From positions 1-64,000 of the forward strand of contig NZ_BKAJ01000030.1 of the NCBI RefSeq assembly GCF_007992495.1: 64,000 nucleotides of DNA, written 5' to 3'. Numbering within the stretch: position 1 is the stretch's first letter; the number at the start of each line of letters is the position of its first letter. A model generated the notes under the pieces. It had not been told where the DNA came from and searched no databases. It saw nothing but the letters and a program-made list of their open reading frames with translations. This document shows, one piece after another, positions 1 to 64,000 of this stretch. A program made the position numbers and the translations under genes. This DNA comes from Reyranella soli. Its GTDB lineage: Bacteria > Pseudomonadota > Alphaproteobacteria > Reyranellales > Reyranellaceae.

Positions 1-2
1 TT

Positions 3-57
3 CCAGGCCCGCCTCATGATTTATGAGCGGGCCTGGAGGCCCGCGGTCCGGCAAGAA
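3..57. repeat. Palindromic intergenic element, copy 1 (terminator-like)
   Basis: An inverted repeat pairs bases 3-17 with 23-36 (CCAGGCCCGC against GCGGGCCTGG, extended by CTCAT/ATGAG with one bulged base). It is followed by a second small palindrome and the tail GGTCCGGCAAGAA. The tail ends at the stop codon of the lipoprotein gene on the minus strand, so the hairpin is the first thing transcribed after that gene. Related copies lie at 5424-5490, 34404-34446, about 45885-46030 and 59334-59366. Confidence 0.7.
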
Positions 58-441
58 CTATTTGCCGCCGCCGCCACCGACCGGCGTGTTGAACGTCGAC
101 ACCCGGTTCCACCAGGCGCTGACCGCGTTCTGGTTCTTGGGCGCCCAGCCGCGCGCTTCCATGCAGCGCGCCGTCATGCGCTCGACGTTGTTCTTGTAGC
201 CCTGGTTGTCCATCGTCCGGTAGAGGTCCTGCTGGCCGAAGCGTTCGCGCTCGCCGTCAAATGTCGCGCGCCGCTGGTCCTCGATGTTGCGCTCCTGCTG
301 CGCCTGCTGGCGGACCTGGGCGCGGCACTGCGATTCGTCCTTGGTCATCTGCTCGGCGTCCTTGCCTTCCATGGAGAAGTTCTTCGGCGCGCAGGCCGCC
401 GTCGTCAGCACGAGGGTAGCGAGGAGGACGAGTACCTTCAT
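58..441 (-). CDS. Small hypothetical lipoprotein
   Basis: A 127-residue protein with a typical lipoprotein signal: a short basic start, a hydrophobic stretch and a lipobox ending TAAC with Cys17. It should therefore be exported and lipid-anchored. The mature part is polar and rich in Gln, Arg and Glu, has two further cysteines (about residues 39 and 93), and ends in a glycine run before the last lysine. It starts 9 bases downstream of the alaS stop on the same strand and is probably cotranscribed with alaS. I do not recognise a family. The lipoprotein call is firm; the function is unknown. Confidence 0.8.
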   Translation of the reverse strand: MKVLVLLATLVLTTAACAPKNFSMEGKDAEQMTKDESQCRAQVRQQAQQERNIEDQRRATFDGERERFGQQDLYRTMDNQGYKNNVERMTARCMEARGWAPKNQNAVSAWWNRVSTFNTPVGGGGGK

Positions 442-450
442 GGGGGCTCC

Positions 451-3102
<2,652 letters not shown>

Positions 3103-3159
3103 GCGCTGCTTGTAGCGTGCGGGCCAAGCCTTCGTCCAGAACGGGGAACCTGCCGGAAA

Positions 3160-3858
3160 ATGGCCGAATCGGCCCATTCCACCGCAACTTTACGCCTCAC
3201 GATGGGCGATCTCAGGATCGTTCATCCGATCACCGTGCCCAACGCGGCGGTTCCCGCGGCCGAGGTCGTGCCCGCCCTGCAGGGGTTGGTGAACGCGGTC
3301 GTCGAGGCGGCAGAAATGGGCAAGGCAATCTCCTGCCGCAAGGGCTGCGGCGCGTGCTGCCGTCAGCTCGTGCCGGTGTCGCGCACGGAGGGTGAGCGAC
3401 TGCTGCAGGTCGTCGAGGCGATGCCGGCGGAGCGGCGCGAGGTGCTGAAGGCACGCTTCGCCGCTGCCGAAGCGGCAATCGAGGGCGGCGGCCTCACGGA
3501 GCGGCGGGGGCGCAGCGACCGTGAGTTGTCGACGGCATACTTCGCGCTTGGCGTGCCCTGCCCGTTCCTCGAGGACGAGAGCTGCTCGATTCATCCCGAG
3601 CGGCCATTGGTCTGCCGGGAGTATCTGGTGACGTCGCCGGCCGCGCTTTGCGCAGGCCCCAAGCAGGAGGGCGTGACGCCAGTGGCTGTGCCCAAGGTGT
3701 CGATGGCCGCGCGCAGGCTGCAGGACGAGAAGGACGATTGGTTTCCGCTGGCGATGCTGATGGCGTGGGCGAGGACGCGGTCGCGCAAGGTGGAGCGGCG
3801 GACGGGGCCGGAATGGGTGCAGCGGTTTTTGAAGCGGATGTCGTCGGCGAGCAGTTAG
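3160..3858 (+). CDS. YkgJ/UPF0153-type cysteine-cluster protein
   Basis: A protein of about 232 residues with the CxxxCGxCC signature ([11 protein letters not shown], cysteines about residues 59, 63, 66 and 67) and a second cysteine set (CPFLEDESC, then VCREY) of the CxxCxxCC family, which is thought to bind zinc or an iron-sulfur cluster. The biochemical role is unknown. It diverges from alaS. The start at MAESAHST is chosen because the longer frame (Met at 3097) would overlap the alaS start. MGDLRIVHP, 14 codons further in, is an alternative and agrees better with where similarity would begin. The C-terminus is basic. Confidence 0.8.
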
Positions 3859-4036
3859 AAACGACGGGATTCGTTCTGCACGGCGCGAGCTACCGCGCAT
3901 ATGAATGCGCTTACGCCCGCCCCGTTCTTGCGCTGCGCGAAAAAAGAATGGGGCGGCGCTGTGCGTGGGGGTACAGCACCGCCCCGGCGACAGGAGACAG
4001 GGGGATCCTTGTCGCGAAACCTGGGCAAAGTCTCTC

Positions 4037-4132
4037 TGTCATCCCGAGGCGGCAGCCCTGGGGATCTTCGGCTGCGAGTAAAGATCCCTCCCTTCGACTA
4101 CGCTCAGGGCAGGCGCTGCGCCCGGGATGACA
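4037..4132. repeat. Imperfect palindromic repeat between ykgJ-like gene and recA
   Basis: The element is bounded by TGTCATCCCG (4037-4046) and its exact complement CGGGATGACA (4123-4132). An inner pair GGGGATCTT/AAGATCCCTC lies inside, together with the stretch CTTCGACTACGCTCAGGG, which I know as a common component of dispersed repeats in alphaproteobacteria. It sits in the 284-base gap between two convergent genes, just past the recA stop, and may help end transcription from both sides. Nothing else is visible in that gap. Confidence 0.65.
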
Positions 4133-4142
4133 GCGAGGAGCG

Positions 4143-5213
<1,071 letters not shown>

Positions 5214-5341
5214 TCGCTGTCTCCTTGTTCTCCCACGCCCCTGTCGGGAGCGGCAATGCGGATAAGTCCGCTGGGGTCGGGCCAATGTACCCATTTTGTT
5301 CCAATCGACAAGGGGGCAAATAACCCCCTGATAAAACTAAT

Positions 5342-5369
5342 GTTCTTGACACAAGTTCTAGATATGTTC
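5342..5369 (-). promoter_or_regulatory. LexA (SOS) box upstream of recA
   Basis: Read toward recA, the sequence is GAAC-ATATCTA-GAAC, exactly the GAAC-N7-GAAC direct-repeat operator known for alphaproteobacterial LexA. A third GAAC follows after nine bases. A TTGTGT hexamer directly after the second half-site could act as a -35 element, so bound LexA would cover the promoter. The match and the position in front of recA make this a confident call. Confidence 0.85.
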
Positions 5370-5423
5370 GCCCCGGTCGTTCGCGTCTATGGGGAAAGCG
5401 GGAGTCAGGAGAGTCATACTCTG

Positions 5424-5490
5424 CCGGACCGCGCGCCTCCTGCGCGCTCACGAATCATGAGGCGCGCAGGATGCGCGCGGTCCGGAAGAC
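5424..5490. repeat. Palindromic intergenic element, copy 2
   Basis: Arms CCGGACCGCGCGC.TCCTGCGCGC and GCGCGCAGGA.TGCGCGCGGTCCGG are complementary around a short centre containing TCATGA. The element ends in CCGGAAGAC directly against the stop codon of the response-regulator gene on the minus strand. The right half is nearly identical to the copy at 59334-59366. It probably acts as an mRNA 3' end for the regulator gene. Confidence 0.7.
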
Positions 5491-6198
5491 TCAATCCTTG
5501 GGCGGCACGAACATGTAGCCCACACCCCTCACCGTGCGAATCGCCTCGGGATGTGCGGGATCCTTCTCGACCTTGCGACGGATGCGCGTGATGCGCAGGT
5601 CCATGGCGCGATCGAACACCTCCATCTCGCGATGGCCGATGGTCTCGAGCAGCCAATCACGCGCCAACGGCCGGTTGGGATTCTCGGCAAACACCTTCAG
5701 GAGGTCGAACTCGCTCGCCGACAGCGTCTCCTCGCTGCCGTCGGCATCGACCAGCACGCGCTTCTCGAGGTCGAGCACGCGCCGGCCCATACGCACCCGT
5801 GGCCCGGCCGACGGCGGCGCCGTGCCCTGGGCGCGGCGCAGCACGCTCTTGATGCGGGCCAAAAGCTCGCGCGGATCGAAGGGTTTCGGGATGTAGTCAT
5901 CGGCGCCGGTCTCGAGGCCGACCACGCGGTCGACCGTGTCGCCCGCCGCCGTCACCATGATGATGCAGATGCGGCCGCTCTTCTCGCGCAGCCAGCGGGC
6001 GACGGCGAAGCCGTCCTCGCCGGGCAGGCCGACATCGAGCAGCACCAGGGCCGGCATCTCGCGCTCGACCATGCGGCGCAACCCGGCGCCCGATTCGAAG
6101 CCGCTGACACGGAATCCCTGACGGCTGAGATAATCGAGCAGAAGCTGGCGCTGGGCCGCCTCATCCTCGACCACGACGATGTGCTGACGTTTGTCCAC
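5491..6198 (-). CDS. OmpR-family response regulator
   Basis: A 235-residue two-domain regulator. The receiver domain has acidic residues at about 11-12, phospho-acceptor Asp55 in LLDVGLP and the conserved Lys105 in YIPKPF. The C-terminal winged helix contains the FDLLKVFAENPNRPLAR segment and ends in TVRGVGYMFVPPKD, typical of the OmpR/PhoB class. It is divergent from the large hybrid histidine kinase that starts at 6615. That kinase ends in an HPt domain, so a phosphorelay from the HPt histidine to Asp55 is a reasonable inference. Target genes are not apparent. Confidence 0.92.
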   Translation of the reverse strand: MDKRQHIVVVEDEAAQRQLLLDYLSRQGFRVSGFESGAGLRRMVEREMPALVLLDVGLPGEDGFAVARWLREKSGRICIIMVTAAGDTVDRVVGLETGADDYIPKPFDPRELLARIKSVLRRAQGTAPPSAGPRVRMGRRVLDLEKRVLVDADGSEETLSASEFDLLKVFAENPNRPLARDWLLETIGHREMEVFDRAMDLRITRIRRKVEKDPAHPEAIRTVRGVGYMFVPPKD

Positions 6199-6614
6199 TC
6201 TTCCCCCTGCCCGGCAACCCTAGCACATGCCGCGCAAAGGCAAATGACTGTCAGAAGCGTGACCTGTTGAAGATGACGCCGCCATGGGCGCGGGCGAGTT
6301 CCTCGGTACAGATCGCCCCGGTGCGGCCGCGCAGGCCTGGATAAAGCCCTTCCAGTTCAGAGAGCCTGACATTTCCCCCGGCGCGCCGTCATGCACACAG
6401 ACCGCCGCGACATGCGGTCCGCCGGGCGCGGGACCATGCCCGGATCACAAGTCGTCGCTGTGTCGCGCCGACCATTTTCGTGTGCCGTGCGTGTTGCAGA
6501 ACCGGACGCTTTGTGTCGCGGACATGTCGCGGACCGCGCATCGGCAACACACACGATACAAAGCGCACGGACCGGCGACACACGGTCGATACGTCGACCT
6601 TTCAGCATGACTGA
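6199..6614. promoter_or_regulatory. Divergent regulatory region between regulator and kinase genes
   Basis: These 416 bases carry no convincing gene. The part from about 6395 to 6600 holds several copies of a TGTGTCGCG-like word: GCTGTGTCGCGCC, then TTTGTGTCGCGGACATGTCGCGG as a close tandem, and the complement GGCGACACACGG. The repeated word in both orientations suggests binding sites for a regulator, possibly the neighbouring OmpR-type protein, which favours tandem sites. No clear -35/-10 pair was recognised. Confidence 0.35.
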
Positions 6615-9600
6615 ATGGCCCAATTGGACATCGCCGGCATCGATCCCAAGCGGATCGAGCAGGTCGTCACCCATCGCCTGGTCGAGGTCCCGACGCTGCC
6701 CAAGGTGCTGGCGCTGCCGATCTTTGGCATCGCGGCGGCCGCCCTCTATGCCGGGTTGGCGCCGCTCTGGATGTTCCTGGTGCCGGCGGCGGTCTACGTC
6801 GTCTCGGTGTGGGGCTCGTGGCGCGTCCAGGTCGCCTATCGGCGCGATCCGTCGGCGGTGAGCCTCGCCGGCTGGCGCTGGCTCTATACCGTCACCGCCG
6901 TTCCGACCTCGTTCGCCAACGGCCTGATGGGCGGCTTCTTCGCCACCCTGCCGGCCGAGGAGGAACGCACGCTGTGGGCGCTGGCGATCTGCCTGATCAT
7001 CGGCGGCACGCCGTCGCGCGGCCTCGACGGGCGCACCTACACGCTGTCAGCCGCCGCGCTGATGCTGCCGATGGCGGGCGTGCTGGTGCTGGGCGACGGC
7101 GACCGCCACGCCATCGGGCTCGCCGCCATCATGCTGGGCTTCGTCATCATCGTGAGCCTGTTCGCCCATATCGAGCGCAAGCGCACGCGCGCCGAGATCG
7201 CCCGCGACCTCGCCGCCCACGACCTCTCCAAGAGCCTCGACGATGCGCACCGCGACGTCGCCTTCGCCGAGGAGACCATGCGCACCATGCTCGACAACAT
7301 GAGCGACGGCGCACTGCTCTACGAGGGCGACGGTCGCTGGGTCTACCAGAACAGGGCAATGGCCCGGCTGCACGACATGTCGGACGAGGTGCTGAAGGGG
7401 TTGCCGACCTTCAGGGACATCATCCGCTTTCGCGCGTTGCGTGGCGATTACGGTCCGCTGGACCAGCTGCCCGGCGGCCTGGAGGGCTGGATCGCCAGCC
7501 GCGCCGCGCGCTTCAACCTGCCGGGCCAGCCGGCCGAGCGACGCCGTACCATCACCGGCCGCACGGTGGAGGTGACGTACCGGCCCTTGCCGGGCGGCCG
7601 CGTGCTCACCATGCATCGCGACCTCACCGACATCGTCGAGCAGGAGAACCGGCTCAGCCAGGCGCAGTCCGAGCAGGAACGCACGCGCGCCACCATGCGC
7701 TCGGTGCTCGCCAACATGGGCGACGGCGCGGCGCTCTACGCTCCGGACGGCGGCCTGCTGTTCCACAATGCCGCCTTCGGCCGCCTGCTCGACCTCGATG
7801 CCACGACCATCGCCACCAACATCAACCTCGCCGACATCGTCCGCTTCCAGCTCATGCGCGGCGATTTCGGCCCGGTTCCCGACGTCGACGCCGAGCTGGC
7901 ACGCCGCATGGCCATCATCGAGAACGGCAACGTCGAGCCGTTCGTGCGCACCGGCCGCAACGGGCTCACGCTCGAGATCACCTCGCACCGGCTGACCGAC
8001 GGCCGCCTGCTGGTGACCTATCGCGACATCACCGAGCTCAAGACGCGCGAGCAGGAGCTCGAGCGCTCGCGCGGCACCCTGCAGACCGTGCTCGACGAGA
8101 TGCCGGACGCGCTGCTGGTCTACGACGCCGACGGCAAATGGCTGTTCTTCAACGAGGCGACGCTCCGGTTCCTCAATCTCGATCGGGCGACCCTGAACGG
8201 TCTGCGCGATGCCTGGTCGATCCTCGACTACCAGATCAATCGCGGCGATTTCGGCCCGATGGAGGCCGACCAGCGCGCCGCGTTCGTCGCCACGCGCAAG
8301 CAGATCTTCGCCGCGGGCACCGAAGGCTGGATGCTGCTCAAGCGGCGCGAGCACATGCTGCATTTCCGGATGACGGTGCTCGACAACGGCTGGCGGCTCG
8401 GCATGTTCCGCGACGTCACCGACCTCGAAGGCGCCCGCCAGTCGGCGGTCGAGGCGCGCCAGACCCTGCTGCTCGCCATGGAAGCGATGGATGACGGCAT
8501 CGCCTTCCTCGACCGCGACGAGCGTCTCGTCCAGTGCAACGAGGCCTATCGGCGCTTCATGCAGGGCCTGCCGGAGATCGTGACACCGGGCGTCGTGCTG
8601 CGAGACGCGGTGCACTTCGCCGGCAAGGTGCTCAAGCCGCCCAAGGAGACGCCCGAGGCATGGGCCGAGCGCCAGCTCACCACGATGCGCTCGGGCCGGC
8701 CCGCGCTGATTCCCTATGGGCCCGACAAGTGGGCGCGCATATCGCTGGACTACGCCTCCGACGGCCGCGCCGTCGTGCTGGTGAGCGACGTCTCCGAGGA
8801 ACGCCGCCGCCAGCGCGACCTCGAGCAGGCGCTGGTCGCCGCCGAGAAGTCGCGCGAGCAGGCCGAGGTCGCAAACCAGGCCAAGTCGACCTTCCTCGCC
8901 ACCATGAGCCACGAGATCAGGACGCCGATGAACGGCGTGCTGGGCATGATGGAGGTGCTGGAGGCCGAGGGCATGCGCGAGGGTCAGGCGCGCACCGTGG
9001 CGACCATGCACGAATCGGCCCAGGCACTCCTGCGCATCATCGACGACGTGCTCGACTTCTCCAAGATCGAGGCGGGCGGCCTCGAGCTCGAGGAGACGCC
9101 GTTCTCGCTGACCGGGCTGGTCGACAGCGTGGTGGCGACGTTCCATCCGCAGGCCGAGCGCAAGGGCCTGTCGCTGGTCGCCGCGGTGGCGCCGGGCTCG
9201 ACCGACGTGCTGCTGGGCGATCCGACACGGGTGCGCCAGATCCTGTTCAACCTTTTAGGCAATGCGCTGAAATTCACCGAGCGCGGCGGCGGCATGATCC
9301 GCGCCCGCACCGAGCCGATGGGCGACGGCCGCGTCCATGTCGTGCTCACGGTCAGCGATACCGGCATCGGCATGAACGATGCCCAGCAGGCCCGCCTGTT
9401 CCAGCCCTTCTCCCAAGCCGACAGCTCGACGACGCGGCGCTACGGCGGCACCGGCCTCGGCCTGTCGATCGTGCGGCGGCTGGCGCAGCTCATGGGTGGC
9501 GACGTCACTGTCGAAAGCGCCGCCGGCGCTGGCTCGACCTTCACCGTGATCCTGGAGCTGATGGCAGCCCCCGCCGATTCGCCGCTGGTCGACCTGCCGG

Positions 9601-10358
9601 TGATCGAGGTGCCGACCGAGACGGCGCCGACCTCGCCCCGGGTCGCCGGCAACAGCGTGCTGGTGGTCGACGACCATCCGATCAACCGCGAAGTGCTGGT
9701 GCGCCAGCTGCAGGCGTTGGGCGTCGGTGCCGATTCGGCCGGCGACGGGCGCGAGGGGCTGCAAGCGTGGAGTGCGCGCCGCTATGCCATCGTCTTCGCC
9801 GACGTGCACATGCCGCTGATGGACGGCTTCGAGATGACGGGCGAGATCCGCCGCCTCGAAGCGGCCGACGGCCGGCCGCGCACGCCGATCGTCGCGGTCA
9901 CGGCCAATGCCATGGCGGGCGAGGACGAGCGCTGCCGCGCCGCCGGCATGGACGGCTATCTTGCCAAGCCCGTGAGCCTGCCGCGCCTGCGCGCGACCCT
10001 GCAGCGCTGGCTGCGCGATGCCGGCGACGACGCCCCCGCGATCGACCGCGCCGTGCTCGATCCCTGGCTGCAGGACGACGAGGCCGCGCGTCGCGACCTT
10101 CTGGCCAAGTTCAGCCGCTCGGCCTCCGAGTCGCGCCACGACATCGAGACGGCGATGGCGGCAGGCGATCTCGCCGCGTTGGCGGCAGCAGCGCATCGGC
10201 TGAAGGGCAGCGCGCTGGCGGTCGGCGCGCGGGCGCTCGGCGATGCGGCGCAGACGCTGGAGCGGGCCGCCAAGGCCGGCGACCGCGCGACGTGTCAGGA
10301 TGGGCTGGGGCCGCTGGCCGTCGAAGTGCAACGGGCGCAGGCGGAGATCGGCGCTTAG
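6615..10358 (+). CDS. Hybrid sensor histidine kinase with four PAS, receiver and HPt domains
   Basis: A 1247-residue sensor kinase. Several hydrophobic segments in the first ~180 residues anchor it in the membrane. Four PAS_7-like repeats follow, at about 215-340, 355-475, 485-610 and 615-720; the first three share an RGD(Y/F)GP motif. The kinase core has HisKA motif [11 protein letters not shown] with His766, an N-box ([11 protein letters not shown]), DTGIGM and GGTGLGLS. A receiver domain has Asp1063 ([14 protein letters not shown]). The C-terminal HPt domain has AHRLKGSAL with His1194. This is the ArcB/TorS tripartite layout. The ligand is unknown; the repeated PAS domains suggest a soluble or redox cue. 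Confidence 0.92.
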
Positions 10359-10369
10359 CGCCGCCGCTG

Positions 10370-11449
10370 TTAGGAGTCGTAAAGCCGGCAAGTATCAGCG
10401 TTCAGACGCACACGAACCTTGTCTCCGACCGACCAAAGGCCGTGAGCCCTTTGGACCTGCACTCGCGCGGCCAGACGCTGGGTGCCGATCTCGAGCAGCA
10501 GATTGGTCGTCGCGCCGCCGTAGGCGGTCTCGATCACGGTTGCGCCAATCCCCTCTTCCGCGTCGACGATTTCGACGTGTTCTGGCCGTATGCCCAACCG
10601 CTGCTTCCTGCCGACCGGTCGATCGGACGGTCCACATCTGAAGCCCGCCGCGGAGCCCAGCAGCTTGACGGTCGTCTGAATGGCTCCACTTTCGACGACC
10701 TCGACGTCGAGCAGATTCGTTTCGCCGATGAAGTCGGCGACGAAAGCATTGGCCGGCATGTCGTAGAGCTCGCGTGGCGCACCGATCTGCTGCAGACGCC
10801 CGTGATCAAGGACGGCAATGCGGTCGGCCATCGACAGCGCCTCTTCCTGGTCGTGCGTCACGAAGATGATCGTGGTGCCGATCTCCCGATGCAGCATCTT
10901 GATCTCGATCTGCATGCGCTGGCGCAGCTTGCGGTCGAGGGCGCCCAACGGCTCGTCCATCAGCAGCACGGGTGGATGAAAGACCAGTGCACGGGCAAGC
11001 GCCACGCGCTGCTGTTCGCCGCCGGAAAGCTGTGACGGATAGCGCGCGCCGTACCCCGTCAATCGCACCATTTCCAGCGCCCGGCTGGTTTCCCGTGCGA
11101 TTTCCGCGCGTGCCAGTCCACGGCGCCGTAGTGGATAGGCGATGTTCTCCGCCACGGTCAGATGCGGGAACAGCGCGTACTTCTGGAACACCATGCCGAT
11201 GCCGCGCGAATGCGGCGGCTGCTCGTTGATGCGACGGCCATCCAGCAGAATGTCGCCCTTACTGGGCGTTTCGAAGCCCGCGATCGACATCAGAATGGTC
11301 GACTTGCCCGAGCCGCTCGGTCCCAGTAGCGCGACGAACTCGCTGCGGCCGATCTCGATCGTCACGTCGTTCACGGCCTGCACGTTGCCGTAGCTCTTGC
11401 ACAGTCCGCGAACGGCGACCGCTGCACCGGTTTGGTTGCTGTCTGACAT
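10370..11449 (-). CDS. ABC transporter ATPase, spermidine/putrescine (PotA) type
   Basis: A 359-residue ATPase that should power import through the fused permease at 12585-14363. Walker A GPSGSGKST is at about residues 43-51, with signature LSGGEQQRVALARAL, Walker B VLLMDEPLGALD and H-loop VTHDQEEAL. A C-terminal TOBE domain (RLGIRPEHVEI) is typical of the PotA/FbpC group. The start MSDSNQTG is chosen because its ATG overlaps the stop of the preceding M24 gene (TGATG), showing translational coupling. The substrate is inferred only from the operon and is probably an amino-acid or polyamine derivative. Confidence 0.9.
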   Translation of the reverse strand: MSDSNQTGAAVAVRGLCKSYGNVQAVNDVTIEIGRSEFVALLGPSGSGKSTILMSIAGFETPSKGDILLDGRRINEQPPHSRGIGMVFQKYALFPHLTVAENIAYPLRRRGLARAEIARETSRALEMVRLTGYGARYPSQLSGGEQQRVALARALVFHPPVLLMDEPLGALDRKLRQRMQIEIKMLHREIGTTIIFVTHDQEEALSMADRIAVLDHGRLQQIGAPRELYDMPANAFVADFIGETNLLDVEVVESGAIQTTVKLLGSAAGFRCGPSDRPVGRKQRLGIRPEHVEIVDAEEGIGATVIETAYGGATTNLLLEIGTQRLAARVQVQRAHGLWSVGDKVRVRLNADTCRLYDS

Positions 11450-12588
11450 CAGGCTCCTTGGGTCGAAAAAAGCGTGCGGGCAGTGCAGGTCAGCCGGCGT
11501 GGACCATTGGCGGTCACGAGCACGGTTTCGCTGAGCGCCAGTCCGCGCGCCGACGTATAAAGATGCATCACCATTCCCGCCTCGACCATCCAGGCCGCCG
11601 CGGGCGTCAGGCAATGCTCGAAGTCGCTGATGCGGGGCGTCGGGTAAGGATAGGCGCCGAGCGTGTAGCCTGTGACGTTCTCATAGGATGGCCGCAGGCC
11701 GCGCTCGATCATCGGCCGGCGCAGCACGGCATCGACGTCACGCGCCACTGCTCCCGGCACGAGAGCCGCGATCTGGCGATCCTGCAGTTCGGCGAGCTGG
11801 GCGATGGTATCCTGCTGCGCCGGCGTCGGCCTGCCGACCACGACCGACCGCATCAGGCGCGAGCTGTACTCCCGCACGCGCGGCACCAGCTCGACGTGGA
11901 CAACCGCGCCGGCCGCCAGCGACTCGTCGTGGGCAGGCGCATGCAGCGAGTCCCAGTCCGTCCCGGCGGACAGCGGCCCAACCAGCGCATCGTCGGCACC
12001 GAGCTCGAGATAGGCGACGGCGGCGGCCGCCGCGACGTCGCGATGCCGGCCGCCCTCACGGACGGCACTGACGGCGCGGCCCATCGCGACGTCGGCAATG
12101 GCCGCGGCACGCTCCAGATAAGCGATCTCGGCAGGCGACTTGCGCAGGCGGGGCGCTCGCAGGGGGGCGCCGAAATCCGCGAAGTCGACCGCCGGCAGAC
12201 GCGCGCAAAGACGATTGAACCGGCCAGCCGGCATCGATGGCGATTCCAGGTCGAGCCCGTGACGGCCTTGCGCCAAGCCGCGGCTCTCGAGCGCCTCGGC
12301 CAGCACATCGATTGGATCGCGCCAATCGGGATATCCTACGATTTCCGTCCAGGCCCGGGCACGAGCCGGCGCCGCATCCAGGCTTCGCACCATCAGGAAC
12401 GGCGGCTGGTGCAACGGAACGACGAGCGCTCGCCACATCGTGTCGGAAACGCCGTAGCCGCTGAAGTAGGTCATGGCCTCGATCTCGTCGACGATCGCCG
12501 CGTCGAGCCCGGCGCCGGCCAGGGCGGCACGAAGGACCGCCAGGCGCGCCTCGTACTCGTCGCGCGAGAAGGATAGGTCCTGTGTCAT
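11449..12588 (-). CDS. M24-fold hydrolase, ectoine-hydrolase/creatinase-like
   Basis: A 379-residue creatinase/aminopeptidase-P (pita-bread) fold protein. The usual metal ligands look replaced: the DFG...SD(I/V)TR region of metallopeptidases reads VELVP...YSSRLMRS, giving Glu233 and Arg244, and the HG(I/V)G histidine is a tyrosine (GYTLG, Tyr308). Loss of metal ligands is known for creatinase and ectoine hydrolase (DoeA/EutD), which cleave amidine or cyclic amidine substrates rather than peptides. The gene overlaps the permease stop by ATGA and the ATPase start by TGATG, so it is in the importer operon. A paralogue lies at 16119-17261. The exact substrate is unknown. Confidence 0.8.
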   Translation of the reverse strand: MTQDLSFSRDEYEARLAVLRAALAGAGLDAAIVDEIEAMTYFSGYGVSDTMWRALVVPLHQPPFLMVRSLDAAPARARAWTEIVGYPDWRDPIDVLAEALESRGLAQGRHGLDLESPSMPAGRFNRLCARLPAVDFADFGAPLRAPRLRKSPAEIAYLERAAAIADVAMGRAVSAVREGGRHRDVAAAAAVAYLELGADDALVGPLSAGTDWDSLHAPAHDESLAAGAVVHVELVPRVREYSSRLMRSVVVGRPTPAQQDTIAQLAELQDRQIAALVPGAVARDVDAVLRRPMIERGLRPSYENVTGYTLGAYPYPTPRISDFEHCLTPAAAWMVEAGMVMHLYTSARGLALSETVLVTANGPRRLTCTARTLFSTQGA

Positions 12589-14363
12589 GCGATAGGCCCT
12601 CCCCCCGGCATCCGGCTTCTGCGGTCGCCCAACAGGCCGAGCGCGAGATAGGCGGCGTAGGCCAACGCCAGGGCCGCGAACAGCAGCACGGCGACCACGG
12701 CAATCTGCGGGCTGATCTCCAGGCGGATGTCGTCCCACATGCGGATCGGCAGCGGCGTGGCGTTCGTTCCTGCCAGGAACAGACCGAACACGACATCGTC
12801 GAAGCCGATGATGAAGGCGAAGAGCAGTGCAGCAGCCAGGGTCGGCAGCAACAGCGGCAAGGTCACCGTGCGCAGTACGGTCACCGGCGTTGCCCCGAGG
12901 TTGGCCGCCGCCATCTCGAGGGAACGGTCGAAGCGCAGCAGGCCGGCGACGAAAAGCACAAAGACGTACGGCGCACCGATCAGCGCATAGGCGATGACGA
13001 AGGCGAGCGGCGTGCCGATCAGCTGCACGCGAGCCATGCTGAAGTACATCGCCAGCGCCACAATGACGTGCGGCACGATCAGGGGAGAGATCAGCAGCAG
13101 ATAGAGCGGCAGGCGTCCCATCATGGGCCGGCGCACGACGGCAAAGGCAGCGGGAATGCCGACGATGAGGCTCACCACGGCGCCGATGCCGGCTGCGCCA
13201 AGGCTGAAGCCCGCCGCGTCCAGCCATCGAGCGTTGGCAAGGAACGTCTTGAACCAGCGCAGCGAGTATCCCGGCGGTGGAAACGTCAGGTAGGGGCTGT
13301 CGCTGAAGGCCAGCGGAATGACCATCAGCAGCGGCACGATCAGGAAGAGCAACGCCAACACGGCCAGCACCGCGACGACCGGCCCGCCGACGATGCTCAG
13401 CATGCTGCCCAGAGCACGCAGCGGACCGGACAGCACCTCGATCGCCGCTTCCAAGGGCGCGGGCCAGGCGCGCAGGCCTCTGGCTGCCGTGGTGCGCCCG
13501 GAACGGCCGGTGCTCTCGATGCCCAGGCCCGCAGCGAAGCGTCGGCGCAAGGCCACGAAAAGCAACACGACGACCAGCAGCAGCACTGTCGCTTGTGCCG
13601 CCGCGCCGGCGAAGTCGGCCAAGGTCAGGACGCGCACGGTGATGCCCTGCGCCAGCATGTATTGCCCCGGGCCGCCCAGCAGCGCCGGCGTGACATAGAA
13701 TCCGAGGCAGGACAGGAAGACCAGCGTGCAGCCGCTCGCCACGCCGGGCAGGGAAAGCGGCAGGAAAATGTGCCAGAAGGCGCTTGCGGCCGTGCTGCCG
13801 AGGTTGCGGGCGGCAGCCAGCAGGGATCGGTCGATCCGGTGCATCGCCGCGTACAGCGGGAAGACCATCAGCGGCAGTTGCACATGGACCATGCCGATGT
13901 AGGTGCCGGTTTCGTTGAAGGCCAGCTTCAGGGGTTCGTCGACCAGGCCGCTCGCCAGCAACAGCTTGTTCACCACACCGTTGTTGGCGAGCAGGACGAC
14001 CCAGGCGTAGCTCCGGATCAGAATGCTGGTGACATACGGGACGGAAACCAGAAGCAGGAGGCCTGCCGCCCAGCGCGACGGCAGGCGGGCCAGGACATAG
14101 GCCAGCGGATAGGCGATGAGCAGGCAGATCAGCGTGACGACAAAAGAGAGCGTCAACGTCCGCCACAGGATGATCCGGAAGGCGCGCGATTCCAGCAACG
14201 CCGTGTGATTGGCGAAGGTGAAGTCTCCCTCGCGCTGGAAACTGTCAGCGACCAGGCCACCCAGCGGCAGCACGTAGGCCGCCAGGAAGAGCACGAGGAT
14301 CGGCGCCAGCATGGCCGCCGTGCCGAGAACCGGACGGCGGCCTGCTGCCATGGTCTGCGCCAC
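12585..14363 (-). CDS. Fused ABC transporter permease (PotB-PotC type)
   Basis: A 592-residue inner-membrane protein made of two MetI-type permease domains joined in one chain. The first covers about residues 15-280 with an EAA-like loop (AARNLGSTAASAFWHI). The second covers about 340-585 with its own loop (AAANLGATPVTVLRTV). Polyamine-type importers normally have two separate permeases, so one fused chain replaces the heterodimer. The start is GTG one base after the solute-binding gene's stop; an ATG four codons later is also possible. Its stop overlaps the M24 gene start (ATGA). Confidence 0.9.
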   Translation of the reverse strand: MAQTMAAGRRPVLGTAAMLAPILVLFLAAYVLPLGGLVADSFQREGDFTFANHTALLESRAFRIILWRTLTLSFVVTLICLLIAYPLAYVLARLPSRWAAGLLLLVSVPYVTSILIRSYAWVVLLANNGVVNKLLLASGLVDEPLKLAFNETGTYIGMVHVQLPLMVFPLYAAMHRIDRSLLAAARNLGSTAASAFWHIFLPLSLPGVASGCTLVFLSCLGFYVTPALLGGPGQYMLAQGITVRVLTLADFAGAAAQATVLLLVVVLLFVALRRRFAAGLGIESTGRSGRTTAARGLRAWPAPLEAAIEVLSGPLRALGSMLSIVGGPVVAVLAVLALLFLIVPLLMVIPLAFSDSPYLTFPPPGYSLRWFKTFLANARWLDAAGFSLGAAGIGAVVSLIVGIPAAFAVVRRPMMGRLPLYLLLISPLIVPHVIVALAMYFSMARVQLIGTPLAFVIAYALIGAPYVFVLFVAGLLRFDRSLEMAAANLGATPVTVLRTVTLPLLLPTLAAALLFAFIIGFDDVVFGLFLAGTNATPLPIRMWDDIRLEISPQIAVVAVLLFAALALAYAAYLALGLLGDRRSRMPGGGPIA

Positions 14364-14364
14364 G

Positions 14365-15483
14365 CTAGCGCGCCCCCGCGATCCACTTCTCCCATTCGGC
14401 GACGGCGTACTTGTTGTTGGGCATCTTGTCGGGCCGCGTCGCGTTCCAGAACTCGTAGTCCTGCACGAACTGGAGCTTGCGGGCTTCCGGTTGCGTCGGC
14501 AGCAGCTTGGCGCGCTCCGGCTTCAGGAAGTCGTAGGCCTTGGCATTGGGCGGCGCGTACAGGATGCGCTCGGCGAACTTGGCCTGGTTCTCCGGCCGCG
14601 ACGCAAAGGCGATGAACTTCTGGGCGTTGACGGTGTTCTTGGCGCCCTTGGGCAGCACCCAGTTGTCGTACTGGAGAATACCCTGGTTCCACGAGAAGCC
14701 GATCTTGGCGCCCTGCTCGTTGGCCGCCGAGACGCGGCCGTTCCACGCGCTGCCGGCGGCGATCTGCTTGTCGACGATGAGCTGAGGGCCCTCGGCGCCA
14801 CTGGCCCACCATTTCAGGATGTTGGGCTTGATCCTGTCGAGGCTCTTAAAGGCACGGTCCCAGTCCAGCGGGTAGAGATTGGCCGGCTCGACGCCGTCGG
14901 CCATCAGGGCGCACTCGAATGTTCCGCCGTCGCCGCCCCATGTGCCGGTCGGCAGCGATCGCGGGCCCGGGAATTTCTTGACGTCCCAGATGTCGGCCCA
15001 GCTCGCCGGACCGCCGGCGGCAAACTTCGCGCCGTCATAGGCGAGGACCAGCGAGTAGATGATGTGCGGCACGGAGAACTTGCCGGGCTTCACGGGGTCG
15101 AACCCGTCGAGATCGGCCGTTTCGAAGTAGCTGTAGTCGATCGGCAGCAGCATGTCCTCGCGCGCGAACGTCGCCGTGGTGCTGCCCGAGAGGATGGTGA
15201 CGTCGTAGCGCGGGGCGCCCGCCAGGATGCTGGCGCGCACCGCACCGGTGTCGGTGCGCGGCACGATGACCACCTTGATGCCGGTCTCCTTCTCGAAGGG
15301 CTCGAAATAGGCGATCCGCTTCGCCTCGCCCCATGATCCGCCGCCGTCATAGACGGCGACCGTCCCGGTCCCCTTGAGGTCCTTGGCCAGCGCCGGCGCT
15401 GGAAACAGGCTTCGGCTGACCGATATGCCGCCGGCGATCGTCATGGTCTGCAGGAGCAGACGTCGATTGATCCCAGTCTTCAT
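14365..15483 (-). CDS. Periplasmic solute-binding protein (PotD/F-like)
   Basis: A 372-residue extracellular solute-binding protein of the spermidine/putrescine-opine class (SBP_bac_8/PotD-like), the specificity component of the importer encoded downstream. The N-terminus (NRRLLLQT at about residues 6-13, then a hydrophobic stretch ending PAPALA) looks like a twin-arginine export signal. The start at MKTGINRR is preceded by GAGAAGGGG. First gene of the four-gene operon SBP-permease-M24-ATPase. The divergent Lrp regulator begins 127 bases away. Confidence 0.9.
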   Translation of the reverse strand: MKTGINRRLLLQTMTIAGGISVSRSLFPAPALAKDLKGTGTVAVYDGGGSWGEAKRIAYFEPFEKETGIKVVIVPRTDTGAVRASILAGAPRYDVTILSGSTTATFAREDMLLPIDYSYFETADLDGFDPVKPGKFSVPHIIYSLVLAYDGAKFAAGGPASWADIWDVKKFPGPRSLPTGTWGGDGGTFECALMADGVEPANLYPLDWDRAFKSLDRIKPNILKWWASGAEGPQLIVDKQIAAGSAWNGRVSAANEQGAKIGFSWNQGILQYDNWVLPKGAKNTVNAQKFIAFASRPENQAKFAERILYAPPNAKAYDFLKPERAKLLPTQPEARKLQFVQDYEFWNATRPDKMPNNKYAVAEWEKWIAGAR

Positions 15484-15610
15484 CGCCAATCCCCTTCTCC
15501 CGATGGCATTGTTCATCACTGTCCCTGAAGGTATTTTCGGCGCGCAGCCCTGCGATAAATGGGCAAATTCGGGTAGTCGGCGCGGAAATCGTGCATTTTG
15601 GGAGAGATGA

Positions 15611-16111
15611 GTGATCAGTCCTCGGCGAAATCACAAATGGGACCGGTTCGACGTGGCCTTGCTGAATGCCGTCCAGGAGAACAACCAGTTCACCGCCGAG
15701 CAATTCGCCGAAAAGGTCGGATTGTCTTCTTCGGCTTGCCAGCGGCGACTGAAGCGACTGCGTGCCGAAGGAATGATCACCGCCGACGTCTCGCTGGTGT
15801 CGCCGCGCGCCACCGGCCCGCGCGTCACGCTGATCGTGCTGGTATCGGTCGAGCGCGAGCAGGCCGACCTGTTCGACAGCTTCAAGAAGGCGATGCGCAA
15901 CCACCCCGAAGTCACGCAATGCTACTACGTGACCGGCAGCGCCGACTTCATCCTGGTGGTCAATGTCGCTTCGATGGAGGAGTACGGCACGTTCGCCGAA
16001 CGCGCCTTCATCAACGACAGGAACGTCCGTGCCTTCCAGTCATACGCCTGCATGCAGCAGGTCAAGTTCACCACCAAGACGCCGATTGTCTGGCACGAGG
16101 ACGACGTCTAG
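15611..16111 (+). CDS. Lrp/AsnC-family transcriptional regulator
   Basis: A 166-residue regulator with an N-terminal winged helix-turn-helix (FTAEQFAEKVGLSSSACQRR) and a C-terminal RAM effector domain (VTGSADFILVVNV). Such proteins sense amino acids. It starts with GTG after GGAGAGA. It sits between the importer operon (divergent from it) and the hydrolase/ammonia-lyase operon (convergent with it). Ectoine-degradation clusters carry an AsnC/Lrp gene (DoeX/AsnC) in the same company, so it most likely controls both operons in response to a diamino-acid intermediate. Confidence 0.9.
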   Translation: MISPRRNHKWDRFDVALLNAVQENNQFTAEQFAEKVGLSSSACQRRLKRLRAEGMITADVSLVSPRATGPRVTLIVLVSVEREQADLFDSFKKAMRNHPEVTQCYYVTGSADFILVVNVASMEEYGTFAERAFINDRNVRAFQSYACMQQVKFTTKTPIVWHEDDV

Positions 16112-16118
16112 ACGGCGG

Positions 16119-17261
16119 TCACTTCGAAAAGAGCTTGCGCTCCATCTGCGTCAGCCGCTCGCAGCCTGTCTCGGTTACGAGGATCGTTTCGCTGAAGGCA
16201 AGGCCCTGTGCCGACACATAAGCGTGGAACACCATGCCGGCTTCGAACTGCCAGTCGGCGTTAGGCAGGAACGCGCGATAGAAGTTACTCGAGCGCACTG
16301 TCGACGCCGGATAGAAGCCCAGCGTATAGCCCGTGACGTTGTTGTAGACGGTGCGTAGGCCGGCATCGATGACGCCTTGCCGGCAGATCGCATCGATGTC
16401 GCAGCCCGTGGCCCCCGGCCGAATCGCGGCGAACTGACGGTCCTGCAGGTCGGCGAGCTTGGCGGCAGTTGCCTTCTGCTCGCCGGTCGGCGCGCCGAGG
16501 ACCGTCGAGCGCATCAGCCGCGAGGTATAGCCGCGGTACTTCGGCACGAGCTCAAGATGCAGGATATCGCCACGCTTCAGGGCGCGATTGTGAGCGAGCC
16601 CATGCAGGAAATTCTCTCCCGTGCCGGCCGTGATCGGGCCGACCAGGCCGTGGTCGGCGCCATGATTGAAGAAACCGGCCGAGACGAAGGCCTGCACGTC
16701 CCGCTCCGAAATCCCTTCCCTGGCCCACTCGATCGTCTCGCGCATCACCGTGTCGACGATGCCTGCCGCCTTGCGCTGATAGGCGATCTCAGCGGCCGAC
16801 TTGACCAGGGTCGAGCGCATCAGCTCATCCGACATGTCGATGAAGCGCGCCTTCGGCAGCAGCGCCTTGAAGGCGTCGTGGCGTGCGACGGTCAAGGCGT
16901 AGGACTGCAGGTCGACGGCGATCGTGCTCTCGGCAAATCCCTTGCGCCGCAGGAAGTCGGCAACGATGGCGACCGGATCGTCCCAGTCGCGGAACGTCAC
17001 ATGTTCGGACAACCAGGAGAGTTCGAGGTACGGCGCCTCGTCGAGCTCGCGCAGGATCATCACCGGCTCGCCGCTCGCCGGCACGACCAGCGCACGGTAC
17101 ATGTTGAGCGACACCTCGTAGCCGCAGAAGTACGCCATGAACTCCCCGACATCGACGATCAGGGCGTCGGCGCCGCGCGCACGCATGCGCTGCTGGATGC
17201 GGCCAACCCGCGCCCGGAACTCCGCCTTCTCGAACGCCATTGCGCTGCCCCTGTCGCCCAT
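16119..17261 (-). CDS. Second M24-fold hydrolase, ectoine-hydrolase/creatinase-like
   Basis: A 380-residue paralogue of the protein at 11449-12588, with the same substituted active-site positions: LELVP...YTSRLMRS (Glu237, Arg248) and GYTLG (Tyr312). The start MGDRGSAM is supported by GGGAG/GAGG upstream and lies 4 bases after the deacylase stop. MAFEKAEF, seven codons in, is an alternative. It is the third gene of an operon with an ammonia-lyase and an aspartoacylase-type deacylase. Having two copies, one per operon, suggests different but related substrates. It is unlikely to be a dipeptidase because the metal site is missing. Confidence 0.8.
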   Translation of the reverse strand: MGDRGSAMAFEKAEFRARVGRIQQRMRARGADALIVDVGEFMAYFCGYEVSLNMYRALVVPASGEPVMILRELDEAPYLELSWLSEHVTFRDWDDPVAIVADFLRRKGFAESTIAVDLQSYALTVARHDAFKALLPKARFIDMSDELMRSTLVKSAAEIAYQRKAAGIVDTVMRETIEWAREGISERDVQAFVSAGFFNHGADHGLVGPITAGTGENFLHGLAHNRALKRGDILHLELVPKYRGYTSRLMRSTVLGAPTGEQKATAAKLADLQDRQFAAIRPGATGCDIDAICRQGVIDAGLRTVYNNVTGYTLGFYPASTVRSSNFYRAFLPNADWQFEAGMVFHAYVSAQGLAFSETILVTETGCERLTQMERKLFSK

Positions 17262-17265
17262 ATCC

Positions 17266-18234
17266 TCAACTCCCTCTGGCAACGGGCACGAACAGGCGAA
17301 ACGCCATCTGCCCGGTCTGAATCCACGAATGGCCGCGATAGCCGCCCACCACGCCATCGAACGGCGCGACAAGCTCGGCAAGCTCCCGGCCTTCGACGTC
17401 GACGATCACCGCCAGACGCTGCCCCTTGCTCACTGCCTGGTGCAGTTCCACGTCCCGCTGCAGCACGCCGGCCGCCGCCGCCATCACGTCGCTGTTCTGC
17501 CAGACCTTGGAGAACGACATCGCGGCAGCCCGCACCCGCTTCGGCACCATGCCGAGATATGCCATCACGTCTGCGATCCGTTCGAGATAGTAGTCGACAT
17601 TCCCAAGATGCAGCTCGCCGCGCCCGCCGACCTCGCCTTCGATCACGGGCACGCCGAGCCTGCCAAGCGCGGGCAGCAGGTAACCTTCCGTTTCCGGCGC
17701 GAAGGCAATGAGGTTGGCAAACCCGGCAGCCGCCGCTGCAGCATGGGATCGTCGGCCGGTGTCCGTGTCGGCATCGAGGAACTCGAGATACCAGGCCAGC
17801 CGCGTCACTGCGCCGCCGCCGTGCAGCGTGAAGATCAGGTCCATGTGGCGCAGAACGGCTTCAGTGAGCGTGTGTGCGAGGCGCTCGGACACGCCGCCGT
17901 CGACCTTGCCTGGAAACACGCGGTTGAGGTCGACATTGTCGATCGCCGTTGGCCGCTGGCCCGCAGCGAATGAGCTCGGATTGGCGACCGGAATCACGAT
18001 CAGGGTGCCGTCGAGTGCGTCGGGCATCTGTTCCGCGGCCAGCCGCTGCGCCGCGCGAATGCCGTCATACTCGTCGCCATGCACGCCGCCCACGACGGCA
18101 AGGCATGGCCGGGGCTTGCGCCCACGCAAGATATGCACCGGAACTTCGATGGGCGGCTGCGCCGGACCGGCGTCGACTCGCAGCACGATGCGGTGACGGC
18201 CGGTCTTCAGCCTCTCCAGATCGATCGGCGTCAC
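17266..18234 (-). CDS. Succinylglutamate desuccinylase/aspartoacylase-family deacylase
   Basis: A 322-residue zinc carboxypeptidase-fold amidohydrolase. Zinc ligands His52 and Glu55 are in GGVHGDEYDG and His138 in LHGGG; the conserved NVDLNR motif is at about 101-105; a general-base Glu is likely Glu201 in EVGG. Members remove acyl groups from amino acids. DoeB/EutE, which deacetylates N-acetyl-diaminobutyrate in ectoine breakdown, belongs here. GTG start, overlapping the ammonia-lyase stop by GTGA. Inferred job: release a free diamino acid from an acylated intermediate made by the M24 enzyme. Confidence 0.88.
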   Translation of the reverse strand: MTPIDLERLKTGRHRIVLRVDAGPAQPPIEVPVHILRGRKPRPCLAVVGGVHGDEYDGIRAAQRLAAEQMPDALDGTLIVIPVANPSSFAAGQRPTAIDNVDLNRVFPGKVDGGVSERLAHTLTEAVLRHMDLIFTLHGGGAVTRLAWYLEFLDADTDTGRRSHAAAAAAGFANLIAFAPETEGYLLPALGRLGVPVIEGEVGGRGELHLGNVDYYLERIADVMAYLGMVPKRVRAAAMSFSKVWQNSDVMAAAAGVLQRDVELHQAVSKGQRLAVIVDVEGRELAELVAPFDGVVGGYRGHSWIQTGQMAFRLFVPVARGS

Positions 18235-19379
18235 GGACGGCCTGCTCCCATCAGGCGCCGGTAGGCTGCCGCGTCGGTATCGCCTTCGGTGTTGATGATC
18301 AGCACGCGGCTTTGCCGGCCAAGCTCGAGAGCCCGGCAGGCTTCCTCGTTACTCCGAAGCGCCAGCAGGCCCGCCAAGCCGGCCGCGCCGGACGGTCCGG
18401 CGACGATGCGGGAATCGCCCTGCCCGCCCGCAGCCATCATGTGCATCGCCTCGACGACCAGATCGTCGCCGATCGCGATCGCCGCGGAAACGCCGGCGCC
18501 AACGATCTCGAGGGCGATCGGCGAGGGTTCGCCGCAGGCGAGGCCCGCCATCACGGTCTTCATCTCGCCTTCGATGCGGATGGGCCGGTTGGCCCTGAGG
18601 CTTGCCATCAGGCAGGCCGCATCGAGCGGCTCGACGAGGATGTAGCGTGTTGCCGCCAGCGGATAGGGTTCGCTGAGGTCGGCCAGCGCCGCCGCTGCCA
18701 TGCCGCCGACTCCGCCCTGCAGGAACACGTGGGTCGGCGGCGCCTCACCCGCCATCTGTTCGACGATCTCGCGCGTGAGCACGGTATAGCCCGCCATCAC
18801 CGAACGCGGAATCTCCTCGTAGCCCGCCCACGACGTGTCGGAGATCACGGTCCAGCCTTCGCGCTCGGCGTCGACGGCGCATTGGCGCACCGCGTCGTCA
18901 TAGGTACCGACGATCCTGCGGATCGAGGCGCCGTAGTTCGCGATGGCCTGCTCGCGCGCTTCGCTCACGCGCGCATGGAGATAGATGATGCACTGCGCTC
19001 CGAAGCGGCGTGCCGCCCAGGCGACGGAACGGCCGTGATTTCCCTCGGTGGCGCAGGCGACGACCAGACTTCCCCGCTTCGACCCGATCTGCTCGCGCAC
19101 GGCATAGGCGCCGCCCAGCGCCTTGAAGCTACCGAGCCCGAAACGGCTGCCTTCGTCCTTGCACCATAGATGGGCCACCTGCAAACGGCCGGCCAGCCCC
19201 GGCAGCGCGCGAAGCGGCGTCGGCGCATAGCCTTCCCATGACATGATCTCGCGCTGCGCGGCGCGCCGGCGCGACGTTGGCAAAATCGCTTCTGCCGTCT
19301 CCGCCAGTCTCTTCGCATCGGGATGCAGGCCCGTCAGCAATGCCGACGGTCGGTGTCGCGTGTGCGTCGTCGTTTCCAT
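18231..19379 (-). CDS. Diaminopropionate ammonia-lyase-like PLP enzyme
   Basis: A 382-residue fold-type II PLP enzyme. GYAPTPL and KDEGSRFGLGSFKALGG match the diaminopropionate ammonia-lyase signature, with PLP lysine at about residue 86; the family cleaves 2,3-diaminopropionate to pyruvate and two ammonia. The length agrees with the family (about 400). Threonine dehydratase-like EutB of hydroxyectoine clusters is the closest alternative but is shorter and lacks the RFGL...FKALGG segment. First gene of the operon lyase-deacylase-M24. The start METTTHTRH is chosen by protein similarity; no strong Shine-Dalgarno is visible. The 271 bases upstream hold no gene. Confidence 0.8.
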   Translation of the reverse strand: METTTHTRHRPSALLTGLHPDAKRLAETAEAILPTSRRRAAQREIMSWEGYAPTPLRALPGLAGRLQVAHLWCKDEGSRFGLGSFKALGGAYAVREQIGSKRGSLVVACATEGNHGRSVAWAARRFGAQCIIYLHARVSEAREQAIANYGASIRRIVGTYDDAVRQCAVDAEREGWTVISDTSWAGYEEIPRSVMAGYTVLTREIVEQMAGEAPPTHVFLQGGVGGMAAAALADLSEPYPLAATRYILVEPLDAACLMASLRANRPIRIEGEMKTVMAGLACGEPSPIALEIVGAGVSAAIAIGDDLVVEAMHMMAAGGQGDSRIVAGPSGAAGLAGLLALRSNEEACRALELGRQSRVLIINTEGDTDAAAYRRLMGAGRP

Positions 19380-19650
19380 CGCCGGCAGATTGGGAGCGCA
19401 TGCCTGCAGGTGGGCGGCGAATTGGCATCGGTTTTGCCGCATTTCAGCAAAAAACACCTTCCCCGCGCGGGAAATGTTCTCCGCCGCTGCCATCGAGCGC
19501 GGCGGGACGAAACAGATTGGGGCCGAAGTCCTCCATTTTCGTCATCCCGCGGCGCATCCGCGGGCAAATCCGGCGACGCGGCACGGCAAACGCCGAATAC
19601 GCGCGCACCGCTTCGCTAGCCTCCGCACGAACACGCGGGAGGTACGCAGC

Positions 19651-20286
19651 ATGCCGATATTCGACGCCAAAGACCTGACCGCAAGCGATGGTTACACCCT
19701 TCTGTCGGGAATCGTGGTGCCGCGGCCAATCGCCTGGGTCACATCGATGGACCCGGAGGGCCGGGTCAATGCCGCCCCCTTCAGCTGCTACACCTATGTG
19801 AGCAATCGCCCGCCCATGCTCGCCATCAACATGGGTCGCCGCGACGGCAAGCTGAAGGACACCGTGAACAACCTGCGCCGCCGCGGCACCTACGTGGTCA
19901 ATGTGGTGACCGAGGCGCTGCTCGAGGAGATGCACCAGAGCTCGTTCGATTATCCGCCGGATGTGAGCGAGGCAGAGGTACTCGGCCTGCAGCTGGCGCC
20001 GAGCCGGCTGATCGACGTGCCTCGCCTCGCTGACGTGCCCATCGCGCTCGAATGCCGGCTGCGCGAGATCCACGAATTCGGTGAGCAGCACAACGAGCTG
20101 GTCATCGGCGAGGTCCTGTCCTTCGTCATCGCGGACGAGTTGTTCAGCGACGGCAAGGTCGACTTCAGGAAATTCCGCCCGCCCGCCCGCATCGGCGGCC
20201 CCAACTATTCCCGCCTGGTCGACATCGTGAGCCTGAAGGAAGTCAGCAACAATGAGGTTGCGACCCTGGCGCCCCCAACTGTTTGA
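19651..20286 (+). CDS. Flavin reductase-like domain protein
   Basis: A 211-residue protein of the flavin-reductase-like/FMN-binding split-barrel family. VVPRPIAWVTSMDPEGRVNAAPFS is the typical N-terminal FMN-binding segment and ARIGGPNYSRL the C-terminal one. Such proteins reduce flavin with NAD(P)H or bind FMN as stand-alone oxidoreductases. GGGAGG eight bases before the ATG fixes the start. It lies apart from the diamino-acid operon upstream and convergent to the small membrane protein. No substrate can be given. Confidence 0.88.
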   Translation: MPIFDAKDLTASDGYTLLSGIVVPRPIAWVTSMDPEGRVNAAPFSCYTYVSNRPPMLAINMGRRDGKLKDTVNNLRRRGTYVVNVVTEALLEEMHQSSFDYPPDVSEAEVLGLQLAPSRLIDVPRLADVPIALECRLREIHEFGEQHNELVIGEVLSFVIADELFSDGKVDFRKFRPPARIGGPNYSRLVDIVSLKEVSNNEVATLAPPTV

Positions 20287-20295
20287 CCACTGACG

Positions 20296-20523
20296 TCAAC
20301 GGTTGAAAGGTGTTTCGTAGATCGAATCCCACGTCGCCTCGACCTTGGCGGCTGCCGAATGACGGCCAGGCTTGGCGACAACGACCCAGATGAAGGTCAA
20401 CAGGGCAAACACGGTGCCGGCAAGCGGCGCGTCGGCAACGACGGAAATGACGGCGAAGAATGCCAGGAGGCTGCCAATCAGCTGAAACATGGTCCCAGGG
20501 TCCCATCCGGGCGAGAGCAGCAC
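20296..20523 (-). CDS. Small two-TM membrane protein
   Basis: Up to 75 residues with two hydrophobic segments (GSLLAFFAVISVV and GTVFALLTFIWVVVA) and a polar C-terminus. A GTG start at 20523 is preceded by AGGAG at good distance (AGGAGAGGGCA); an internal ATG (MFQLIG, 20490) would give 64 residues but has no clear site. It is convergent with the flavin-reductase-like gene, 9 bases apart. No family recognised; it could be a housekeeping inner-membrane peptide. Confidence 0.55.
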   Translation of the reverse strand: MLLSPGWDPGTMFQLIGSLLAFFAVISVVADAPLAGTVFALLTFIWVVVAKPGRHSAAAKVEATWDSIYETPFNR

Positions 20524-20618
20524 TGCCCTCTCCTCATGAAATCCCTGTAAGCCGGCGCCGTATCTTCGCCGTATTGCGAGCCGGAAAAAATGTGTCGTCT
20601 GTGTCGCGAGAGGGTGCC

Positions 20619-21089
20619 TTATCCGTGTGCCGCCAGCGGCTTGCCGTCGTGCTCGACCGGCTTGGCGTCGATCAGCACGAACGCCACGACGCAGGGCGCA
20701 GTCGATCGGTTGACCCAGTTGTGGATGGTGCCGCGCTGCACCAGCACGTCGCCGGCGCGCAAGGTGACGACCTGGTTGTCGAGCTCCATGTCGATCTCGC
20801 CTGACAGCACCACCGCGTAGTCGATGGAGTCGGTGCGATGGTTGCGCGGCGTCACGCCCGGCGCATACTCGATCACGCGGAAGACCGTGCCGTTGGCGCG
20901 GGTCGTGCCGCTGATCTCCTTGGCCGTGTCTTTCAGGCTGTCGTTGTTGACCGGGAATCCCGCCGTCGACCAGATGTTAGCGATGGTCGCCCCCGGCCGG
21001 AACGAGACGACGTCGCGCGAGACCTCGTCGATGGCAACGACGGCCTTGCCCTTGTCGTCGTGACTCGTGACCACCCGCCTGATCTTCAT
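20619..21089 (-). CDS. Cupin-domain protein
   Basis: A 156-residue single-cupin protein. The first motif centres on PRNHRTDSIDYAVVLSGE and the second on GDVLVQRGTIHNW, giving His residues for a metal. It is similar in layout to cupins associated with aromatic or dicarboxylate metabolism, but no reaction can be named. Its ATG overlaps the stop of the CoA-transferase gene (ATGA), so the two are translated together and probably act in one pathway. Confidence 0.85.
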   Translation of the reverse strand: MKIRRVVTSHDDKGKAVVAIDEVSRDVVSFRPGATIANIWSTAGFPVNNDSLKDTAKEISGTTRANGTVFRVIEYAPGVTPRNHRTDSIDYAVVLSGEIDMELDNQVVTLRAGDVLVQRGTIHNWVNRSTAPCVVAFVLIDAKPVEHDGKPLAAHG

Positions 21090-22288
21090 GACGTCTCCTG
21101 TTTCGGTCCCAGCAGGCCCGCTTCCTTGAGCGCCGCGATGCCCGCGGCATCGTAGCCGATCCCGGCCAGCACGGCGTCATTGTGCTGGCCGACCTCCGGC
21201 GGATCCGAGATGAGCGGCGGCCGCCAGCCCAGCATCTGGAACGGCAGCAACGGCAGGCGCGTCTTCACCCCGCCCGACAGGGTGGTCGGCGCAAGCGAGC
21301 CGTTGGCCAAGAGGTGGGGATGATCGAACAGGTCCTGCGGCCGCGCCACGGGAGCGAAGGAGATGTCGGCCTCCAGGCATTTCTGCTCGAGCTCGTCCTT
21401 GCTGAAGCCCCTGAAAATCTCGGCGACCTTGGGCACCAGCCAGGACCGCGCCTCGATGCGCTGGTTGTTGGTCGCGAGCCTGGCATCGGCGGCGAGCTCG
21501 GACTCGCCGAAGAACTCGCAGAAGCGCTTCCACTGGCCGTCGCTGGTGATGCCGATGAAGACCTGCTGGCCGTCATTGGTGTTGAAGATCTCGTAGACCG
21601 CCCACGAGCTCACGCGCTCCGGCATAGGCGGCGGCGGCCCGCCGTTCATGGCGGTGACGGCCAGATGCTGGCCCATCAGGAACACCACCGATTCGAAGAG
21701 TGCGCTCTCGACCAGCCCGCCCTTGCCGGTGCGGTTGCGCTGCTGCAGCGCCAGCACCGTGCCGAAGGCGCCGAACATGCCGCCCAGGATGTCGACCACC
21801 GAGGTGCCGGCGCGCAGCGGCCGCCCCGACGGGCCGGTCATGTAGGCAAGCCCGCCCATCATCTGCACGACCTCGTCGAGCGCCGGGCGCTTTTCATATG
21901 GTCCAGGCAGGAAGCCTTTCAGCGCGCAATAGATCAGCCGCGGATTGATCTTCTCCAGATGCTCCGGCCCGAGCCCACGCTTGCTCATCGAGCCCGGCGC
22001 GAAGTTCTCGATCAGGACGTCGGCCGACTGCAGCAGCTTCACCAGCACTTCCCTACCCTGCGGCGCGTCGGCGTCGAGCGCGAGACTCTGCTTGTTGCGA
22101 TTGAAGTAGCCGAAGAAGCCGCCGCCAAAACCTTTCAGCTTGCGCGTGCGGTCACCGTCGACAGGCTCGACCTTGATCACCTCGGCGCCGAGGTCGGCCA
22201 GGATCATGCCGCAGGACGGACCGAGGATGGTGTGGGTGAGCTCGACGACACGAATGCCCTTGAGGGGCGGTGTGATGGCGGAAGTCAT
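21086..22288 (-). CDS. CaiB/BaiF-family (family III) CoA transferase
   Basis: A 400-residue CoA transferase. The N-terminus (GIRVVELTHTILGPSCGMILADLGAEVIKVEP) is diagnostic. The catalytic aspartate is about residue 138 in the ALDEVVQMMGG segment, where family III enzymes form the aspartyl-CoA anhydride. It moves CoA between carboxylic acids; the substrate is not evident. It is followed by a coupled cupin gene and preceded, 8 bases upstream, by a protein of unknown function. Confidence 0.93.
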   Translation of the reverse strand: MTSAITPPLKGIRVVELTHTILGPSCGMILADLGAEVIKVEPVDGDRTRKLKGFGGGFFGYFNRNKQSLALDADAPQGREVLVKLLQSADVLIENFAPGSMSKRGLGPEHLEKINPRLIYCALKGFLPGPYEKRPALDEVVQMMGGLAYMTGPSGRPLRAGTSVVDILGGMFGAFGTVLALQQRNRTGKGGLVESALFESVVFLMGQHLAVTAMNGGPPPPMPERVSSWAVYEIFNTNDGQQVFIGITSDGQWKRFCEFFGESELAADARLATNNQRIEARSWLVPKVAEIFRGFSKDELEQKCLEADISFAPVARPQDLFDHPHLLANGSLAPTTLSGGVKTRLPLLPFQMLGWRPPLISDPPEVGQHNDAVLAGIGYDAAGIAALKEAGLLGPKQETS

Positions 22289-22296
22289 GTCCTTCC

Positions 22297-22761
22297 TTAC
22301 CTCACAATGGCGTCCGGCGCAGGAAAGCGTTCGAGGTAGCGCCGCGCGCGCGGCAAGGCGTCGTGCAGAAACTGCTGCGGTGCGCGCAGCTTTAGGCGGC
22401 GGTCGAACTCCTGCGACCGCATTCCGGAAATCAGCACTTCAGACGGCAGTGGCACCAGGGTCGCCTCCCATCCCGGCCAAAGCCAGCGGTTCCGCTTCCA
22501 GGCGTGGACGAAGAAGGCTTCACGGCGTGAATAGCCATGGAAATCGAAGACCCAGTCGGTGGTGCCGACAATGATGTGATTGCCCCAGTAGCCAGGAACC
22601 GGCCTGATCCAGGTGACCTCGTGCTGAGGCGCGCCGTACCGCTCGAGGAATGCATGCGCCAGGATGTGGCAGGCGCCGCAGGCAAAGAACACTCGATCAG
22701 GCAGCGCCCAGCGCGTCACCTGATCCTGGCTGTGATAGCCGGGTGTCCTCGGCTGGTACAC
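22297..22761 (-). CDS. Hypothetical protein, possible Cys-His-Asp hydrolase fold
   Basis: A 154-residue protein that I do not recognise. The start is GTG at 22761, after AGAGG and 10 bases past the upstream gene's stop; the longer open frame overlaps that gene and is not credible. Visible features: a cysteine followed by a helix (FACGACHILAHAFLERYG), then GNHIIVGTTDWVFDFHGYS. Spacing of Cys, His and Asp is reminiscent of papain/transglutaminase-like folds, but this is only pattern resemblance. Aromatic-rich. Probably in an operon with 22772-23410 and the CoA transferase. Confidence 0.65.
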   Translation of the reverse strand: MYQPRTPGYHSQDQVTRWALPDRVFFACGACHILAHAFLERYGAPQHEVTWIRPVPGYWGNHIIVGTTDWVFDFHGYSRREAFFVHAWKRNRWLWPGWEATLVPLPSEVLISGMRSQEFDRRLKLRAPQQFLHDALPRARRYLERFPAPDAIVR

Positions 22762-22771
22762 GGTCCGCCTC

Positions 22772-23410
22772 TCAGGCGAACCAGCTCTCGATGTCCTTGG
22801 TGAGCGGCAGCCCGGCAGCCTCGCCCAGCACCTGATGGCCCATGCCGGCGCCGACCAGGAAGGCCTCCTGGTGCGGCAGGTTGTTGGCCTTGAGCATCTT
22901 ACGGATCGCGGGACCGTCGTGGCCCCAGCCCACCGCTTCGACCTTGCCGTCGAAGGCACGGTTGAGGGTCGCCAGGAACTCGGCGCGCTCCTCCTCGGAC
23001 ATGGCCGGCACGGCATCGATGTCGCCCAGCACGAACAGGCGGCCGCGGAATTTCGCGACCAGGGTGGCGATCGAATTGCGCGACTCGACGATGATCTCGC
23101 GGTTGGGGCCGCGGCGCACGCGAGCGGCCAGCGACAGAGGGATCACGGCGGCGCCGAGATGGGCGCCGGAATCCATGATCGCCGCGGTCAGTTCCCTGTA
23201 GGTGATGCCGAGCCGCTCGGCCCGCTTCACGCGCATCATCGCCACTTCGGGCTTGGGGGTTTTCCAGGCCTTGGCAGTGGCGCGGCGCCACACCCAGGCC
23301 TCCCATGACATGTCGAAGGTCGGCCCGTTGTTGTGGCCGATGCCGGGCCTGCGCAGCAGGGCCTCGACATTGGCATGCCGTACCCCTAGACGGTCGAAAC
23401 GATCACCCAT
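22772..23410 (-). CDS. Conserved-looking hypothetical protein
   Basis: A 212-residue soluble protein without signal peptide or membrane segment. It has a basic N-terminal half with a possible helix-turn-helix-like stretch (VKRAERLGITYRELTAAIM). The C-terminal half has alternating hydrophobic strands (RLFVLGDIDAVPAM) and a glycine-rich turn (FLVGAGMGHQVLGEAAGLP). No family assigned. It precedes the 154-residue unknown by 10 bases, and the flavoprotein gene starts divergently 51 bases away. Confidence 0.7.
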   Translation of the reverse strand: MGDRFDRLGVRHANVEALLRRPGIGHNNGPTFDMSWEAWVWRRATAKAWKTPKPEVAMMRVKRAERLGITYRELTAAIMDSGAHLGAAVIPLSLAARVRRGPNREIIVESRNSIATLVAKFRGRLFVLGDIDAVPAMSEEERAEFLATLNRAFDGKVEAVGWGHDGPAIRKMLKANNLPHQEAFLVGAGMGHQVLGEAAGLPLTKDIESWFA

Positions 23411-23461
23411 AACGGTATTCTAGCTCCGTTTTCGGGGCTGTGCAGGCAAGAGGAGTGCCAA

Positions 23462-24952
23462 GTGGACGATTTCCAGGTCGATGTGCTGGTGGTGGGCGCG
23501 GGCAACGCGGCAGCCTGTGCAGCCCTTGCGGCACGCGAAACGGGCGCCTCGGTCGCCATGCTCGAGGCCGCTCCCGAAGAGGAACGCGGCGGTAACAGCA
23601 CCTACACCGCAGGCGCCATGCGCGTGGTTTTCCACGGCGTCGAGGACCTGGTGCAGCTCTACGACCTCACCGAGGATGAGAAGCGCGACGTCGACTTCGG
23701 CAAGTACACCGCCGACGAGTATCTCGACGACATGGGCCGCGTGACCAACTACCGCTGCGACCCCGAGCTCACCGACATCCTGATCGGCCGAAGCTTCGAG
23801 ACGCTCAAGTGGATGCGCACCAAGGGGGTGCGTTTCCAACCGTCCTATGGCCGCCAGGCCTTCAAGGTGAACGGCAAGTACAAGTTCTGGGGCGGGCTCG
23901 CGGTCGAGGCGTGGGGCGGCGGCCCGGGCCTGGTCGATCTCGAGCACAAGGCCGCGGTCAAGGCCGGCATCCCCATCCATTACCAGACGGCGGCGGTCTC
24001 GCTGATCGAAGAGGACGGCGTCGTGCGCGGCGTCATCGCCCGCCACAAGGGCCGCAAGGTCCGGATCGGCGCCAAGGCCGTGGTGCTGGCCTGCGGCGGC
24101 TTCGAGAGCAATGCCGAGATGCGCACGCGCTATCTCGGGCCGACCTGGGACCTCGCCAAGGTGCGCGGCACGCGCTTCAACACCGGCGCCGGCATCAACA
24201 TGGCGCTGGCGATCGGCGCCAAGGCACACGGCAACTGGTCGGGCGGCCACGCCGTCGGCTGGGACATGAACGCGCCGGAGTTCGGCGACCTCGAGGTCGG
24301 CGATAACTTCCAGAAGCACTCCTACCCGCTCGGCATCATGGTCAACGCCAATGGCGTGCGCTTCGTCGACGAGGGTGCGGACTTCCGCAACTACACCTAC
24401 GCCAAATACGGCGCGGTGATCCTCTCCCAGCCGCAGCAGTTCGCGTGGCAGATCTTCGATTCCAAGGTGCTCGACCGCCTGCGCGACGAGTACCGCATCA
24501 AGCGCATGACCAAGGTGCGCGCCGACACGATCGAGGAGCTGGCCAAGAAGCTCGAAGGCGTGAACGAGGAGCAGTTCCTCAAGACCATCAAGGAATGGAA
24601 CGCCGCGGTCATGACCGAGGTGCCGTTCAATCCGGCGGTCAAGGACGGCCGCTCGACGCGTGGGCTCGCCGTGCCGAAGAGCAACTGGGCCAACACGATC
24701 GATGAGCCGCCGTTCGAGGCCTATGCCGTGACCTGCGGCCTCACCTTCACGTTCGGCGGGCTGAAAATCACCAACCAGGGCGAGGTCGAGAGCACCGACG
24801 GCCCGCCGATCCCCGGCCTGTTTGCCGCGGGCGAGCTGGTGGGCGGTTTGTTCTATCACAACTACCCCGGCGGCACGGGCCTGGTGTCGGGTGCGGTGCT
24901 GGGCAAGCTGGCCGGTGACGGCGCCGGACGGTACGTCAAGGACAGGAACTAG
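23462..24952 (+). CDS. FAD-dependent dehydrogenase, tricarballylate dehydrogenase/fumarate-reductase type
   Basis: A 496-residue flavoprotein. The N-terminal Rossmann motif is VLVVGAGNAAACAAL; the FAD-binding C-terminal end has GLFAAGELVGGLFYHNYPGGTGL, with the HNYPGG residues of the fumarate-reductase/TcuA active site. It should oxidise or reduce a carboxylate such as tricarballylate or a related di/tricarboxylate. GTG start after GAGGAG. No TcuB (iron-sulfur/haem partner) is adjacent, so the electron acceptor is not known. The enoyl-CoA hydratase gene converges on it 16 bases downstream. Confidence 0.88.
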   Translation: MDDFQVDVLVVGAGNAAACAALAARETGASVAMLEAAPEEERGGNSTYTAGAMRVVFHGVEDLVQLYDLTEDEKRDVDFGKYTADEYLDDMGRVTNYRCDPELTDILIGRSFETLKWMRTKGVRFQPSYGRQAFKVNGKYKFWGGLAVEAWGGGPGLVDLEHKAAVKAGIPIHYQTAAVSLIEEDGVVRGVIARHKGRKVRIGAKAVVLACGGFESNAEMRTRYLGPTWDLAKVRGTRFNTGAGINMALAIGAKAHGNWSGGHAVGWDMNAPEFGDLEVGDNFQKHSYPLGIMVNANGVRFVDEGADFRNYTYAKYGAVILSQPQQFAWQIFDSKVLDRLRDEYRIKRMTKVRADTIEELAKKLEGVNEEQFLKTIKEWNAAVMTEVPFNPAVKDGRSTRGLAVPKSNWANTIDEPPFEAYAVTCGLTFTFGGLKITNQGEVESTDGPPIPGLFAAGELVGGLFYHNYPGGTGLVSGAVLGKLAGDGAGRYVKDRN

Positions 24953-24968
24953 GACGGCGCCTGCCCGA

Positions 24969-25730
24969 TCAGCGGCCCTTCCAGTTCGGCTGCCGCTTCT
25001 CGGCGAAGGCGCGCGGCCCTTCCTGGGCGTCCTCGCTGAGATAGACCGGCTCGAAGAGATGGCGGCCAGCGCGCAAGGCAGCCGAGCGGCCCATCTCGGT
25101 CGACAGGTAGACCAGCTCGCGGGCGGCGCGCACGGTGAGCGGGGCGTTGCGCACGATGGTTTCAGCCAGCTCCAGCGCGGTCGCCCGCAGCCTGTCGGGC
25201 GGGACCACCGCATTGACGTAACCGAGCTCATAGGCGCGTTGCGCACCGAGCGGCCTCGCCGTCAGCAGTAGCTCCATGACGATTCGCTGCGGCAGCATGT
25301 GGATGAGCGGCGTCGCCCACGGCACGCCGCGGCCAACCTTGGGCTCGGTGATCGCGAAGGTAGCGTTCTCGCTGGCGACGCACAGGTCGCACATCTGTGC
25401 GAACAGCCAGCCGCCGGCATAGGCGACGCCGTTGACCGCGGCGATCACCGGCTTGGTGACGTGGATGTTGTCGCCGAGCACCGGGATAAACTCGCGCGGC
25501 GGCGCCTTGAGCCCCGTGGCGGCCGCCTCCATGAGATCCATGCCGGCGCAGAAGGCTTTCTCCCCGCTGCCCGTCAGGATCGCGACTTTCAGGGCGTCGT
25601 CCTGCTCGAAGCGCTTCCAGGCGTCGGCAAGGCCGTGCCGGATCCCGGAATTGATGGCGTTGAGCTGGGCGGGACGGTTCAGGGTCACGATCGCGATCGG
25701 CCCCTCGATCTCGAACAGCACGTCGGACAC
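24969..25730 (-). CDS. Enoyl-CoA hydratase/isomerase family protein
   Basis: A 253-residue crotonase. Oxyanion-hole segments are CAGMDL and the GVAYAGGWLF stretch; the ending FAEKRQPNWKGR is the typical C-terminus of this group. It acts on an acyl-CoA, substrate unknown. It lies downstream of a Bug receptor and TauD gene on the same strand, suggesting uptake and breakdown of one carboxylate. Confidence 0.9.
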   Translation of the reverse strand: MSDVLFEIEGPIAIVTLNRPAQLNAINSGIRHGLADAWKRFEQDDALKVAILTGSGEKAFCAGMDLMEAAATGLKAPPREFIPVLGDNIHVTKPVIAAVNGVAYAGGWLFAQMCDLCVASENATFAITEPKVGRGVPWATPLIHMLPQRIVMELLLTARPLGAQRAYELGYVNAVVPPDRLRATALELAETIVRNAPLTVRAARELVYLSTEMGRSAALRAGRHLFEPVYLSEDAQEGPRAFAEKRQPNWKGR

Positions 25731-25775
25731 GTTTCAGGCTCCCATCGCGAGCACCCGCCATGACGTCCCCGCGCC

Positions 25776-26741
25776 TCATGTCAGGGAGATGCCCAGCGCA
25801 CCGATCAGCTCGGCGTAGCGATCGTTCTGCATCTTCATCATCTCGAAGAACTCAGCCGCCGACACGTCGAGCGGCGAGACGCCCCCCTGGCGTAGCTGCG
25901 AGATGAACTCCGGATCCCGGATCGCCTTCTGGCCGGCGTTCCGCAACTCGTCGAGATAGCCGGCCGCCGCTTTGACCGGGGCAAGGAGGCCGCAGAAGAT
26001 CGTCAACGGATTGGGCTCTCCGAACCCGGCTTCGTCCGCCGTCGGCGTATCGGGGAAGGCCTCCTCCCGTCGCAACCCGAAGACGGCCAGCGGCCGCAGC
26101 TGTCCCGCCTGCACGCGCGGCGCAGCGGCGAATGGCGTGTCGATGGCGATGTCGACCTCGCCCCCCATCACCGCCATGCTTCCTTCGGGCAGGCTGCGGT
26201 ACGGCACGTGCGTCAGGTCCACGCCGTAGCGCTTCTTGAACCGCTCCATCTGCAGATGCGAGTAAGTACCAACGCCGTTCGTCGCATAGGTGAGCTTGCC
26301 CGGATGGGCTTTGGCGTAGCTGACGAGGTCCTTCAACGTCTTGAACGGATGGTCCTTGCGGACCACCCACACCGCCGACGTCGTGAACAGCGGCGTCACC
26401 GGGGCGAAGTCCCTGATCGGGTCGTAGCCGGGATTCTTGTAGACATGGGCGGCGATGAGGAAGGTGTTGCTCACGACCAGCAGCGACAGCTCGGGACCGC
26501 CGCGCAGGACGGTCTGCGCGGCAATCAGCCCGCCGGCGCCGGGCTTGTTGCCGACGATGACAGTGCGCTTCAGCAGCGGCGCCACCTTGTTCGCATACAT
26601 GCGGGCTACGATGTCGTTGAGGCCGCCCGCGCCGAACGGGCCGACGATCGTGAGCAGGTTGTCCTGCTGGGCCCGCAGGTCGCGGGTGACGCCGAGAGCC
26701 ATGCCGACGGCAGCGCCGATTACGACTTTTCTTCTTTTCAC
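25776..26741 (-). CDS. Bug-family (TTT) periplasmic solute receptor
   Basis: A 321-residue receptor of the tripartite tricarboxylate transporter type. It starts with GTG after GGGAGG; a basic N-terminus and hydrophobic stretch ending LRAQ form a signal peptide. Family segments seen: TIVGPFGAGGLNDIVAR, NKPGAGGLIAA and THVPYRS. Such receptors bind carboxylates. No TctA/TctB membrane genes lie in the window, as is usual for this expanded family. Same strand as the TauD gene 103 bases upstream. Confidence 0.9.
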   Translation of the reverse strand: MKRRKVVIGAAVGMALGVTRDLRAQQDNLLTIVGPFGAGGLNDIVARMYANKVAPLLKRTVIVGNKPGAGGLIAAQTVLRGGPELSLLVVSNTFLIAAHVYKNPGYDPIRDFAPVTPLFTTSAVWVVRKDHPFKTLKDLVSYAKAHPGKLTYATNGVGTYSHLQMERFKKRYGVDLTHVPYRSLPEGSMAVMGGEVDIAIDTPFAAAPRVQAGQLRPLAVFGLRREEAFPDTPTADEAGFGEPNPLTIFCGLLAPVKAAAGYLDELRNAGQKAIRDPEFISQLRQGGVSPLDVSAAEFFEMMKMQNDRYAELIGALGISLT

Positions 26742-26844
26742 GGTACCTCCCTGAGACCGGCCGACCTCGACCCAACGCATTCCTCCGATCGGGCGGCGGC
26801 TTGTTGTTCTTGCCCGGACGATCCAGGCACAGGTTGCCGCTGCG

Positions 26845-27771
26845 TCAGGCCACCGCTTCGACAGCGTGTCGCGATGGCGCCAGCGCGGCTGGCGCCGCCT
26901 CCGCGTCGCCCACGCCGCGCACCGTGCCGCCAATGACGGTCGCGCGGAGCATTCGGCGCACCGCCGGATAGTAGTCCTGCACCGCGTAATGTTGCGTCGC
27001 GCGATTGTCCCAGAAGGCGATCGTGTTCGGCTTCCAGCGCAGCCTCACCTGGAATTCCGGCTGCGCGGCCTGGGCGAACAGGTAGTCCATCAGCCTGTTC
27101 GCCTCGAGCGCGAAGTCCGCACCGATGCTGCGCTCGCGCTTCTGCGTGTAGTTGCTGAAGTGCGTGGTGAAGCCCTGGTTGACGAACAGGATTTTCTCAC
27201 CGGTTTCGGAATGAATCGCGACGACGGGATGCTCCTGCCTCGGAAACTCGCGGCCGAGCTGCCGCCGCTTCTCCGGCGAGTAGTCCCCGCCGAACGAGTG
27301 CGCGATGTCGTGCATGGCGTACAGGCCCTCGCACATCGCCTTCACGCGGTCGGGCAGCCGCTCGTAGGCAAGCACCATGTTCGACCAGATCGTGTCGCCG
27401 CCCACGGGCGGACATTCGACGCAGCGCAGGATCGAAGCCATCGAGGGCCGCTCGCGCCACGTCGTGTCGGCATGGAAGATGTTCTCGTTGGCCGGGCGGT
27501 GGCTTCCGCGATCGAGCACGACGAGCTCGGCGTGCTCCGGGTGGCGACGCAGCACGGGATGGACCTCGAGCTCGCCGAAGGAGCGCGCGAAGGCGACCTG
27601 CGCCGCGGCCGAAATGTCCTGGTCCCTGAAGAAAATCACCTTGTGCCTCAGCAAGGCCTGCCGGATCGCGGCGATCAACGCCGGATCCGCGGCCGCCGTT
27701 TCGAGATCCACGCCGTGAATCTCCGCTCCAAGCGCGGGAGAGACGGGTTCAACGCTCAATGTCCGTGGCAT
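26845..27771 (-). CDS. TauD/TfdA-family 2-oxoglutarate-dependent dioxygenase
   Basis: A 308-residue Fe(II)/2-oxoglutarate oxygenase. Iron ligands are FHADTTW (His-x-Asp) and the distal His in the RATQHYAVQDY segment, followed by the oxoglutarate-binding Arg in RRMLRATV. Members hydroxylate taurine, 2,4-D or other acids and release sulfite, phenol or similar. The ATG at MPRTLSVEP is chosen with upstream GAGGGG; a TTG nine codons earlier is possible. The substrate is unknown. A TetR-family gene is divergent with a likely operator between. Confidence 0.92.
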   Translation of the reverse strand: MPRTLSVEPVSPALGAEIHGVDLETAAADPALIAAIRQALLRHKVIFFRDQDISAAAQVAFARSFGELEVHPVLRRHPEHAELVVLDRGSHRPANENIFHADTTWRERPSMASILRCVECPPVGGDTIWSNMVLAYERLPDRVKAMCEGLYAMHDIAHSFGGDYSPEKRRQLGREFPRQEHPVVAIHSETGEKILFVNQGFTTHFSNYTQKRERSIGADFALEANRLMDYLFAQAAQPEFQVRLRWKPNTIAFWDNRATQHYAVQDYYPAVRRMLRATVIGGTVRGVGDAEAAPAALAPSRHAVEAVA

Positions 27772-27815
27772 GTCTGCGGTCACCCCTCGTTTCGACAAGC
27801 CGAGGATAAATCACC

Positions 27816-27832
27816 TGACTTAAAAGGAGTCA
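27816..27832. promoter_or_regulatory. Candidate TetR-type operator
   Basis: Palindrome TGACT-TAAAAGG-AGTCA lies in the 126-base divergent gap between the dioxygenase and the TetR-family gene. A related sequence TCTTAATTTTCTAAGTCA follows at 27841-27858. The gap is AT-rich compared with its surroundings. Position and symmetry suggest the site through which the regulator controls itself and the dioxygenase-receptor genes. Confidence 0.45.
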
Positions 27833-27897
27833 AGCATGTGTCTTAATTTTCTAAGTCACTTGCCCTAATCCTCTCTGCAAGCTAGCCTTCGGCGGAC

Positions 27898-28632
27898 ATG
27901 GCAAAATCCGGAACGACAAACCGCGCGTCCGCCCCGGACGCAAAGGCGGCGGCGCGTCATGAGCGTGCGGCCTCCAGCAGTTCCGACGTGCTTCTGCTGA
28001 CGGCCGAGCGGCTATATGCCGAGCGCGGGCTGGACGGCGTCTCCCTGCGGGAGATCGCCCGGGAGGCGGAGCAGAAGAACAACTCCGCCCTGCACTATCA
28101 CTTCGGATCGAAGGAAGCCCTGCTCGACGCCATCGTCCGGCTCCGCATGCGCGAAGTGGATACGCTGCGCAACGACTACCTCGACGAGTGCGAGGCGCAG
28201 GGGCGTACCGACCTGCGCGCCATCGTGGAGGCGCTGGTGAGGCCGCTGGCGCACGGCCTGCTCTCGGCGCGGCCGAACCACTACAACCGCTTTCTCGCCG
28301 CCGCCCAGATACACCCCGACATCGACCTGACGGCACACGCCAGCGAGGGGGCGCAAAGAGGGTTCCGCCGAGTCTACGCCAAGCTCGAGCGGGCACTGCC
28401 GCAAATGCCGCCGGCTGTGCTGCGCCAGCGCTATCTCACCGGCATCGCGCTGATCACCTTCAGCCTGGCGGATTTCGAACGCATCAAGGCCCGCAAGGTC
28501 CGGGAAAGCCGCGGCTTCGACATGTCACGCGCGATCGAGAACCTGATCGACATGATCGCAGGGGCGCTCGCCGCGCCCGTCTCGAAGCAGGTGCGGGCCC
28601 GCCTGAACGCCGCCGGGGTGGCTTCCCGCTAG
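27898..28632 (+). CDS. TetR/AcrR-family transcriptional regulator
   Basis: A 244-residue regulator with an N-terminal helix-turn-helix (TAERLYAERGLDGVSLREIAR and SALHYHFGSKEALLDAIV). The C-terminal ligand domain is helical and variable. An unusually Ala/Ser-rich stretch precedes the DNA-binding domain. It is divergent from the TauD gene and probably represses the dioxygenase, receptor and hydratase genes until the substrate or its CoA ester appears. Confidence 0.9.
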   Translation: MAKSGTTNRASAPDAKAAARHERAASSSSDVLLLTAERLYAERGLDGVSLREIAREAEQKNNSALHYHFGSKEALLDAIVRLRMREVDTLRNDYLDECEAQGRTDLRAIVEALVRPLAHGLLSARPNHYNRFLAAAQIHPDIDLTAHASEGAQRGFRRVYAKLERALPQMPPAVLRQRYLTGIALITFSLADFERIKARKVRESRGFDMSRAIENLIDMIAGALAAPVSKQVRARLNAAGVASR

Positions 28633-28753
28633 GCACGGACTCTCCAGAAGCATCGTCCGCATGCCATTGGCCTTGGGGCTGCGGGAGGTGCTATTGGGCG
28701 ATATGATCCGTCGCCAACCTGGCATTGCAAGCTACAGCCGTCCGGAGGAAACG

Positions 28754-29731
28754 ATGAAGACCCTAACGCGCCGCAGCACCGTGGGCCTTGGCGCTACGGC
28801 CTTGCTACTCCCCGGCTTGGCGCGCGCCCAGGCCACCTGGCCCAATGGGCCCGTCACCTTCGTGGTCGGCTATGCCGCGGGCGGCGGTGCCGACATCAAC
28901 GCGCGCGAGCTCGCCAACATCGAATCGCCGATGATCGGCCAGCAGATCGTGGTCGACAACAAGGGCGGCGCCGCCGGCAGCGTCGGGGCGCGCGTCGTCG
29001 CCGCCGCCAAGCCCGACGGCCAGACGCTATTCTATGCCGTGGGCACCAACGTCATCATCAATCCGTGGGTGCAGAAGGGCATGATCGACACCCTCGCCAC
29101 CCTGGCGCCGATCTGCCAGACCACGGATTATCAGTACGTGCTGGTGGTGAACCCCAAGGTGCCGGTCAAGACCGCCGCCGAGCTGGTGGCGCTGGCCAAG
29201 AAGGATCCGGAAAAGCTCACTTACTCGTCGTCGGGGGTCGGCGGCAACAATCACCTCGCGGGCGCGCTGTTCGCCGACGCGGCCGGCATCAAGATCACGC
29301 ACGTGCCCTACAAGGGCACCGGCCCGGCGCTGGCCGACGTGATCAGCGGTGTCATCACCATGAACTTCTCCTCGCTGCCGCCGGCCGTCGGCCAGGTCAA
29401 GGGCGGCAACCTCAAGGCGCTGGCGGTGACCGGCGAGAAGCGCATCAAGTCGATGCCCGACGTGCCGACGCTCAAGGAACAGGGCATCGACGTGGTGGTG
29501 AACGGCTGGCACGGCCTGTTCGCGCCCGGCAAGACGCCCGACGCGATCCTCGACAAGATCGCCGCCGACACCAAGGCCGCGATGAAAGACCCGCGCTGGG
29601 ACCAGGCGCTCGCCAAGGACGGCCTGGAGATGCCGCCCGACCGCACGCGCGCCCAGTTCGCCAAGTTCGTCGCCGACGAGCACAAGTTCTGGGGCGCGAA
29701 GCTCAAGGAGCTCAAGGTCGAGATGGAGTGA
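28754..29731 (+). CDS. Bug-family (TTT) periplasmic solute receptor
   Basis: A 325-residue carboxylate receptor, second of the type in this window. GGAGGAA precedes the ATG; MKTLTRRSTVGLGATALLL then LARA gives a signal peptide, possibly Tat type (TRRST). Family motifs: VVGYAAGGGADINAR, NKGGAAGSVGA and THVPYKGTGPALADVISG. Downstream of the TetR gene, same strand, 121 bases away; the thioesterase follows 65 bases later. No transporter membrane subunits nearby. Confidence 0.92.
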   Translation: MKTLTRRSTVGLGATALLLPGLARAQATWPNGPVTFVVGYAAGGGADINARELANIESPMIGQQIVVDNKGGAAGSVGARVVAAAKPDGQTLFYAVGTNVIINPWVQKGMIDTLATLAPICQTTDYQYVLVVNPKVPVKTAAELVALAKKDPEKLTYSSSGVGGNNHLAGALFADAAGIKITHVPYKGTGPALADVISGVITMNFSSLPPAVGQVKGGNLKALAVTGEKRIKSMPDVPTLKEQGIDVVVNGWHGLFAPGKTPDAILDKIAADTKAAMKDPRWDQALAKDGLEMPPDRTRAQFAKFVADEHKFWGAKLKELKVEME

Positions 29732-29796
29732 GCGGCGGATTGATGAGGTCCGCTTTCCGCCAGCACGCACGAGGGCGCATGGGCTAAGCAGAGCCC

Positions 29797-30267
29797 ATGA
29801 CCAACAAACACTACGGCGTTGTCAGTTCCACAGATCAGGCCAAGCTGGGCGGACTCGAATTCGTCCAGGGGCTGGTGAGCGGTGCGCTGCCGCTGAACAG
29901 CATGGCCCGCACGCTGGGCTACGACATCGTCGAAGCCTCTCCCGGCAGGGTCGTTGTCGCCGCCACACCGACCGACGCGCTGCTCAACCCCGCGGGCACC
30001 GTACATGGCGGCTTCGCGGCGACGCTGCTCGACAGCTGCATGGGCCTCGCCGTCTGGTCGGCCACCGAAAAGGGCTCCGGATCGACGACGCTCGAATTCA
30101 AGATCTCCTTCGTGCGGCCGATCACGCCTGACACCGGCCCCGTGCGGGCCGAGGGCAGCGTGCTGACGTTGGGCCGCCGCGTCGGCACGGCCGAAGGACG
30201 GCTGACCGACGCCGCTGGCCGGCTGCTGGTGCACGCGACGACGACCTGCCTGATATTCGAGCGTTAG
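29797..30267 (+). CDS. PaaI-family hotdog thioesterase
   Basis: A 156-residue hotdog-fold acyl-CoA thioesterase. AGTVHGGFAATLLDSCMG is the PaaI-type active-site segment (HGG with the following Asp). It should hydrolyse an aryl- or medium-chain acyl-CoA. Its stop overlaps the stop of the convergent membrane-protein gene by about four bases. Confidence 0.88.
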   Translation: MTNKHYGVVSSTDQAKLGGLEFVQGLVSGALPLNSMARTLGYDIVEASPGRVVVAATPTDALLNPAGTVHGGFAATLLDSCMGLAVWSATEKGSGSTTLEFKISFVRPITPDTGPVRAEGSVLTLGRRVGTAEGRLTDAAGRLLVHATTTCLIFER

Positions 30268-32543
30268 GCTTTACAGGACAGCACGCCGTACGAGCGTCGG
30301 CCCGCGATCGGCTCGCTGCTCACGGCGCCGTTCCTGGTCGCGTCGTTCCAGGCATGGAACAACGGGCTGTCGAGCGATCGCGAATCGAAGAACACGCAGG
30401 CGTTCTTCGCGCCCAAGACCTTGGCGATCCAAGCGTCGAGGTCGGCCTTCGTCCAGATGAGGCTGCGCGGCGAGGTGATGCCCGACACCGAGCGGAAGCC
30501 GCCGAAGAAGTAGAGCAGCTCGGGATCGTTCATCGGATCGTCGGGCGTGGGCAGCACCAGCTCGACGGGACGACCCTTCAGCTTGTCGTGCAGCAGCCCT
30601 GCGAGCTCGTCCAGGTCGGCGAAGGACGGCATGTTGCGGAACGCCGCCTGGTAGCGCGGGATCGGCGAGTAGCGCGCAGCGGCATCGATTGGCTGGCTGT
30701 CGGCGGCATTGAGCGCGCGATAAATCTCGCGCGCCGCCAGGGAGTCCTTCCAGGCAGTACCGGCGGCCTCGGCGTGACGGACGAGATCCGATCGGCCGGC
30801 GATCGCGGCTTCGGCGATCAGCGCCACCGACACCAGCAGCAGCAGCAGGCCGCGCCCGAGGCCCGGCCGCAGGCAGCGCCAGGCGAAGACCGGCAGCGCC
30901 AGCAGGAACAACGGGAGGAGAAAGGACGGTCCCGCGAGATGCGAGAGGTCGGAACGCAGCAAGGCGAAGAGATGCAGCACATAGGCGCCAACGGCGACGC
31001 CGGCGAACTTCCAGACGAACTGCCGTTGTTCCCCGTTCGCCGTCCGCCAGGAGCGGCCGAGATAGCCGGCCAGCAGGCCGATCACGACCATGAGCAGGAT
31101 GGCAAAGCCGTAGACCTGCAGCACTGGGCGCATGGCACCGTGGGTCTTGAGCGACTCCACCCACCAGCCGTTCACGATCTCGAGGGTCATGGTCAGTCCG
31201 ATATTGTCCGACCATACGGAGTTGGACACGCCCGCCATCACCAGGGCCGACTGCGCGCTCGCCCGATGCAGGACGTCGAGCGTGTGGCCGATGCCGATCG
31301 TACCGGTGATCAGCAGCACGAAGACGACCGCACCGCTTGCGACGAACAGCCCGGCAAACCGCGCCAGGCTCGCCAGGGACTGGCCGCACACCGGCCCATA
31401 GAGGGCGAGCGAGAAGATCAGCACCAGCAAGCCACCGGAGAGATTCTCCTGGCTCATGAAGCCGCCGGCGCCCCAGATCACGCCGGCAGCCACCGGCGCG
31501 ATCGACGAGACGGCGCCCGGTCCCGCGGCCAGCAGCCAGCGCGCCAGCAGCAGCGCCAGGATCGGCACGGCGAGCCAGCGCGTCAGGATCGCCCAGCCGG
31601 CGAGGTCCAGGACAGCGGCGGGGCTCGGCCACAACACCCAGCCCAACAGGCCGGCCAGGGCCCAGCCCAGTCCCAGGACCTGCTGCACGACGACGAAGAA
31701 GGCAACGATACAGATGACATCGATCAGCAGGACGCCGGCATAGAAGCCGTGATTGCTGAAGCCGAACGCCTTGGTGAGGACGTACGCCACGAGCTGGTTG
31801 CCAAGCCCGTATTGCGTCTGGGCCTCGACATAGGGTGTCGCGCCGAGGCGGATCTGCTCCAAGGCGCCGAGATGCACCAGCGAGTGGTACTCGTAAAACT
31901 TCGCCAGCGTCACCTCGCCGGCCGGCACGACCTCGCGCAAGGCTTCTACGCCCAGCCAGCCATAGGCCAACACGGCCACGACGACGGCGCCGGCGAGCCG
32001 CGCCAGCCACCAACGGCGCGGCAGCGTCGCCGCCTCGCGCCATCCATAGGCCGGGGCGAAGAACAGGCCCACCATCGCCCGGTGGAACAGGACGAAGGCG
32101 ACGATGACCAGATAGGCGAAGACCATCTGGCGCTTGTCGAGCAGTCCCCACACCACGACCACGTCGTCGCGCTTGATGCCCGTCTCGGTCAGCGCCAGCC
32201 AGGCGTAGCCGCCGGCGGCGCCGAGGATGCCCGCACAATAGAGCAGCACGGCGAAGAGGCTGGGCGTGCCGCCGGTTCGGATCGTGAGCCCGATGCCGCC
32301 AGCGAAATGGCCGATCGCCTCGTCGAGGCGCAACGGCCCGGCCCGTGCAACGGCATGGATGACGATCAGCGCCGCGATCGTCGTCGGCGCCGCCAGAAGG
32401 ATGAACGTCGCCCTTGCCGGAAAGATCGCCGCCTCGACGATCAGCAGGGCCGCCGCAACGAGCGCTACGAGGCCACACAGGTAGAGGTTGCTCGCCGGCC
32501 CCTGCAGGGCCCATTGCAGGCGCCGCGAGATCCCTGGCGGCAC
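30264..32543 (-). CDS. Large polytopic membrane protein of a glycan operon
   Basis: A 759-residue protein with many hydrophobic segments across the first ~560 residues and a soluble C-terminal domain of about 190 residues. The GTG start overlaps the GT2-GtrA stop (TAGTG) with GGAAGGG upstream, so it is translated with that gene. The layout (membrane part plus periplasmic tail, next to a polyprenyl-phosphate sugar synthase) is like GT-C glycosyltransferases that use lipid-linked sugars, but I see no clear catalytic DxD near the first loop; that role is inferred from context only. Confidence 0.8.
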   Translation of the reverse strand: MPPGISRRLQWALQGPASNLYLCGLVALVAAALLIVEAAIFPARATFILLAAPTTIAALIVIHAVARAGPLRLDEAIGHFAGGIGLTIRTGGTPSLFAVLLYCAGILGAAGGYAWLALTETGIKRDDVVVVWGLLDKRQMVFAYLVIVAFVLFHRAMVGLFFAPAYGWREAATLPRRWWLARLAGAVVVAVLAYGWLGVEALREVVPAGEVTLAKFYEYHSLVHLGALEQIRLGATPYVEAQTQYGLGNQLVAYVLTKAFGFSNHGFYAGVLLIDVICIVAFFVVVQQVLGLGWALAGLLGWVLWPSPAAVLDLAGWAILTRWLAVPILALLLARWLLAAGPGAVSSIAPVAAGVIWGAGGFMSQENLSGGLLVLIFSLALYGPVCGQSLASLARFAGLFVASGAVVFVLLITGTIGIGHTLDVLHRASAQSALVMAGVSNSVWSDNIGLTMTLEIVNGWWVESLKTHGAMRPVLQVYGFAILLMVVIGLLAGYLGRSWRTANGEQRQFVWKFAGVAVGAYVLHLFALLRSDLSHLAGPSFLLPLFLLALPVFAWRCLRPGLGRGLLLLLVSVALIAEAAIAGRSDLVRHAEAAGTAWKDSLAAREIYRALNAADSQPIDAAARYSPIPRYQAAFRNMPSFADLDELAGLLHDKLKGRPVELVLPTPDDPMNDPELLYFFGGFRSVSGITSPRSLIWTKADLDAWIAKVLGAKNACVFFDSRSLDSPLFHAWNDATRNGAVSSEPIAGRRSYGVLSCKA

Positions 32544-33646
32544 TATCGCGCCCTTCCCAGGACGGACGAGCGGCCCCAGATCAGCCGGTTCGACACCACG
32601 AACCGCCAGATGACGTCGATGACCAGGCCGGTCGTGGCAGCGATGAAGGTATGGCCGTGCAGCTGCAGATAAGCGATCTGGGCGGTGCTGACGTTGGCCA
32701 CGATGCCGATCGAGGCGATCAGGCTGTAGAGCAGCAGTCCCTTGTAGAAGGTGGCGCCGCGCAGCCGGTCGTCCGAATAGGTCAGGACGTTGTTGATCGT
32801 GAAGTTGAAGACCATCGCCACCACCGTGGCGATCGCCTGGGACAGCCAGAACACGGCGCCGAGGTCCATGCTGGCGTAGAGGATGGTGAAGTGGAAGATC
32901 GAGCCGATCAGCCCGACCCCGACGAAGCTGATCAGCCGCGGCGGCAGCATGCCGCGAGACAGCTTGGAGGCGATGTCGCAGGCCAGCAGCCACAGCACGT
33001 AGAGATCGAGCTTCGATTCGCCATGCTGGCGGCGCTGGAACTCGAAGGGCAGCTCGCGGATCGTCACATGCCGGTTGTGATAGACCAGGTCGAAGAACAC
33101 CTTGAAGCCGTCGGCCTGCATCTGCGGGATGGAGTCCAGGAACAGCCGGCGCGAGGTGGCGAAGAAACCCGTAAGGGGATCGCTGAGCGTCGTGCCGAGG
33201 AAACGATTCGTCAGCCGGTTGCCCCAGTCCGAAAGACGACGACGACGCTGCGACAGGCCCTTTTCGGCGCCACCTTCGAGGAAGCGCGAGCCCGAGACGA
33301 TGTCGTGCCCGGCCTGCAGGGCCTCGAGCATCTTGGGGATCAGCGCGGGCTCGTGCTGCAGGTCGCCGTCCATGACGACGATCACCTCGCCGTGGGCGGC
33401 CTGCACCCCCCAGTGCACCGCCGAGGCGAGGCCGCGCTCCTGGACGCGCTGGATGCACCTGACATTGTCGTGTTGCCGAGCCAGCGCGCGCACCGCATCG
33501 GCCGTGCCGTCGGGCGAATCGTCGTCGACGACCACGAGCTCCCAGGCGCGGCCGGCCAGCGCCTGCGCCAGGCCGTCGTAGGTCATCGCGATGTTGCCCG
33601 CCTCGTTATAGGTCGGCACGACGACCGAGATCTGCGGCACCGTCAT
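32543..33646 (-). CDS. Glycosyltransferase family 2 fused to GtrA-like membrane domain
   Basis: A 367-residue protein. Residues 1-230 are a dolichol/polyprenyl-phosphate mannose synthase-type GT2 domain (ISVVVPTYNEAGNI; DDDSPDGT; metal-binding MDGDLQHEP; the GFFATSRRLF stretch). Residues ~240-367 are a four-helix GtrA domain. The enzyme should load a sugar on polyprenyl phosphate on the cytoplasmic face and help flip it. The ATG overlaps the methyltransferase stop (ATGA). Confidence 0.9.
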   Translation of the reverse strand: MTVPQISVVVPTYNEAGNIAMTYDGLAQALAGRAWELVVVDDDSPDGTADAVRALARQHDNVRCIQRVQERGLASAVHWGVQAAHGEVIVVMDGDLQHEPALIPKMLEALQAGHDIVSGSRFLEGGAEKGLSQRRRRLSDWGNRLTNRFLGTTLSDPLTGFFATSRRLFLDSIPQMQADGFKVFFDLVYHNRHVTIRELPFEFQRRQHGESKLDLYVLWLLACDIASKLSRGMLPPRLISFVGVGLIGSIFHFTILYASMDLGAVFWLSQAIATVVAMVFNFTINNVLTYSDDRLRGATFYKGLLLYSLIASIGIVANVSTAQIAYLQLHGHTFIAATTGLVIDVIWRFVVSNRLIWGRSSVLGRAR

Positions 33647-34350
33647 GGCCGGGCGACCGCAACCAGAAGGTTGCCACAACCAAGGTGACCGACGCTGCGC
33701 TCGACGGCGTCGAGCCATTGCGCCGGACCTCGGCCGAACACAGCGGCGAAAGGCGCGAGGCCGACGGCCGTGCCGACCTCGACCTTGGCGTAGCCGGCCT
33801 GAGCAAGATCCGCGGCGAGCCGCCCTCGCCAATACTTGTTGATGTGCTGCTGCTCGTAGCTGACGCGCGAGACGCGGTTCACGCCCCATTCGATCAATGG
33901 CCACAGCGAGCGATAGTTGGGGGTCGTCACGACCAGGCGTCCTTGCGGCGACAGCAGCCCGCGCGCCTCGGCCAGCAGACGGCGGGCATCGGCCGGCGGC
34001 AGATGCTCCAAAAGCTCGATCATGGTGATGGCGTCGAAGCGCTCACCGAGGCTGGCGAGCATTTGGGTCGAGAAACGATGCTCGGCCGTCCCGTACCGCC
34101 GGTTCGCGTAGTCGATCTGCGAGGCGCTGAAGTCGATGCCCAGGCACTCGACGCCGCCGAGGTAGTTGCCGATGAAGGTGCCGGGCCCGCAGCCGACATC
34201 CAGGACCTTGCCGACCCCGTCCAGGCGCTTGGCGACCGCGCGGAACTTCAGGTCGTGCCAGAAGAACCGTACGCCCGCCTTGCACTGATGGATCTCGTCA
34301 TAAAAGCCCGCCGGGATGTCTCTGTCGTAGTCGTAACCAGGAGTCGCCAT
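33643..34350 (-). CDS. Class I SAM-dependent methyltransferase
   Basis: A 235-residue methyltransferase. The SAM-binding motif I is VLDVGCGPGTFIGNY, motif II includes ITMIELLEHLPP, and motif III LSPQGRLVVTTPN. The start MATPGYDYD has GAAGAGG close upstream; two other Met codons lie up to nine codons earlier. First gene of the three-gene operon with GT2-GtrA and the large membrane protein, so it may methylate a sugar or lipid-linked glycan. Confidence 0.88.
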   Translation of the reverse strand: MATPGYDYDRDIPAGFYDEIHQCKAGVRFFWHDLKFRAVAKRLDGVGKVLDVGCGPGTFIGNYLGGVECLGIDFSASQIDYANRRYGTAEHRFSTQMLASLGERFDAITMIELLEHLPPADARRLLAEARGLLSPQGRLVVTTPNYRSLWPLIEWGVNRVSRVSYEQQHINKYWRGRLAADLAQAGYAKVEVGTAVGLAPFAAVFGRGPAQWLDAVERSVGHLGCGNLLVAVARP

Positions 34351-34403
34351 CGCCTCTTCTCGGGCCATGGCGATCATTCTACACGGATTCGCGCGTGAGC
34401 GCT

Positions 34404-34446
34404 CATTGTTGGAGCGCGGACCTCCAGGTCCGCGCGCCGGCAAGAT
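34404..34446. repeat. Palindromic intergenic element, copy 3
   Basis: Perfect 10-bp inverted repeat GCGCGGACCT-CC-AGGTCCGCGC (34414-34435), followed by the tail GCCGGCAAGATT ending at the stop codon of the minus-strand gene at 34447. It resembles the copies at 3-57 and 45885-46030 and probably terminates or protects that gene's transcript. Confidence 0.7.
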
Positions 34447-35007
34447 TCACTTTGCCGCCGGTTTCTTCGGCACCATGCAGAAGCCCTGCGCCTCGATGCC
34501 GAGCGGTGGATTGAACTTCGAGCGGAAGTTCTCCATGGCAATGGCCGCCGTCAGCTCGACGATCTCGGCCTCGGTAAAATGCTTCTGCAGCTCAGCGAAC
34601 AGCGTGTCGTCGACCTTCTGGCCGGTCGTCGTGATGCGTTCGGCATATTCCAGCGCGGCTCGCTCCAGGGGGCTGAAGAGCTTGCTGGTGCGCCACTCGA
34701 GCACCTCGCTGAGTTTCTCGGCGCCGCCTTCACTTTCCGCCGCACGGGCGGAATTGATGTCGACTCAAAACGGGCAGCCGTTGATGGTGGCGACGCGCAG
34801 ATAGACCAGCGGCAGCAGCGCCTTGGGCAACAGCCCCGACTGCTCGATCGACTGGCCGAGGATGGCGGCGGCGCGCAGGATCGGCGGGCAGTGCGCCATC
34901 ACCTTCGCGGGATTGAGCAGGCCGCCGTAGATCTCGCGCTGCCTGTCGAAACTTGCCTTCAGGATCGGATCACCGCCGTCTTCTTCGATTTCGCTGACGC
35001 GAGGCAT
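34447..35007 (-). CDS. Putative selenoprotein: carboxymuconolactone decarboxylase/AhpD-like, CxxU motif
   Basis: One continuous reading frame of 186 residues interrupted only by a TGA at codon 81 (34765-34767). The N-terminal 80 residues end INGCPF; after the TGA the frame continues VDINSARAAESEGGAEKL. In this family the motif is INGCPFC(I/V)D, so the TGA stands exactly at the second redox cysteine, giving Cys78-x-x-Sec81. Everything downstream keeps family character (ERAALEYAERIT, AEIVELTAAIAMENFRSKFN). Shine-Dalgarno GGAGGAG precedes the ATG. A 7-bp hairpin with GU in its loop follows the TGA at SECIS distance. AhpD-like selenoproteins are known. The alternative is a nonsense mutation; selABCD elsewhere in the genome would decide. 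Confidence 0.68.
34735..34753 (-). promoter_or_regulatory. Candidate bacterial SECIS hairpin
   Basis: In the transcript, bases 12-30 after the UGA form a perfect 7-bp stem UUCCGCC/GGCGGAA with the five-base loop CGUGC. The loop GU is 20-21 bases after the UGA, the same distance as the loop GU in E. coli fdhF, and within the range known for SelB-binding elements. The hairpin lies inside the coding sequence, as bacterial SECIS elements do. High local GC makes some hairpins expected by chance. Confidence 0.55.
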
Positions 35008-35145
35008 GATGCTCCTCCGTTAGTGGGGGCTGCCAAGCTACCCGCGTCGCTTGTGAGGGAGCGACCGAGCTTTTCTCATGCGGCTCCGAAGGTGATCGAC
35101 GATACCATCAAGAGAAGAACAACACCGCGCGGGACGGAGACCGAC

Positions 35146-36387
35146 ATGACACGGGCAAACGGCTCGGCCTATGGCTGGGTGATCGTCGCGGCAGGTGCGC
35201 TCATGACCTGCGTCAGCATGGGCGCGATGTTCTCGCTCGCGGTCTTCCTGCAACCGATCTCGGTCGACACCGGCTGGTCGCGCACCGGCATCTCGACGGC
35301 CATGACCATCGACTTCCTGGTGATGGGCTTTGCCGCCTTCGCCTGGGGCGCCATGAGCGACCGCTTCGGCCCGAAGATCGTCGTGCTGTCGGGCAGCCTG
35401 ATGCTGGGGCTCGGCCTGGTGCTGGGCAGCCGCGCCACGAGCCTGGTCGAGTTCCAGCTGGTGTTCGGCATCCTGGTCGGCGCGGCGGCGGGCGCCTTCT
35501 ACGCGCCGATGATGGCGCTGGCCTCGGGCTGGATCGAGAACAACCGCAGCCTCGCCGTCGCCCTGGTGTCGGCCGGCGCCGGCACCGCGCCGCTCACCGT
35601 GGCGCCGTTCGCGCGCTGGCTGATCGACAATTACGACTGGCGGCCGGCCATGCTGGTGGTGGGCATCGTCGCCTGGATCCTGCTGATCCCCGCCTCCTTC
35701 CTGGTGCGCCGCCCGCCGGTCGTGCTGGAGACCAACCCGCCCGCGCCGGGCGTCGCCACCCCGGTCGCGGCAGTCGTCGAGACGCGCATGAGCGCTGGCG
35801 AGGCGTTGCGCACGCCGCAGTTCGCCGTGCTGGCGCTGGCCCACTTCGCCTGCTGTGCCGCCCATTCCGGCCCGATCTTCCACATGGTGACCTACGCCAT
35901 CGGCTGCGGCATCCCGGCGATGGTGGCGGTCAGCGTCTACAGCCTGGCTGGCCTCTCGGGCCTCGGCGGGCGCGTGCTGCTCGGCGTGCTGGCCGACCGG
36001 CTGGGCGCCAAGCCGGTGCTGGTCGGCGGGCTGATGGTGCAGGCCTTGGGCGCCGGCGCCTATCTGTTCGCCCGCGAGCTCGGCGAGCTCTATGCCCTGT
36101 CGGTCGTGTTCGGCATCGCCTATGGCGGCGTGATGCCGCTCTACGCCATCCTGGCGCGCGATTATTTCGGCCCGCACATCATGGGCACGGTGTTCGGCGC
36201 CATCTCGGCCATGGCGAGCCTGGGCATGGCGTTCGGACCATGGGCCGGCGGCTGGGTGTTCGACACCTACGCGAGCTACTCGTGGCTCTACATCGGCTCG
36301 TTCACCGTCGGACTCGCGGCCGTTGCCGTGGCGTTCACCTTCAAGCCGGCACCGGCTGCAAGCAAGCTCACCGTATCGGTGTCATAG
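35146..36387 (+). CDS. MFS transporter (monocarboxylate/OFA-like)
   Basis: A 413-residue inner-membrane protein with 12 predicted helices. Major-facilitator signature between helices 2 and 3: GAMSDRFGPKIVV; repeated in the second half as GVLADRLGAKPVLV. Layout and helix sequence resemble oxalate/formate or monocarboxylate MFS proteins; the substrate is unknown. ATG after GGAGACCGAC. Divergent from the putative selenoprotein gene. A decayed copy of the C-terminal end of a close relative lies at about 44540-44632. Confidence 0.9.
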   Translation: MTRANGSAYGWVIVAAGALMTCVSMGAMFSLAVFLQPISVDTGWSRTGISTAMTIDFLVMGFAAFAWGAMSDRFGPKIVVLSGSLMLGLGLVLGSRATSLVEFQLVFGILVGAAAGAFYAPMMALASGWIENNRSLAVALVSAGAGTAPLTVAPFARWLIDNYDWRPAMLVVGIVAWILLIPASFLVRRPPVVLETNPPAPGVATPVAAVVETRMSAGEALRTPQFAVLALAHFACCAAHSGPIFHMVTYAIGCGIPAMVAVSVYSLAGLSGLGGRVLLGVLADRLGAKPVLVGGLMVQALGAGAYLFARELGELYALSVVFGIAYGGVMPLYAILARDYFGPHIMGTVFGAISAMASLGMAFGPWAGGWVFDTYASYSWLYIGSFTVGLAAVAVAFTFKPAPAASKLTVSVS

Positions 36388-36975
36388 CCGTGCCGCGCAT
36401 GCATCGCCGTCAGCGGCGCTGAAGCTTGCGAAGTCCTGGCGCGCGGAGGGGTTAGCGCAGTTCCCGCAGTTTGCGCTACCCCTCTGCACCTCTGATCGCG
36501 ACGGCAGCACCGGTCCCAGTTGCCTCATTTTTGAGCCCGCGGGGTTTTCCGCATCTCGCGCATTTTGCGCTACCCCCCCTGGGCACCGTACGCGATCAAC
36601 TGACCCGCGCTGTGACGCGCGAGCACAGTCGGCCCTCGCCGGGAAGTCCCACGCGTAATTGAGTCTGATCAACGATGCAAAGAGCGATAGCCGAGCCAAA
36701 GTGTAGGACAACACTGTAGTGCTTGTCAATAACTATGGTATTTTTGCGCTCCATATGGGGCCCAGCAGCGCACTAAGTCGATGCCGCCGCCTGCTAGCAG
36801 TGCTAGCGCCCACGCCGAAAACGCCTAACTGCGAAAGAACCGCGCGAAGGGCCCGACGGGGTAGTTCGCTGGCCATATGGCGGTGGCCGAGACATAGCCG
36901 GGCGCGCCGGCAGTGTTATAATTGGCTTGGCCGTAGATTGCGCGTGTACACGCCCGTGTGGAGGTTGACAGGTAG
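36388..36975. other. Long gene-free region upstream of glnS
   Basis: 588 bases without a credible gene. The first part has the hairpin at 36446-36484 and a partial second copy of its right arm (TTTTGCGCTACCCCCC, about 36565). The middle (about 36650-36760) is distinctly AT-richer than the rest of the window and contains an imperfect dyad ACAACACTGTAGTGCTTGT (36708-36726) that could be an operator. The composition change just before glnS could mark an insertion boundary. No clear promoter pair was found. Confidence 0.5.
36446..36484 (+). terminator. Strong hairpin after the MFS gene
   Basis: GAGGGGTTAGCGCA pairs with TGCGCTACCCCTC (13 pairs, one bulged T) around a 12-base loop, 58 bases past the MFS stop. 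There is no T-run, so intrinsic termination is uncertain; it could also be a dispersed repeat unit because its right arm recurs about 95 bases later. Confidence 0.45.
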
Positions 36976-38673
36976 ATGGATGACAAGAAGCCGATGCTGG
37001 AGGCCACTGCAAACGTAGAGCCCCGGGATTTCATTCGCGACATGGTCCAGGCTGACCTCGCCCGCGGCCAAATTCAGGGCATCGTCACGCGCTTTCCACC
37101 GGAGCCGAACGGCTATCTGCATCTCGGTCACGCAAAGTCGATCTGCCTGAATTTCGGACTTAGCGCCGAATTCGGCGGCCGCTGCCACCTTCGTTTCGAC
37201 GATACCAATCCCGTGAAGGAGGAGCAGGAATACATCGACGCCATCAAGCGGGACGTACACTGGCTTGGCTTCGACTGGGGCGAGCATCTGTACCATGCAT
37301 CGGACAATTTCCAGACGTTGTACGACTGGGCAGAGCACCTCATTCGCGCCGGCCTCGCCTATGTCGACGACACGCCCCCCGAAGAGATGCGGGCGATGCG
37401 TGGCACGCTGACCGAACCGGGCCGTGCGTCGGCCGATCGCGACCGTTCGGTGGAAACAAATCTCAGCCTGTTTCGCGATATGCGCGCCGGCAAGTTTCCG
37501 AATGGTGCCTGCGTGCTGCGGGCGAAGATCGACCTTGCTTCCGGCAACATGAACCTGCGGGACCCCGTCCTCTATCGCATCCTGCATGCGCCTCACCCGC
37601 GCACCGGCACGCAGTGGTGCATCTACCCGACCTACGACTTTGCTCATGGCCAGTCCGACGCCATAGAGCATGTCACACACTCGCTCTGTACCCTGGAATT
37701 CGCGGACCACCGTCCTCTCTACGACTGGTTCCTCGACCACCTGCCGGTCCCGTCGCGGCCCCGCCAGACCGAATTCGCCCGCCTCAATCTCGGATACACC
37801 GTACTTTCCAAGCGCTACCTGACGGATCTGGTACGGCGCGGCATCGTAAGTGGCTGGGATGATCCGCGCATGCCGACCCTGGCAGGCCTGCGCCGCCGCG
37901 GCGTGCCGCCGGAGGCGATCCGCGACTTCGTTCGGCGCGTCGGCATGTCCAAAGCCAACAGCGTCGTCGATCTCGCCATGTTCGATCACGCGATCCGAGA
38001 CCGTCTCAACCAGGCGGCCCAGCGGCGCATGGCGGTCCTGCGGCCTCTCAAGCTCGTGATCGAAAATTTTCCCGAGGACCAAGTCGAAGAGCTGGAGGCC
38101 GTCAACCACCCGGGGGACCCGGCCGCCGGCACGCGCACCCTTCGCTTCGGCAGGGAAATCTTCGTCGAGCGTGACGACTTCATGGAGAACCCGCCGAACA
38201 AATTCTTCCGGCTGGCGGTGGGCCGAGAGGTCAGGTTGCGCTACGCCTATCTCGTCACCTGCCGACAGGTGGTGAAGGACGCCGATGGCAACGTGGTGGA
38301 ACTGCGTTGCACCTACGATCCGGCCAGCCGCGGCGGCAATGCACCGGACGGTCGAAAGGTGAAGGCCACCCTGCACTGGGTGTCGGGCCGGGACGCACGC
38401 CCCGCCGAGGTCCGTTTGTACGGTACGCTCTTCAACCGCCCCGACCCGGGAGCCGATGGCGATCTCGACGCCGACTTGAATCCAGGCTCGCTCGAAGTCC
38501 TGTCGGGCGCGCTGCTGGAGCCCTCGTTGGCGGAGATGCCCGTGGGCGAAGCCGTGCAATTCGAGCGGCAGGGCTATTTCTGCCAGGACCCGACGAGCGG
38601 CTCGGACGCCCTGGTGTTCAACCGCACGATCGAGCTACGCGACACCTGGGCAAAGTTGCAGGTCGGTGGGTAA
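36976..38673 (+). CDS. glnS: Glutamine-tRNA ligase
   Basis: A 565-residue class I synthetase that charges tRNA-Gln directly. The HIGH-type motif is in PPEPNGYLHLGHA, followed by FDDTNP; the KMSKS-type loop is VLSKRYL. Anticodon-binding beta-barrels follow to the C-terminus. CIYPTYDFAHGQSDAIEHVTHS supports GlnRS over GluRS. Most alphaproteobacteria make Gln-tRNA through GluRS and GatCAB and lack this enzyme, so its presence suggests acquisition. The gene-free, AT-richer upstream region fits that. Confidence 0.93.
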   Translation: MDDKKPMLEATANVEPRDFIRDMVQADLARGQIQGIVTRFPPEPNGYLHLGHAKSICLNFGLSAEFGGRCHLRFDDTNPVKEEQEYIDAIKRDVHWLGFDWGEHLYHASDNFQTLYDWAEHLIRAGLAYVDDTPPEEMRAMRGTLTEPGRASADRDRSVETNLSLFRDMRAGKFPNGACVLRAKIDLASGNMNLRDPVLYRILHAPHPRTGTQWCIYPTYDFAHGQSDAIEHVTHSLCTLEFADHRPLYDWFLDHLPVPSRPRQTEFARLNLGYTVLSKRYLTDLVRRGIVSGWDDPRMPTLAGLRRRGVPPEAIRDFVRRVGMSKANSVVDLAMFDHAIRDRLNQAAQRRMAVLRPLKLVIENFPEDQVEELEAVNHPGDPAAGTRTLRFGREIFVERDDFMENPPNKFFRLAVGREVRLRYAYLVTCRQVVKDADGNVVELRCTYDPASRGGNAPDGRKVKATLHWVSGRDARPAEVRLYGTLFNRPDPGADGDLDADLNPGSLEVLSGALLEPSLAEMPVGEAVQFERQGYFCQDPTSGSDALVFNRTIELRDTWAKLQVGG

Positions 38674-38726
38674 TTCTTCCTGTACCGGTACAGGATACGT
38701 GCCGGGTTGGTTTGACGGAGGACATC

Positions 38727-39197
38727 GTGGCAAAACGAATCGTTCAGAGCCCGCAGGCGATGAAGGCGCTGGTCGGTCAGGAGCTCGGGGTCAGCGACTG
38801 GCTGGTCATGACGCAGGAACGCATCAACACATTTGCCGAAGCAAGCGGCGACCATCAATGGATCCATGTTGATGTCGAGCGCTGCAAGACGGACATGCCG
38901 GATGGGAAGACCATCGCGCACGGCAATCTTACCCTGGCCGTGATCGCTACCTTCGGCCGGGATGTACTCAAGATCGACAATGTGCGGAACGGCATAAACT
39001 ACGGCTCGAACAAAGTGCGTTTCACCAACCCCGTGCAGGTTGGTGCGCGCATCCGCGGCCGCCAGAAGCTGCTCGCCGCCGACGACATGCCAAACGGCGG
39101 CATTCGCATGACATACCAATGGACCGTCGAGATCGAGGGCAAGGAACGTCCGGCCTGTGTTGCCGAGACCATGAGCATCGCCTACGCCAAGACATAA
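38727..39197 (+). CDS. MaoC-like hotdog dehydratase
   Basis: A 156-residue protein of the MaoC/NodN family. FAEASGDHQWIHVD contains the catalytic Asp and His of (R)-specific enoyl-CoA hydratases, and KTIAHGNLTLAV the family's second motif. Starts at GTG after GGAGG. Downstream of glnS by 53 bases, but more likely a partner of the acyl-CoA genes that follow on the other strand. Substrate unknown. Confidence 0.88.
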   Translation: MAKRIVQSPQAMKALVGQELGVSDWLVMTQERINTFAEASGDHQWIHVDVERCKTDMPDGKTIAHGNLTLAVIATFGRDVLKIDNVRNGINYGSNKVRFTNPVQVGARIRGRQKLLAADDMPNGGIRMTYQWTVEIEGKERPACVAETMSIAYAKT

Positions 39198-39227
39198 GCG
39201 ATCGCGCTACGTGAAGCGATCCATCTG

Positions 39228-40643
39228 TTACGGCCGATCTGGTTGGGGCGGGCAGGTCAGCGCAATCAATCTACTGACGTCTCTTGCGTGATCCATCTGC
39301 CGACATTCGGCAACCAGCTCCGCGTACTGCTGTTCGCCGACGGGGACCACCGCGCCGATCGGTGACAGCCTTTTCGCCAGCTGGTCGAAACTCATGATGA
39401 ACTCACGGCCCGTTGCCTCCAAGGTGTGGGCGATGCCGTCGCGCGTGTGAATTGTCACGCGAGGGGCGAAGAGCGGTTGGGTGTGGGAAGGAATGAGACG
39501 GACGCGCCGCATCATGTCGTCGATGCCTTGCGGATCGGCTGCGCCGACCTGTTGCTGCACGTTCTTGGTGACTGGGAATGACCCGGTGAGGATGGCATGG
39601 GCGGCGTAATACTGGGGCTGCTCGCGTCCCGGCTCGATGTCGGTACGACGTGACGGGAAGTCCGGGCTCGGGTACTGGGTCTCGAGCCAGTTCACGACGC
39701 ACTCGACCCGATCGACGTCGTCGGCCCGAATGTGGTCGCGCTTGCACAGCGCCGCAGTGACGTCGACATGGGCGATGTTGTAGCCGGGCGTCGAATAGAT
39801 GCGATAGAGAGTCTCGAGGAACACCCAGTGCTCGCCGAGCTTCTCGGTGATGGCAGCGAAGTCCGCGTTTCGTTGGCCCGCGAAGCTGTGGCTCAAACGC
39901 CCTTCCTTGTTTCCGGCATAGGCGAAATAGAAGCCGGCCTCGCCTTCGAAGGCCGTCTCTCCACCCGGTATTCCTTGCCGTGCCAGGCCGACAGCCAGCA
40001 GCGCATTTCGTACGGCCGCACCTTCACGCACGGAGCGACCGCCGCTGCGACCGCCTTCGAGGTTACCCGCAGCCAGGTTCACGCATTGCGCGAGTGCGCC
40101 GTGAACCTGTCCTGCATCGAGGCCCATGATCTTGGCGGCAGCAACCGCGGCCCCGAAGATGCTGAGCACGGCACCGGCATGAAATCCCCGCGCCAAGATG
40201 GTAGGGACGAAATCCGCCCCCAATCGTTCCATGACCTCGTAGCCGGCCACTACTCCGGTCAGGAACTCGCGGCCGGAGCAGCGCGTTACCTCGGCAGCCA
40301 TGAGCGCCGCGGGCAGGACGGCGCAACTCGGGTGAACCACCATTCGGAAGGTGTCCCACTTGCCCCCGGCAAACATCATCTCCGAATTGATGAACGCGGC
40401 TCCAGCTCGGGTGAAGCGCCGCCCGTCGACGAGTGCCGTGGTCGTGCCGCCGCAACCGAGCTCTTCCTCCTCGACCAGGCGGATGGCCTGCATTGTTTCC
40501 GGAAAATCATGGCCGAGCAGGCATGAGGACACGCCTTGCAGTGTGACGCCGCGAGCGCGGTCGAGGACCTCCGACGGAAGATCCGAGTATGCAAGCGCCG
40601 CCACCCAACGTGAAAGGCGTCGGCTGATGCTCGACGTCGACAT
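39228..40643 (-). CDS. MmgE/PrpD-family protein
   Basis: A 471-residue member of the 2-methylcitrate dehydratase/aconitate-decarboxylase fold. Family segments include AAFINSEMMFAGGKWDTFRMVVHPSC, SREGAAVR-like SVREGAAVRNALLAVGLA, and the small domain ending PIGAVVPVGE. PrpD itself has about the same length; related members isomerise or dehydrate many hydroxy-acids, so the substrate cannot be named. Same strand as the enoyl-CoA hydratase 101 bases upstream. Confidence 0.87.
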   Translation of the reverse strand: MSTSSISRRLSRWVAALAYSDLPSEVLDRARGVTLQGVSSCLLGHDFPETMQAIRLVEEEELGCGGTTTALVDGRRFTRAGAAFINSEMMFAGGKWDTFRMVVHPSCAVLPAALMAAEVTRCSGREFLTGVVAGYEVMERLGADFVPTILARGFHAGAVLSIFGAAVAAAKIMGLDAGQVHGALAQCVNLAAGNLEGGRSGGRSVREGAAVRNALLAVGLARQGIPGGETAFEGEAGFYFAYAGNKEGRLSHSFAGQRNADFAAITEKLGEHWVFLETLYRIYSTPGYNIAHVDVTAALCKRDHIRADDVDRVECVVNWLETQYPSPDFPSRRTDIEPGREQPQYYAAHAILTGSFPVTKNVQQQVGAADPQGIDDMMRRVRLIPSHTQPLFAPRVTIHTRDGIAHTLEATGREFIMSFDQLAKRLSPIGAVVPVGEQQYAELVAECRQMDHARDVSRLIALTCPPQPDRP

Positions 40644-40744
40644 GCGGTCTCCCTGCGATGGATAACCTGGAGCATACTACGAGCGGTATCAACAGCTCGA
40701 GCACTTCGATCGCGAAGTCGAGCCGGCCCGTGCACTCCCGAACG

Positions 40745-41572
40745 TCAGTCCTCGTGTTGTGCGAACTGATCGCGGCGCCATTTGAGGGCAGCCCGCAAAC
40801 CCTCCTTCTGTCGGATCTCCGTGAATTTGACGCCGACGTCCGTTCTTGCCGCATAGAGCGGCGCCAGCACATCGAGCCCGGCATGCATGGCATTGGTGAA
40901 GCCCATGGCGTCGGCGCCGCGATTTATGGCCAGCTTGGTATGGGCGAGCGCTTCCGGTGAAATCAGCGCCATGCGCTTGGCGAACCGGAGTGTTTTTTCC
41001 TGGAGCTCGGCGAGGGGCACGATCCGATTGATCATGCCGAGCTGCATAGCCGATTCCGCGTCGATCATGTCCCCGAAATAGAGAAGCTCGCGGGCCTTCT
41101 TGAAGCCAATCATCCAGGGCATGACGATGGCCGGTCCGACGTTCGAGAAATGGATTTCCGGCTCGCCGAAGACCGCGTTCTCGGCCGCGATGGTGATGTC
41201 GCAAAACATGGCAAGTTCGCAGCCGCCGCCGAGCGCGTGGCCCTGCACCGAGGCGATCACGGGTTTGCGCATGTACCACGGGATCATCTCGAAGCGCAGG
41301 TCCTCGGTCAGCGACTCGCGCCATTTGAGCGCGTCGAAACGGCGTGCGGCACGCTCAGGGGTGTCGTTGTCGATATCGTAGCCGACGCAGAAGGACCGCC
41401 CGTTGGATCGCAGGATGACTACGTGGATCGACTTGTCTTCATCCGCCCGGATCAGCGCCTCGGAGACGCCGGCCCGCAGCTCATGATTGACGGCGTTGAG
41501 TTTCTCGGGCCGGTTCATCGTGATGATGGCGACATTGCCGTCCGTCTCGTGCTGTACGAGATTGTCGGTCAT
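40745..41572 (-). CDS. Enoyl-CoA hydratase/isomerase family protein
   Basis: A 275-residue crotonase. The oxyanion-hole segments are CVGYDI and GHALGGGCELAMFCD; FGEPEIHFSNVGP follows with the glutamate used in hydratases. Its length and N-terminus are ordinary. It belongs with the Ldh-family oxidoreductase upstream and MmgE/PrpD protein downstream on the same strand, forming a likely carboxylate-CoA degradation set. Confidence 0.9.
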   Translation of the reverse strand: MTDNLVQHETDGNVAIITMNRPEKLNAVNHELRAGVSEALIRADEDKSIHVVILRSNGRSFCVGYDIDNDTPERAARRFDALKWRESLTEDLRFEMIPWYMRKPVIASVQGHALGGGCELAMFCDITIAAENAVFGEPEIHFSNVGPAIVMPWMIGFKKARELLYFGDMIDAESAMQLGMINRIVPLAELQEKTLRFAKRMALISPEALAHTKLAINRGADAMGFTNAMHAGLDVLAPLYAARTDVGVKFTEIRQKEGLRAALKWRRDQFAQHED

Positions 41573-41670
41573 GCTTCATCTCCTGCTGGCGATCGGCGTA
41601 GTGGCCATAATCAACGAGCGCATCATCCGCAGATGACCATTTAGCCAAAGCCTAGGGGCGGCGGCTGCAG

Positions 41671-42723
41671 TCAGACAAAACCGAGTTCGTCCCCTATCTT
41701 GTATTCGGTAGCGAGCGCGCGCAACTTGTCCCAAGTTGCGTCCTCAATCTCGATTCCGTTCTTGCGACGCTGCTGCTCGCGCAAATATTCGATCTCGCCC
41801 GGATAAAACACCTCGTTCGATCCTTCGGACGGTGGTGTCGATTTAAGATAGCGCGCGAACTCGGCAACTTCCTTTTTGAAATCCTGCAATGGCCGGAACG
41901 CGGCGACATTGAACACGGCCATGAAGCAGCCGTCATTGTGGCGGCCGGTCGGCTCGACGCCAAAGCCCAGGCCCGTCAACAATCCACACAGCACCTCCAC
42001 CATCGCGGCGAGACCGCTTCCTTTATAGCCCTCGCTGCCCCCAAGCGGCAGCAGAGCGCCACCTTTGCGAAAATCCTTGGGGTCCGTTGTGTGACGACCA
42101 GCAGCATCGATGATCCAGCCTTTTGGGATTTGTTCGCTGCGCGCGACAGCGAGCGAAATCTTTCCGGCCGCAACCGCCGAGGTCGCCATATCGAGACAAA
42201 AGGGGCCCTCGAGGTCCGAGGGTACCGCGATCGAAATTGGATTGGTGCCGAGCCGCGGCTCTCGTCCTCCGAACGGCGCGACGTGCTTGGGCGACCGGCC
42301 GGAATCAGCGGTGGCAAGCCCGATCATACCCTCGCGCATTGCCATCATCGGGTAGGCCGCGAGCCGGCCGACATGGCTTTGGCGGAACACCGTGCAGGCT
42401 GCGACATTCGCAGTCTTGGCCTTCTCAATCGTGAGGGCCATCGCCTTTGCGTTGACGTGGAAGCCAAAGCCCCAGTGACCATCGATCACCGTCGTCGTGG
42501 GTGACTCCCGCACGATGGTCCACTTCGCGCCAGGCACAATGTGGCCCGCCTTCACGCGATCGATGTAGGTCGGGATTGCGATGACACCGTGTGAATCGTG
42601 GCCGGCGAGGTTGGCGTTGACGCAACCGACCGCGACCGCGCCCGCTTCTTCATCAGAGGCGCCGGCAGCCTTCAACAATGCGGCGCCGATACGGGAGAGA
42701 CGATCAGGTTGAACGATCGGCAT
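41671..42723 (-). CDS. Malate/L-lactate dehydrogenase-family (Ldh2) oxidoreductase
   Basis: A 350-residue NAD(P)-dependent 2-hydroxyacid dehydrogenase of the YlbC/YiaK/malate dehydrogenase-2 type, unrelated to Rossmann LDHs. GHDSHGVIAIPTYI carries the catalytic histidine; the LDMATSAVAAGKI and GYKGSGLAAMVEVLCGLLTG segments are family marks. It should interconvert a 2-hydroxy and 2-oxo acid. Divergent from the LLM oxidoreductase with a 168-base gap. Confidence 0.9.
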   Translation of the reverse strand: MPIVQPDRLSRIGAALLKAAGASDEEAGAVAVGCVNANLAGHDSHGVIAIPTYIDRVKAGHIVPGAKWTIVRESPTTTVIDGHWGFGFHVNAKAMALTIEKAKTANVAACTVFRQSHVGRLAAYPMMAMREGMIGLATADSGRSPKHVAPFGGREPRLGTNPISIAVPSDLEGPFCLDMATSAVAAGKISLAVARSEQIPKGWIIDAAGRHTTDPKDFRKGGALLPLGGSEGYKGSGLAAMVEVLCGLLTGLGFGVEPTGRHNDGCFMAVFNVAAFRPLQDFKKEVAEFARYLKSTPPSEGSNEVFYPGEIEYLREQQRRKNGIEIEDATWDKLRALATEYKIGDELGFV

Positions 42724-42891
42724 GGAATCTCCTCAGGACTACCGCATACAGTCCTGAACCAAATAAAGGGCGGACAACCGACGGCAAGGGTTCCAATGTG
42801 GAGAGATTGTACGAGCGGGAGCATCCAATGTCCCTCTTGGCAGCATCTGGAATCGGTGGCTGATTGATTCTGCCATCGGGAGGGTCGAGGT

Positions 42892-43956
42892 ATGGACTAC
42901 GGCATCAATCTCGCCACCTCGGCAGACTCCTGGAAGGTGGTGAGGCGCGCCGAAGAGCTGGGCTTCACCCGCGCCTGGTTCTACGACACGCAATTGCTGA
43001 ACGCGGACATCTTCGTCGCCATGGGCGCGGCGGCGGTGAAAACTTCCAAGATCCGCCTTGGAACCGGTGTGCTGATCCCTTCGAATCGTATCGCACCAGT
43101 CGCCGCCAGTGCTCTCATGTCGCTGAATGCGCTCGCGCCGGGGCGTATCGACTTCGGTATCTCCACCGGCTTCACCGCCCGGCGCACCATGGGCGTTGGT
43201 CCAGTCCGGCTCGTCGACATGCAGCGCTACATCGAGCAGGTGCAGCGCCTGATCGCCGGCGAGACGGTGGAATGGGAGTTTGAGGGCGCCTCGCGGAAGA
43301 TGCGGTTCCTGAGCCTCGATATCGGAGTCGTCAACAACCGAGACCCGATCCCTCTGCACATTTCGGCGCAGGGCCCGCGTGCCCGGAGGCTGACGGCTGA
43401 ACTCGGCGCCCACTGGATCAACGGCGTCGGCTACATCGAAGCGGCGAAGGCTTCGATCGCCGCCATGCAAGCGGCATGGCGTTCAGCTGGCATCGAGCCG
43501 GCAACGCGCGTCGCCACGGCGTTCTGCGGCGGCTGCGTGCTTGCCGAGGGTGAGCCGTTCGACAGCCCGCGCGCCCGCGCGCAGGCCGGCCCTCACGCGA
43601 CCATCGTCTTGCACAACCTGGTCGAGCTGGAACAGTTCGGCAATCTCGGTCGCGGCATTCCGCCGGCACTCTCGCCTCTGGTGGAGCAATACCGCAAGAT
43701 CTACGAGCGCTATGAGCCGGCCGATGCGCGCTACCTGGAGAATCACCGTGGGCACTTGATGTTCCTGCGCCCGGAGGAGCATCAGGTTTGCACGGCCGAG
43801 TTGATCCGCGCCGTGACCGTCACCGGCACCAGGTCGGCGCTTCGCGAACGGCTGCGCGAGCTGCAAGGTGCAGGCTATACCGACTTTTCCATTCATATTC
43901 GTCACGGCCATCCGGCGATGCTGGAGGAATGGGCCGACGTAATCGCCGGTGTCTGA
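42892..43956 (+). CDS. LLM-class flavin-dependent oxidoreductase (luciferase-like)
   Basis: A 354-residue TIM-barrel protein of the bacterial-luciferase/F420 group. KIRLGTGVLIPSNRIAP and RIDFGISTGFTARRTMG are characteristic strands lining the flavin site. It uses FMN or F420; bacteria of this type usually use FMN. The substrate is unknown. Divergent from the Ldh-family gene, so probably part of the same pathway. GGGAGG precedes the ATG. Confidence 0.88.
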   Translation: MDYGINLATSADSWKVVRRAEELGFTRAWFYDTQLLNADIFVAMGAAAVKTSKIRLGTGVLIPSNRIAPVAASALMSLNALAPGRIDFGISTGFTARRTMGVGPVRLVDMQRYIEQVQRLIAGETVEWEFEGASRKMRFLSLDIGVVNNRDPIPLHISAQGPRARRLTAELGAHWINGVGYIEAAKASIAAMQAAWRSAGIEPATRVATAFCGGCVLAEGEPFDSPRARAQAGPHATIVLHNLVELEQFGNLGRGIPPALSPLVEQYRKIYERYEPADARYLENHRGHLMFLRPEEHQVCTAELIRAVTVTGTRSALRERLRELQGAGYTDFSIHIRHGHPAMLEEWADVIAGV

Positions 43957-43997
43957 GGCGCGATTCCCCCGGCAGCAGGCTGGGGTCGAGGACGTGG

Positions 43998-44079
43998 TTA
44001 GACCAGCGCCATCGGGCGAACCGGGCAGCCGGTCGCGCCCTTGAACTTCGCCGCCAGCAAGATGAAGCAGGCCAAGTCC
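43998..44079 (-). pseudogene. C-terminal remnant of a cyclase/kynurenine formamidase-like gene
   Basis: On the minus strand a short frame encodes LACFILLAAKFKGATGCPVRPMALV then stop. The GATG(A/C)PVRP(M/V)AL ending is what I know from the C-terminus of cyclase-family proteins (PF04199). No upstream coding sequence of that family remains in any frame. A low-confidence call because only about 25 residues are seen. Confidence 0.35.
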
Positions 44080-44137
44080 TGACTGCGATCCCGGCCAGGG
44101 TCTTCTGGCGGTCCGTGATCTCGACCGTCGTCAGGCG

Positions 44138-44461
44138 CTACTGCACCGGTGACCGCGACGTCGGCACGAGGCGCTGGATGTGCATCTTTTCGCGGTCCAG
44201 GCAATCGGGCACGCGCGGCGCAATCTTGGTCTTCCAGTGATCCGTCTCGTACACCGCCTTGTACTGCGCCTCGCGCTCAGTCTCGCTGTTGAAGCGGCGG
44301 ATCCAGATATAGGCCGAGTCGTCCGTCTCACCGCGGAAGCTGCCGCAGATCACCATGCCCTTCGAGACCTGGAACGGGATGATCTCCTCCTCCATGATCT
44401 TCACCCACTCGTCCATCTTGCCAGGCCGCACGAAGTACTGGCGAAGTTCGTAGAACGCCAT
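44138..44461 (-). CDS. NIPSNAP-family protein
   Basis: A 107-residue dimeric alpha/beta-barrel protein. MAFYELRQYFVRPGKMDEWVKIMEEEI is the usual NIPSNAP start, and YIWIRRFNSETEREAQYKAVY the second half of the fold. Function of the family is unclear. GAGGAGA precedes the ATG. It lies between two gene remnants and may be the survivor of a lost operon. Confidence 0.85.
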   Translation of the reverse strand: MAFYELRQYFVRPGKMDEWVKIMEEEIIPFQVSKGMVICGSFRGETDDSAYIWIRRFNSETEREAQYKAVYETDHWKTKIAPRVPDCLDREKMHIQRLVPTSRSPVQ

Positions 44462-44539
44462 GCTGTCGTCTCCTCTCGGTTTTGCCGTCAGAGCATAGAC
44501 GGCGGCTCGCCACATGATCAACGCGTCGCAACGACGGCG

Positions 44540-44632
44540 GGGCTCCGTTACTATGTCGGCTCGTTCGCCGTCGGCCTCGCGGCTGTCGCCGTGGTGCTCA
44601 TTTTCATGCCGGTACCGGCCGCAACCAGACTC
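44540..44632 (+). pseudogene. C-terminal fragment of an MFS transporter
   Basis: The plus strand encodes YYVGSFAVGLAAVAVVLIF followed by MPVPAATRL, closely matching the end of the intact transporter at 35146-36387 (LYIGSFTVGLAAVAVAFTF, KPAPAASKL). No start, no upstream helices and no stop in register remain. It is a leftover of a related transporter gene, not an active gene. Confidence 0.65.
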
Positions 44633-44657
44633 GCGGCGCGGCGTAACTGTCGATACG

Positions 44658-45020
44658 ATGCCCAGTCCAACATACAAGCTGTTCGCTCAGGCCATCAGGC
44701 AGCGCAAACAGATCGTCTGTCTCTATGGCGGCCATCGGCGCGAGCTCTGCCCGATCATCCTGGGGCACAGGAAAGGCGGCGGGGAAGCCGCACTGACCTT
44801 CCAATTCGCTGGCGAGAGCAGCAGCAAGCTGCCGCACGGCGGCCAATGGCGATGTCTTCTGCTGTCCGGCGCCAGCAATGTCGAGCTCCGCGATGGACCA
44901 TGGCGCACAGGGTCCAGCCATGAACAGCCGCAGTCCTGCGTCGACATCGTCGATCTCGATGTCAATCCGAAGAGTCCTTACGAGCCCCGGCGGAGTAGCA
45001 AGCCCACACGTCGAGCATAG
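44658..45020 (+). CDS. Conserved hypothetical protein (WYL-like fragment fold)
   Basis: A 120-residue soluble protein. Pattern: a short N-terminal helix (YKLFAQAIRQRKQIVCLYGG), then REL-CPIILGHRKGGG, FQFAGESS and GGQWRCLLLS. I recognise this as a small protein frequent in alphaproteobacteria with some similarity in pattern to WYL-type ligand domains; the function is unknown. It follows the MFS fragment directly. Confidence 0.7.
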   Translation: MPSPTYKLFAQAIRQRKQIVCLYGGHRRELCPIILGHRKGGGEAALTFQFAGESSSKLPHGGQWRCLLLSGASNVELRDGPWRTGSSHEQPQSCVDIVDLDVNPKSPYEPRRSSKPTRRA

Positions 45021-45105
45021 AAGAAGGGCTTGACGCGCCGTTGGCTGAACGGAAAATCAGCCTTCAGCAACCAGCCTGACCCCTTCCGCGAAGGAACATC
45101 GACCC

Positions 45106-45417
45106 ATGCGCATCCGGATACTGACGACAATAGGATTGGGCTTGGTCGTGGTCGGCTGCCAACCACCTGATCGCAAGGACGTGTCCGCCGCTGGCCTGCC
45201 CCCAAGCGCGACATGCGCCGGCTACGGCATAGGCACCGACACGGCGACCTATACCACTTGCGTCGCCTACCAGGAGTCTCGGGCGCAACCCTCTCCCAAC
45301 GAGTCGGTTCCGCCCTTCCGGCTGGACCAGTACAACAACAGGGTCGACGCCCATGGCTATCGCGTCGATGGCACGGGCCGCCGCTTCGCCGTCCAGAGCC
45401 CCTATTCTCGCCCTTAG
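45106..45417 (+). CDS. Small hypothetical lipoprotein
   Basis: A 103-residue protein with a lipoprotein signal peptide: MRIRILTTIGLGLVVVGC, lipobox Cys18. The mature part has two more cysteines (residues 37 and 52) that could form a disulfide, and a Tyr/Asn/Arg-rich end (YNNRVDAHGYRVDGTGRR). No family recognised. No strong partner nearby. Confidence 0.75.
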   Translation: MRIRILTTIGLGLVVVGCQPPDRKDVSAAGLPPSATCAGYGIGTDTATYTTCVAYQESRAQPSPNESVPPFRLDQYNNRVDAHGYRVDGTGRRFAVQSPYSRP

Positions 45418-45445
45418 GGACGAGGCTCTTCCAGCAACGCCACCG

Positions 45446-45875
45446 TCAGGAATAGTAGGCCCATACGTCGAGCGTGGCGCCGGCCCATTCGGTCGTGCCT
45501 TCGGGCACGGCGCCGAGCTTGCGGGCAACGCGGACCGAGGCGGTGTTGCGAGGATCGATGTTGCTGCCGATGCGCCGAGGGCCGTGGGTCGCCATCATCC
45601 AGTCCAGTGCCAACCGGGCCCCTTCGGAGGCGTATCCCCTGCCCCAGGCGCGAGCGACGATGGCGTAGACCAGAAGCGGGTCGTCCGTACTATAGGGATG
45701 GAAGCGACCGGCGAAGCCTTCCCCGTCCTCGACGACCATGACGCTGTAGCCGCGCGGCGCCCATTGGCCCAGGGCGCTGGCCATGCGGTTCCAGACGTCG
45801 CTGGCCGTGGGCGGCGGCCCTTCGGATGGCGCGCAGCGTCAATCGCGCCGTGCGCAGCACGGGAACGGCCGTCAT
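45446..45875 (-). pseudogene. GNAT acetyltransferase, frameshifted/internally deleted
   Basis: The N-terminal piece (MTAVPVLRTARLTLRAIR, from the ATG at 45875) reads in one frame. The rest (EGPPPTASDVWNRMASALG through RGYASEGARLALDWMM and the C-terminus) reads in another. Normal GNATs of this type have about 20-25 more residues between the two pieces, so a small deletion removed them and shifted the frame near 45820-45825. A shortened product from an internal ATG (45784) would lack the first strands. Confidence 0.7.
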
Positions 45876-45884
45876 CCATGCGGA

Positions 45885-46030
45885 GCGCGGACATCCAGGT
45901 CCGCATTATGGCTGGGGGCGCGCGACTCCAGTCGCGCGACTTCGTCGAGGCAAGAGATGATCGCGCCACTGGAGTGGCGCGCCCCCAGCAAAGAACATGA
46001 GCAGGCCTGGAGGCCCGCGATCCGGCAAGA
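45885..46030. repeat. Cluster of nested palindromic intergenic elements
   Basis: Three units in a row. 45885-45904 is GCGCGGACATCCAGGTCCGC. 45911-45989 is a long inverted repeat: a perfect 13-base outer stem (GCTGGGGGCGCGC/GCGCGCCCCCAGC) and inner hairpins GCGCGACTCCAGTCGCGC and GCGCCACTGGAGTGGCGC. About 45995-46030 is a copy of the element at 21-57 with the tail ATCCGGCAAGA. The inner hairpins differ by two changes that keep pairing, which indicates selection on RNA or DNA structure. Confidence 0.7.
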
Positions 46031-46108
46031 GATCAGAAGCTCAGCAGCTTGCCCAGCACGGACGGCAGCCCGCAGCGCACAAGGACGACTCGGCCAGAGG
46101 TGCGCAAT

Positions 46109-46855
46109 TCAATCGCGCAACAGGACGCTCAACAGGGAACTGTGAACCTCGAGGTGCCCATTGTAGGCAATGAAGCCCAATTTCCTGAACTTGTTCATGA
46201 AGTGGCTGACACGCGGTCGCGTCGTGCCGATGATCTCGGCCAGCGTCTCCTGGCTGATCCGCGTCGTGATCGGCTGCGGACCGCCCTCCTTGCCGAAATT
46301 CGCCAACAGCAGGAGCGTCCGCGCCAGCCGCTTCTCACTCGAGTTGAAGAGCTGGTCGACGAGATCCTCCTCGATCCTGCTGTTGCGCGTCAGCAGATGC
46401 GTCATGAACAGCTCGGCAAAGGTCGGCTCGGCATGAAGGACGCGCAACATTTCGGCCTTGCCCACGCGCACGACCTGGCTTTCGATCATGGCCTTGGCGG
46501 TGGCGAGCCGCAGCGGCTGGCCGATCAGGCAGCCCTCGCCGAAGAACTCGCCGACCCCCAGGATGCCGACGACCGCCTCCTTGCCCTGCTTGGAGGTGAC
46601 CACGATCTTGATCTTGCCCTTCTGGATGTAGAAGACGGCGTCCGCCGCAACCGATTGCCGGAAGACAACCTCGTCCCGGCGCAGGTCGGACACAGTGTGT
46701 CGGCGATTCAGAGTGGCAAGAAACATCGTGGGATCGAAGGCGGGTTGATCGGCCGTGGCCGTCTTCTGCCCAGTTCCGTTGGCTCGGGCCGGTCGACGGC
46801 CGTCAGCAGGTTGCCCATGTGCGTGAACGTCCGTCGGCTTGCGCCTAGCCGCCAT
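46109..46855 (-). CDS. Crp/Fnr-family transcriptional regulator
   Basis: A 248-residue regulator. A disordered basic N-terminal ~40 residues precedes a cyclic-nucleotide-binding-type barrel (VFYIQKGKIKIVV, VGEFFGEGCLIG) and a C-terminal winged helix with SQETLAEIIGTTRPRVSHFMNKF. It lacks the N-terminal cysteines of oxygen-sensing FNR, so the signal is unknown. AAGGAG precedes the ATG. Divergent from an OmpA-like lipoprotein gene, with an FNR-type site between. Confidence 0.9.
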   Translation of the reverse strand: MAARRKPTDVHAHGQPADGRRPARANGTGQKTATADQPAFDPTMFLATLNRRHTVSDLRRDEVVFRQSVAADAVFYIQKGKIKIVVTSKQGKEAVVGILGVGEFFGEGCLIGQPLRLATAKAMIESQVVRVGKAEMLRVLHAEPTFAELFMTHLLTRNSRIEEDLVDQLFNSSEKRLARTLLLLANFGKEGGPQPITTRISQETLAEIIGTTRPRVSHFMNKFRKLGFIAYNGHLEVHSSLLSVLLRD

Positions 46856-47162
46856 TTCTTTGCTCCTTCGCGCGGCCTTCGGCGACGCCAGCATCCTGCC
46901 TACGCCTGCCGTCAGCGAGTAGCTTGCGATCTGTCTCGCATTTCCCGAGGTCGACGAACGCTCCCATTGCGCCGCCCTACCGGCACAAAAGCCATGGACA
47001 ACCTGCGCTCGCCGGCAGGAGTTGTCGAGCCGGTTCCGCTGTTACGCGCGCAGAATAGTGTCCGGTACCCGACATTGGATCGATCGACCAGCATCGCGCG
47101 GCAGCCGGCCGGTCCCGCGCGCCCCAACGGACCCGAAGAAATGGCACTCGCAGTGTATCGGT

Positions 47163-47176
47163 TTGACCATCTTCAA
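47163..47176. promoter_or_regulatory. FNR/Crp-type binding site
   Basis: TTGA-CCATCT-TCAA matches the TTGA-N6-TCAA half-site arrangement of the FNR/FixK group. It lies in the 451-base divergent gap between the Crp/Fnr-family gene and the OmpA-like lipoprotein gene, 130 bases before the latter. Apart from this site, I see nothing gene-like in that gap. Confidence 0.4.
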
Positions 47177-47306
47177 CCTTGCAAAGCGCCTAGAACTCCT
47201 GATGCGCCCGAAAGGGAGCTACCCGCCCATGGCCAAAGCGCGATCAGCCCATGCGCAAGCGACGACACGCAAGTGGTGGAGGCCAACACACCCAAGGAGA
47301 CAGATC

Positions 47307-47987
47307 ATGCTCAAGCCACGAATAGCCATCTTCGGCGCCGCCCTGCTGCTGGGCGCGTGCGATTCGCAACCCCAGGCCCTGACCGCGCCACCGCCGCCAG
47401 CGCCATCGATGGCCCAGTCGTCCGCGTACCTGGTGTTCTTCGACTGGGACAAGTCGAACCTGTCACCCCAGGCGATGGCCACGATCGGCCAGGCGGCCGC
47501 GGCCTACAAAACCTCCGGCATCGCCCGGCTCGCGAATGTCGGCAACGCCGACACTTCAGGTGCGCCGGACTACAACATGGCGCTGTCGCTGCGTCGCGCA
47601 GACGCGGTCAGGCAGGCTCTCATCCAGAACGGCGTGCCGGCCGCTTCAATCGACACTACAGGCCGCGGCGAAACGAACCTGCTGGTTCCGACGGCCGACA
47701 ATGTGCGCGAGCCGCAAAACCGCCGCGTCGAGCTTGCCGGCCTGCAAGTCCAGGCTCGCACGGACATCTTCAGGGATCCCCGCGCCTACTGCCAGGCCCT
47801 GATGGACAAGTGGCGTCAGTACCGCAACTCGCAGGTCGACATGGTGGAGGCGGCAGCCATCGCCAAGTGCGAGGCGGGCAACTACGAGGCCGGCATACCC
47901 GTCCTCGAGGACGCGCTGATCACGGCCAAGATGCCGCTCCCGGCGCCCGGATATCGCTGGCCCGGCAGGACCTATTCGGCGGGCTGA
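47307..47987 (+). CDS. OmpA-domain lipoprotein
   Basis: A 226-residue protein. Signal MLKPRIAIFGAALLLGAC with lipobox Cys18, a Pro-rich linker, then an OmpA/peptidoglycan-binding domain (YLVFFDWDKSNLSPQA; ALSLRRADAVRQALIQNGVP; NRRVEL) to about residue 150, and a C-terminal extension of about 75 residues with two cysteines. It should tether the outer membrane to peptidoglycan. AAGGAG precedes the ATG. Confidence 0.88.
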   Translation: MLKPRIAIFGAALLLGACDSQPQALTAPPPPAPSMAQSSAYLVFFDWDKSNLSPQAMATIGQAAAAYKTSGIARLANVGNADTSGAPDYNMALSLRRADAVRQALIQNGVPAASIDTTGRGETNLLVPTADNVREPQNRRVELAGLQVQARTDIFRDPRAYCQALMDKWRQYRNSQVDMVEAAAIAKCEAGNYEAGIPVLEDALITAKMPLPAPGYRWPGRTYSAG

Positions 47988-48025
47988 ACGATCGCAGATC
48001 TCGACCGACCGGCGGCAGGGGCCGC

Positions 48026-49138
48026 TTACCTCGCGGGAAACGACACCGCGACACACGTGCCTCTGCCAGCGGTCGGGGACCGGACCGAGAGCTGGCCCTT
48101 GAGCTGATCGGCGAGGGCGCGCACTACCTTCATGCCGATCCCCTTCCCGGTTGGCTCGGTCACCGAGAATCCCCTCTCCAGGCCTTCTCCCTGGTCGGTC
48201 ACGGCGAGCTCATGCAGGCCGCCGTTCCAGCCGAACGAAACCGTGATCAAGCCGGCCCCGTGCTTGCGCGCATTGACAGCGAGCTCGTTGACGATCAGCC
48301 CGATGGCGAGGACCTGATCCCTGGGAACGCTGGTCTCGATGGCGCCGACGACGCCGATCTCGGCACCGAGAATGCCGGCCAGCTCGCTGCAGAGCTCGCG
48401 GAGATGGGACACGATCGGAAGGCGCTCGCGCGTTTCGTTGACGGAGAACAGACGGTGCGCCCGGGCGACTGCCGCGACGCGATGAGCTGCTGTCAGCAGC
48501 TGTTGACGAGTCTCCGTCGAAGCGGCGCTGCGACCCTGCAACTGCAGCATGCTGGAAACGAGCTGCAGGCTGTTCATGACGCGGTGATCGACTTCGCTCT
48601 TCATGATATCCGCCTGATCGGACGCCGTCCGCGCGGCGAGGCGCATCGCCAGCTCGTCGGTGACGACGCCCGCCAGAGAGCGCAGCCGACGCATGTGCTG
48701 CTCCTCGATCCGCCGCGGGCGGCGGTCGATCACCGAGAGCGTGCCGATCGCATAGCCGTCGGGGCTGTCCAGCGGCACGCCAGCGTGGAAGCCGTACTTG
48801 TACTTGTCGCGGATCCACGGTTCGAGCACAGAGCGCGACGGGTCCGTGCCACGCCTTGCCTCGGTCTCAGCGGTGCCGTGATGCGACTTGAAGAAGACGC
48901 GATCACTGCCGATGAAGCCGATGATCGCCACCGGCGCCTGGAAGAGATCCGCGGTCAGCGCCGTGATCCGGTCGAAGGCCGGTTCCGGCACCGTGTCGAG
49001 CACCGCATAGCGCTCGGCGGCGGCAAGACGCGTCGCCTCAAGTCGGGCGCGCGCCACCTCATCTTCCGGTCGCACCACGGGCAAGGACGCCGGCCGATAG
49101 GAGTCGGTGCCCAGAGTCGGTGTGACAAGTCGCAGCAT
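48026..49138 (-). CDS. GAF-containing sensor histidine kinase (HisKA_2 type)
   Basis: A 370-residue soluble kinase. An N-terminal GAF domain covers about residues 35-170 (AIIGFIGSDRVFFKSHHG; GYAIGTLSVID). The phospho-acceptor region has His185 in EVDHRVMNSLQ, the HisKA_2/HWE-related motif, followed by an ATPase domain (VNELAVNARKHG; DQGEGL). Such kinases are common in alphaproteobacteria in light, redox or general-stress signalling. No response regulator is adjacent; the plus-strand OmpA gene converges on it. Confidence 0.88.
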   Translation of the reverse strand: MLRLVTPTLGTDSYRPASLPVVRPEDEVARARLEATRLAAAERYAVLDTVPEPAFDRITALTADLFQAPVAIIGFIGSDRVFFKSHHGTAETEARRGTDPSRSVLEPWIRDKYKYGFHAGVPLDSPDGYAIGTLSVIDRRPRRIEEQHMRRLRSLAGVVTDELAMRLAARTASDQADIMKSEVDHRVMNSLQLVSSMLQLQGRSAASTETRQQLLTAAHRVAAVARAHRLFSVNETRERLPIVSHLRELCSELAGILGAEIGVVGAIETSVPRDQVLAIGLIVNELAVNARKHGAGLITVSFGWNGGLHELAVTDQGEGLERGFSVTEPTGKGIGMKVVRALADQLKGQLSVRSPTAGRGTCVAVSFPAR

Positions 49139-49259
49139 GATGTTCGCCCCCCGGCCAATGCCGCAGGAAGAGTCTCCTGACCGCGGCAGGTCGCAGCCTA
49201 GGGCGGGGCAGCCAAGGGAGTCTGTTCAATATTGACCGCGAACGAATGTCCGCGGGGTG

Positions 49260-49293
49260 GGCTCACGCAGAGCTGCATCCTGCGTCGTGAGCC
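49260..49293 (-). terminator. Hairpin after serA
   Basis: GGCTCACG pairs with CGTGAGCC, extended inside by CAG/CTG, 7 bases past the serA stop on the minus strand. No clear T-run follows, so rho-independent termination is only possible. Confidence 0.4.
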
Positions 49294-49299
49294 AGGTGG

Positions 49300-50883
49300 T
49301 CAGAAACTGAGCAGCTTCGCCTGCACCACGCTCTCCAGCGCGCCGATCTTGCCCAGAAGCTCGGGCGAGATGGGCTGGTCGACCTGCACGAGTGCGATCG
49401 CCGAACCGCCGGGTGCGTCGCGGCCGAGGTGGAAGGTCGCGATGTTGACCTTGCTCTCGCCCAGCAGCGTGCCGAGGCGGCCGATGAAGCCCGGCTTGTC
49501 GTCGTTGGTGATGTAGAGCATGTGCGGGGCGAACTCGGCCTCGATCTCGATGCCCTTGATGTCGACGATGCGCGGATGCTTGCCGCCGAACAGCGTGCCG
49601 GTGACGGCGCGGGTGTACTTCTCGCCGGTGACGGTGAGCCGGATCATCGAATGGTAGTCGCCGGCGCGCTCGTGCTTGACCTCGGCCATCTCGATGCCGC
49701 GTTCGCGGGCGACGACCGGGGCGTTCACCATGTTCACCGAGGTGAGCTGCGGGCGCAGCACGCCCATCAGCGCCACCTGGGAGAGCGGCTTGACGTTGAG
49801 GGCGGACACGTCGCCCTCGTACTCGATCGACACGGCCTTGATGTCGGTGTCGGTCAGCTGGCCCGCGAACGAGCCCAGCTTCTCGGCGAGGTCGAGATAG
49901 GGCGCGAGCCGGGGCGCCTCCTCGGCCGTGACGTTGGGCATGTTGAGCGAGTTCACGACGGCGCCGGTTAGCAGGTAGTCCGCCATCTGCTCGGCGACCT
50001 GCAGGGCCACGTTCTCCTGCGCCTCCAGAGTCGAGGCGCCGAGATGCGGCGTGCTGACGAGGTTGGGGGCGCCGAACAGGACGTTGGTCTTGGCCGGCTC
50101 CTCGGTGAAGACGTCGAAGCCCGCGCCGGCGATATGGCCGGACACCAGCAGGTCGCGCACCGCCAGCTCGTCGACCAGGCCGCCACGGGCGCAGTTGATG
50201 ATGCGCACGCCCTTCTTGGTCTTCATCAGGTTGGCGCGGCTGAGGATGTTCTTGGTCTGCTCGGTGAGCGGCGTGTGCACCGTGATGAAGTCGGCACGCG
50301 CCAGCACCTGGTCGAGCGTCACCTTCTCGACGCCGAGCTCCTGGGCGCGCTGGTCGGACAGGAAGGGATCGTAGGCGATGACGCGCATCTTCAGGCCGAT
50401 GGCGCGCTCGGCGACGATCGAGCCGATGTTGCCGCAGCCGATCAGGCCCAGCGTCTTGAAGCTGAGCTCGGTGCCCATGAAGCGGTTCTTCTCCCACTTG
50501 CCGGCCTGGGTCGAGGCGTTGGCGTCAGGGATCTGGCGGGCCACCGCGAACATCAGGGCAATGGCGTGCTCGGCCGTGGTGATGGCGTTGCCGTAGGGCG
50601 TGTTCATGACCACGACGCCGTGCGCAGTGGCCGACTTGATGTCGACATTGTCGACGCCGATGCCGGCGCGGCCGACGACCCTGAGCTTCTTGGCTTCGGC
50701 CAGCACCTCGGCCGTGACCTTGGTCGCCGAGCGGATCGCCAGGCCCTCGTAGTTGCCGACGATGGCGCGCAGCTCGGCGGGCTTCAGGCCGGGCTTGAAA
50801 TCGACGTCGCAGCCGCGCTCGGAAAAGATCTCCACCGCGCGGGGAGAAAGCTCATCGGAGATGAGGACCTTGGGTTTTGCCAT
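49300..50883 (-). CDS. serA: D-3-phosphoglycerate dehydrogenase
   Basis: First enzyme of serine synthesis: oxidises 3-phosphoglycerate to 3-phosphohydroxypyruvate with NAD. The 527-residue long form has the substrate/NAD core with GLIGCGNIGSIVAERA, catalytic His in TPHLGASTLEAQ, then the ASB domain and a C-terminal ACT domain (LYITNDDKPGFIGRLGTLLGE) for serine feedback. The substrate for the next step is used by serC, encoded upstream on the same strand, 138 bases away across a palindromic repeat. Confidence 0.96.
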   Translation of the reverse strand: MAKPKVLISDELSPRAVEIFSERGCDVDFKPGLKPAELRAIVGNYEGLAIRSATKVTAEVLAEAKKLRVVGRAGIGVDNVDIKSATAHGVVVMNTPYGNAITTAEHAIALMFAVARQIPDANASTQAGKWEKNRFMGTELSFKTLGLIGCGNIGSIVAERAIGLKMRVIAYDPFLSDQRAQELGVEKVTLDQVLARADFITVHTPLTEQTKNILSRANLMKTKKGVRIINCARGGLVDELAVRDLLVSGHIAGAGFDVFTEEPAKTNVLFGAPNLVSTPHLGASTLEAQENVALQVAEQMADYLLTGAVVNSLNMPNVTAEEAPRLAPYLDLAEKLGSFAGQLTDTDIKAVSIEYEGDVSALNVKPLSQVALMGVLRPQLTSVNMVNAPVVARERGIEMAEVKHERAGDYHSMIRLTVTGEKYTRAVTGTLFGGKHPRIVDIKGIEIEAEFAPHMLYITNDDKPGFIGRLGTLLGESKVNIATFHLGRDAPGGSAIALVQVDQPISPELLGKIGALESVVQAKLLSF

Positions 50884-50906
50884 TTACGTCACTCCATTCA
50901 TTCATG

Positions 50907-51003
50907 CCTCCTCTCCCCCGCTAGGGGGAGAGGTTGGGTGAGGGGTTTGCGCACAGCCTTCGAAGCCCCCTCACCCAGCCTCTCCCCCCTAGCGGGGGAG
51001 AGG
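50907..51003. repeat. Inverted repeat between serC and serA
   Basis: CCTCTCCCCCGCTAGGGGGA... (50909-50945) and its near-complement (50966-51003, ending in GCGGGGGAGAGG) form a long stem with a short spacer. Each arm also folds on itself. The type (CTCCCC.CTAG.GGGGAG with TTGGGTGAGGGG) is widespread in alphaproteobacterial intergenic DNA. It may set the relative amounts of serC and serA message. Confidence 0.75.
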
Positions 51004-51021
51004 AATTTGAGGGATTTCGGG

Positions 51022-52188
51022 TCAGGCCGCTTTGGCGCCAAACTCCCGCTCGATCTCTCCGTAGGCCCAGTCGAGCCAGGGCAGCAGGGCCAAAAGGTCG
51101 CTCTGCTCGACCGTCGCGCCGCACCAGATGCGCAGGCCCGGCGGGGCGTCGCGGTAGGAGCCGACGTCGTAGCCCGCCTTCTCGCTCTCGAGCAGGTCGG
51201 CCATCTTCTTGGCCGCCGCGGCCTGCTTGTCGGCCGCGAGCGCGGTGAACCACGGCGCGGTGATGTTGAGGCACACCGAGGTGTTCGAGCGGATCGCCTT
51301 GTCGCCCGCCAGGAAGCCGATCCACTTGCGCTCGGCCACGAACTTTTCCAGCACGCCGAGGTTGGCCTCCGAACGCGCCATCAGCGCCTTCAGCCCGCCG
51401 AGGCCCTCGCCCCAGCGCAGGCCGTCGATCGCATCTTCGACGCAGAGCAGCGAGGGCGTGTTGATGGTGTCGCCCTTGAAGATCGCCTCGGAGAACTTGC
51501 CGCCCGAGGTCAGGCGGAAGAGCTTCGGCAACGGCCACGGCGGCGAATAGCTTTCCAGCCGCTGCACGGCGCGCGGCGACAGGACGAGCACGCCATGTGC
51601 GCCCTCCCCGCCCATTACCTTCTGCCAGGACCAGGTCACGACATCGAGCTTGGGCCACGGCAGGTCCATGGCGAACACGGCCGAGGTGGCGTCGCAGATC
51701 GCCAGGCCCCCGCGGTCGTCGGCGATCCAGTCGCCGTTCGGCACTTTTACGCCCGAGGTCGTGCCGTTCCAGGTGAAGACGACATCGTGCGTCCAGTCGA
51801 CCGCCTTCAGGTCGGCGATCTGGCCGTACGGCGCCTTGAGCACACGGGCATCCTTGAGCTTGAGCTGCTTCGCCACGTCGGTGACCCAGCCTTCGCCGAA
51901 GCTCTCCCAGGTCAGCATGTCGACCGGCCGGGCGCCGAGCAGCGACCACAGCGCCATCTCGACGGCACCTGTGTCCGACGCGGGGACGATGCCGACGCGA
52001 TAGTCGGCTGGTATGCCCAGCAGAGCGCGCGTGCGGTCGACCGCCTCGACGATCTTCTTCTTGCCAAGTTTTGATCGGTGGGACCGCCCGATGGCGGCAT
52101 CCTTGAGGACTTCAGGCGTCCATCCCGGACGCTTGGCGCAGGGTCCTGACGAAAAGTCAGGACGCGCCGGACGCATGTTCGGCTTCAT
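51022..52188 (-). CDS. serC: Phosphoserine aminotransferase
   Basis: A 388-residue PLP enzyme that makes O-phosphoserine from 3-phosphohydroxypyruvate and glutamate. [12 protein letters not shown] at the N-terminus and [14 protein letters not shown] with the PLP lysine mark the alphaproteobacterial type. The ATG at 52188 (second Met) is used, with GGGAGAGG upstream; the codon before it is TTG. Expressed from the promoter at 52245-52273 through a short structured leader. Confidence 0.95.
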
Positions 52189-52240
52189 CAAACCTCTCCC
52201 TTACAGAAGAGCTGCACTCCGGTGGGGGAGCGTGGCCCGC
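52189..52240 (-). ncRNA. Short structured leader of serC (serC-motif candidate)
   Basis: From the predicted start (about 52238) only about 50 bases precede the serC ATG. GCTCCCCC-ACCGGAGTGC forms a small hairpin, and its CTCCC can instead pair with the GGGAG of the ribosome site. A conserved 'serC' RNA motif is known in alphaproteobacteria directly in front of serC-serA; position fits, but I cannot match its consensus base by base here. Confidence 0.4.
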
Positions 52241-52244
52241 CGCC

Positions 52245-52273
52245 GATATACGGGCGGTCGCGGCTGCCGTCAA
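52245..52273 (-). promoter_or_regulatory. Sigma-70-type promoter of serC
   Basis: On the minus strand TTGACG (52268-52273), 17 bases, then TATATC (52245-52250). Spacing is ideal and both hexamers are near consensus. It places the transcript start about 50 bases before the serC ATG. An AT-rich dyad AAAGTT-TACAG-AACTTT (52307-52323) just upstream is a possible regulator site shared with the divergent hydrolase gene. Confidence 0.65.
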
Positions 52274-52388
52274 TGTTCGACGACGCAAGAAGCGCGCGGG
52301 TGCGGCAAAGTTTACAGAACTTTACGCACCCGAGACGACAGCGAAACAGGGACGCTTCATAGCCATCGCGAGCCAGCCAGAGCCTCGA

Positions 52389-53504
52389 ATGCGCATCCTG
52401 ATCGTCCTGTTCGTTCTATTCACGACTGCCGCCCGTGCCGAGGGATTGCTCCAAGGATTGGTCAGCGAGCCGCTGTCAGTGCCGGTGACCATCGCCGGCA
52501 GCGAGCTGTCGCTGGATGGCTATGTCATTCGTCCCGACCGGCCCGGCCGATTTCCGCTGGTGATCATGGTGCATGGAACGCCGAGCGTGGATGGCGAGGC
52601 GTTTTTCCGCGAGGCCGCGCGGCGCTCTCCCGTCACCTTCAACAACGCGGCCGTCGCCTTCGCCCAGCGCGGCTATGCAGCAGTTGCAATCATGCGCCGC
52701 GGTTTTGGCCGGTCCGGCGGAACTTATGCCGAAGACCTGCCACGGCCCTGCGACTTCCTCCCCGGCGTGCGGACTTCGGCCGAGGACGTGCTTGCGGCAA
52801 TCACGTCGTTGCGGCAGGAACCTTGGGTGGACGGCGACCACGTCGTGCTGCTCGGCCACTCCACTGGCAGCCTTGCTGTCACTGCCGCTGCGGCAGAAAA
52901 TCCGGCCGGCGTGGTCGCGATCCTGAACTTCGATGGCGGCCGACACGGCCGCTCGGGGACAGGCCAGGCCTGTAAACCCGACAGCCTCGTAGACGCCGTC
53001 GCAGCACTCGGGCGCACCGCTCGTGTGCCGACTCTCTGGCTCTACGCCGAAAACGACCGCGTCTACGGCCCTGCGCTGGCCCGCCAGATGTTCGATGCCT
53101 ACAGCGCTGCCGGTGCTCCAGCTCAGTTGCGAATGCTGCCGCCATTCGGATCAAACGGGCACGACCTCGTGACCCTGGCTCCGGCGGACGTCTGGTTTCC
53201 CACCGTCGAGCCCTTTCTCGCGGGTCTGGGTTTGCCGATCGTCCCGATCATCGCGCTGCCGCCAACGTCCACGCTGCCGGCGCCGCCGAACGCCCTTCCG
53301 GCGTGCCAGGAAGCCTTCGCCCGCTATCTGATTCGCCGCAGCGACGCCAAGGCCTTTGCAATTGCTTCCCAAGGCAGCTGCAGCTCGGCCCTAGGCCGCA
53401 CAGTCGACGAGGCGCAGCAAAAGGCGATGGCTGACTGCAAAGCCCAACCTCACGGTGAGGGCTGTCATCTGTACGCAATCGGCCAGGACCTCGTCGACAA
53501 ATAG
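52389..53504 (+). CDS. Secreted alpha/beta hydrolase
   Basis: A 371-residue protein with a signal peptide (MRILIVLFVLFTTAARA). Alpha/beta hydrolase core: oxyanion region MVHGTPSVDG, nucleophile Ser in LLGHSTGS, Asp in YAENDRVYG and His in GSNGHDLV. The C-terminal ~75 residues form a separate cysteine-containing module (CQEAFARYL; GSCSSALG; CKAQPHGEGCHLYAIG) that resembles repeats in small secreted proteins of the DUF4189 kind. Esterase or peptidase activity in the periplasm is likely. Divergent from serC. Confidence 0.85.
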   Translation: MRILIVLFVLFTTAARAEGLLQGLVSEPLSVPVTIAGSELSLDGYVIRPDRPGRFPLVIMVHGTPSVDGEAFFREAARRSPVTFNNAAVAFAQRGYAAVAIMRRGFGRSGGTYAEDLPRPCDFLPGVRTSAEDVLAAITSLRQEPWVDGDHVVLLGHSTGSLAVTAAAAENPAGVVAILNFDGGRHGRSGTGQACKPDSLVDAVAALGRTARVPTLWLYAENDRVYGPALARQMFDAYSAAGAPAQLRMLPPFGSNGHDLVTLAPADVWFPTVEPFLAGLGLPIVPIIALPPTSTLPAPPNALPACQEAFARYLIRRSDAKAFAIASQGSCSSALGRTVDEAQQKAMADCKAQPHGEGCHLYAIGQDLVDK

Positions 53505-53542
53505 CCGACCAACTAGAGCGAAGTCCGGCCTGCCAGAATCAT

Positions 53543-53672
53543 CCTCCCCATCGTTCATACGATGGGGAGGTGCCCGCGAAGCGGGCGGAGGGGTCATGAG
53601 CCATAGGTGTTAGCACCGGTGACCCCTCCGTCGCCGTATGACGGCGACACCTCCCCAGCTTCGCTGGGGAGG
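53543..53672. repeat. Composite palindromic repeat
   Basis: A nest of palindromes: CCTCCCCATCG...CGATGGGGAGG (53543-53570), GCCCGCGAAGCGGGC (53572-53586), GGAGGGGTCA/TGACCCCTCC (53587-53596 with 53620-53629), GTCGCCGTATGACGGCGAC, and CCTCCCC-AGCTTCGCT-GGGGAGG (53650-53672). It fills the gap between two convergent genes and may stop transcription from both. Confidence 0.75.
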
Positions 53673-53699
53673 AATGAACCAAGCAGCATGGACCTTGCT

Positions 53700-54410
53700 C
53701 TAGGCCAAGGTGTCGGCGAGCTCGGCGAAATCGGCCAGGATGAGGTCGGGCTGGTGCGGCGTCTCGCCGAACGGCCGCTTGCGCCGGTCGATGAAGGCCG
53801 TGCGCATGCCGTAGGACTTGGCGCCGATACAGTCGAAGGCGTGGTTGGCGACGAACAGGATGCCGGACCGATCCTCGCCGATGATCTCCTCGGCCTTGGC
53901 GTAGGTCTTCCAGTGCGGCTTGAAGTAGCCCGCTTCCTGCACCGAGATCACATGGTCGAAGGCAAAGCCGATGTGCGGGCCTGCCGCTTCCAGCATGTCG
54001 CGATCGCCGTTCGACAGGATCGCGAGCTTGTAACCGGCCGACCGCAGCCTGCCGAGGGCCGCAACCACGTCGGGAAACGGTTTCAGCCTTTCGATCTCGC
54101 TGACCAGCGCCTTCACCTCGTCCTGCGTGTAGGCGATGCCGCAGCGATCCATGACGAAGGACAGGGCGCGATGGCCGATCTGCCGGTATGGCGTGTGGCC
54201 ACGGTCGCACAGCGCATCGATCATCGAGTTCTCGTAGTGGGTGCGTCGCCACCAGGTGACGAAGCTGTTGGGCTTGCCGTCCCAGCCCTTCGCTTTCAGG
54301 AAAGGCGTCGCCGCCTCGGTGAGACCCTTCTGCATGTCGACGATCGTGCCGTACTGGTCGAACGCCAGCGCCTTGATCTCTCGCTTCAGGATCTCGCGTA
54401 TGGGCGTCAT
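53700..54410 (-). CDS. Haloacid dehalogenase, type II
   Basis: A 236-residue HAD-superfamily hydrolase. Nucleophile Asp18 in AFDQYGTIVD, Ser/Asn in ILSNGDRDML, Lys in FKPHWKTYA, and the fourth motif in FVANHAFDCIGAKSYGM. The type II 2-haloacid dehalogenase layout suggests hydrolysis of a 2-haloacid or related substrate. It has a good ribosome site (GGAGAAAGAC). The membrane-protein gene upstream is 17 bases away, same strand. Confidence 0.88.
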   Translation of the reverse strand: MTPIREILKREIKALAFDQYGTIVDMQKGLTEAATPFLKAKGWDGKPNSFVTWWRRTHYENSMIDALCDRGHTPYRQIGHRALSFVMDRCGIAYTQDEVKALVSEIERLKPFPDVVAALGRLRSAGYKLAILSNGDRDMLEAAGPHIGFAFDHVISVQEAGYFKPHWKTYAKAEEIIGEDRSGILFVANHAFDCIGAKSYGMRTAFIDRRKRPFGETPHQPDLILADFAELADTLA

Positions 54411-54427
54411 GTCTTTCTCCGTGTGCG

Positions 54428-55990
54428 TCAACGTCGGCGCAGCTCGTAGTAGTTGCCGGCCACGGGATCGCGGAAGGCCGGCTCGGCGCGATAGTTGTCG
54501 TGCAGCATGCGCCAGATGGCCGACGCGCGATTGGCGGCCGACAGGGCGCCGAGCTGGCCGGTGAGCTCGGCCTCGCTCCAGGTCCAGACGTCGGAGATGA
54601 CGACGCGATGGCCGCGGTCGAAGGCCAGGTCGATGTCGCGCTTCAGCACCTCGGCATTGTGCTCGGCCGTCCAGTCGGGATGGCGGATGGCGCCGGCGTC
54701 GACGGCGATCCATTTGAACTTCGCGTCCGACGGCTTGCCGTCCCAGTCCCAGGTGCGGCTCCACAGCGCGTACTGCCACATGGTGATGGGCTCGAAGCCC
54801 CAGTACACGAAGACCGTCGAGGCCGGCGGAAAGCGCTGCTCGAGCGCGGCCATGGCCTTGAGCGCGGCCTCGTCGCCGCCACGGAAACGCGCGAGTGCTC
54901 CGACGTTCCAGGCCAGCGGCAGGACCGACAGCACGGCGAGTGCGATCACGATGCCGCGCGAGCGCAGCGACAGCGCCCCCAGCAGCAGCGCCCAGGCCAC
55001 CGTCAGCCACGGCATGACGTTGATCTGCATCTGCGGATCCTGAGGCTGCGAATAAAAGTTCAGCACCTGCCCCGCCCCCAAGGTGCCGAGGAACACGATC
55101 GCGACCGCGCGTATTCGAGGCTCATGTCGCCGTGGCCACAGGGCGATGACGGCGGCGAGGAAGATCGCGGCCTGCAGCGCCACCGAGACCAGGAGCGGCA
55201 GCGCGGCATGCCTTGCCGACAATGGATCGACCCAGCCACCGACGATCAGGAAGTAGTTGCCGACGCCCGACAGCATCATCCAGGCCTTGTCCCACGACAG
55301 GCCGGCCCAGCCGGTGGCCACGCCCTTGCCGGTCCACAGGATGTCGTGCAGCCCGACCGCGCCCGGATAGCGCTCGGACCAGAGCTGGACGATGCCGGCC
55401 ACGACCACGATGGAAACGATCAGCGTGCTGATCAGCGCCGCGCGTCGCGCCAGCCGTTCCGGCGCCAGGGCCAGCGCCACGACAAGCGCGGGCAACAGCG
55501 GGAACAGCAGACGCCATTCGATCAGCCAGCCGAACGTGAACAGCACGCCGACCAGCGCCACGCGAAGATGCGTCGGCCGATCGAACCACAGGCCGGCCAG
55601 CGCCATCGCGCCCAGGACCAGCGCGTAGCCCGGCATGATGTCCTCGCTGATCACCGAGAGCAGCAGAACGAAGCCGCAGCCGAAGTGGAAGCACGCCGCC
55701 AGCGCGGCCGCACGGATGCTACCAGTGAGGCGATGGACGAAGGCATAGACGATCGTGGTGGTGAGGCTGGCGAAAAAGGCGTTGAGCCAGGCGAACTGCC
55801 GCCATGGCACGCCACGGTCGATGCCCAGCCAGTCGAGCAGCCGGCAGAGTGCGCCATAGAGAGGGAAATAGAGATAGTTCGACGGATCGAGCCGTGCGCG
55901 CGTGAGATCGGCGATCCAAGGCTCGGCCTGGATGCTCTTGTACATGCCGTTGGCGGTGATGATGTGGACGTTCTGCAGCCAGGCGATCAA
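54428..55990 (-). CDS. Polytopic membrane protein, possible GT-C glycosyltransferase
   Basis: At least 520 residues with about ten hydrophobic segments and a soluble C-terminal region of about 150 residues. A TTG at 55990 is the first standard start, but the upstream codons (NEEKNAPGWQLLLAFALSLA and onward) read like a true first membrane helix, so the protein probably begins near 56065 at a non-standard start (CTG) close behind the cupin stop. RARLDPSNYLYFPLYGALCR lies in the first large loop, typical of lipid-linked sugar transferases. Function is inferred from the neighbouring GT2 and methyltransferase genes. Confidence 0.75.
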   Translation of the reverse strand: MIAWLQNVHIITANGMYKSIQAEPWIADLTRARLDPSNYLYFPLYGALCRLLDWLGIDRGVPWRQFAWLNAFFASLTTTIVYAFVHRLTGSIRAAALAACFHFGCGFVLLLSVISEDIMPGYALVLGAMALAGLWFDRPTHLRVALVGVLFTFGWLIEWRLLFPLLPALVVALALAPERLARRAALISTLIVSIVVVAGIVQLWSERYPGAVGLHDILWTGKGVATGWAGLSWDKAWMMLSGVGNYFLIVGGWVDPLSARHAALPLLVSVALQAAIFLAAVIALWPRRHEPRIRAVAIVFLGTLGAGQVLNFYSQPQDPQMQINVMPWLTVAWALLLGALSLRSRGIVIALAVLSVLPLAWNVGALARFRGGDEAALKAMAALEQRFPPASTVFVYWGFEPITMWQYALWSRTWDWDGKPSDAKFKWIAVDAGAIRHPDWTAEHNAEVLKRDIDLAFDRGHRVVISDVWTWSEAELTGQLGALSAANRASAIWRMLHDNYRAEPAFRDPVAGNYYELRRR

Positions 55991-56070
55991 GCCGCAGAGC
56001 GCCGCGAGGCTGAGCGCGAAGGCCAGCAGCAGCTGCCAGCCCGGCGCATTCTTCTCTTCGTTCAGGATCG

Positions 56071-56337
56071 CTACATCTTCCGGCCGAACAGGACGACCGC
56101 GCCTTCCGGCCCGTAGCTCTCCGAATGGAGGCAGCCGCGCGCGAGATCCCAGGTATCGCCCTGCTTGTAGGTCACGGTCTCGCTGCCCGAGGTGATGGTG
56201 ATCGCGCCCTGCACAACCATCGCCCGCACGTCGAACGGATGGCTGTGCTCGGGGTTCACCTTGACGCCCGGCGTCGTGTTGGTGGCAACCTCATAGCCGT
56301 CGCGCTTCAGCTCGGCCTCGAAGGTCTGTCGGTCCAT
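56071..56337 (-). CDS. Small cupin-domain protein
   Basis: An 88-residue single cupin. Conserved segment HSHPFDVRAMVVQGAI supplies two His residues; GDTWDLARGCLHSE a third. AAGGAG precedes MDRQTFEAEL. It is in the same operon as the methyltransferase and GT2 genes, 11 bases after the methyltransferase stop. Sugar-nucleotide or polyketide cupins look similar; no reaction can be stated. Confidence 0.85.
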   Translation of the reverse strand: MDRQTFEAELKRDGYEVATNTTPGVKVNPEHSHPFDVRAMVVQGAITITSGSETVTYKQGDTWDLARGCLHSESYGPEGAVVLFGRKM

Positions 56338-56348
56338 CCCGTTTCTCC

Positions 56349-57062
56349 TTAGGCGGCCTTGCGCGCCGCCACGACATATTGCGCTCCCAGGGGGAGCCAC
56401 GCCAGCGTCCGGTCGATGGGTGCCAAGAAGGCAAGGCCGGGTGGCATGAACATCAGGTAGTCGGTCTCGAGGTCGTAGCGCGCCGTGTCGAGCAGCCCGT
56501 AGCGGACCTCGCGCGCATCGAGCAGGATGGCGTTCTCGTCGATCGGCGTGCGGGCGATGACGTAGCGCACCAGCGGATTGCGCGGATTGTGCTCGAAGAC
56601 GTAGATCCGGCCGCCTGGATTCAGCACGCGGCCGAGCTCACGGTAGACTGCCTGCCGCTCCTCGATCGGCACGTGGTGCAGGACGGCGCTGATGGTGACG
56701 ATGTCGAACTGCCGATCGGCAAAGGGCGTTTTGGCCCCCTCCTGCGCCGCCAGCGTCGGCACCGGCCCGAGCCCCGACGGCCAGCGCTTGCCGACCTCGG
56801 CCAGCATGCCGCTCGAGACGTCACAGCCGGTGAAATTGGCGCGCGCACCCAACTCTGCGAGAACACGCATGAGATCGCCGGCGCCGCAGCCATAGTCGAG
56901 CACCGCAAGCGCGCCCTCCTTCAGGCCGGGCTCGCGGCGCAGCAGCCAGCGTGCCTTCACGGCGATGAACTGGTCGGCCGAATCACCCATCATGCGCTTG
57001 ATGGGATTGTCGAGACCGCCGTCATAGGTCCCGGCGTGGCGATCGAACTCCGCCGGACTCAC
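56349..57062 (-). CDS. Class I SAM-dependent methyltransferase
   Basis: A 237-residue methyltransferase. Motif I is VLDYGCGAGDLMRVL, motif II VTISAVLHHVPIEER, motif III LNPGGRIYVFEHN. The GTG start overlaps the GT2 stop (GTGA). Substrate may be a sugar or lipid of the envelope, judging from the operon. Confidence 0.88.
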   Translation of the reverse strand: MSPAEFDRHAGTYDGGLDNPIKRMMGDSADQFIAVKARWLLRREPGLKEGALAVLDYGCGAGDLMRVLAELGARANFTGCDVSSGMLAEVGKRWPSGLGPVPTLAAQEGAKTPFADRQFDIVTISAVLHHVPIEERQAVYRELGRVLNPGGRIYVFEHNPRNPLVRYVIARTPIDENAILLDAREVRYGLLDTARYDLETDYLMFMPPGLAFLAPIDRTLAWLPLGAQYVVAARKAA

Positions 57063-58018
57063 TTCGGACCGCCGACGATGTCGCGGATCATGAACAGCGG
57101 CCGGCCCTTGCTCTGGTCGTAGAGCCGGCCGAGGTACGCGCCGATGATGCCCAGCATCAGGAACTGCATGCCGCCCAAAAGGCCGACGGCGGCCATAAGC
57201 GACGTCCAGCCGGGCAGCGTGTGGCCGAACGCCCAGCCGACGATGGAATAGACGAAGAAGGCGAAGCCGACCGCGGCCATCACCCAGCCGATGGTCATCG
57301 AGGCCATCAGCGGCACGATCGAGAAGGCGGTGATGGCGTCGGCGGCGAAGCGCAGCATCTTGGACAAGGGATACTTGCTCTCGCCCGCCACCCGCGCCTT
57401 GCGATCGTAGGGCAGCGGCACCTGCTTGCCACCGATCCAGGCGACCATGCCGCGCACGAAGCGGTGGCGCTCGGGCATCGCGGTCAAGAGATCGAGCACG
57501 TGGCGCGTGATCAGGCGGAAGTCGCCGGCATCGAGCGGGATCTCGACGTCGGTCATGCGGCCGATCAGGCGATAGAAGGCGGCGGCCGTGGCGCGCTTGA
57601 ACAGAGTCTCGCCATCGCGCTGTCGGCGCTGGCCGTAGACCACGTCGGCGCCCCCCTTCCCATCAACACCGTCCATCAGCGCGATCATGTCGGGCAGCAG
57701 CTCAGGCGGGTCCTGCAGATCGGCGTCAATGATCAGGATGCGCTCGCCGCGGCACACGGTGAGGCCGGCCGTGAGCGCGAGCTGATGACCATGGTTGCGC
57801 ATCAGCCGGACGGCGACGACACGCGGGTCGCGGCCGGCCGCCTCGGTCATGACCTGCCAGGTACGGTCGTACGAGCCGTCGTCGACAAGCACTATCTCGC
57901 TGGTCCCGCCGACGCTATCCAGCACCGCGCCGACGCGGCGCAGGAATTCAGGCAGAGCGTCCTGTTCGTTGTAGCAAGGGGCCACCACGGACAGCGCCGG
58001 GCGGTTGGCGAGGGTCAT
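57059..58018 (-). CDS. Glycosyltransferase family 2, GtrB/ArnC type
   Basis: A 319-residue membrane-anchored GT2 enzyme. Catalytic region has LSVVAPCYNEQDAL, VDDGSYDRTW, IIDADLQDPPE and GDFRLITRHVL; two C-terminal helices (about residues 235-290) anchor it. GtrB-type enzymes transfer glucose or another sugar to polyprenyl phosphate. First gene of an operon GT2-methyltransferase-cupin-membrane protein-dehalogenase. Confidence 0.92.
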   Translation of the reverse strand: MTLANRPALSVVAPCYNEQDALPEFLRRVGAVLDSVGGTSEIVLVDDGSYDRTWQVMTEAAGRDPRVVAVRLMRNHGHQLALTAGLTVCRGERILIIDADLQDPPELLPDMIALMDGVDGKGGADVVYGQRRQRDGETLFKRATAAAFYRLIGRMTDVEIPLDAGDFRLITRHVLDLLTAMPERHRFVRGMVAWIGGKQVPLPYDRKARVAGESKYPLSKMLRFAADAITAFSIVPLMASMTIGWVMAAVGFAFFVYSIVGWAFGHTLPGWTSLMAAVGLLGGMQFLMLGIIGAYLGRLYDQSKGRPLFMIRDIVGGPK

Positions 58019-58157
58019 GCCGGAGCAATAAACGATACCGGAGCCGAGGCCAAGACGACACCCGCCGGGTCTCCAGGGCTATCGCATTTGACCCGTTTTC
58101 CCGTCATTCCGAGCGGTGACGCTCTAGTCTTCCTTGGAGGTCCGCGTTCCGATGGGA

Positions 58158-59099
58158 TCAGCCCTGACGATCGGGCTCATTGCTGCGCGCCTGCGCCTGG
58201 GTGATGTAGCTGTTGGGCGGCACGCCATGCGTCAGCCACACGCCGCCGCCGATCGTCGAGCCGCGTCCCACGGTGATGCGGCCGAGGATGGTGGCGCCGG
58301 CATAGACGACGACGTCGTCCTCGACGATGGGATGGCGCAGCCGGCCCTTGATCAGCGCCCCGGTATCGTCGGCCGGGAAGCTGCGCGCGCCCAGAGTCAC
58401 GTGCTGGTAGAGCCGCACACGCTCGCCGATCACGGCGGTCTCGCCGACAACGACGCCAGTGCCGTGATCGATGAAGAAGCTGCCGCCGATCTGCGCACCG
58501 GGATGGATGTCGATGCCGGTGAGCGAATGCGCAATCTCGCTGATGTAGCGCGCGAGGAACCGCGCGCCCAACTTGTACAGCACATGCGCCAGCCGATGGT
58601 GGATGATCGCGGTCATCCCCGGATAGACCAGCAGGACCTCGGAAAATCCGGTCGCCGCCGGATCGCCGGCATAGGCAGCGCGCAGGTCGCTCACCAGCAG
58701 GCCGCGAATCTCCGGCAGCGCGCCGGCGAGCGCGGCGGTCATGGCGCGGGCCTCGCGCGACGTCGCCTCGTCCGACGGCACGCCTTCGGCGGCGAACGGC
58801 AGCGTGCCGCGCAGATGCTCGTACAGGGCCGGCAGCGCCCGCTTCAACGCGCCGGCGACGAAGTCGTCGATCATGTCGGGCGTCACCGGGTCGTGGCCGT
58901 TGCCGAGCTTGCCGTAGTGGGCGGGAAACAGCGCCATGGTGAACTGGGCCAGCATCTCGACGATGGCCTCACGCGACGGTGGCGGCCGCACCGGCCCGCG
59001 GTAGCGGACGTTGTGCAGCACGTCGCGCGACTGTCGCAGCCCGGCGACGATCGAACCGACCTCGAAATCCGCCGTATCTGTGATCGGAGAGTCTGGCAT
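58158..59099 (-). CDS. Serine O-acetyltransferase (EpsC/CysE-like)
   Basis: A 313-residue enzyme that acetylates serine for cysteine synthesis. The C-terminal left-handed beta-helix has DHGTGVVVGETAVIGE and the active-site His. The N-terminal helical domain of about 170 residues is longer than in E. coli CysE and typical of the EpsC group. The start MPDSPITD has GAGGAAG upstream. Alone in its transcription unit; the 3' end is followed by about 140 bases without a gene. Confidence 0.9.
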   Translation of the reverse strand: MPDSPITDTADFEVGSIVAGLRQSRDVLHNVRYRGPVRPPPSREAIVEMLAQFTMALFPAHYGKLGNGHDPVTPDMIDDFVAGALKRALPALYEHLRGTLPFAAEGVPSDEATSREARAMTAALAGALPEIRGLLVSDLRAAYAGDPAATGFSEVLLVYPGMTAIIHHRLAHVLYKLGARFLARYISEIAHSLTGIDIHPGAQIGGSFFIDHGTGVVVGETAVIGERVRLYQHVTLGARSFPADDTGALIKGRLRHPIVEDDVVVYAGATILGRITVGRGSTIGGGVWLTHGVPPNSYITQAQARSNEPDRQG

Positions 59100-59333
59100 C
59101 GCTTCCTCACGTCCGTGCAAGCTGCGTCGCATGATGTGGGGGCCGATTCAATCGCCACAAGGATCGTCCGCAGCGTCTTGGCAAGATCTGCTCCGGTTGA
59201 AGCACACAAGGAAAAATCTATTCCCTGCACCCTCAAGCGAAGCGCCGATTTATTTGGGCCGACTGCGCCGCCGACGCTAACGAGATTCCTTGCCGCTCGG
59301 ATGAGCTTCGTTTCCGCGACCGCCCCTCATAAT

Positions 59334-59366
59334 TCATGAGCGCGCAGGATACGCGCGGTCCGAAGA
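59334..59366. repeat. Palindromic intergenic element, copy 5
   Basis: TCATGAGCGCGCAGGATACGCGCGGTCCGAAGA, nearly identical to the right half of the element at 5424-5490, ends directly at the stop codon of the TonB-dependent receptor gene (minus strand). It lies in a 267-base gap that holds no gene. Confidence 0.65.
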
Positions 59367-61796
59367 CTAAAAGTCAGCCGTCATCGACAGCCGGAAGGTA
59401 CGCGGCGTGCCCTGGACCAGGTAGCTGTTCGTGACCGTGGCCCAGTAGTTCGTGTTGAGCAGGTTGTCGACGTTGAAGCGGAAGACCAGGGGCTGGCCGG
59501 TCGGGCTCCCGGCGCTTTCGACGACATAGCGTGCGCCGACGTCGATGCGCGCCCAGTCGGGAATGGTGCGGCGCGGCCAGGTCGTGTCGACGTATTGCGA
59601 GCCCGTGTAGATCACCCGGCTGTTCAGGGTCAGGTGCCGCACGAACGGCGTGTCCCATTCGCCGCCGAGATTGAGCTGCACGCCCGGCACACCGGGCGCC
59701 ACCCAGCCGTCGGTCAGGCCGCCCGCCGTCTTCGCGAGCACGGCATTGATCAGCATGATGCCGCCCAGCAGGCGCACGCCCTGGGTCGGCTCTCCGAACA
59801 GGTTGAGCTCGAGGCCCTGGTTGCGCTGCTCGCCGTTGGCCGAGAGGATGTTCGTGGTGGTGTTGACGATGGTGCTCGGCTGCGTGATCTGGAAGGCGCT
59901 CATGGTCGTGCCGAACTTGCCCCAATCGACCTTCACGCCGACCTCGAACTGGGTCGACTTGTAGGGCGGCAGTATCTGCCCGGCATTGGCGAAGGCGTTA
60001 CCGACGATCGCGCCCTGCTGCAGTCCCTGGATGAAGTTGCCGTAGAGCGAGACATTGCTCCAGGGCTTGAACACCAGGGCCGCGGACGGGCTGAACGCGC
60101 TTTGCGAGTAGTTGGAGGTCTGCGCACCGGTCGTGGTGTTGAAGTTGGCGGCCTCGATGCCTTGAAAGCGGCCGCCCACCGTCAATTGGATGCGCTTCGC
60201 CGCCGCCGACAGCGTATCGGCGAAGACGATGCCGGACAGCGTCCCGGTGCTGCTTTTCCGCGCGGCAGGATCGCCGAGGTTCGGGCGCGCGACGAAGGTC
60301 GGATTGTAGATGTTGGACGCGAACGCGGTGCCGGTGACCGAGCCGAAGCCCTGGGCCTGCTGGAACGTCGTCGCGCTCAGCGCGAACTCGTGATTGATCG
60401 GGCCGGTGTCGGCCAGGGCACGCAAGCCGACTTCGCTCGTCCAGGCGTCGTAGTAGTTGTTCTCGACGTTCGGCGTCTGCGTGGTGTTGCCGTTGACGTT
60501 GACGATCGTGGGGAAGCCGCCGGTCAGATACCGGGCGCGGCTGTCGATGATGCCGAATGCGGCGTAGGCCGTGACGCCTTCGACGACGTCGATCTCGCCG
60601 CGCACGACTCCGAACCACTCGTCGCGCTGGTTGAACCCCCACGGCTGGCCGAAGTTGTTGCTGAGCGTGGGTACGCCGGGAATGGGCACGCCCGTCGCCA
60701 CGATCGGCATGCCAACCAGCCCGCCGACATATTGATACTGGTAACCGAAGTCGCCCGACACGCGCACGCGCTCGCCGCGAAAGTCGAGACCCAGCGATGC
60801 CAGCGCCAGTTCGTCGGTGTTGTTCGCAATGGCCGTCTGCCCACCGCGATAGACGCCGTTGAAGCGCAAGCCGAACTGCTTGTCCGCGCCGAAGCGTCGG
60901 CCGACATCCGCGTGCGCGCCGAACTGCGCCGCGGAAACGTAGCTTGCCGTGAGCTGCGTCAGCGGCTCGTCGGGCGCCCGCTTTGGCACGAGGTTCACGG
61001 TGCCGCCGATCGAACCGTTCGGCGCCATGCCGTTCAGCATGGCGCTCGGCCCCTTGAGGACTTCGACCCGCTCGGGCAACTCCGCCGGGACGGTGATGCG
61101 CGGCAGGATGCCGTAGAGACCGCCGAACATGTAATCGCCGCTGTTCACCCTGAAGCCACGTATGGTGAGGTCGTCGCGCGAGCCGTTGCTGGGACCCCAC
61201 ACGCCGCGAACGGACGGGTCGTCGATCAGCACGTCCTTGACCGACCGCGCCTGCTGGTCCTGCGCCTTCTTCGCCGTGTAGCTCATCTGGTTGAACGGCG
61301 TGTCCATGACATCGCGGTTGCCGAGGACGCCGAGCTGGCCGCCTGTCGCGACCTGACCGCCGGCATAAGGCGGCGGCAGGTTGTCGATCATGGCCTGCGG
61401 CGGCACGGGATATCCCTGCACCTGCACCGGGTCGAGCTGCAAAGCGCCCGAGCCGGCATCGACAGCCTTCGCCAGGGTGATCGTATTGGCGCCGGTGAAT
61501 GTGAAGGTGACGCCTGTTCCCGCAAGCAGGCGGGTCAACGCCTCACGCGGCGTCAGCGTGCCGCTGACCCCGGGCGAATTGAGTGTCGAGAGATCTCCCG
61601 TGCGATAGGCGAAGGAAATGCCGGCTTGGTCGGCGAAGCGCTCGAGCGCCGACGGCAGAGGTTGTGACGGAATGGCGAAGCCGCGCGGCCGGTCGGCCTG
61701 CGCGATGACGTGTTGCTGCTCCTGCGCATGGCCGGGCTCCTGCACGAGAAGCGCCAACCCAGCCAGGACCGAACCGACAATCCGCCGTGTACGCAT
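59367..61796 (-). CDS. TonB-dependent siderophore receptor with STN signalling domain
   Basis: An 809-residue outer-membrane receptor. Signal peptide about residues 1-25; secretin/TonB short N-terminal (STN) domain about 38-110, which contacts FecR-type anti-sigma factors; plug domain about 150-270 with the segment RVEVLKGPSAMLNGMAPNGSIGGT; beta-barrel to the C-terminal aromatic (FRLSMTADF). FpvA/FhuE-type architecture points to ferric siderophore uptake coupled to surface signalling. The FecR and FecI genes follow upstream on the same strand. Confidence 0.93.
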   Translation of the reverse strand: MRTRRIVGSVLAGLALLVQEPGHAQEQQHVIAQADRPRGFAIPSQPLPSALERFADQAGISFAYRTGDLSTLNSPGVSGTLTPREALTRLLAGTGVTFTFTGANTITLAKAVDAGSGALQLDPVQVQGYPVPPQAMIDNLPPPYAGGQVATGGQLGVLGNRDVMDTPFNQMSYTAKKAQDQQARSVKDVLIDDPSVRGVWGPSNGSRDDLTIRGFRVNSGDYMFGGLYGILPRITVPAELPERVEVLKGPSAMLNGMAPNGSIGGTVNLVPKRAPDEPLTQLTASYVSAAQFGAHADVGRRFGADKQFGLRFNGVYRGGQTAIANNTDELALASLGLDFRGERVRVSGDFGYQYQYVGGLVGMPIVATGVPIPGVPTLSNNFGQPWGFNQRDEWFGVVRGEIDVVEGVTAYAAFGIIDSRARYLTGGFPTIVNVNGNTTQTPNVENNYYDAWTSEVGLRALADTGPINHEFALSATTFQQAQGFGSVTGTAFASNIYNPTFVARPNLGDPAARKSSTGTLSGIVFADTLSAAAKRIQLTVGGRFQGIEAANFNTTTGAQTSNYSQSAFSPSAALVFKPWSNVSLYGNFIQGLQQGAIVGNAFANAGQILPPYKSTQFEVGVKVDWGKFGTTMSAFQITQPSTIVNTTTNILSANGEQRNQGLELNLFGEPTQGVRLLGGIMLINAVLAKTAGGLTDGWVAPGVPGVQLNLGGEWDTPFVRHLTLNSRVIYTGSQYVDTTWPRRTIPDWARIDVGARYVVESAGSPTGQPLVFRFNVDNLLNTNYWATVTNSYLVQGTPRTFRLSMTADF

Positions 61797-61899
61797 GACG
61801 CTCTTCCCACTCGTTGTCCCCACGGAGCGCCGGATACAACCGCCTCCATCATTAGACCGAGCAAGGCGCGTACGATCGGTGCCGATCCCGCTGTTTTTG

Positions 61900-62901
61900 T
61901 CAGCGTACGATCAACAGGAAGTCGGTGATGCGCGTGACGGTGAGGCCGTGTGTGGCGGCCAAGGCGTCGATGCCGCCATCGATGTCGGTCAGCGACAGAC
62001 GTGCGGTGACGGGCGCTTGTCGCGTGCCATCGCCCAGGAGCACGATCCGTCCCGGGTGGTAACGGCCGATCTCCGCCAGGGCATCGGCGAGCGGGAGATT
62101 CCGGATGGCGATGGCGCCCTGCCGCCACGACGTCGCGGCGTCAGCGTCGAGCGTGCGTACCGCCTGGGGCGCCTCACCCCGCCGATAGCTCACCTGCTGG
62201 CCTGCCGTCAGCGTCGATGGTCCGTCGAACGAGCCGTCGGGCGACGTCACCCGCACGATGCCTTCGGTGACCGTCACGGTCGCCCGCTCATCGGCGATAC
62301 CGACGGCGTAGGCGGTGCCGACTGCCGTCGCCTTGCCGTCGAGCGCCAGCACGTCGAACGGCCGTGCCGCGTCCTTGCTCACCTCGAACAACGCTTCGCC
62401 GTGCAGGAGCTTTACGACGCGCCGTCGTTCGGAGAATGACACGTCGATCGCCGTGTCCGTGTTCAGGTAGGCGATTGATCCATCCGGCAAGGCGACGGTC
62501 TGCTGCTGCCCGATCGCGGTGCTGTGGTCGGCCAGCAGGCGCGTCGGCAGGCGCATCATCGCCGGCGCGAAGACGAAGATCAGCACACAAGCGGCGACAA
62601 GGCCTGCGATTGCCGAGCCCCAGCGCCAGCGCATGGACAGGCCGCGACGATGCGAGACCGTTGACGGCGCCGGCTGCGGCCGGCCGCGCGGCGCAAAGGC
62701 GGGTTCGAGATCGTCGATCTGCGACCACATCGCCCGCACCTCGTCATAGGCCGCTGCGTGGCGTGGGTCGGCTTCGCACCAGGCACGAAAGCGTTCGCGA
62801 TCCGCGGCCGACGCGCCAGGCGCGCCCAGTCGCAGGAACCAGTCCTGCGCGGCGTCGCTGATATCGTCGGGGATCTGGTCTCGGTCGCCTGGCTGGGTCA
62901 C
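61900..62901 (-). CDS. FecR-family anti-sigma regulator
   Basis: A 333-residue inner-membrane protein. N-terminal cytoplasmic domain (AQDWFLRLGAP; WCEADPRHAAAYDEV), one membrane helix at about 92-112 (GLVAACVLIFVFAP), and a periplasmic FecR domain (VALPDGSIAYLNTDTAIDV). It receives the signal from the STN domain and controls the sigma factor encoded next. GTG start. Placed between receptor and sigma genes as in fecIRA-type loci. Confidence 0.9.
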   Translation of the reverse strand: MTQPGDRDQIPDDISDAAQDWFLRLGAPGASAADRERFRAWCEADPRHAAAYDEVRAMWSQIDDLEPAFAPRGRPQPAPSTVSHRRGLSMRWRWGSAIAGLVAACVLIFVFAPAMMRLPTRLLADHSTAIGQQQTVALPDGSIAYLNTDTAIDVSFSERRRVVKLLHGEALFEVSKDAARPFDVLALDGKATAVGTAYAVGIADERATVTVTEGIVRVTSPDGSFDGPSTLTAGQQVSYRRGEAPQAVRTLDADAATSWRQGAIAIRNLPLADALAEIGRYHPGRIVLLGDGTRQAPVTARLSLTDIDGGIDALAATHGLTVTRITDFLLIVR

Positions 62902-62961
62902 AACGGCTGGGTCACGGGCAACTTTGCGGGGTAGTCCTCGTCCTATAGACGAGTGAGCCGC

Positions 62962-63501
62962 CTACTTCTCGTGCTCCCCGACTTCGTCGGCGGCCAGCCG
63001 GAAACGCCGTCGCGCTTTCAGCAGCGTATCCATGACGAGCTTCAGGTCCTTGTAGACGGTGGTCGCGCCGAGCCCGAGGATGGCGGCGATTTCCGCCTGC
63101 GATTTGCCCTCATAGCGGCTGAGATGGAACACCTGTCGGCTGCGCTCCGTCAGCCCGGCGATCACCTTTTGAAGGTGATTGAGTTCGGCCCGCGCCATGA
63201 TGTAGCGCTCGGGCGTGAGCTCGTCGGTCTGCCGCCAGACCGAGCCGGCCTGCTCCGCCAGTATCTGCCCTCGCCGACCCTCGACGCGCAGATGATCGGT
63301 GGCGAGGTTGGCGGCCATGCTGAACAGGTAGGCCTTGCGGTCTCGGATATCGGGATGGTCGGCCGCACCCAGCAGCTTCAAATAGAGGTCGTGGGCGATG
63401 TCGGACGCAAGATGCGCCGAACCGAGACGACGCGCGAGGAAGCGCAGCAGCTCCCATTCGTGCTCGCGGTACGCCTGCAGCAGCTTCGATTCGCGCATCA
63501 T
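62962..63501 (-). CDS. FecI-type ECF sigma factor
   Basis: A 179-residue sigma-70 family protein with regions 2 (DIAHDLYLKLLG; AYLFSMAANLATDHLR) and 4 (LTERSRQVFHLSRYEGKSQAEIAAILG, followed by TTVYKDL). It should direct transcription of the siderophore receptor gene when FecR is activated. First of the three-gene set sigma-FecR-receptor. A Fur-box-like sequence lies directly upstream. Confidence 0.92.
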   Translation of the reverse strand: MMRESKLLQAYREHEWELLRFLARRLGSAHLASDIAHDLYLKLLGAADHPDIRDRKAYLFSMAANLATDHLRVEGRRGQILAEQAGSVWRQTDELTPERYIMARAELNHLQKVIAGLTERSRQVFHLSRYEGKSQAEIAAILGLGATTVYKDLKLVMDTLLKARRRFRLAADEVGEHEK

Positions 63502-63540
63502 CCCCCATCCGACCGGTCGGACCGATCGGCAGTCTAGGTC

Positions 63541-63570
63541 AAATGCGACTTATTCTCAATTGCGATCATT
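63541..63570 (-). promoter_or_regulatory. Candidate Fur box before the sigma factor gene
   Basis: Minus strand: AATGATCGCAATTGAGAATAAGTCGCATTT. The core GCAATTGAGAATAAGTCGC resembles iron-regulated boxes in front of fecI-like genes (three near-hexamers of NAT(A/T)AT type, GAGAAT being typical), with flanking AATG/CATT symmetry. Iron-loaded Fur would block the sigma gene here. Confidence 0.45.
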
Positions 63571-63973
63571 AGCGCGATCGGGCAAACAGCTTCAGGCTGT
63601 AGTCGACAAGGTTGTAGCCAAGCTTTCGCGCCTCCTGCTCGAGCAGCGACTCCAGGCCGACATCGTCGATCTCGACGATCGTGCCGGTCGCCACGTCGAT
63701 CAGATGCGGATGCGAAGGCCGCCCGGCGCGCTCGTAGTGCGCCTTGCCGTCCGGAAACGCCTGGCGCTTCACCAGCCCCGCCTCGACCAGGGTGTTGAGC
63801 GTGCGATAGACGGTGGCGATGCCGATGCGATGGCCGTCGGCGGCGCGGCGATGGATCTCGCGCACGCACGGGTGATCGTCCGCCGCCTCCAGCACCTCCA
63901 GGACGATGCGCCGATGCTCGGTGAGCCGCAGGCCGCGCTGCACGCAGAGCGCTTCGAGCGACGTCATGCTCAC
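63569..63973 (-). CDS. Fur/Mur-family transcriptional regulator
   Basis: A 134-residue metal-sensing repressor. DNA-binding winged helix: RLTEHRRIVLEVLEAADDHP and GIATVYRTLNTLVEAGLVK. The C-terminal metal region reads SHPHLIDVATGTIVEIDD; the CxxC zinc motif of enteric Fur is absent, as in the alphaproteobacterial Fur/Mur group. A GTG at 63973 overlaps the TGA of the preceding gene (GTGA); ATG two codons later is an alternative. It may respond to iron or manganese. Confidence 0.88.
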   Translation of the reverse strand: MSMTSLEALCVQRGLRLTEHRRIVLEVLEAADDHPCVREIHRRAADGHRIGIATVYRTLNTLVEAGLVKRQAFPDGKAHYERAGRPSHPHLIDVATGTIVEIDDVGLESLLEQEARKLGYNLVDYSLKLFARSR

Positions 63974-64000
63974 CGCTTGAGATAGAACTGGATGGGCACC
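63970..64000 (-). CDS. C-terminal end of a probable TonB-like protein (partial)
   Basis: The last nine codons before the TGA read VPIQFYLKR, a typical ending of TonB C-terminal domains (VPV-F-L). The stop overlaps the Fur start. The rest lies outside the window, so this is only a suggestion from a short tail and from the neighbouring TonB-dependent receptor. Confidence 0.4.
   Translation of the reverse strand, partial: VPIQFYLKR

Follow-up and report, generated by a model that had tools for sequence, protein, structure and literature searches.

A stretch of 64,000 nucleotides of Reyranella soli DNA (assembly GCF_007992495.1, contig NZ_BKAJ01000030.1, positions 1 to 64,000; hereafter the window) carries a gene at 34447..35007 that we read as a genuine selenoprotein of the CMD fold. 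Its in-frame UGA would be decoded as selenocysteine (Sec) by the cell's own machinery under the direction of a hairpin within the coding sequence, and the product would be a thiol/selenol oxidoreductase. We give this reading a probability of roughly 0.86.

The coordinates given in the original prediction were right, and the strand, which had been left unstated, is minus. Translation with TGA as U yielded 186 residues followed by a final TGA. The 187-codon frame runs from 35007 down to 34447 and is broken only by the expected TGA at codon 81 (34765..34767; INGCPF-U-VDINSA), which places Sec in the motif Cys78-Pro-Phe-Sec81 and leaves 105 residues downstream of it. The predicted ribosome-binding site was also found, as GGAGGA at 35013..35018, 5 bases 5' of the ATG. 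Pfam CMD (PF02627) matched the protein at 47.1 bits (gathering cut-off 23), which together with the predicted fold described below supports the proposed AhpD/CMD kinship; among the 19 CMD matches of the R. soli genome, the window gene alone has an in-frame TGA. Eight neighbouring genes were scanned and included MFS transporter, methyltransferase and glycosyltransferase families, none of which gave a functional hint. Gene-neighbourhood clustering likewise produced no usable link, being dominated by overlapping reading frames in a chained cluster.

Relatives were then compared at codon 81. Of 193 genomes searched, 75 matched and 69 had a copy at 60–99% identity spanning codon 81, each of the 69 having at least one TGA form. 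Named species with a copy include R. massiliensis (L060) and R. aquatilis (L085). These copies correspond to 70 loci, of which 69 passed a motif filter that fixed CPF and allowed TGA, TGC or TGT at codon 81; all 69 have TGA. The 70th (L184 1676-2176, genome G043) has TGA at codon 81 too and otherwise keeps the frame. The filter did not pick it up, since it lacks what follows the TGA, hairpin included, perhaps through gene damage or faulty assembly. With near-identical copies counted once, 71 distinct full-length Reyranella-type genes were obtained. All 71 read CPFU at codon 81 and run to 180–189 residues. The proposed check of close homologues for TGC or TGT returned TGA at 70 of 70 loci. Comparison of the window gene with 70 relatives gave a median dN/dS of 0.20 over codons 1–80 and 0.23 over the last 78 codons up to a conserved QGFC motif. 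The part after the UGA is therefore under purifying selection and held as protein, in line with the claim that the frame stays family-like for 105 residues.

These values bear on whether UGA-81 is an ordinary stop, produced by decay or sequencing error in a pseudogene. The R. soli assembly is a 9.85 Mb draft in 409 contigs with 3.42% contamination, and single copies elsewhere look damaged: L184, and L123 (3001-3400), a copy from the phylum Methylomirabilota whose frame breaks shortly past the hairpin through gene damage or assembly error. Against such a reading stand the selection downstream of the UGA and the occurrence of TGA at the same codon in all 71 Reyranella-type genes and in 30 of 30 Methylomirabilota genes. 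Conservation of the UGA across two phyla refutes it, and we regard its probability as negligible.

Distribution was extended with a pattern-based scan of one genome per species (84,980 species), which need not be complete and in which the closest relatives were from Reyranella and Rhodospirillales. The scan gave 75 loci, comprising 47 with TGA, 26 with CPFC and two (L124 and L126) that end short of codon 81. The CPFC forms are all at or below 45% identity to the window protein, and 25 of the 26 enter the counts given here because the remaining one (L122) was missed by the motif filter. The aligned site is Cys, within CPFC, in all 25 of these distant homologues, which bears out the statement that TGA takes the place of the second Cys of the motif. 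Within Methylomirabilota, 48 of 95 genomes gave a match; 30 loci were read for this clade and all 30 are CPFU, while 13 weaker matches were also fetched, of which the filter recognised six. Among the sequences covering codon 81 (71 Reyranella-type and 30 Methylomirabilota), no Cys orthologue of the CPFU clade was found. In a midpoint-rooted tree of 91 rows, which sampled 28 of the 71 Reyranella-type genes and contained one weak deep branch (83/71) and long-branch warnings from treekit for L111, L098, L121 and L187, the CPFU genes of both phyla formed one group (100/99) that excluded the Cys forms. Within it, the Reyranella-type genes were nested as a group (98/97) among the Methylomirabilota ones, a branching order that suggests transfer between the phyla.

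The hairpin described in the original prediction was confirmed at 34735..34753, from +12 to +30 after the UGA. It has a 7-bp stem (UUCCGCC/GGCGGAA) closed by the loop CGUGC at 34742..34746 (+19 to +23), with G at +20 and U at +21. By itself this structure says little, because an equally long helix arose in 8.1% of synonymous recodings of the window gene, which is not significant. The signal exceeds chance once relatives are included, since the UGA is conserved, the stem covaries and the frame is kept. Over 72 genes, namely the 71 Reyranella-type genes and L123 (53 distinct 36-base rows), five of the seven pairs have changed on both sides and 86.0% of cells pair; 54 cells carry double changes, compared with 13.2 after shuffling and at most 17 when the stem was slid along the alignment. 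A perfect helix of at least 6 bp occupies the fixed place in 69 of the 72 genes (69 of 73 if L184 is counted), whereas 300 synonymous recoding sets yielded 5.1 such genes on average and 13 at most. Elsewhere in these genes, 91 of 10029 in-frame places satisfied the same helix test, as did the fixed place in one of the 25 Cys homologues (L108). The exceptions among the 72 are L088 and L091, with 5-bp stems, and L093, with a mismatch.

The main stem forms are UUCCAGC/GCUGGA (28 genes), UUCCGUC/GACGGA and UUCCGCC/GGYGGA, and in eight of the 72 genes the register is shifted and the loop has four bases. RNAalifold, applied to all 72 rows of the raw alignment, returned only the three inner pairs, a result that we attribute to the mixed registers. 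In the loop, all 72 sequences have G at +20, and 71 of them have U at +21. The Arg codon that supplies these bases is CGT in 68 of 69 cases, compared with 75 of 762 Arg codons elsewhere in the same genes, and loops in which Arg is replaced keep GT, as Ser AGT (two) or Gly GGT (one). The Methylomirabilota loops read CGGG (12), CGUG (11), AGGG (5) or CGCG (2, each with a different hairpin); the constant base there is therefore G, not U. The Methylomirabilota loci L207 and L217 lack the usual hairpin and contain another of 7 to 10 bp with loop GUC at +23, a candidate for a shifted SECIS. A search of 33000-36500 with Rfam matched no SECIS model, its sole match being a chance microRNA (E 4.4). The structure is also visible in the protein: residues 87, 89 and 90 vary in step with the RNA stem (codons 87–90, window 34738-34749), and AGC at codon 87 is accompanied by CUG at codon 90 in 28 of 28 genes. 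RNA structure is thus seen shaping protein sequence.

The original prediction had proposed a genome search for selA, selB, tRNA-Sec and selD, with absence of selB and tRNA-Sec counting against it; all four were found in the R. soli genome. selB (462.9 bits) lies directly before a tRNA-Sec (RF01852, 72.4 bits, above cut-off) that was confirmed by ARAGORN with anticodon tca; a second match above cut-off to the same model is a tRNA-Ser according to ARAGORN. selA (559.5 bits) and fdhE lie upstream of the selB/tRNA-Sec pair, and selD scored 374.6 bits. Further upstream on the same contig (C87), ahead of FDH gamma, fdhE, selA, selB and tRNA-Sec, is an FDH-N alpha frame (L195 7753-10500; TIGR01553, 1285.6 bits against a cut-off of 814.2) with one internal TGA (ARI-U-HGPTV), which is expected to be a second selenoprotein of R. 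soli.

Across genomes, selB above cut-off was found in 67 of the 69 with a full-length TGA gene versus 21 of 124 others, counts in which related genomes are not independent; it was also found in G193 and G194, the two genomes tested from Methylomirabilota. Two genomes, G018 and G046, have the TGA gene but neither selB above cut-off nor any selA match, and G195 has a TGA copy with neither selA nor selB above cut-off. The missing genes may be assembly gaps; because all three genomes are drafts, gap and gene loss are indistinguishable in them. The copy in G195 is L093, the gene with the stem mismatch, and may reflect a gap, misbinning or a decaying selenoprotein.

Two further readings of the codon can be weighed against these data. 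If UGA-81 were a real stop separating two proteins, the standard code would give ORFs of 80 and 85 residues, and both are present on the minus strand (34765..35007 and 34447..34704), the second starting from an internal GTG. This arrangement is very improbable, however, given that the codon is conserved exactly, that the Cys homologues are a single continuous CPFC frame, that the hairpin accompanies TGA in 69 of 72 genes but Cys in only one of 25, and that the Sec machinery co-occurs with the gene. For decoding of the UGA as Trp or Cys by a near-cognate tRNA, no supporting evidence was found. The covarying hairpin and the presence of tRNA-Sec and SelB speak against it, as does the Cys at this site in 25 of 25 distant homologues, and we consider it even less probable than two proteins. 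Since the position of the UGA is unchanged among relatives and the hairpin is retained in nearly all of them, the small AhpD-like protein with UGA in its redox motif is very probably a genuine selenoprotein, belonging to a general kind known before. Judging from conservation and genome content, UGA-81 would be decoded as Sec via SelA, SelB, tRNA-Sec and SelD, with the hairpin and its apical G, starting 12 bases past the UGA, directing the event.

The predicted structure was used to place the active site. An AlphaFold model of the protein (pLDDT 86.6, pTM 0.83) is an all-helical CMD/AhpD fold, in which Cys78 stands directly before a helix comprising residues 79–90 and Sec81 lies in its first turn. 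The structural matches of the model were PA0269 (2o4d, Z 21.1), Atu0492 (Z 20.3), Bmp8 (Z 19.3) and Mycobacterium tuberculosis AhpD (Z 11.6); beyond AhpD/CMD proteins, the VIA-align list was notable only for Sestrin2 (Z 14.4). PA0269 and Atu0492 (2o4d, 2ijc, 7xw1 and 2gmy; Z 20.3–21.1) share the fold at about 30% identity and have the redox motif in the same place, but their motif is CAYC or CAFC rather than CPFU. They also retain a His at the fourth position past the second Cys, a site occupied by Asn in the window clade.

This difference is relevant to mechanism. The proton relay of AhpD comprises a Glu that stands 12 residues ahead of the first Cys (E118 in M. tuberculosis AhpD) and a His located four residues past the second (H137). 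The second Cys, whose place Sec81 occupies, is presumably the attacking one. At these relay sites all 71 Reyranella-type genes have Pro, Ala or Ser for Glu and Asn for His, and neither Glu nor His was found there in any of the four sets compared (134 sequences); the Cys forms also have Asn at the His site. In these residues the clade differs from AhpD alkylhydroperoxidases in the mechanistic sense. The CxxU thiol/selenol peroxidase-like activity put forward in the original prediction remains plausible in its general form, and its strict AhpD form is weakened because the Glu and His sites are not conserved.

By analogy with CxxC proteins of the AhpD type, Sec81 would act as the attacking selenolate and Cys78 would resolve it. 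A third redox partner may be Cys177 (codon at 34477..34479), which is invariant in 35 of 35 aligned sequences and forms part of the C-terminal QGFC motif. All 71 and all 30 Sec forms in the clade have this motif, as do 24 of the 25 Cys forms; it is absent from all eight members of a sister CEFU set, six of which have Trp at the Cys177 site. From these features we favour a selenol/thiol oxidoreductase whose substrate would be a peroxide or another small electrophile.

An alternative within the selenoprotein reading is that the enzyme is not a peroxidase at all and is instead a selenol-based reductase of some other electrophile, for example a reductive dehalogenase resembling Bmp8. The absence of Glu and His from the relay sites is consistent with this, and the Bmp8 debrominase (6ohi, 6ohj), which combines the CMD fold with CxxC and matches the model over most of its length, was the best Foldseek match by E-value (TM 0.77–0.79). 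Bmp8 is, however, Cys-based where the window protein is Sec-based, and is only 22–24% identical to it; PA0269 and Atu0492 are slightly closer by Z, and no halogen-related family was present among the eight neighbours scanned. We therefore think a Bmp8-like or other non-peroxidase reductase unlikely, if worth keeping in view, and retain the broader oxidoreductase reading.

At neutral pH, Sec needs no Glu/His relay to be ionised, and it could be that Sec makes the AhpD relay dispensable here. This is only a suggestion, because the Cys forms also lack the relay. A bolder proposal is of an obligate-Sec clade of the CMD fold in two phyla (Reyranella-type Alphaproteobacteria and Methylomirabilota), which would have dispensed with the AhpD Glu/His relay, would use Sec, Cys78 and Cys177 for chemistry closed to a Cys version, and would have its post-Sec residues dictated by the hairpin and not by the protein. 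Taken as a whole, we hold this proposal only tentatively and think it rather more probably wrong than right.

The gene was also compared with known families. None of the NCBIfam models listed for the window protein reached its cut-off. The nearest was NF053654 (GroundWater_YciW, YciW-related (seleno)protein), which matched over the full length at 133.3 bits against a cut-off of 310; four clade-mates scored 121.8–156.3 bits, and in the sister CEFU set L232 passed (339.8) and L235 scored 237.0. TIGR01926 (peroxidase-related enzyme) gave 47.2 bits against 81.8, and TIGR00778 (AhpD core domain) 26.1 against 27.8, a cut-off that some relatives pass. Two models that represent AhpD-related CxxU selenoproteins in a 2026 table (PMC13188914) were also distant: NF041238 (AhpD_rel_CFYUT) gave 16.2 bits with the window protein (cut-off 175), and NF041047 (GSU3128) 22.8 bits with the relative L202 (cut-off 110).

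The statement that AhpD-like selenoproteins had been described in metagenomes agrees with a 2005 report (PMC1088965). Papers of 2005 and 2008 described AhpD-like/CMD selenoproteins with CxxU from the Sargasso Sea and GOS sets (PMC1088965, PMC2398784), and reviews of 2022 and 2026 tabulate them (PMC9312934, PMC13188914). As described there (COG2128; TIGR01926 in the 2026 table), they resemble the window protein in being AhpD/CMD-like, in having CxxU and in having widespread Cys homologues (PMC1088965, PMC2398784, PMC9312934, PMC13188914); the comparison with the 2005 proteins is one of descriptions, not of sequences. On that footing the clade is a further member of the AhpD-like CxxU selenoproteins, the kind described in 2005 (PMC1088965). 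According to the 2026 review, 63 selenoprotein genes are predicted in one Methylomirabilota genome (PMC13188914); CPFU genes may be among them. In the open-access literature searched, no paper on this gene was found for Reyranella or Rokubacteria, and on YciW-related selenoproteins only the 2022 review (PMC9312934).

The gene points to an environmental bacterial lineage in which a small redox protein contains selenium; a gene caller working with the standard code would truncate this protein at residue 80. Its hairpin, which lies within the coding sequence and varies over 72 genes, is a natural data set on local SECIS needs, the stem being free as long as it pairs and the G of the loop being fixed. 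Because Cys orthologues are absent among the sequences seen, the question of what Sec does that Cys cannot is directly testable in this clade.

Two Reyranella genomes carry, at about 1450-2050 of the respective loci, a second CMD gene with an in-frame TGA, reading WNGCPFU-QDVN in L187 (G047) and WNGCEFU-MDAN in L188 (G019). In the tree both cluster with the CEFU genes, a set whose other members come from Methylomirabilota. In L188, a frame for an ArsR-family regulator (HTH_5, 35.2 bits) lies directly upstream of the second CMD gene.
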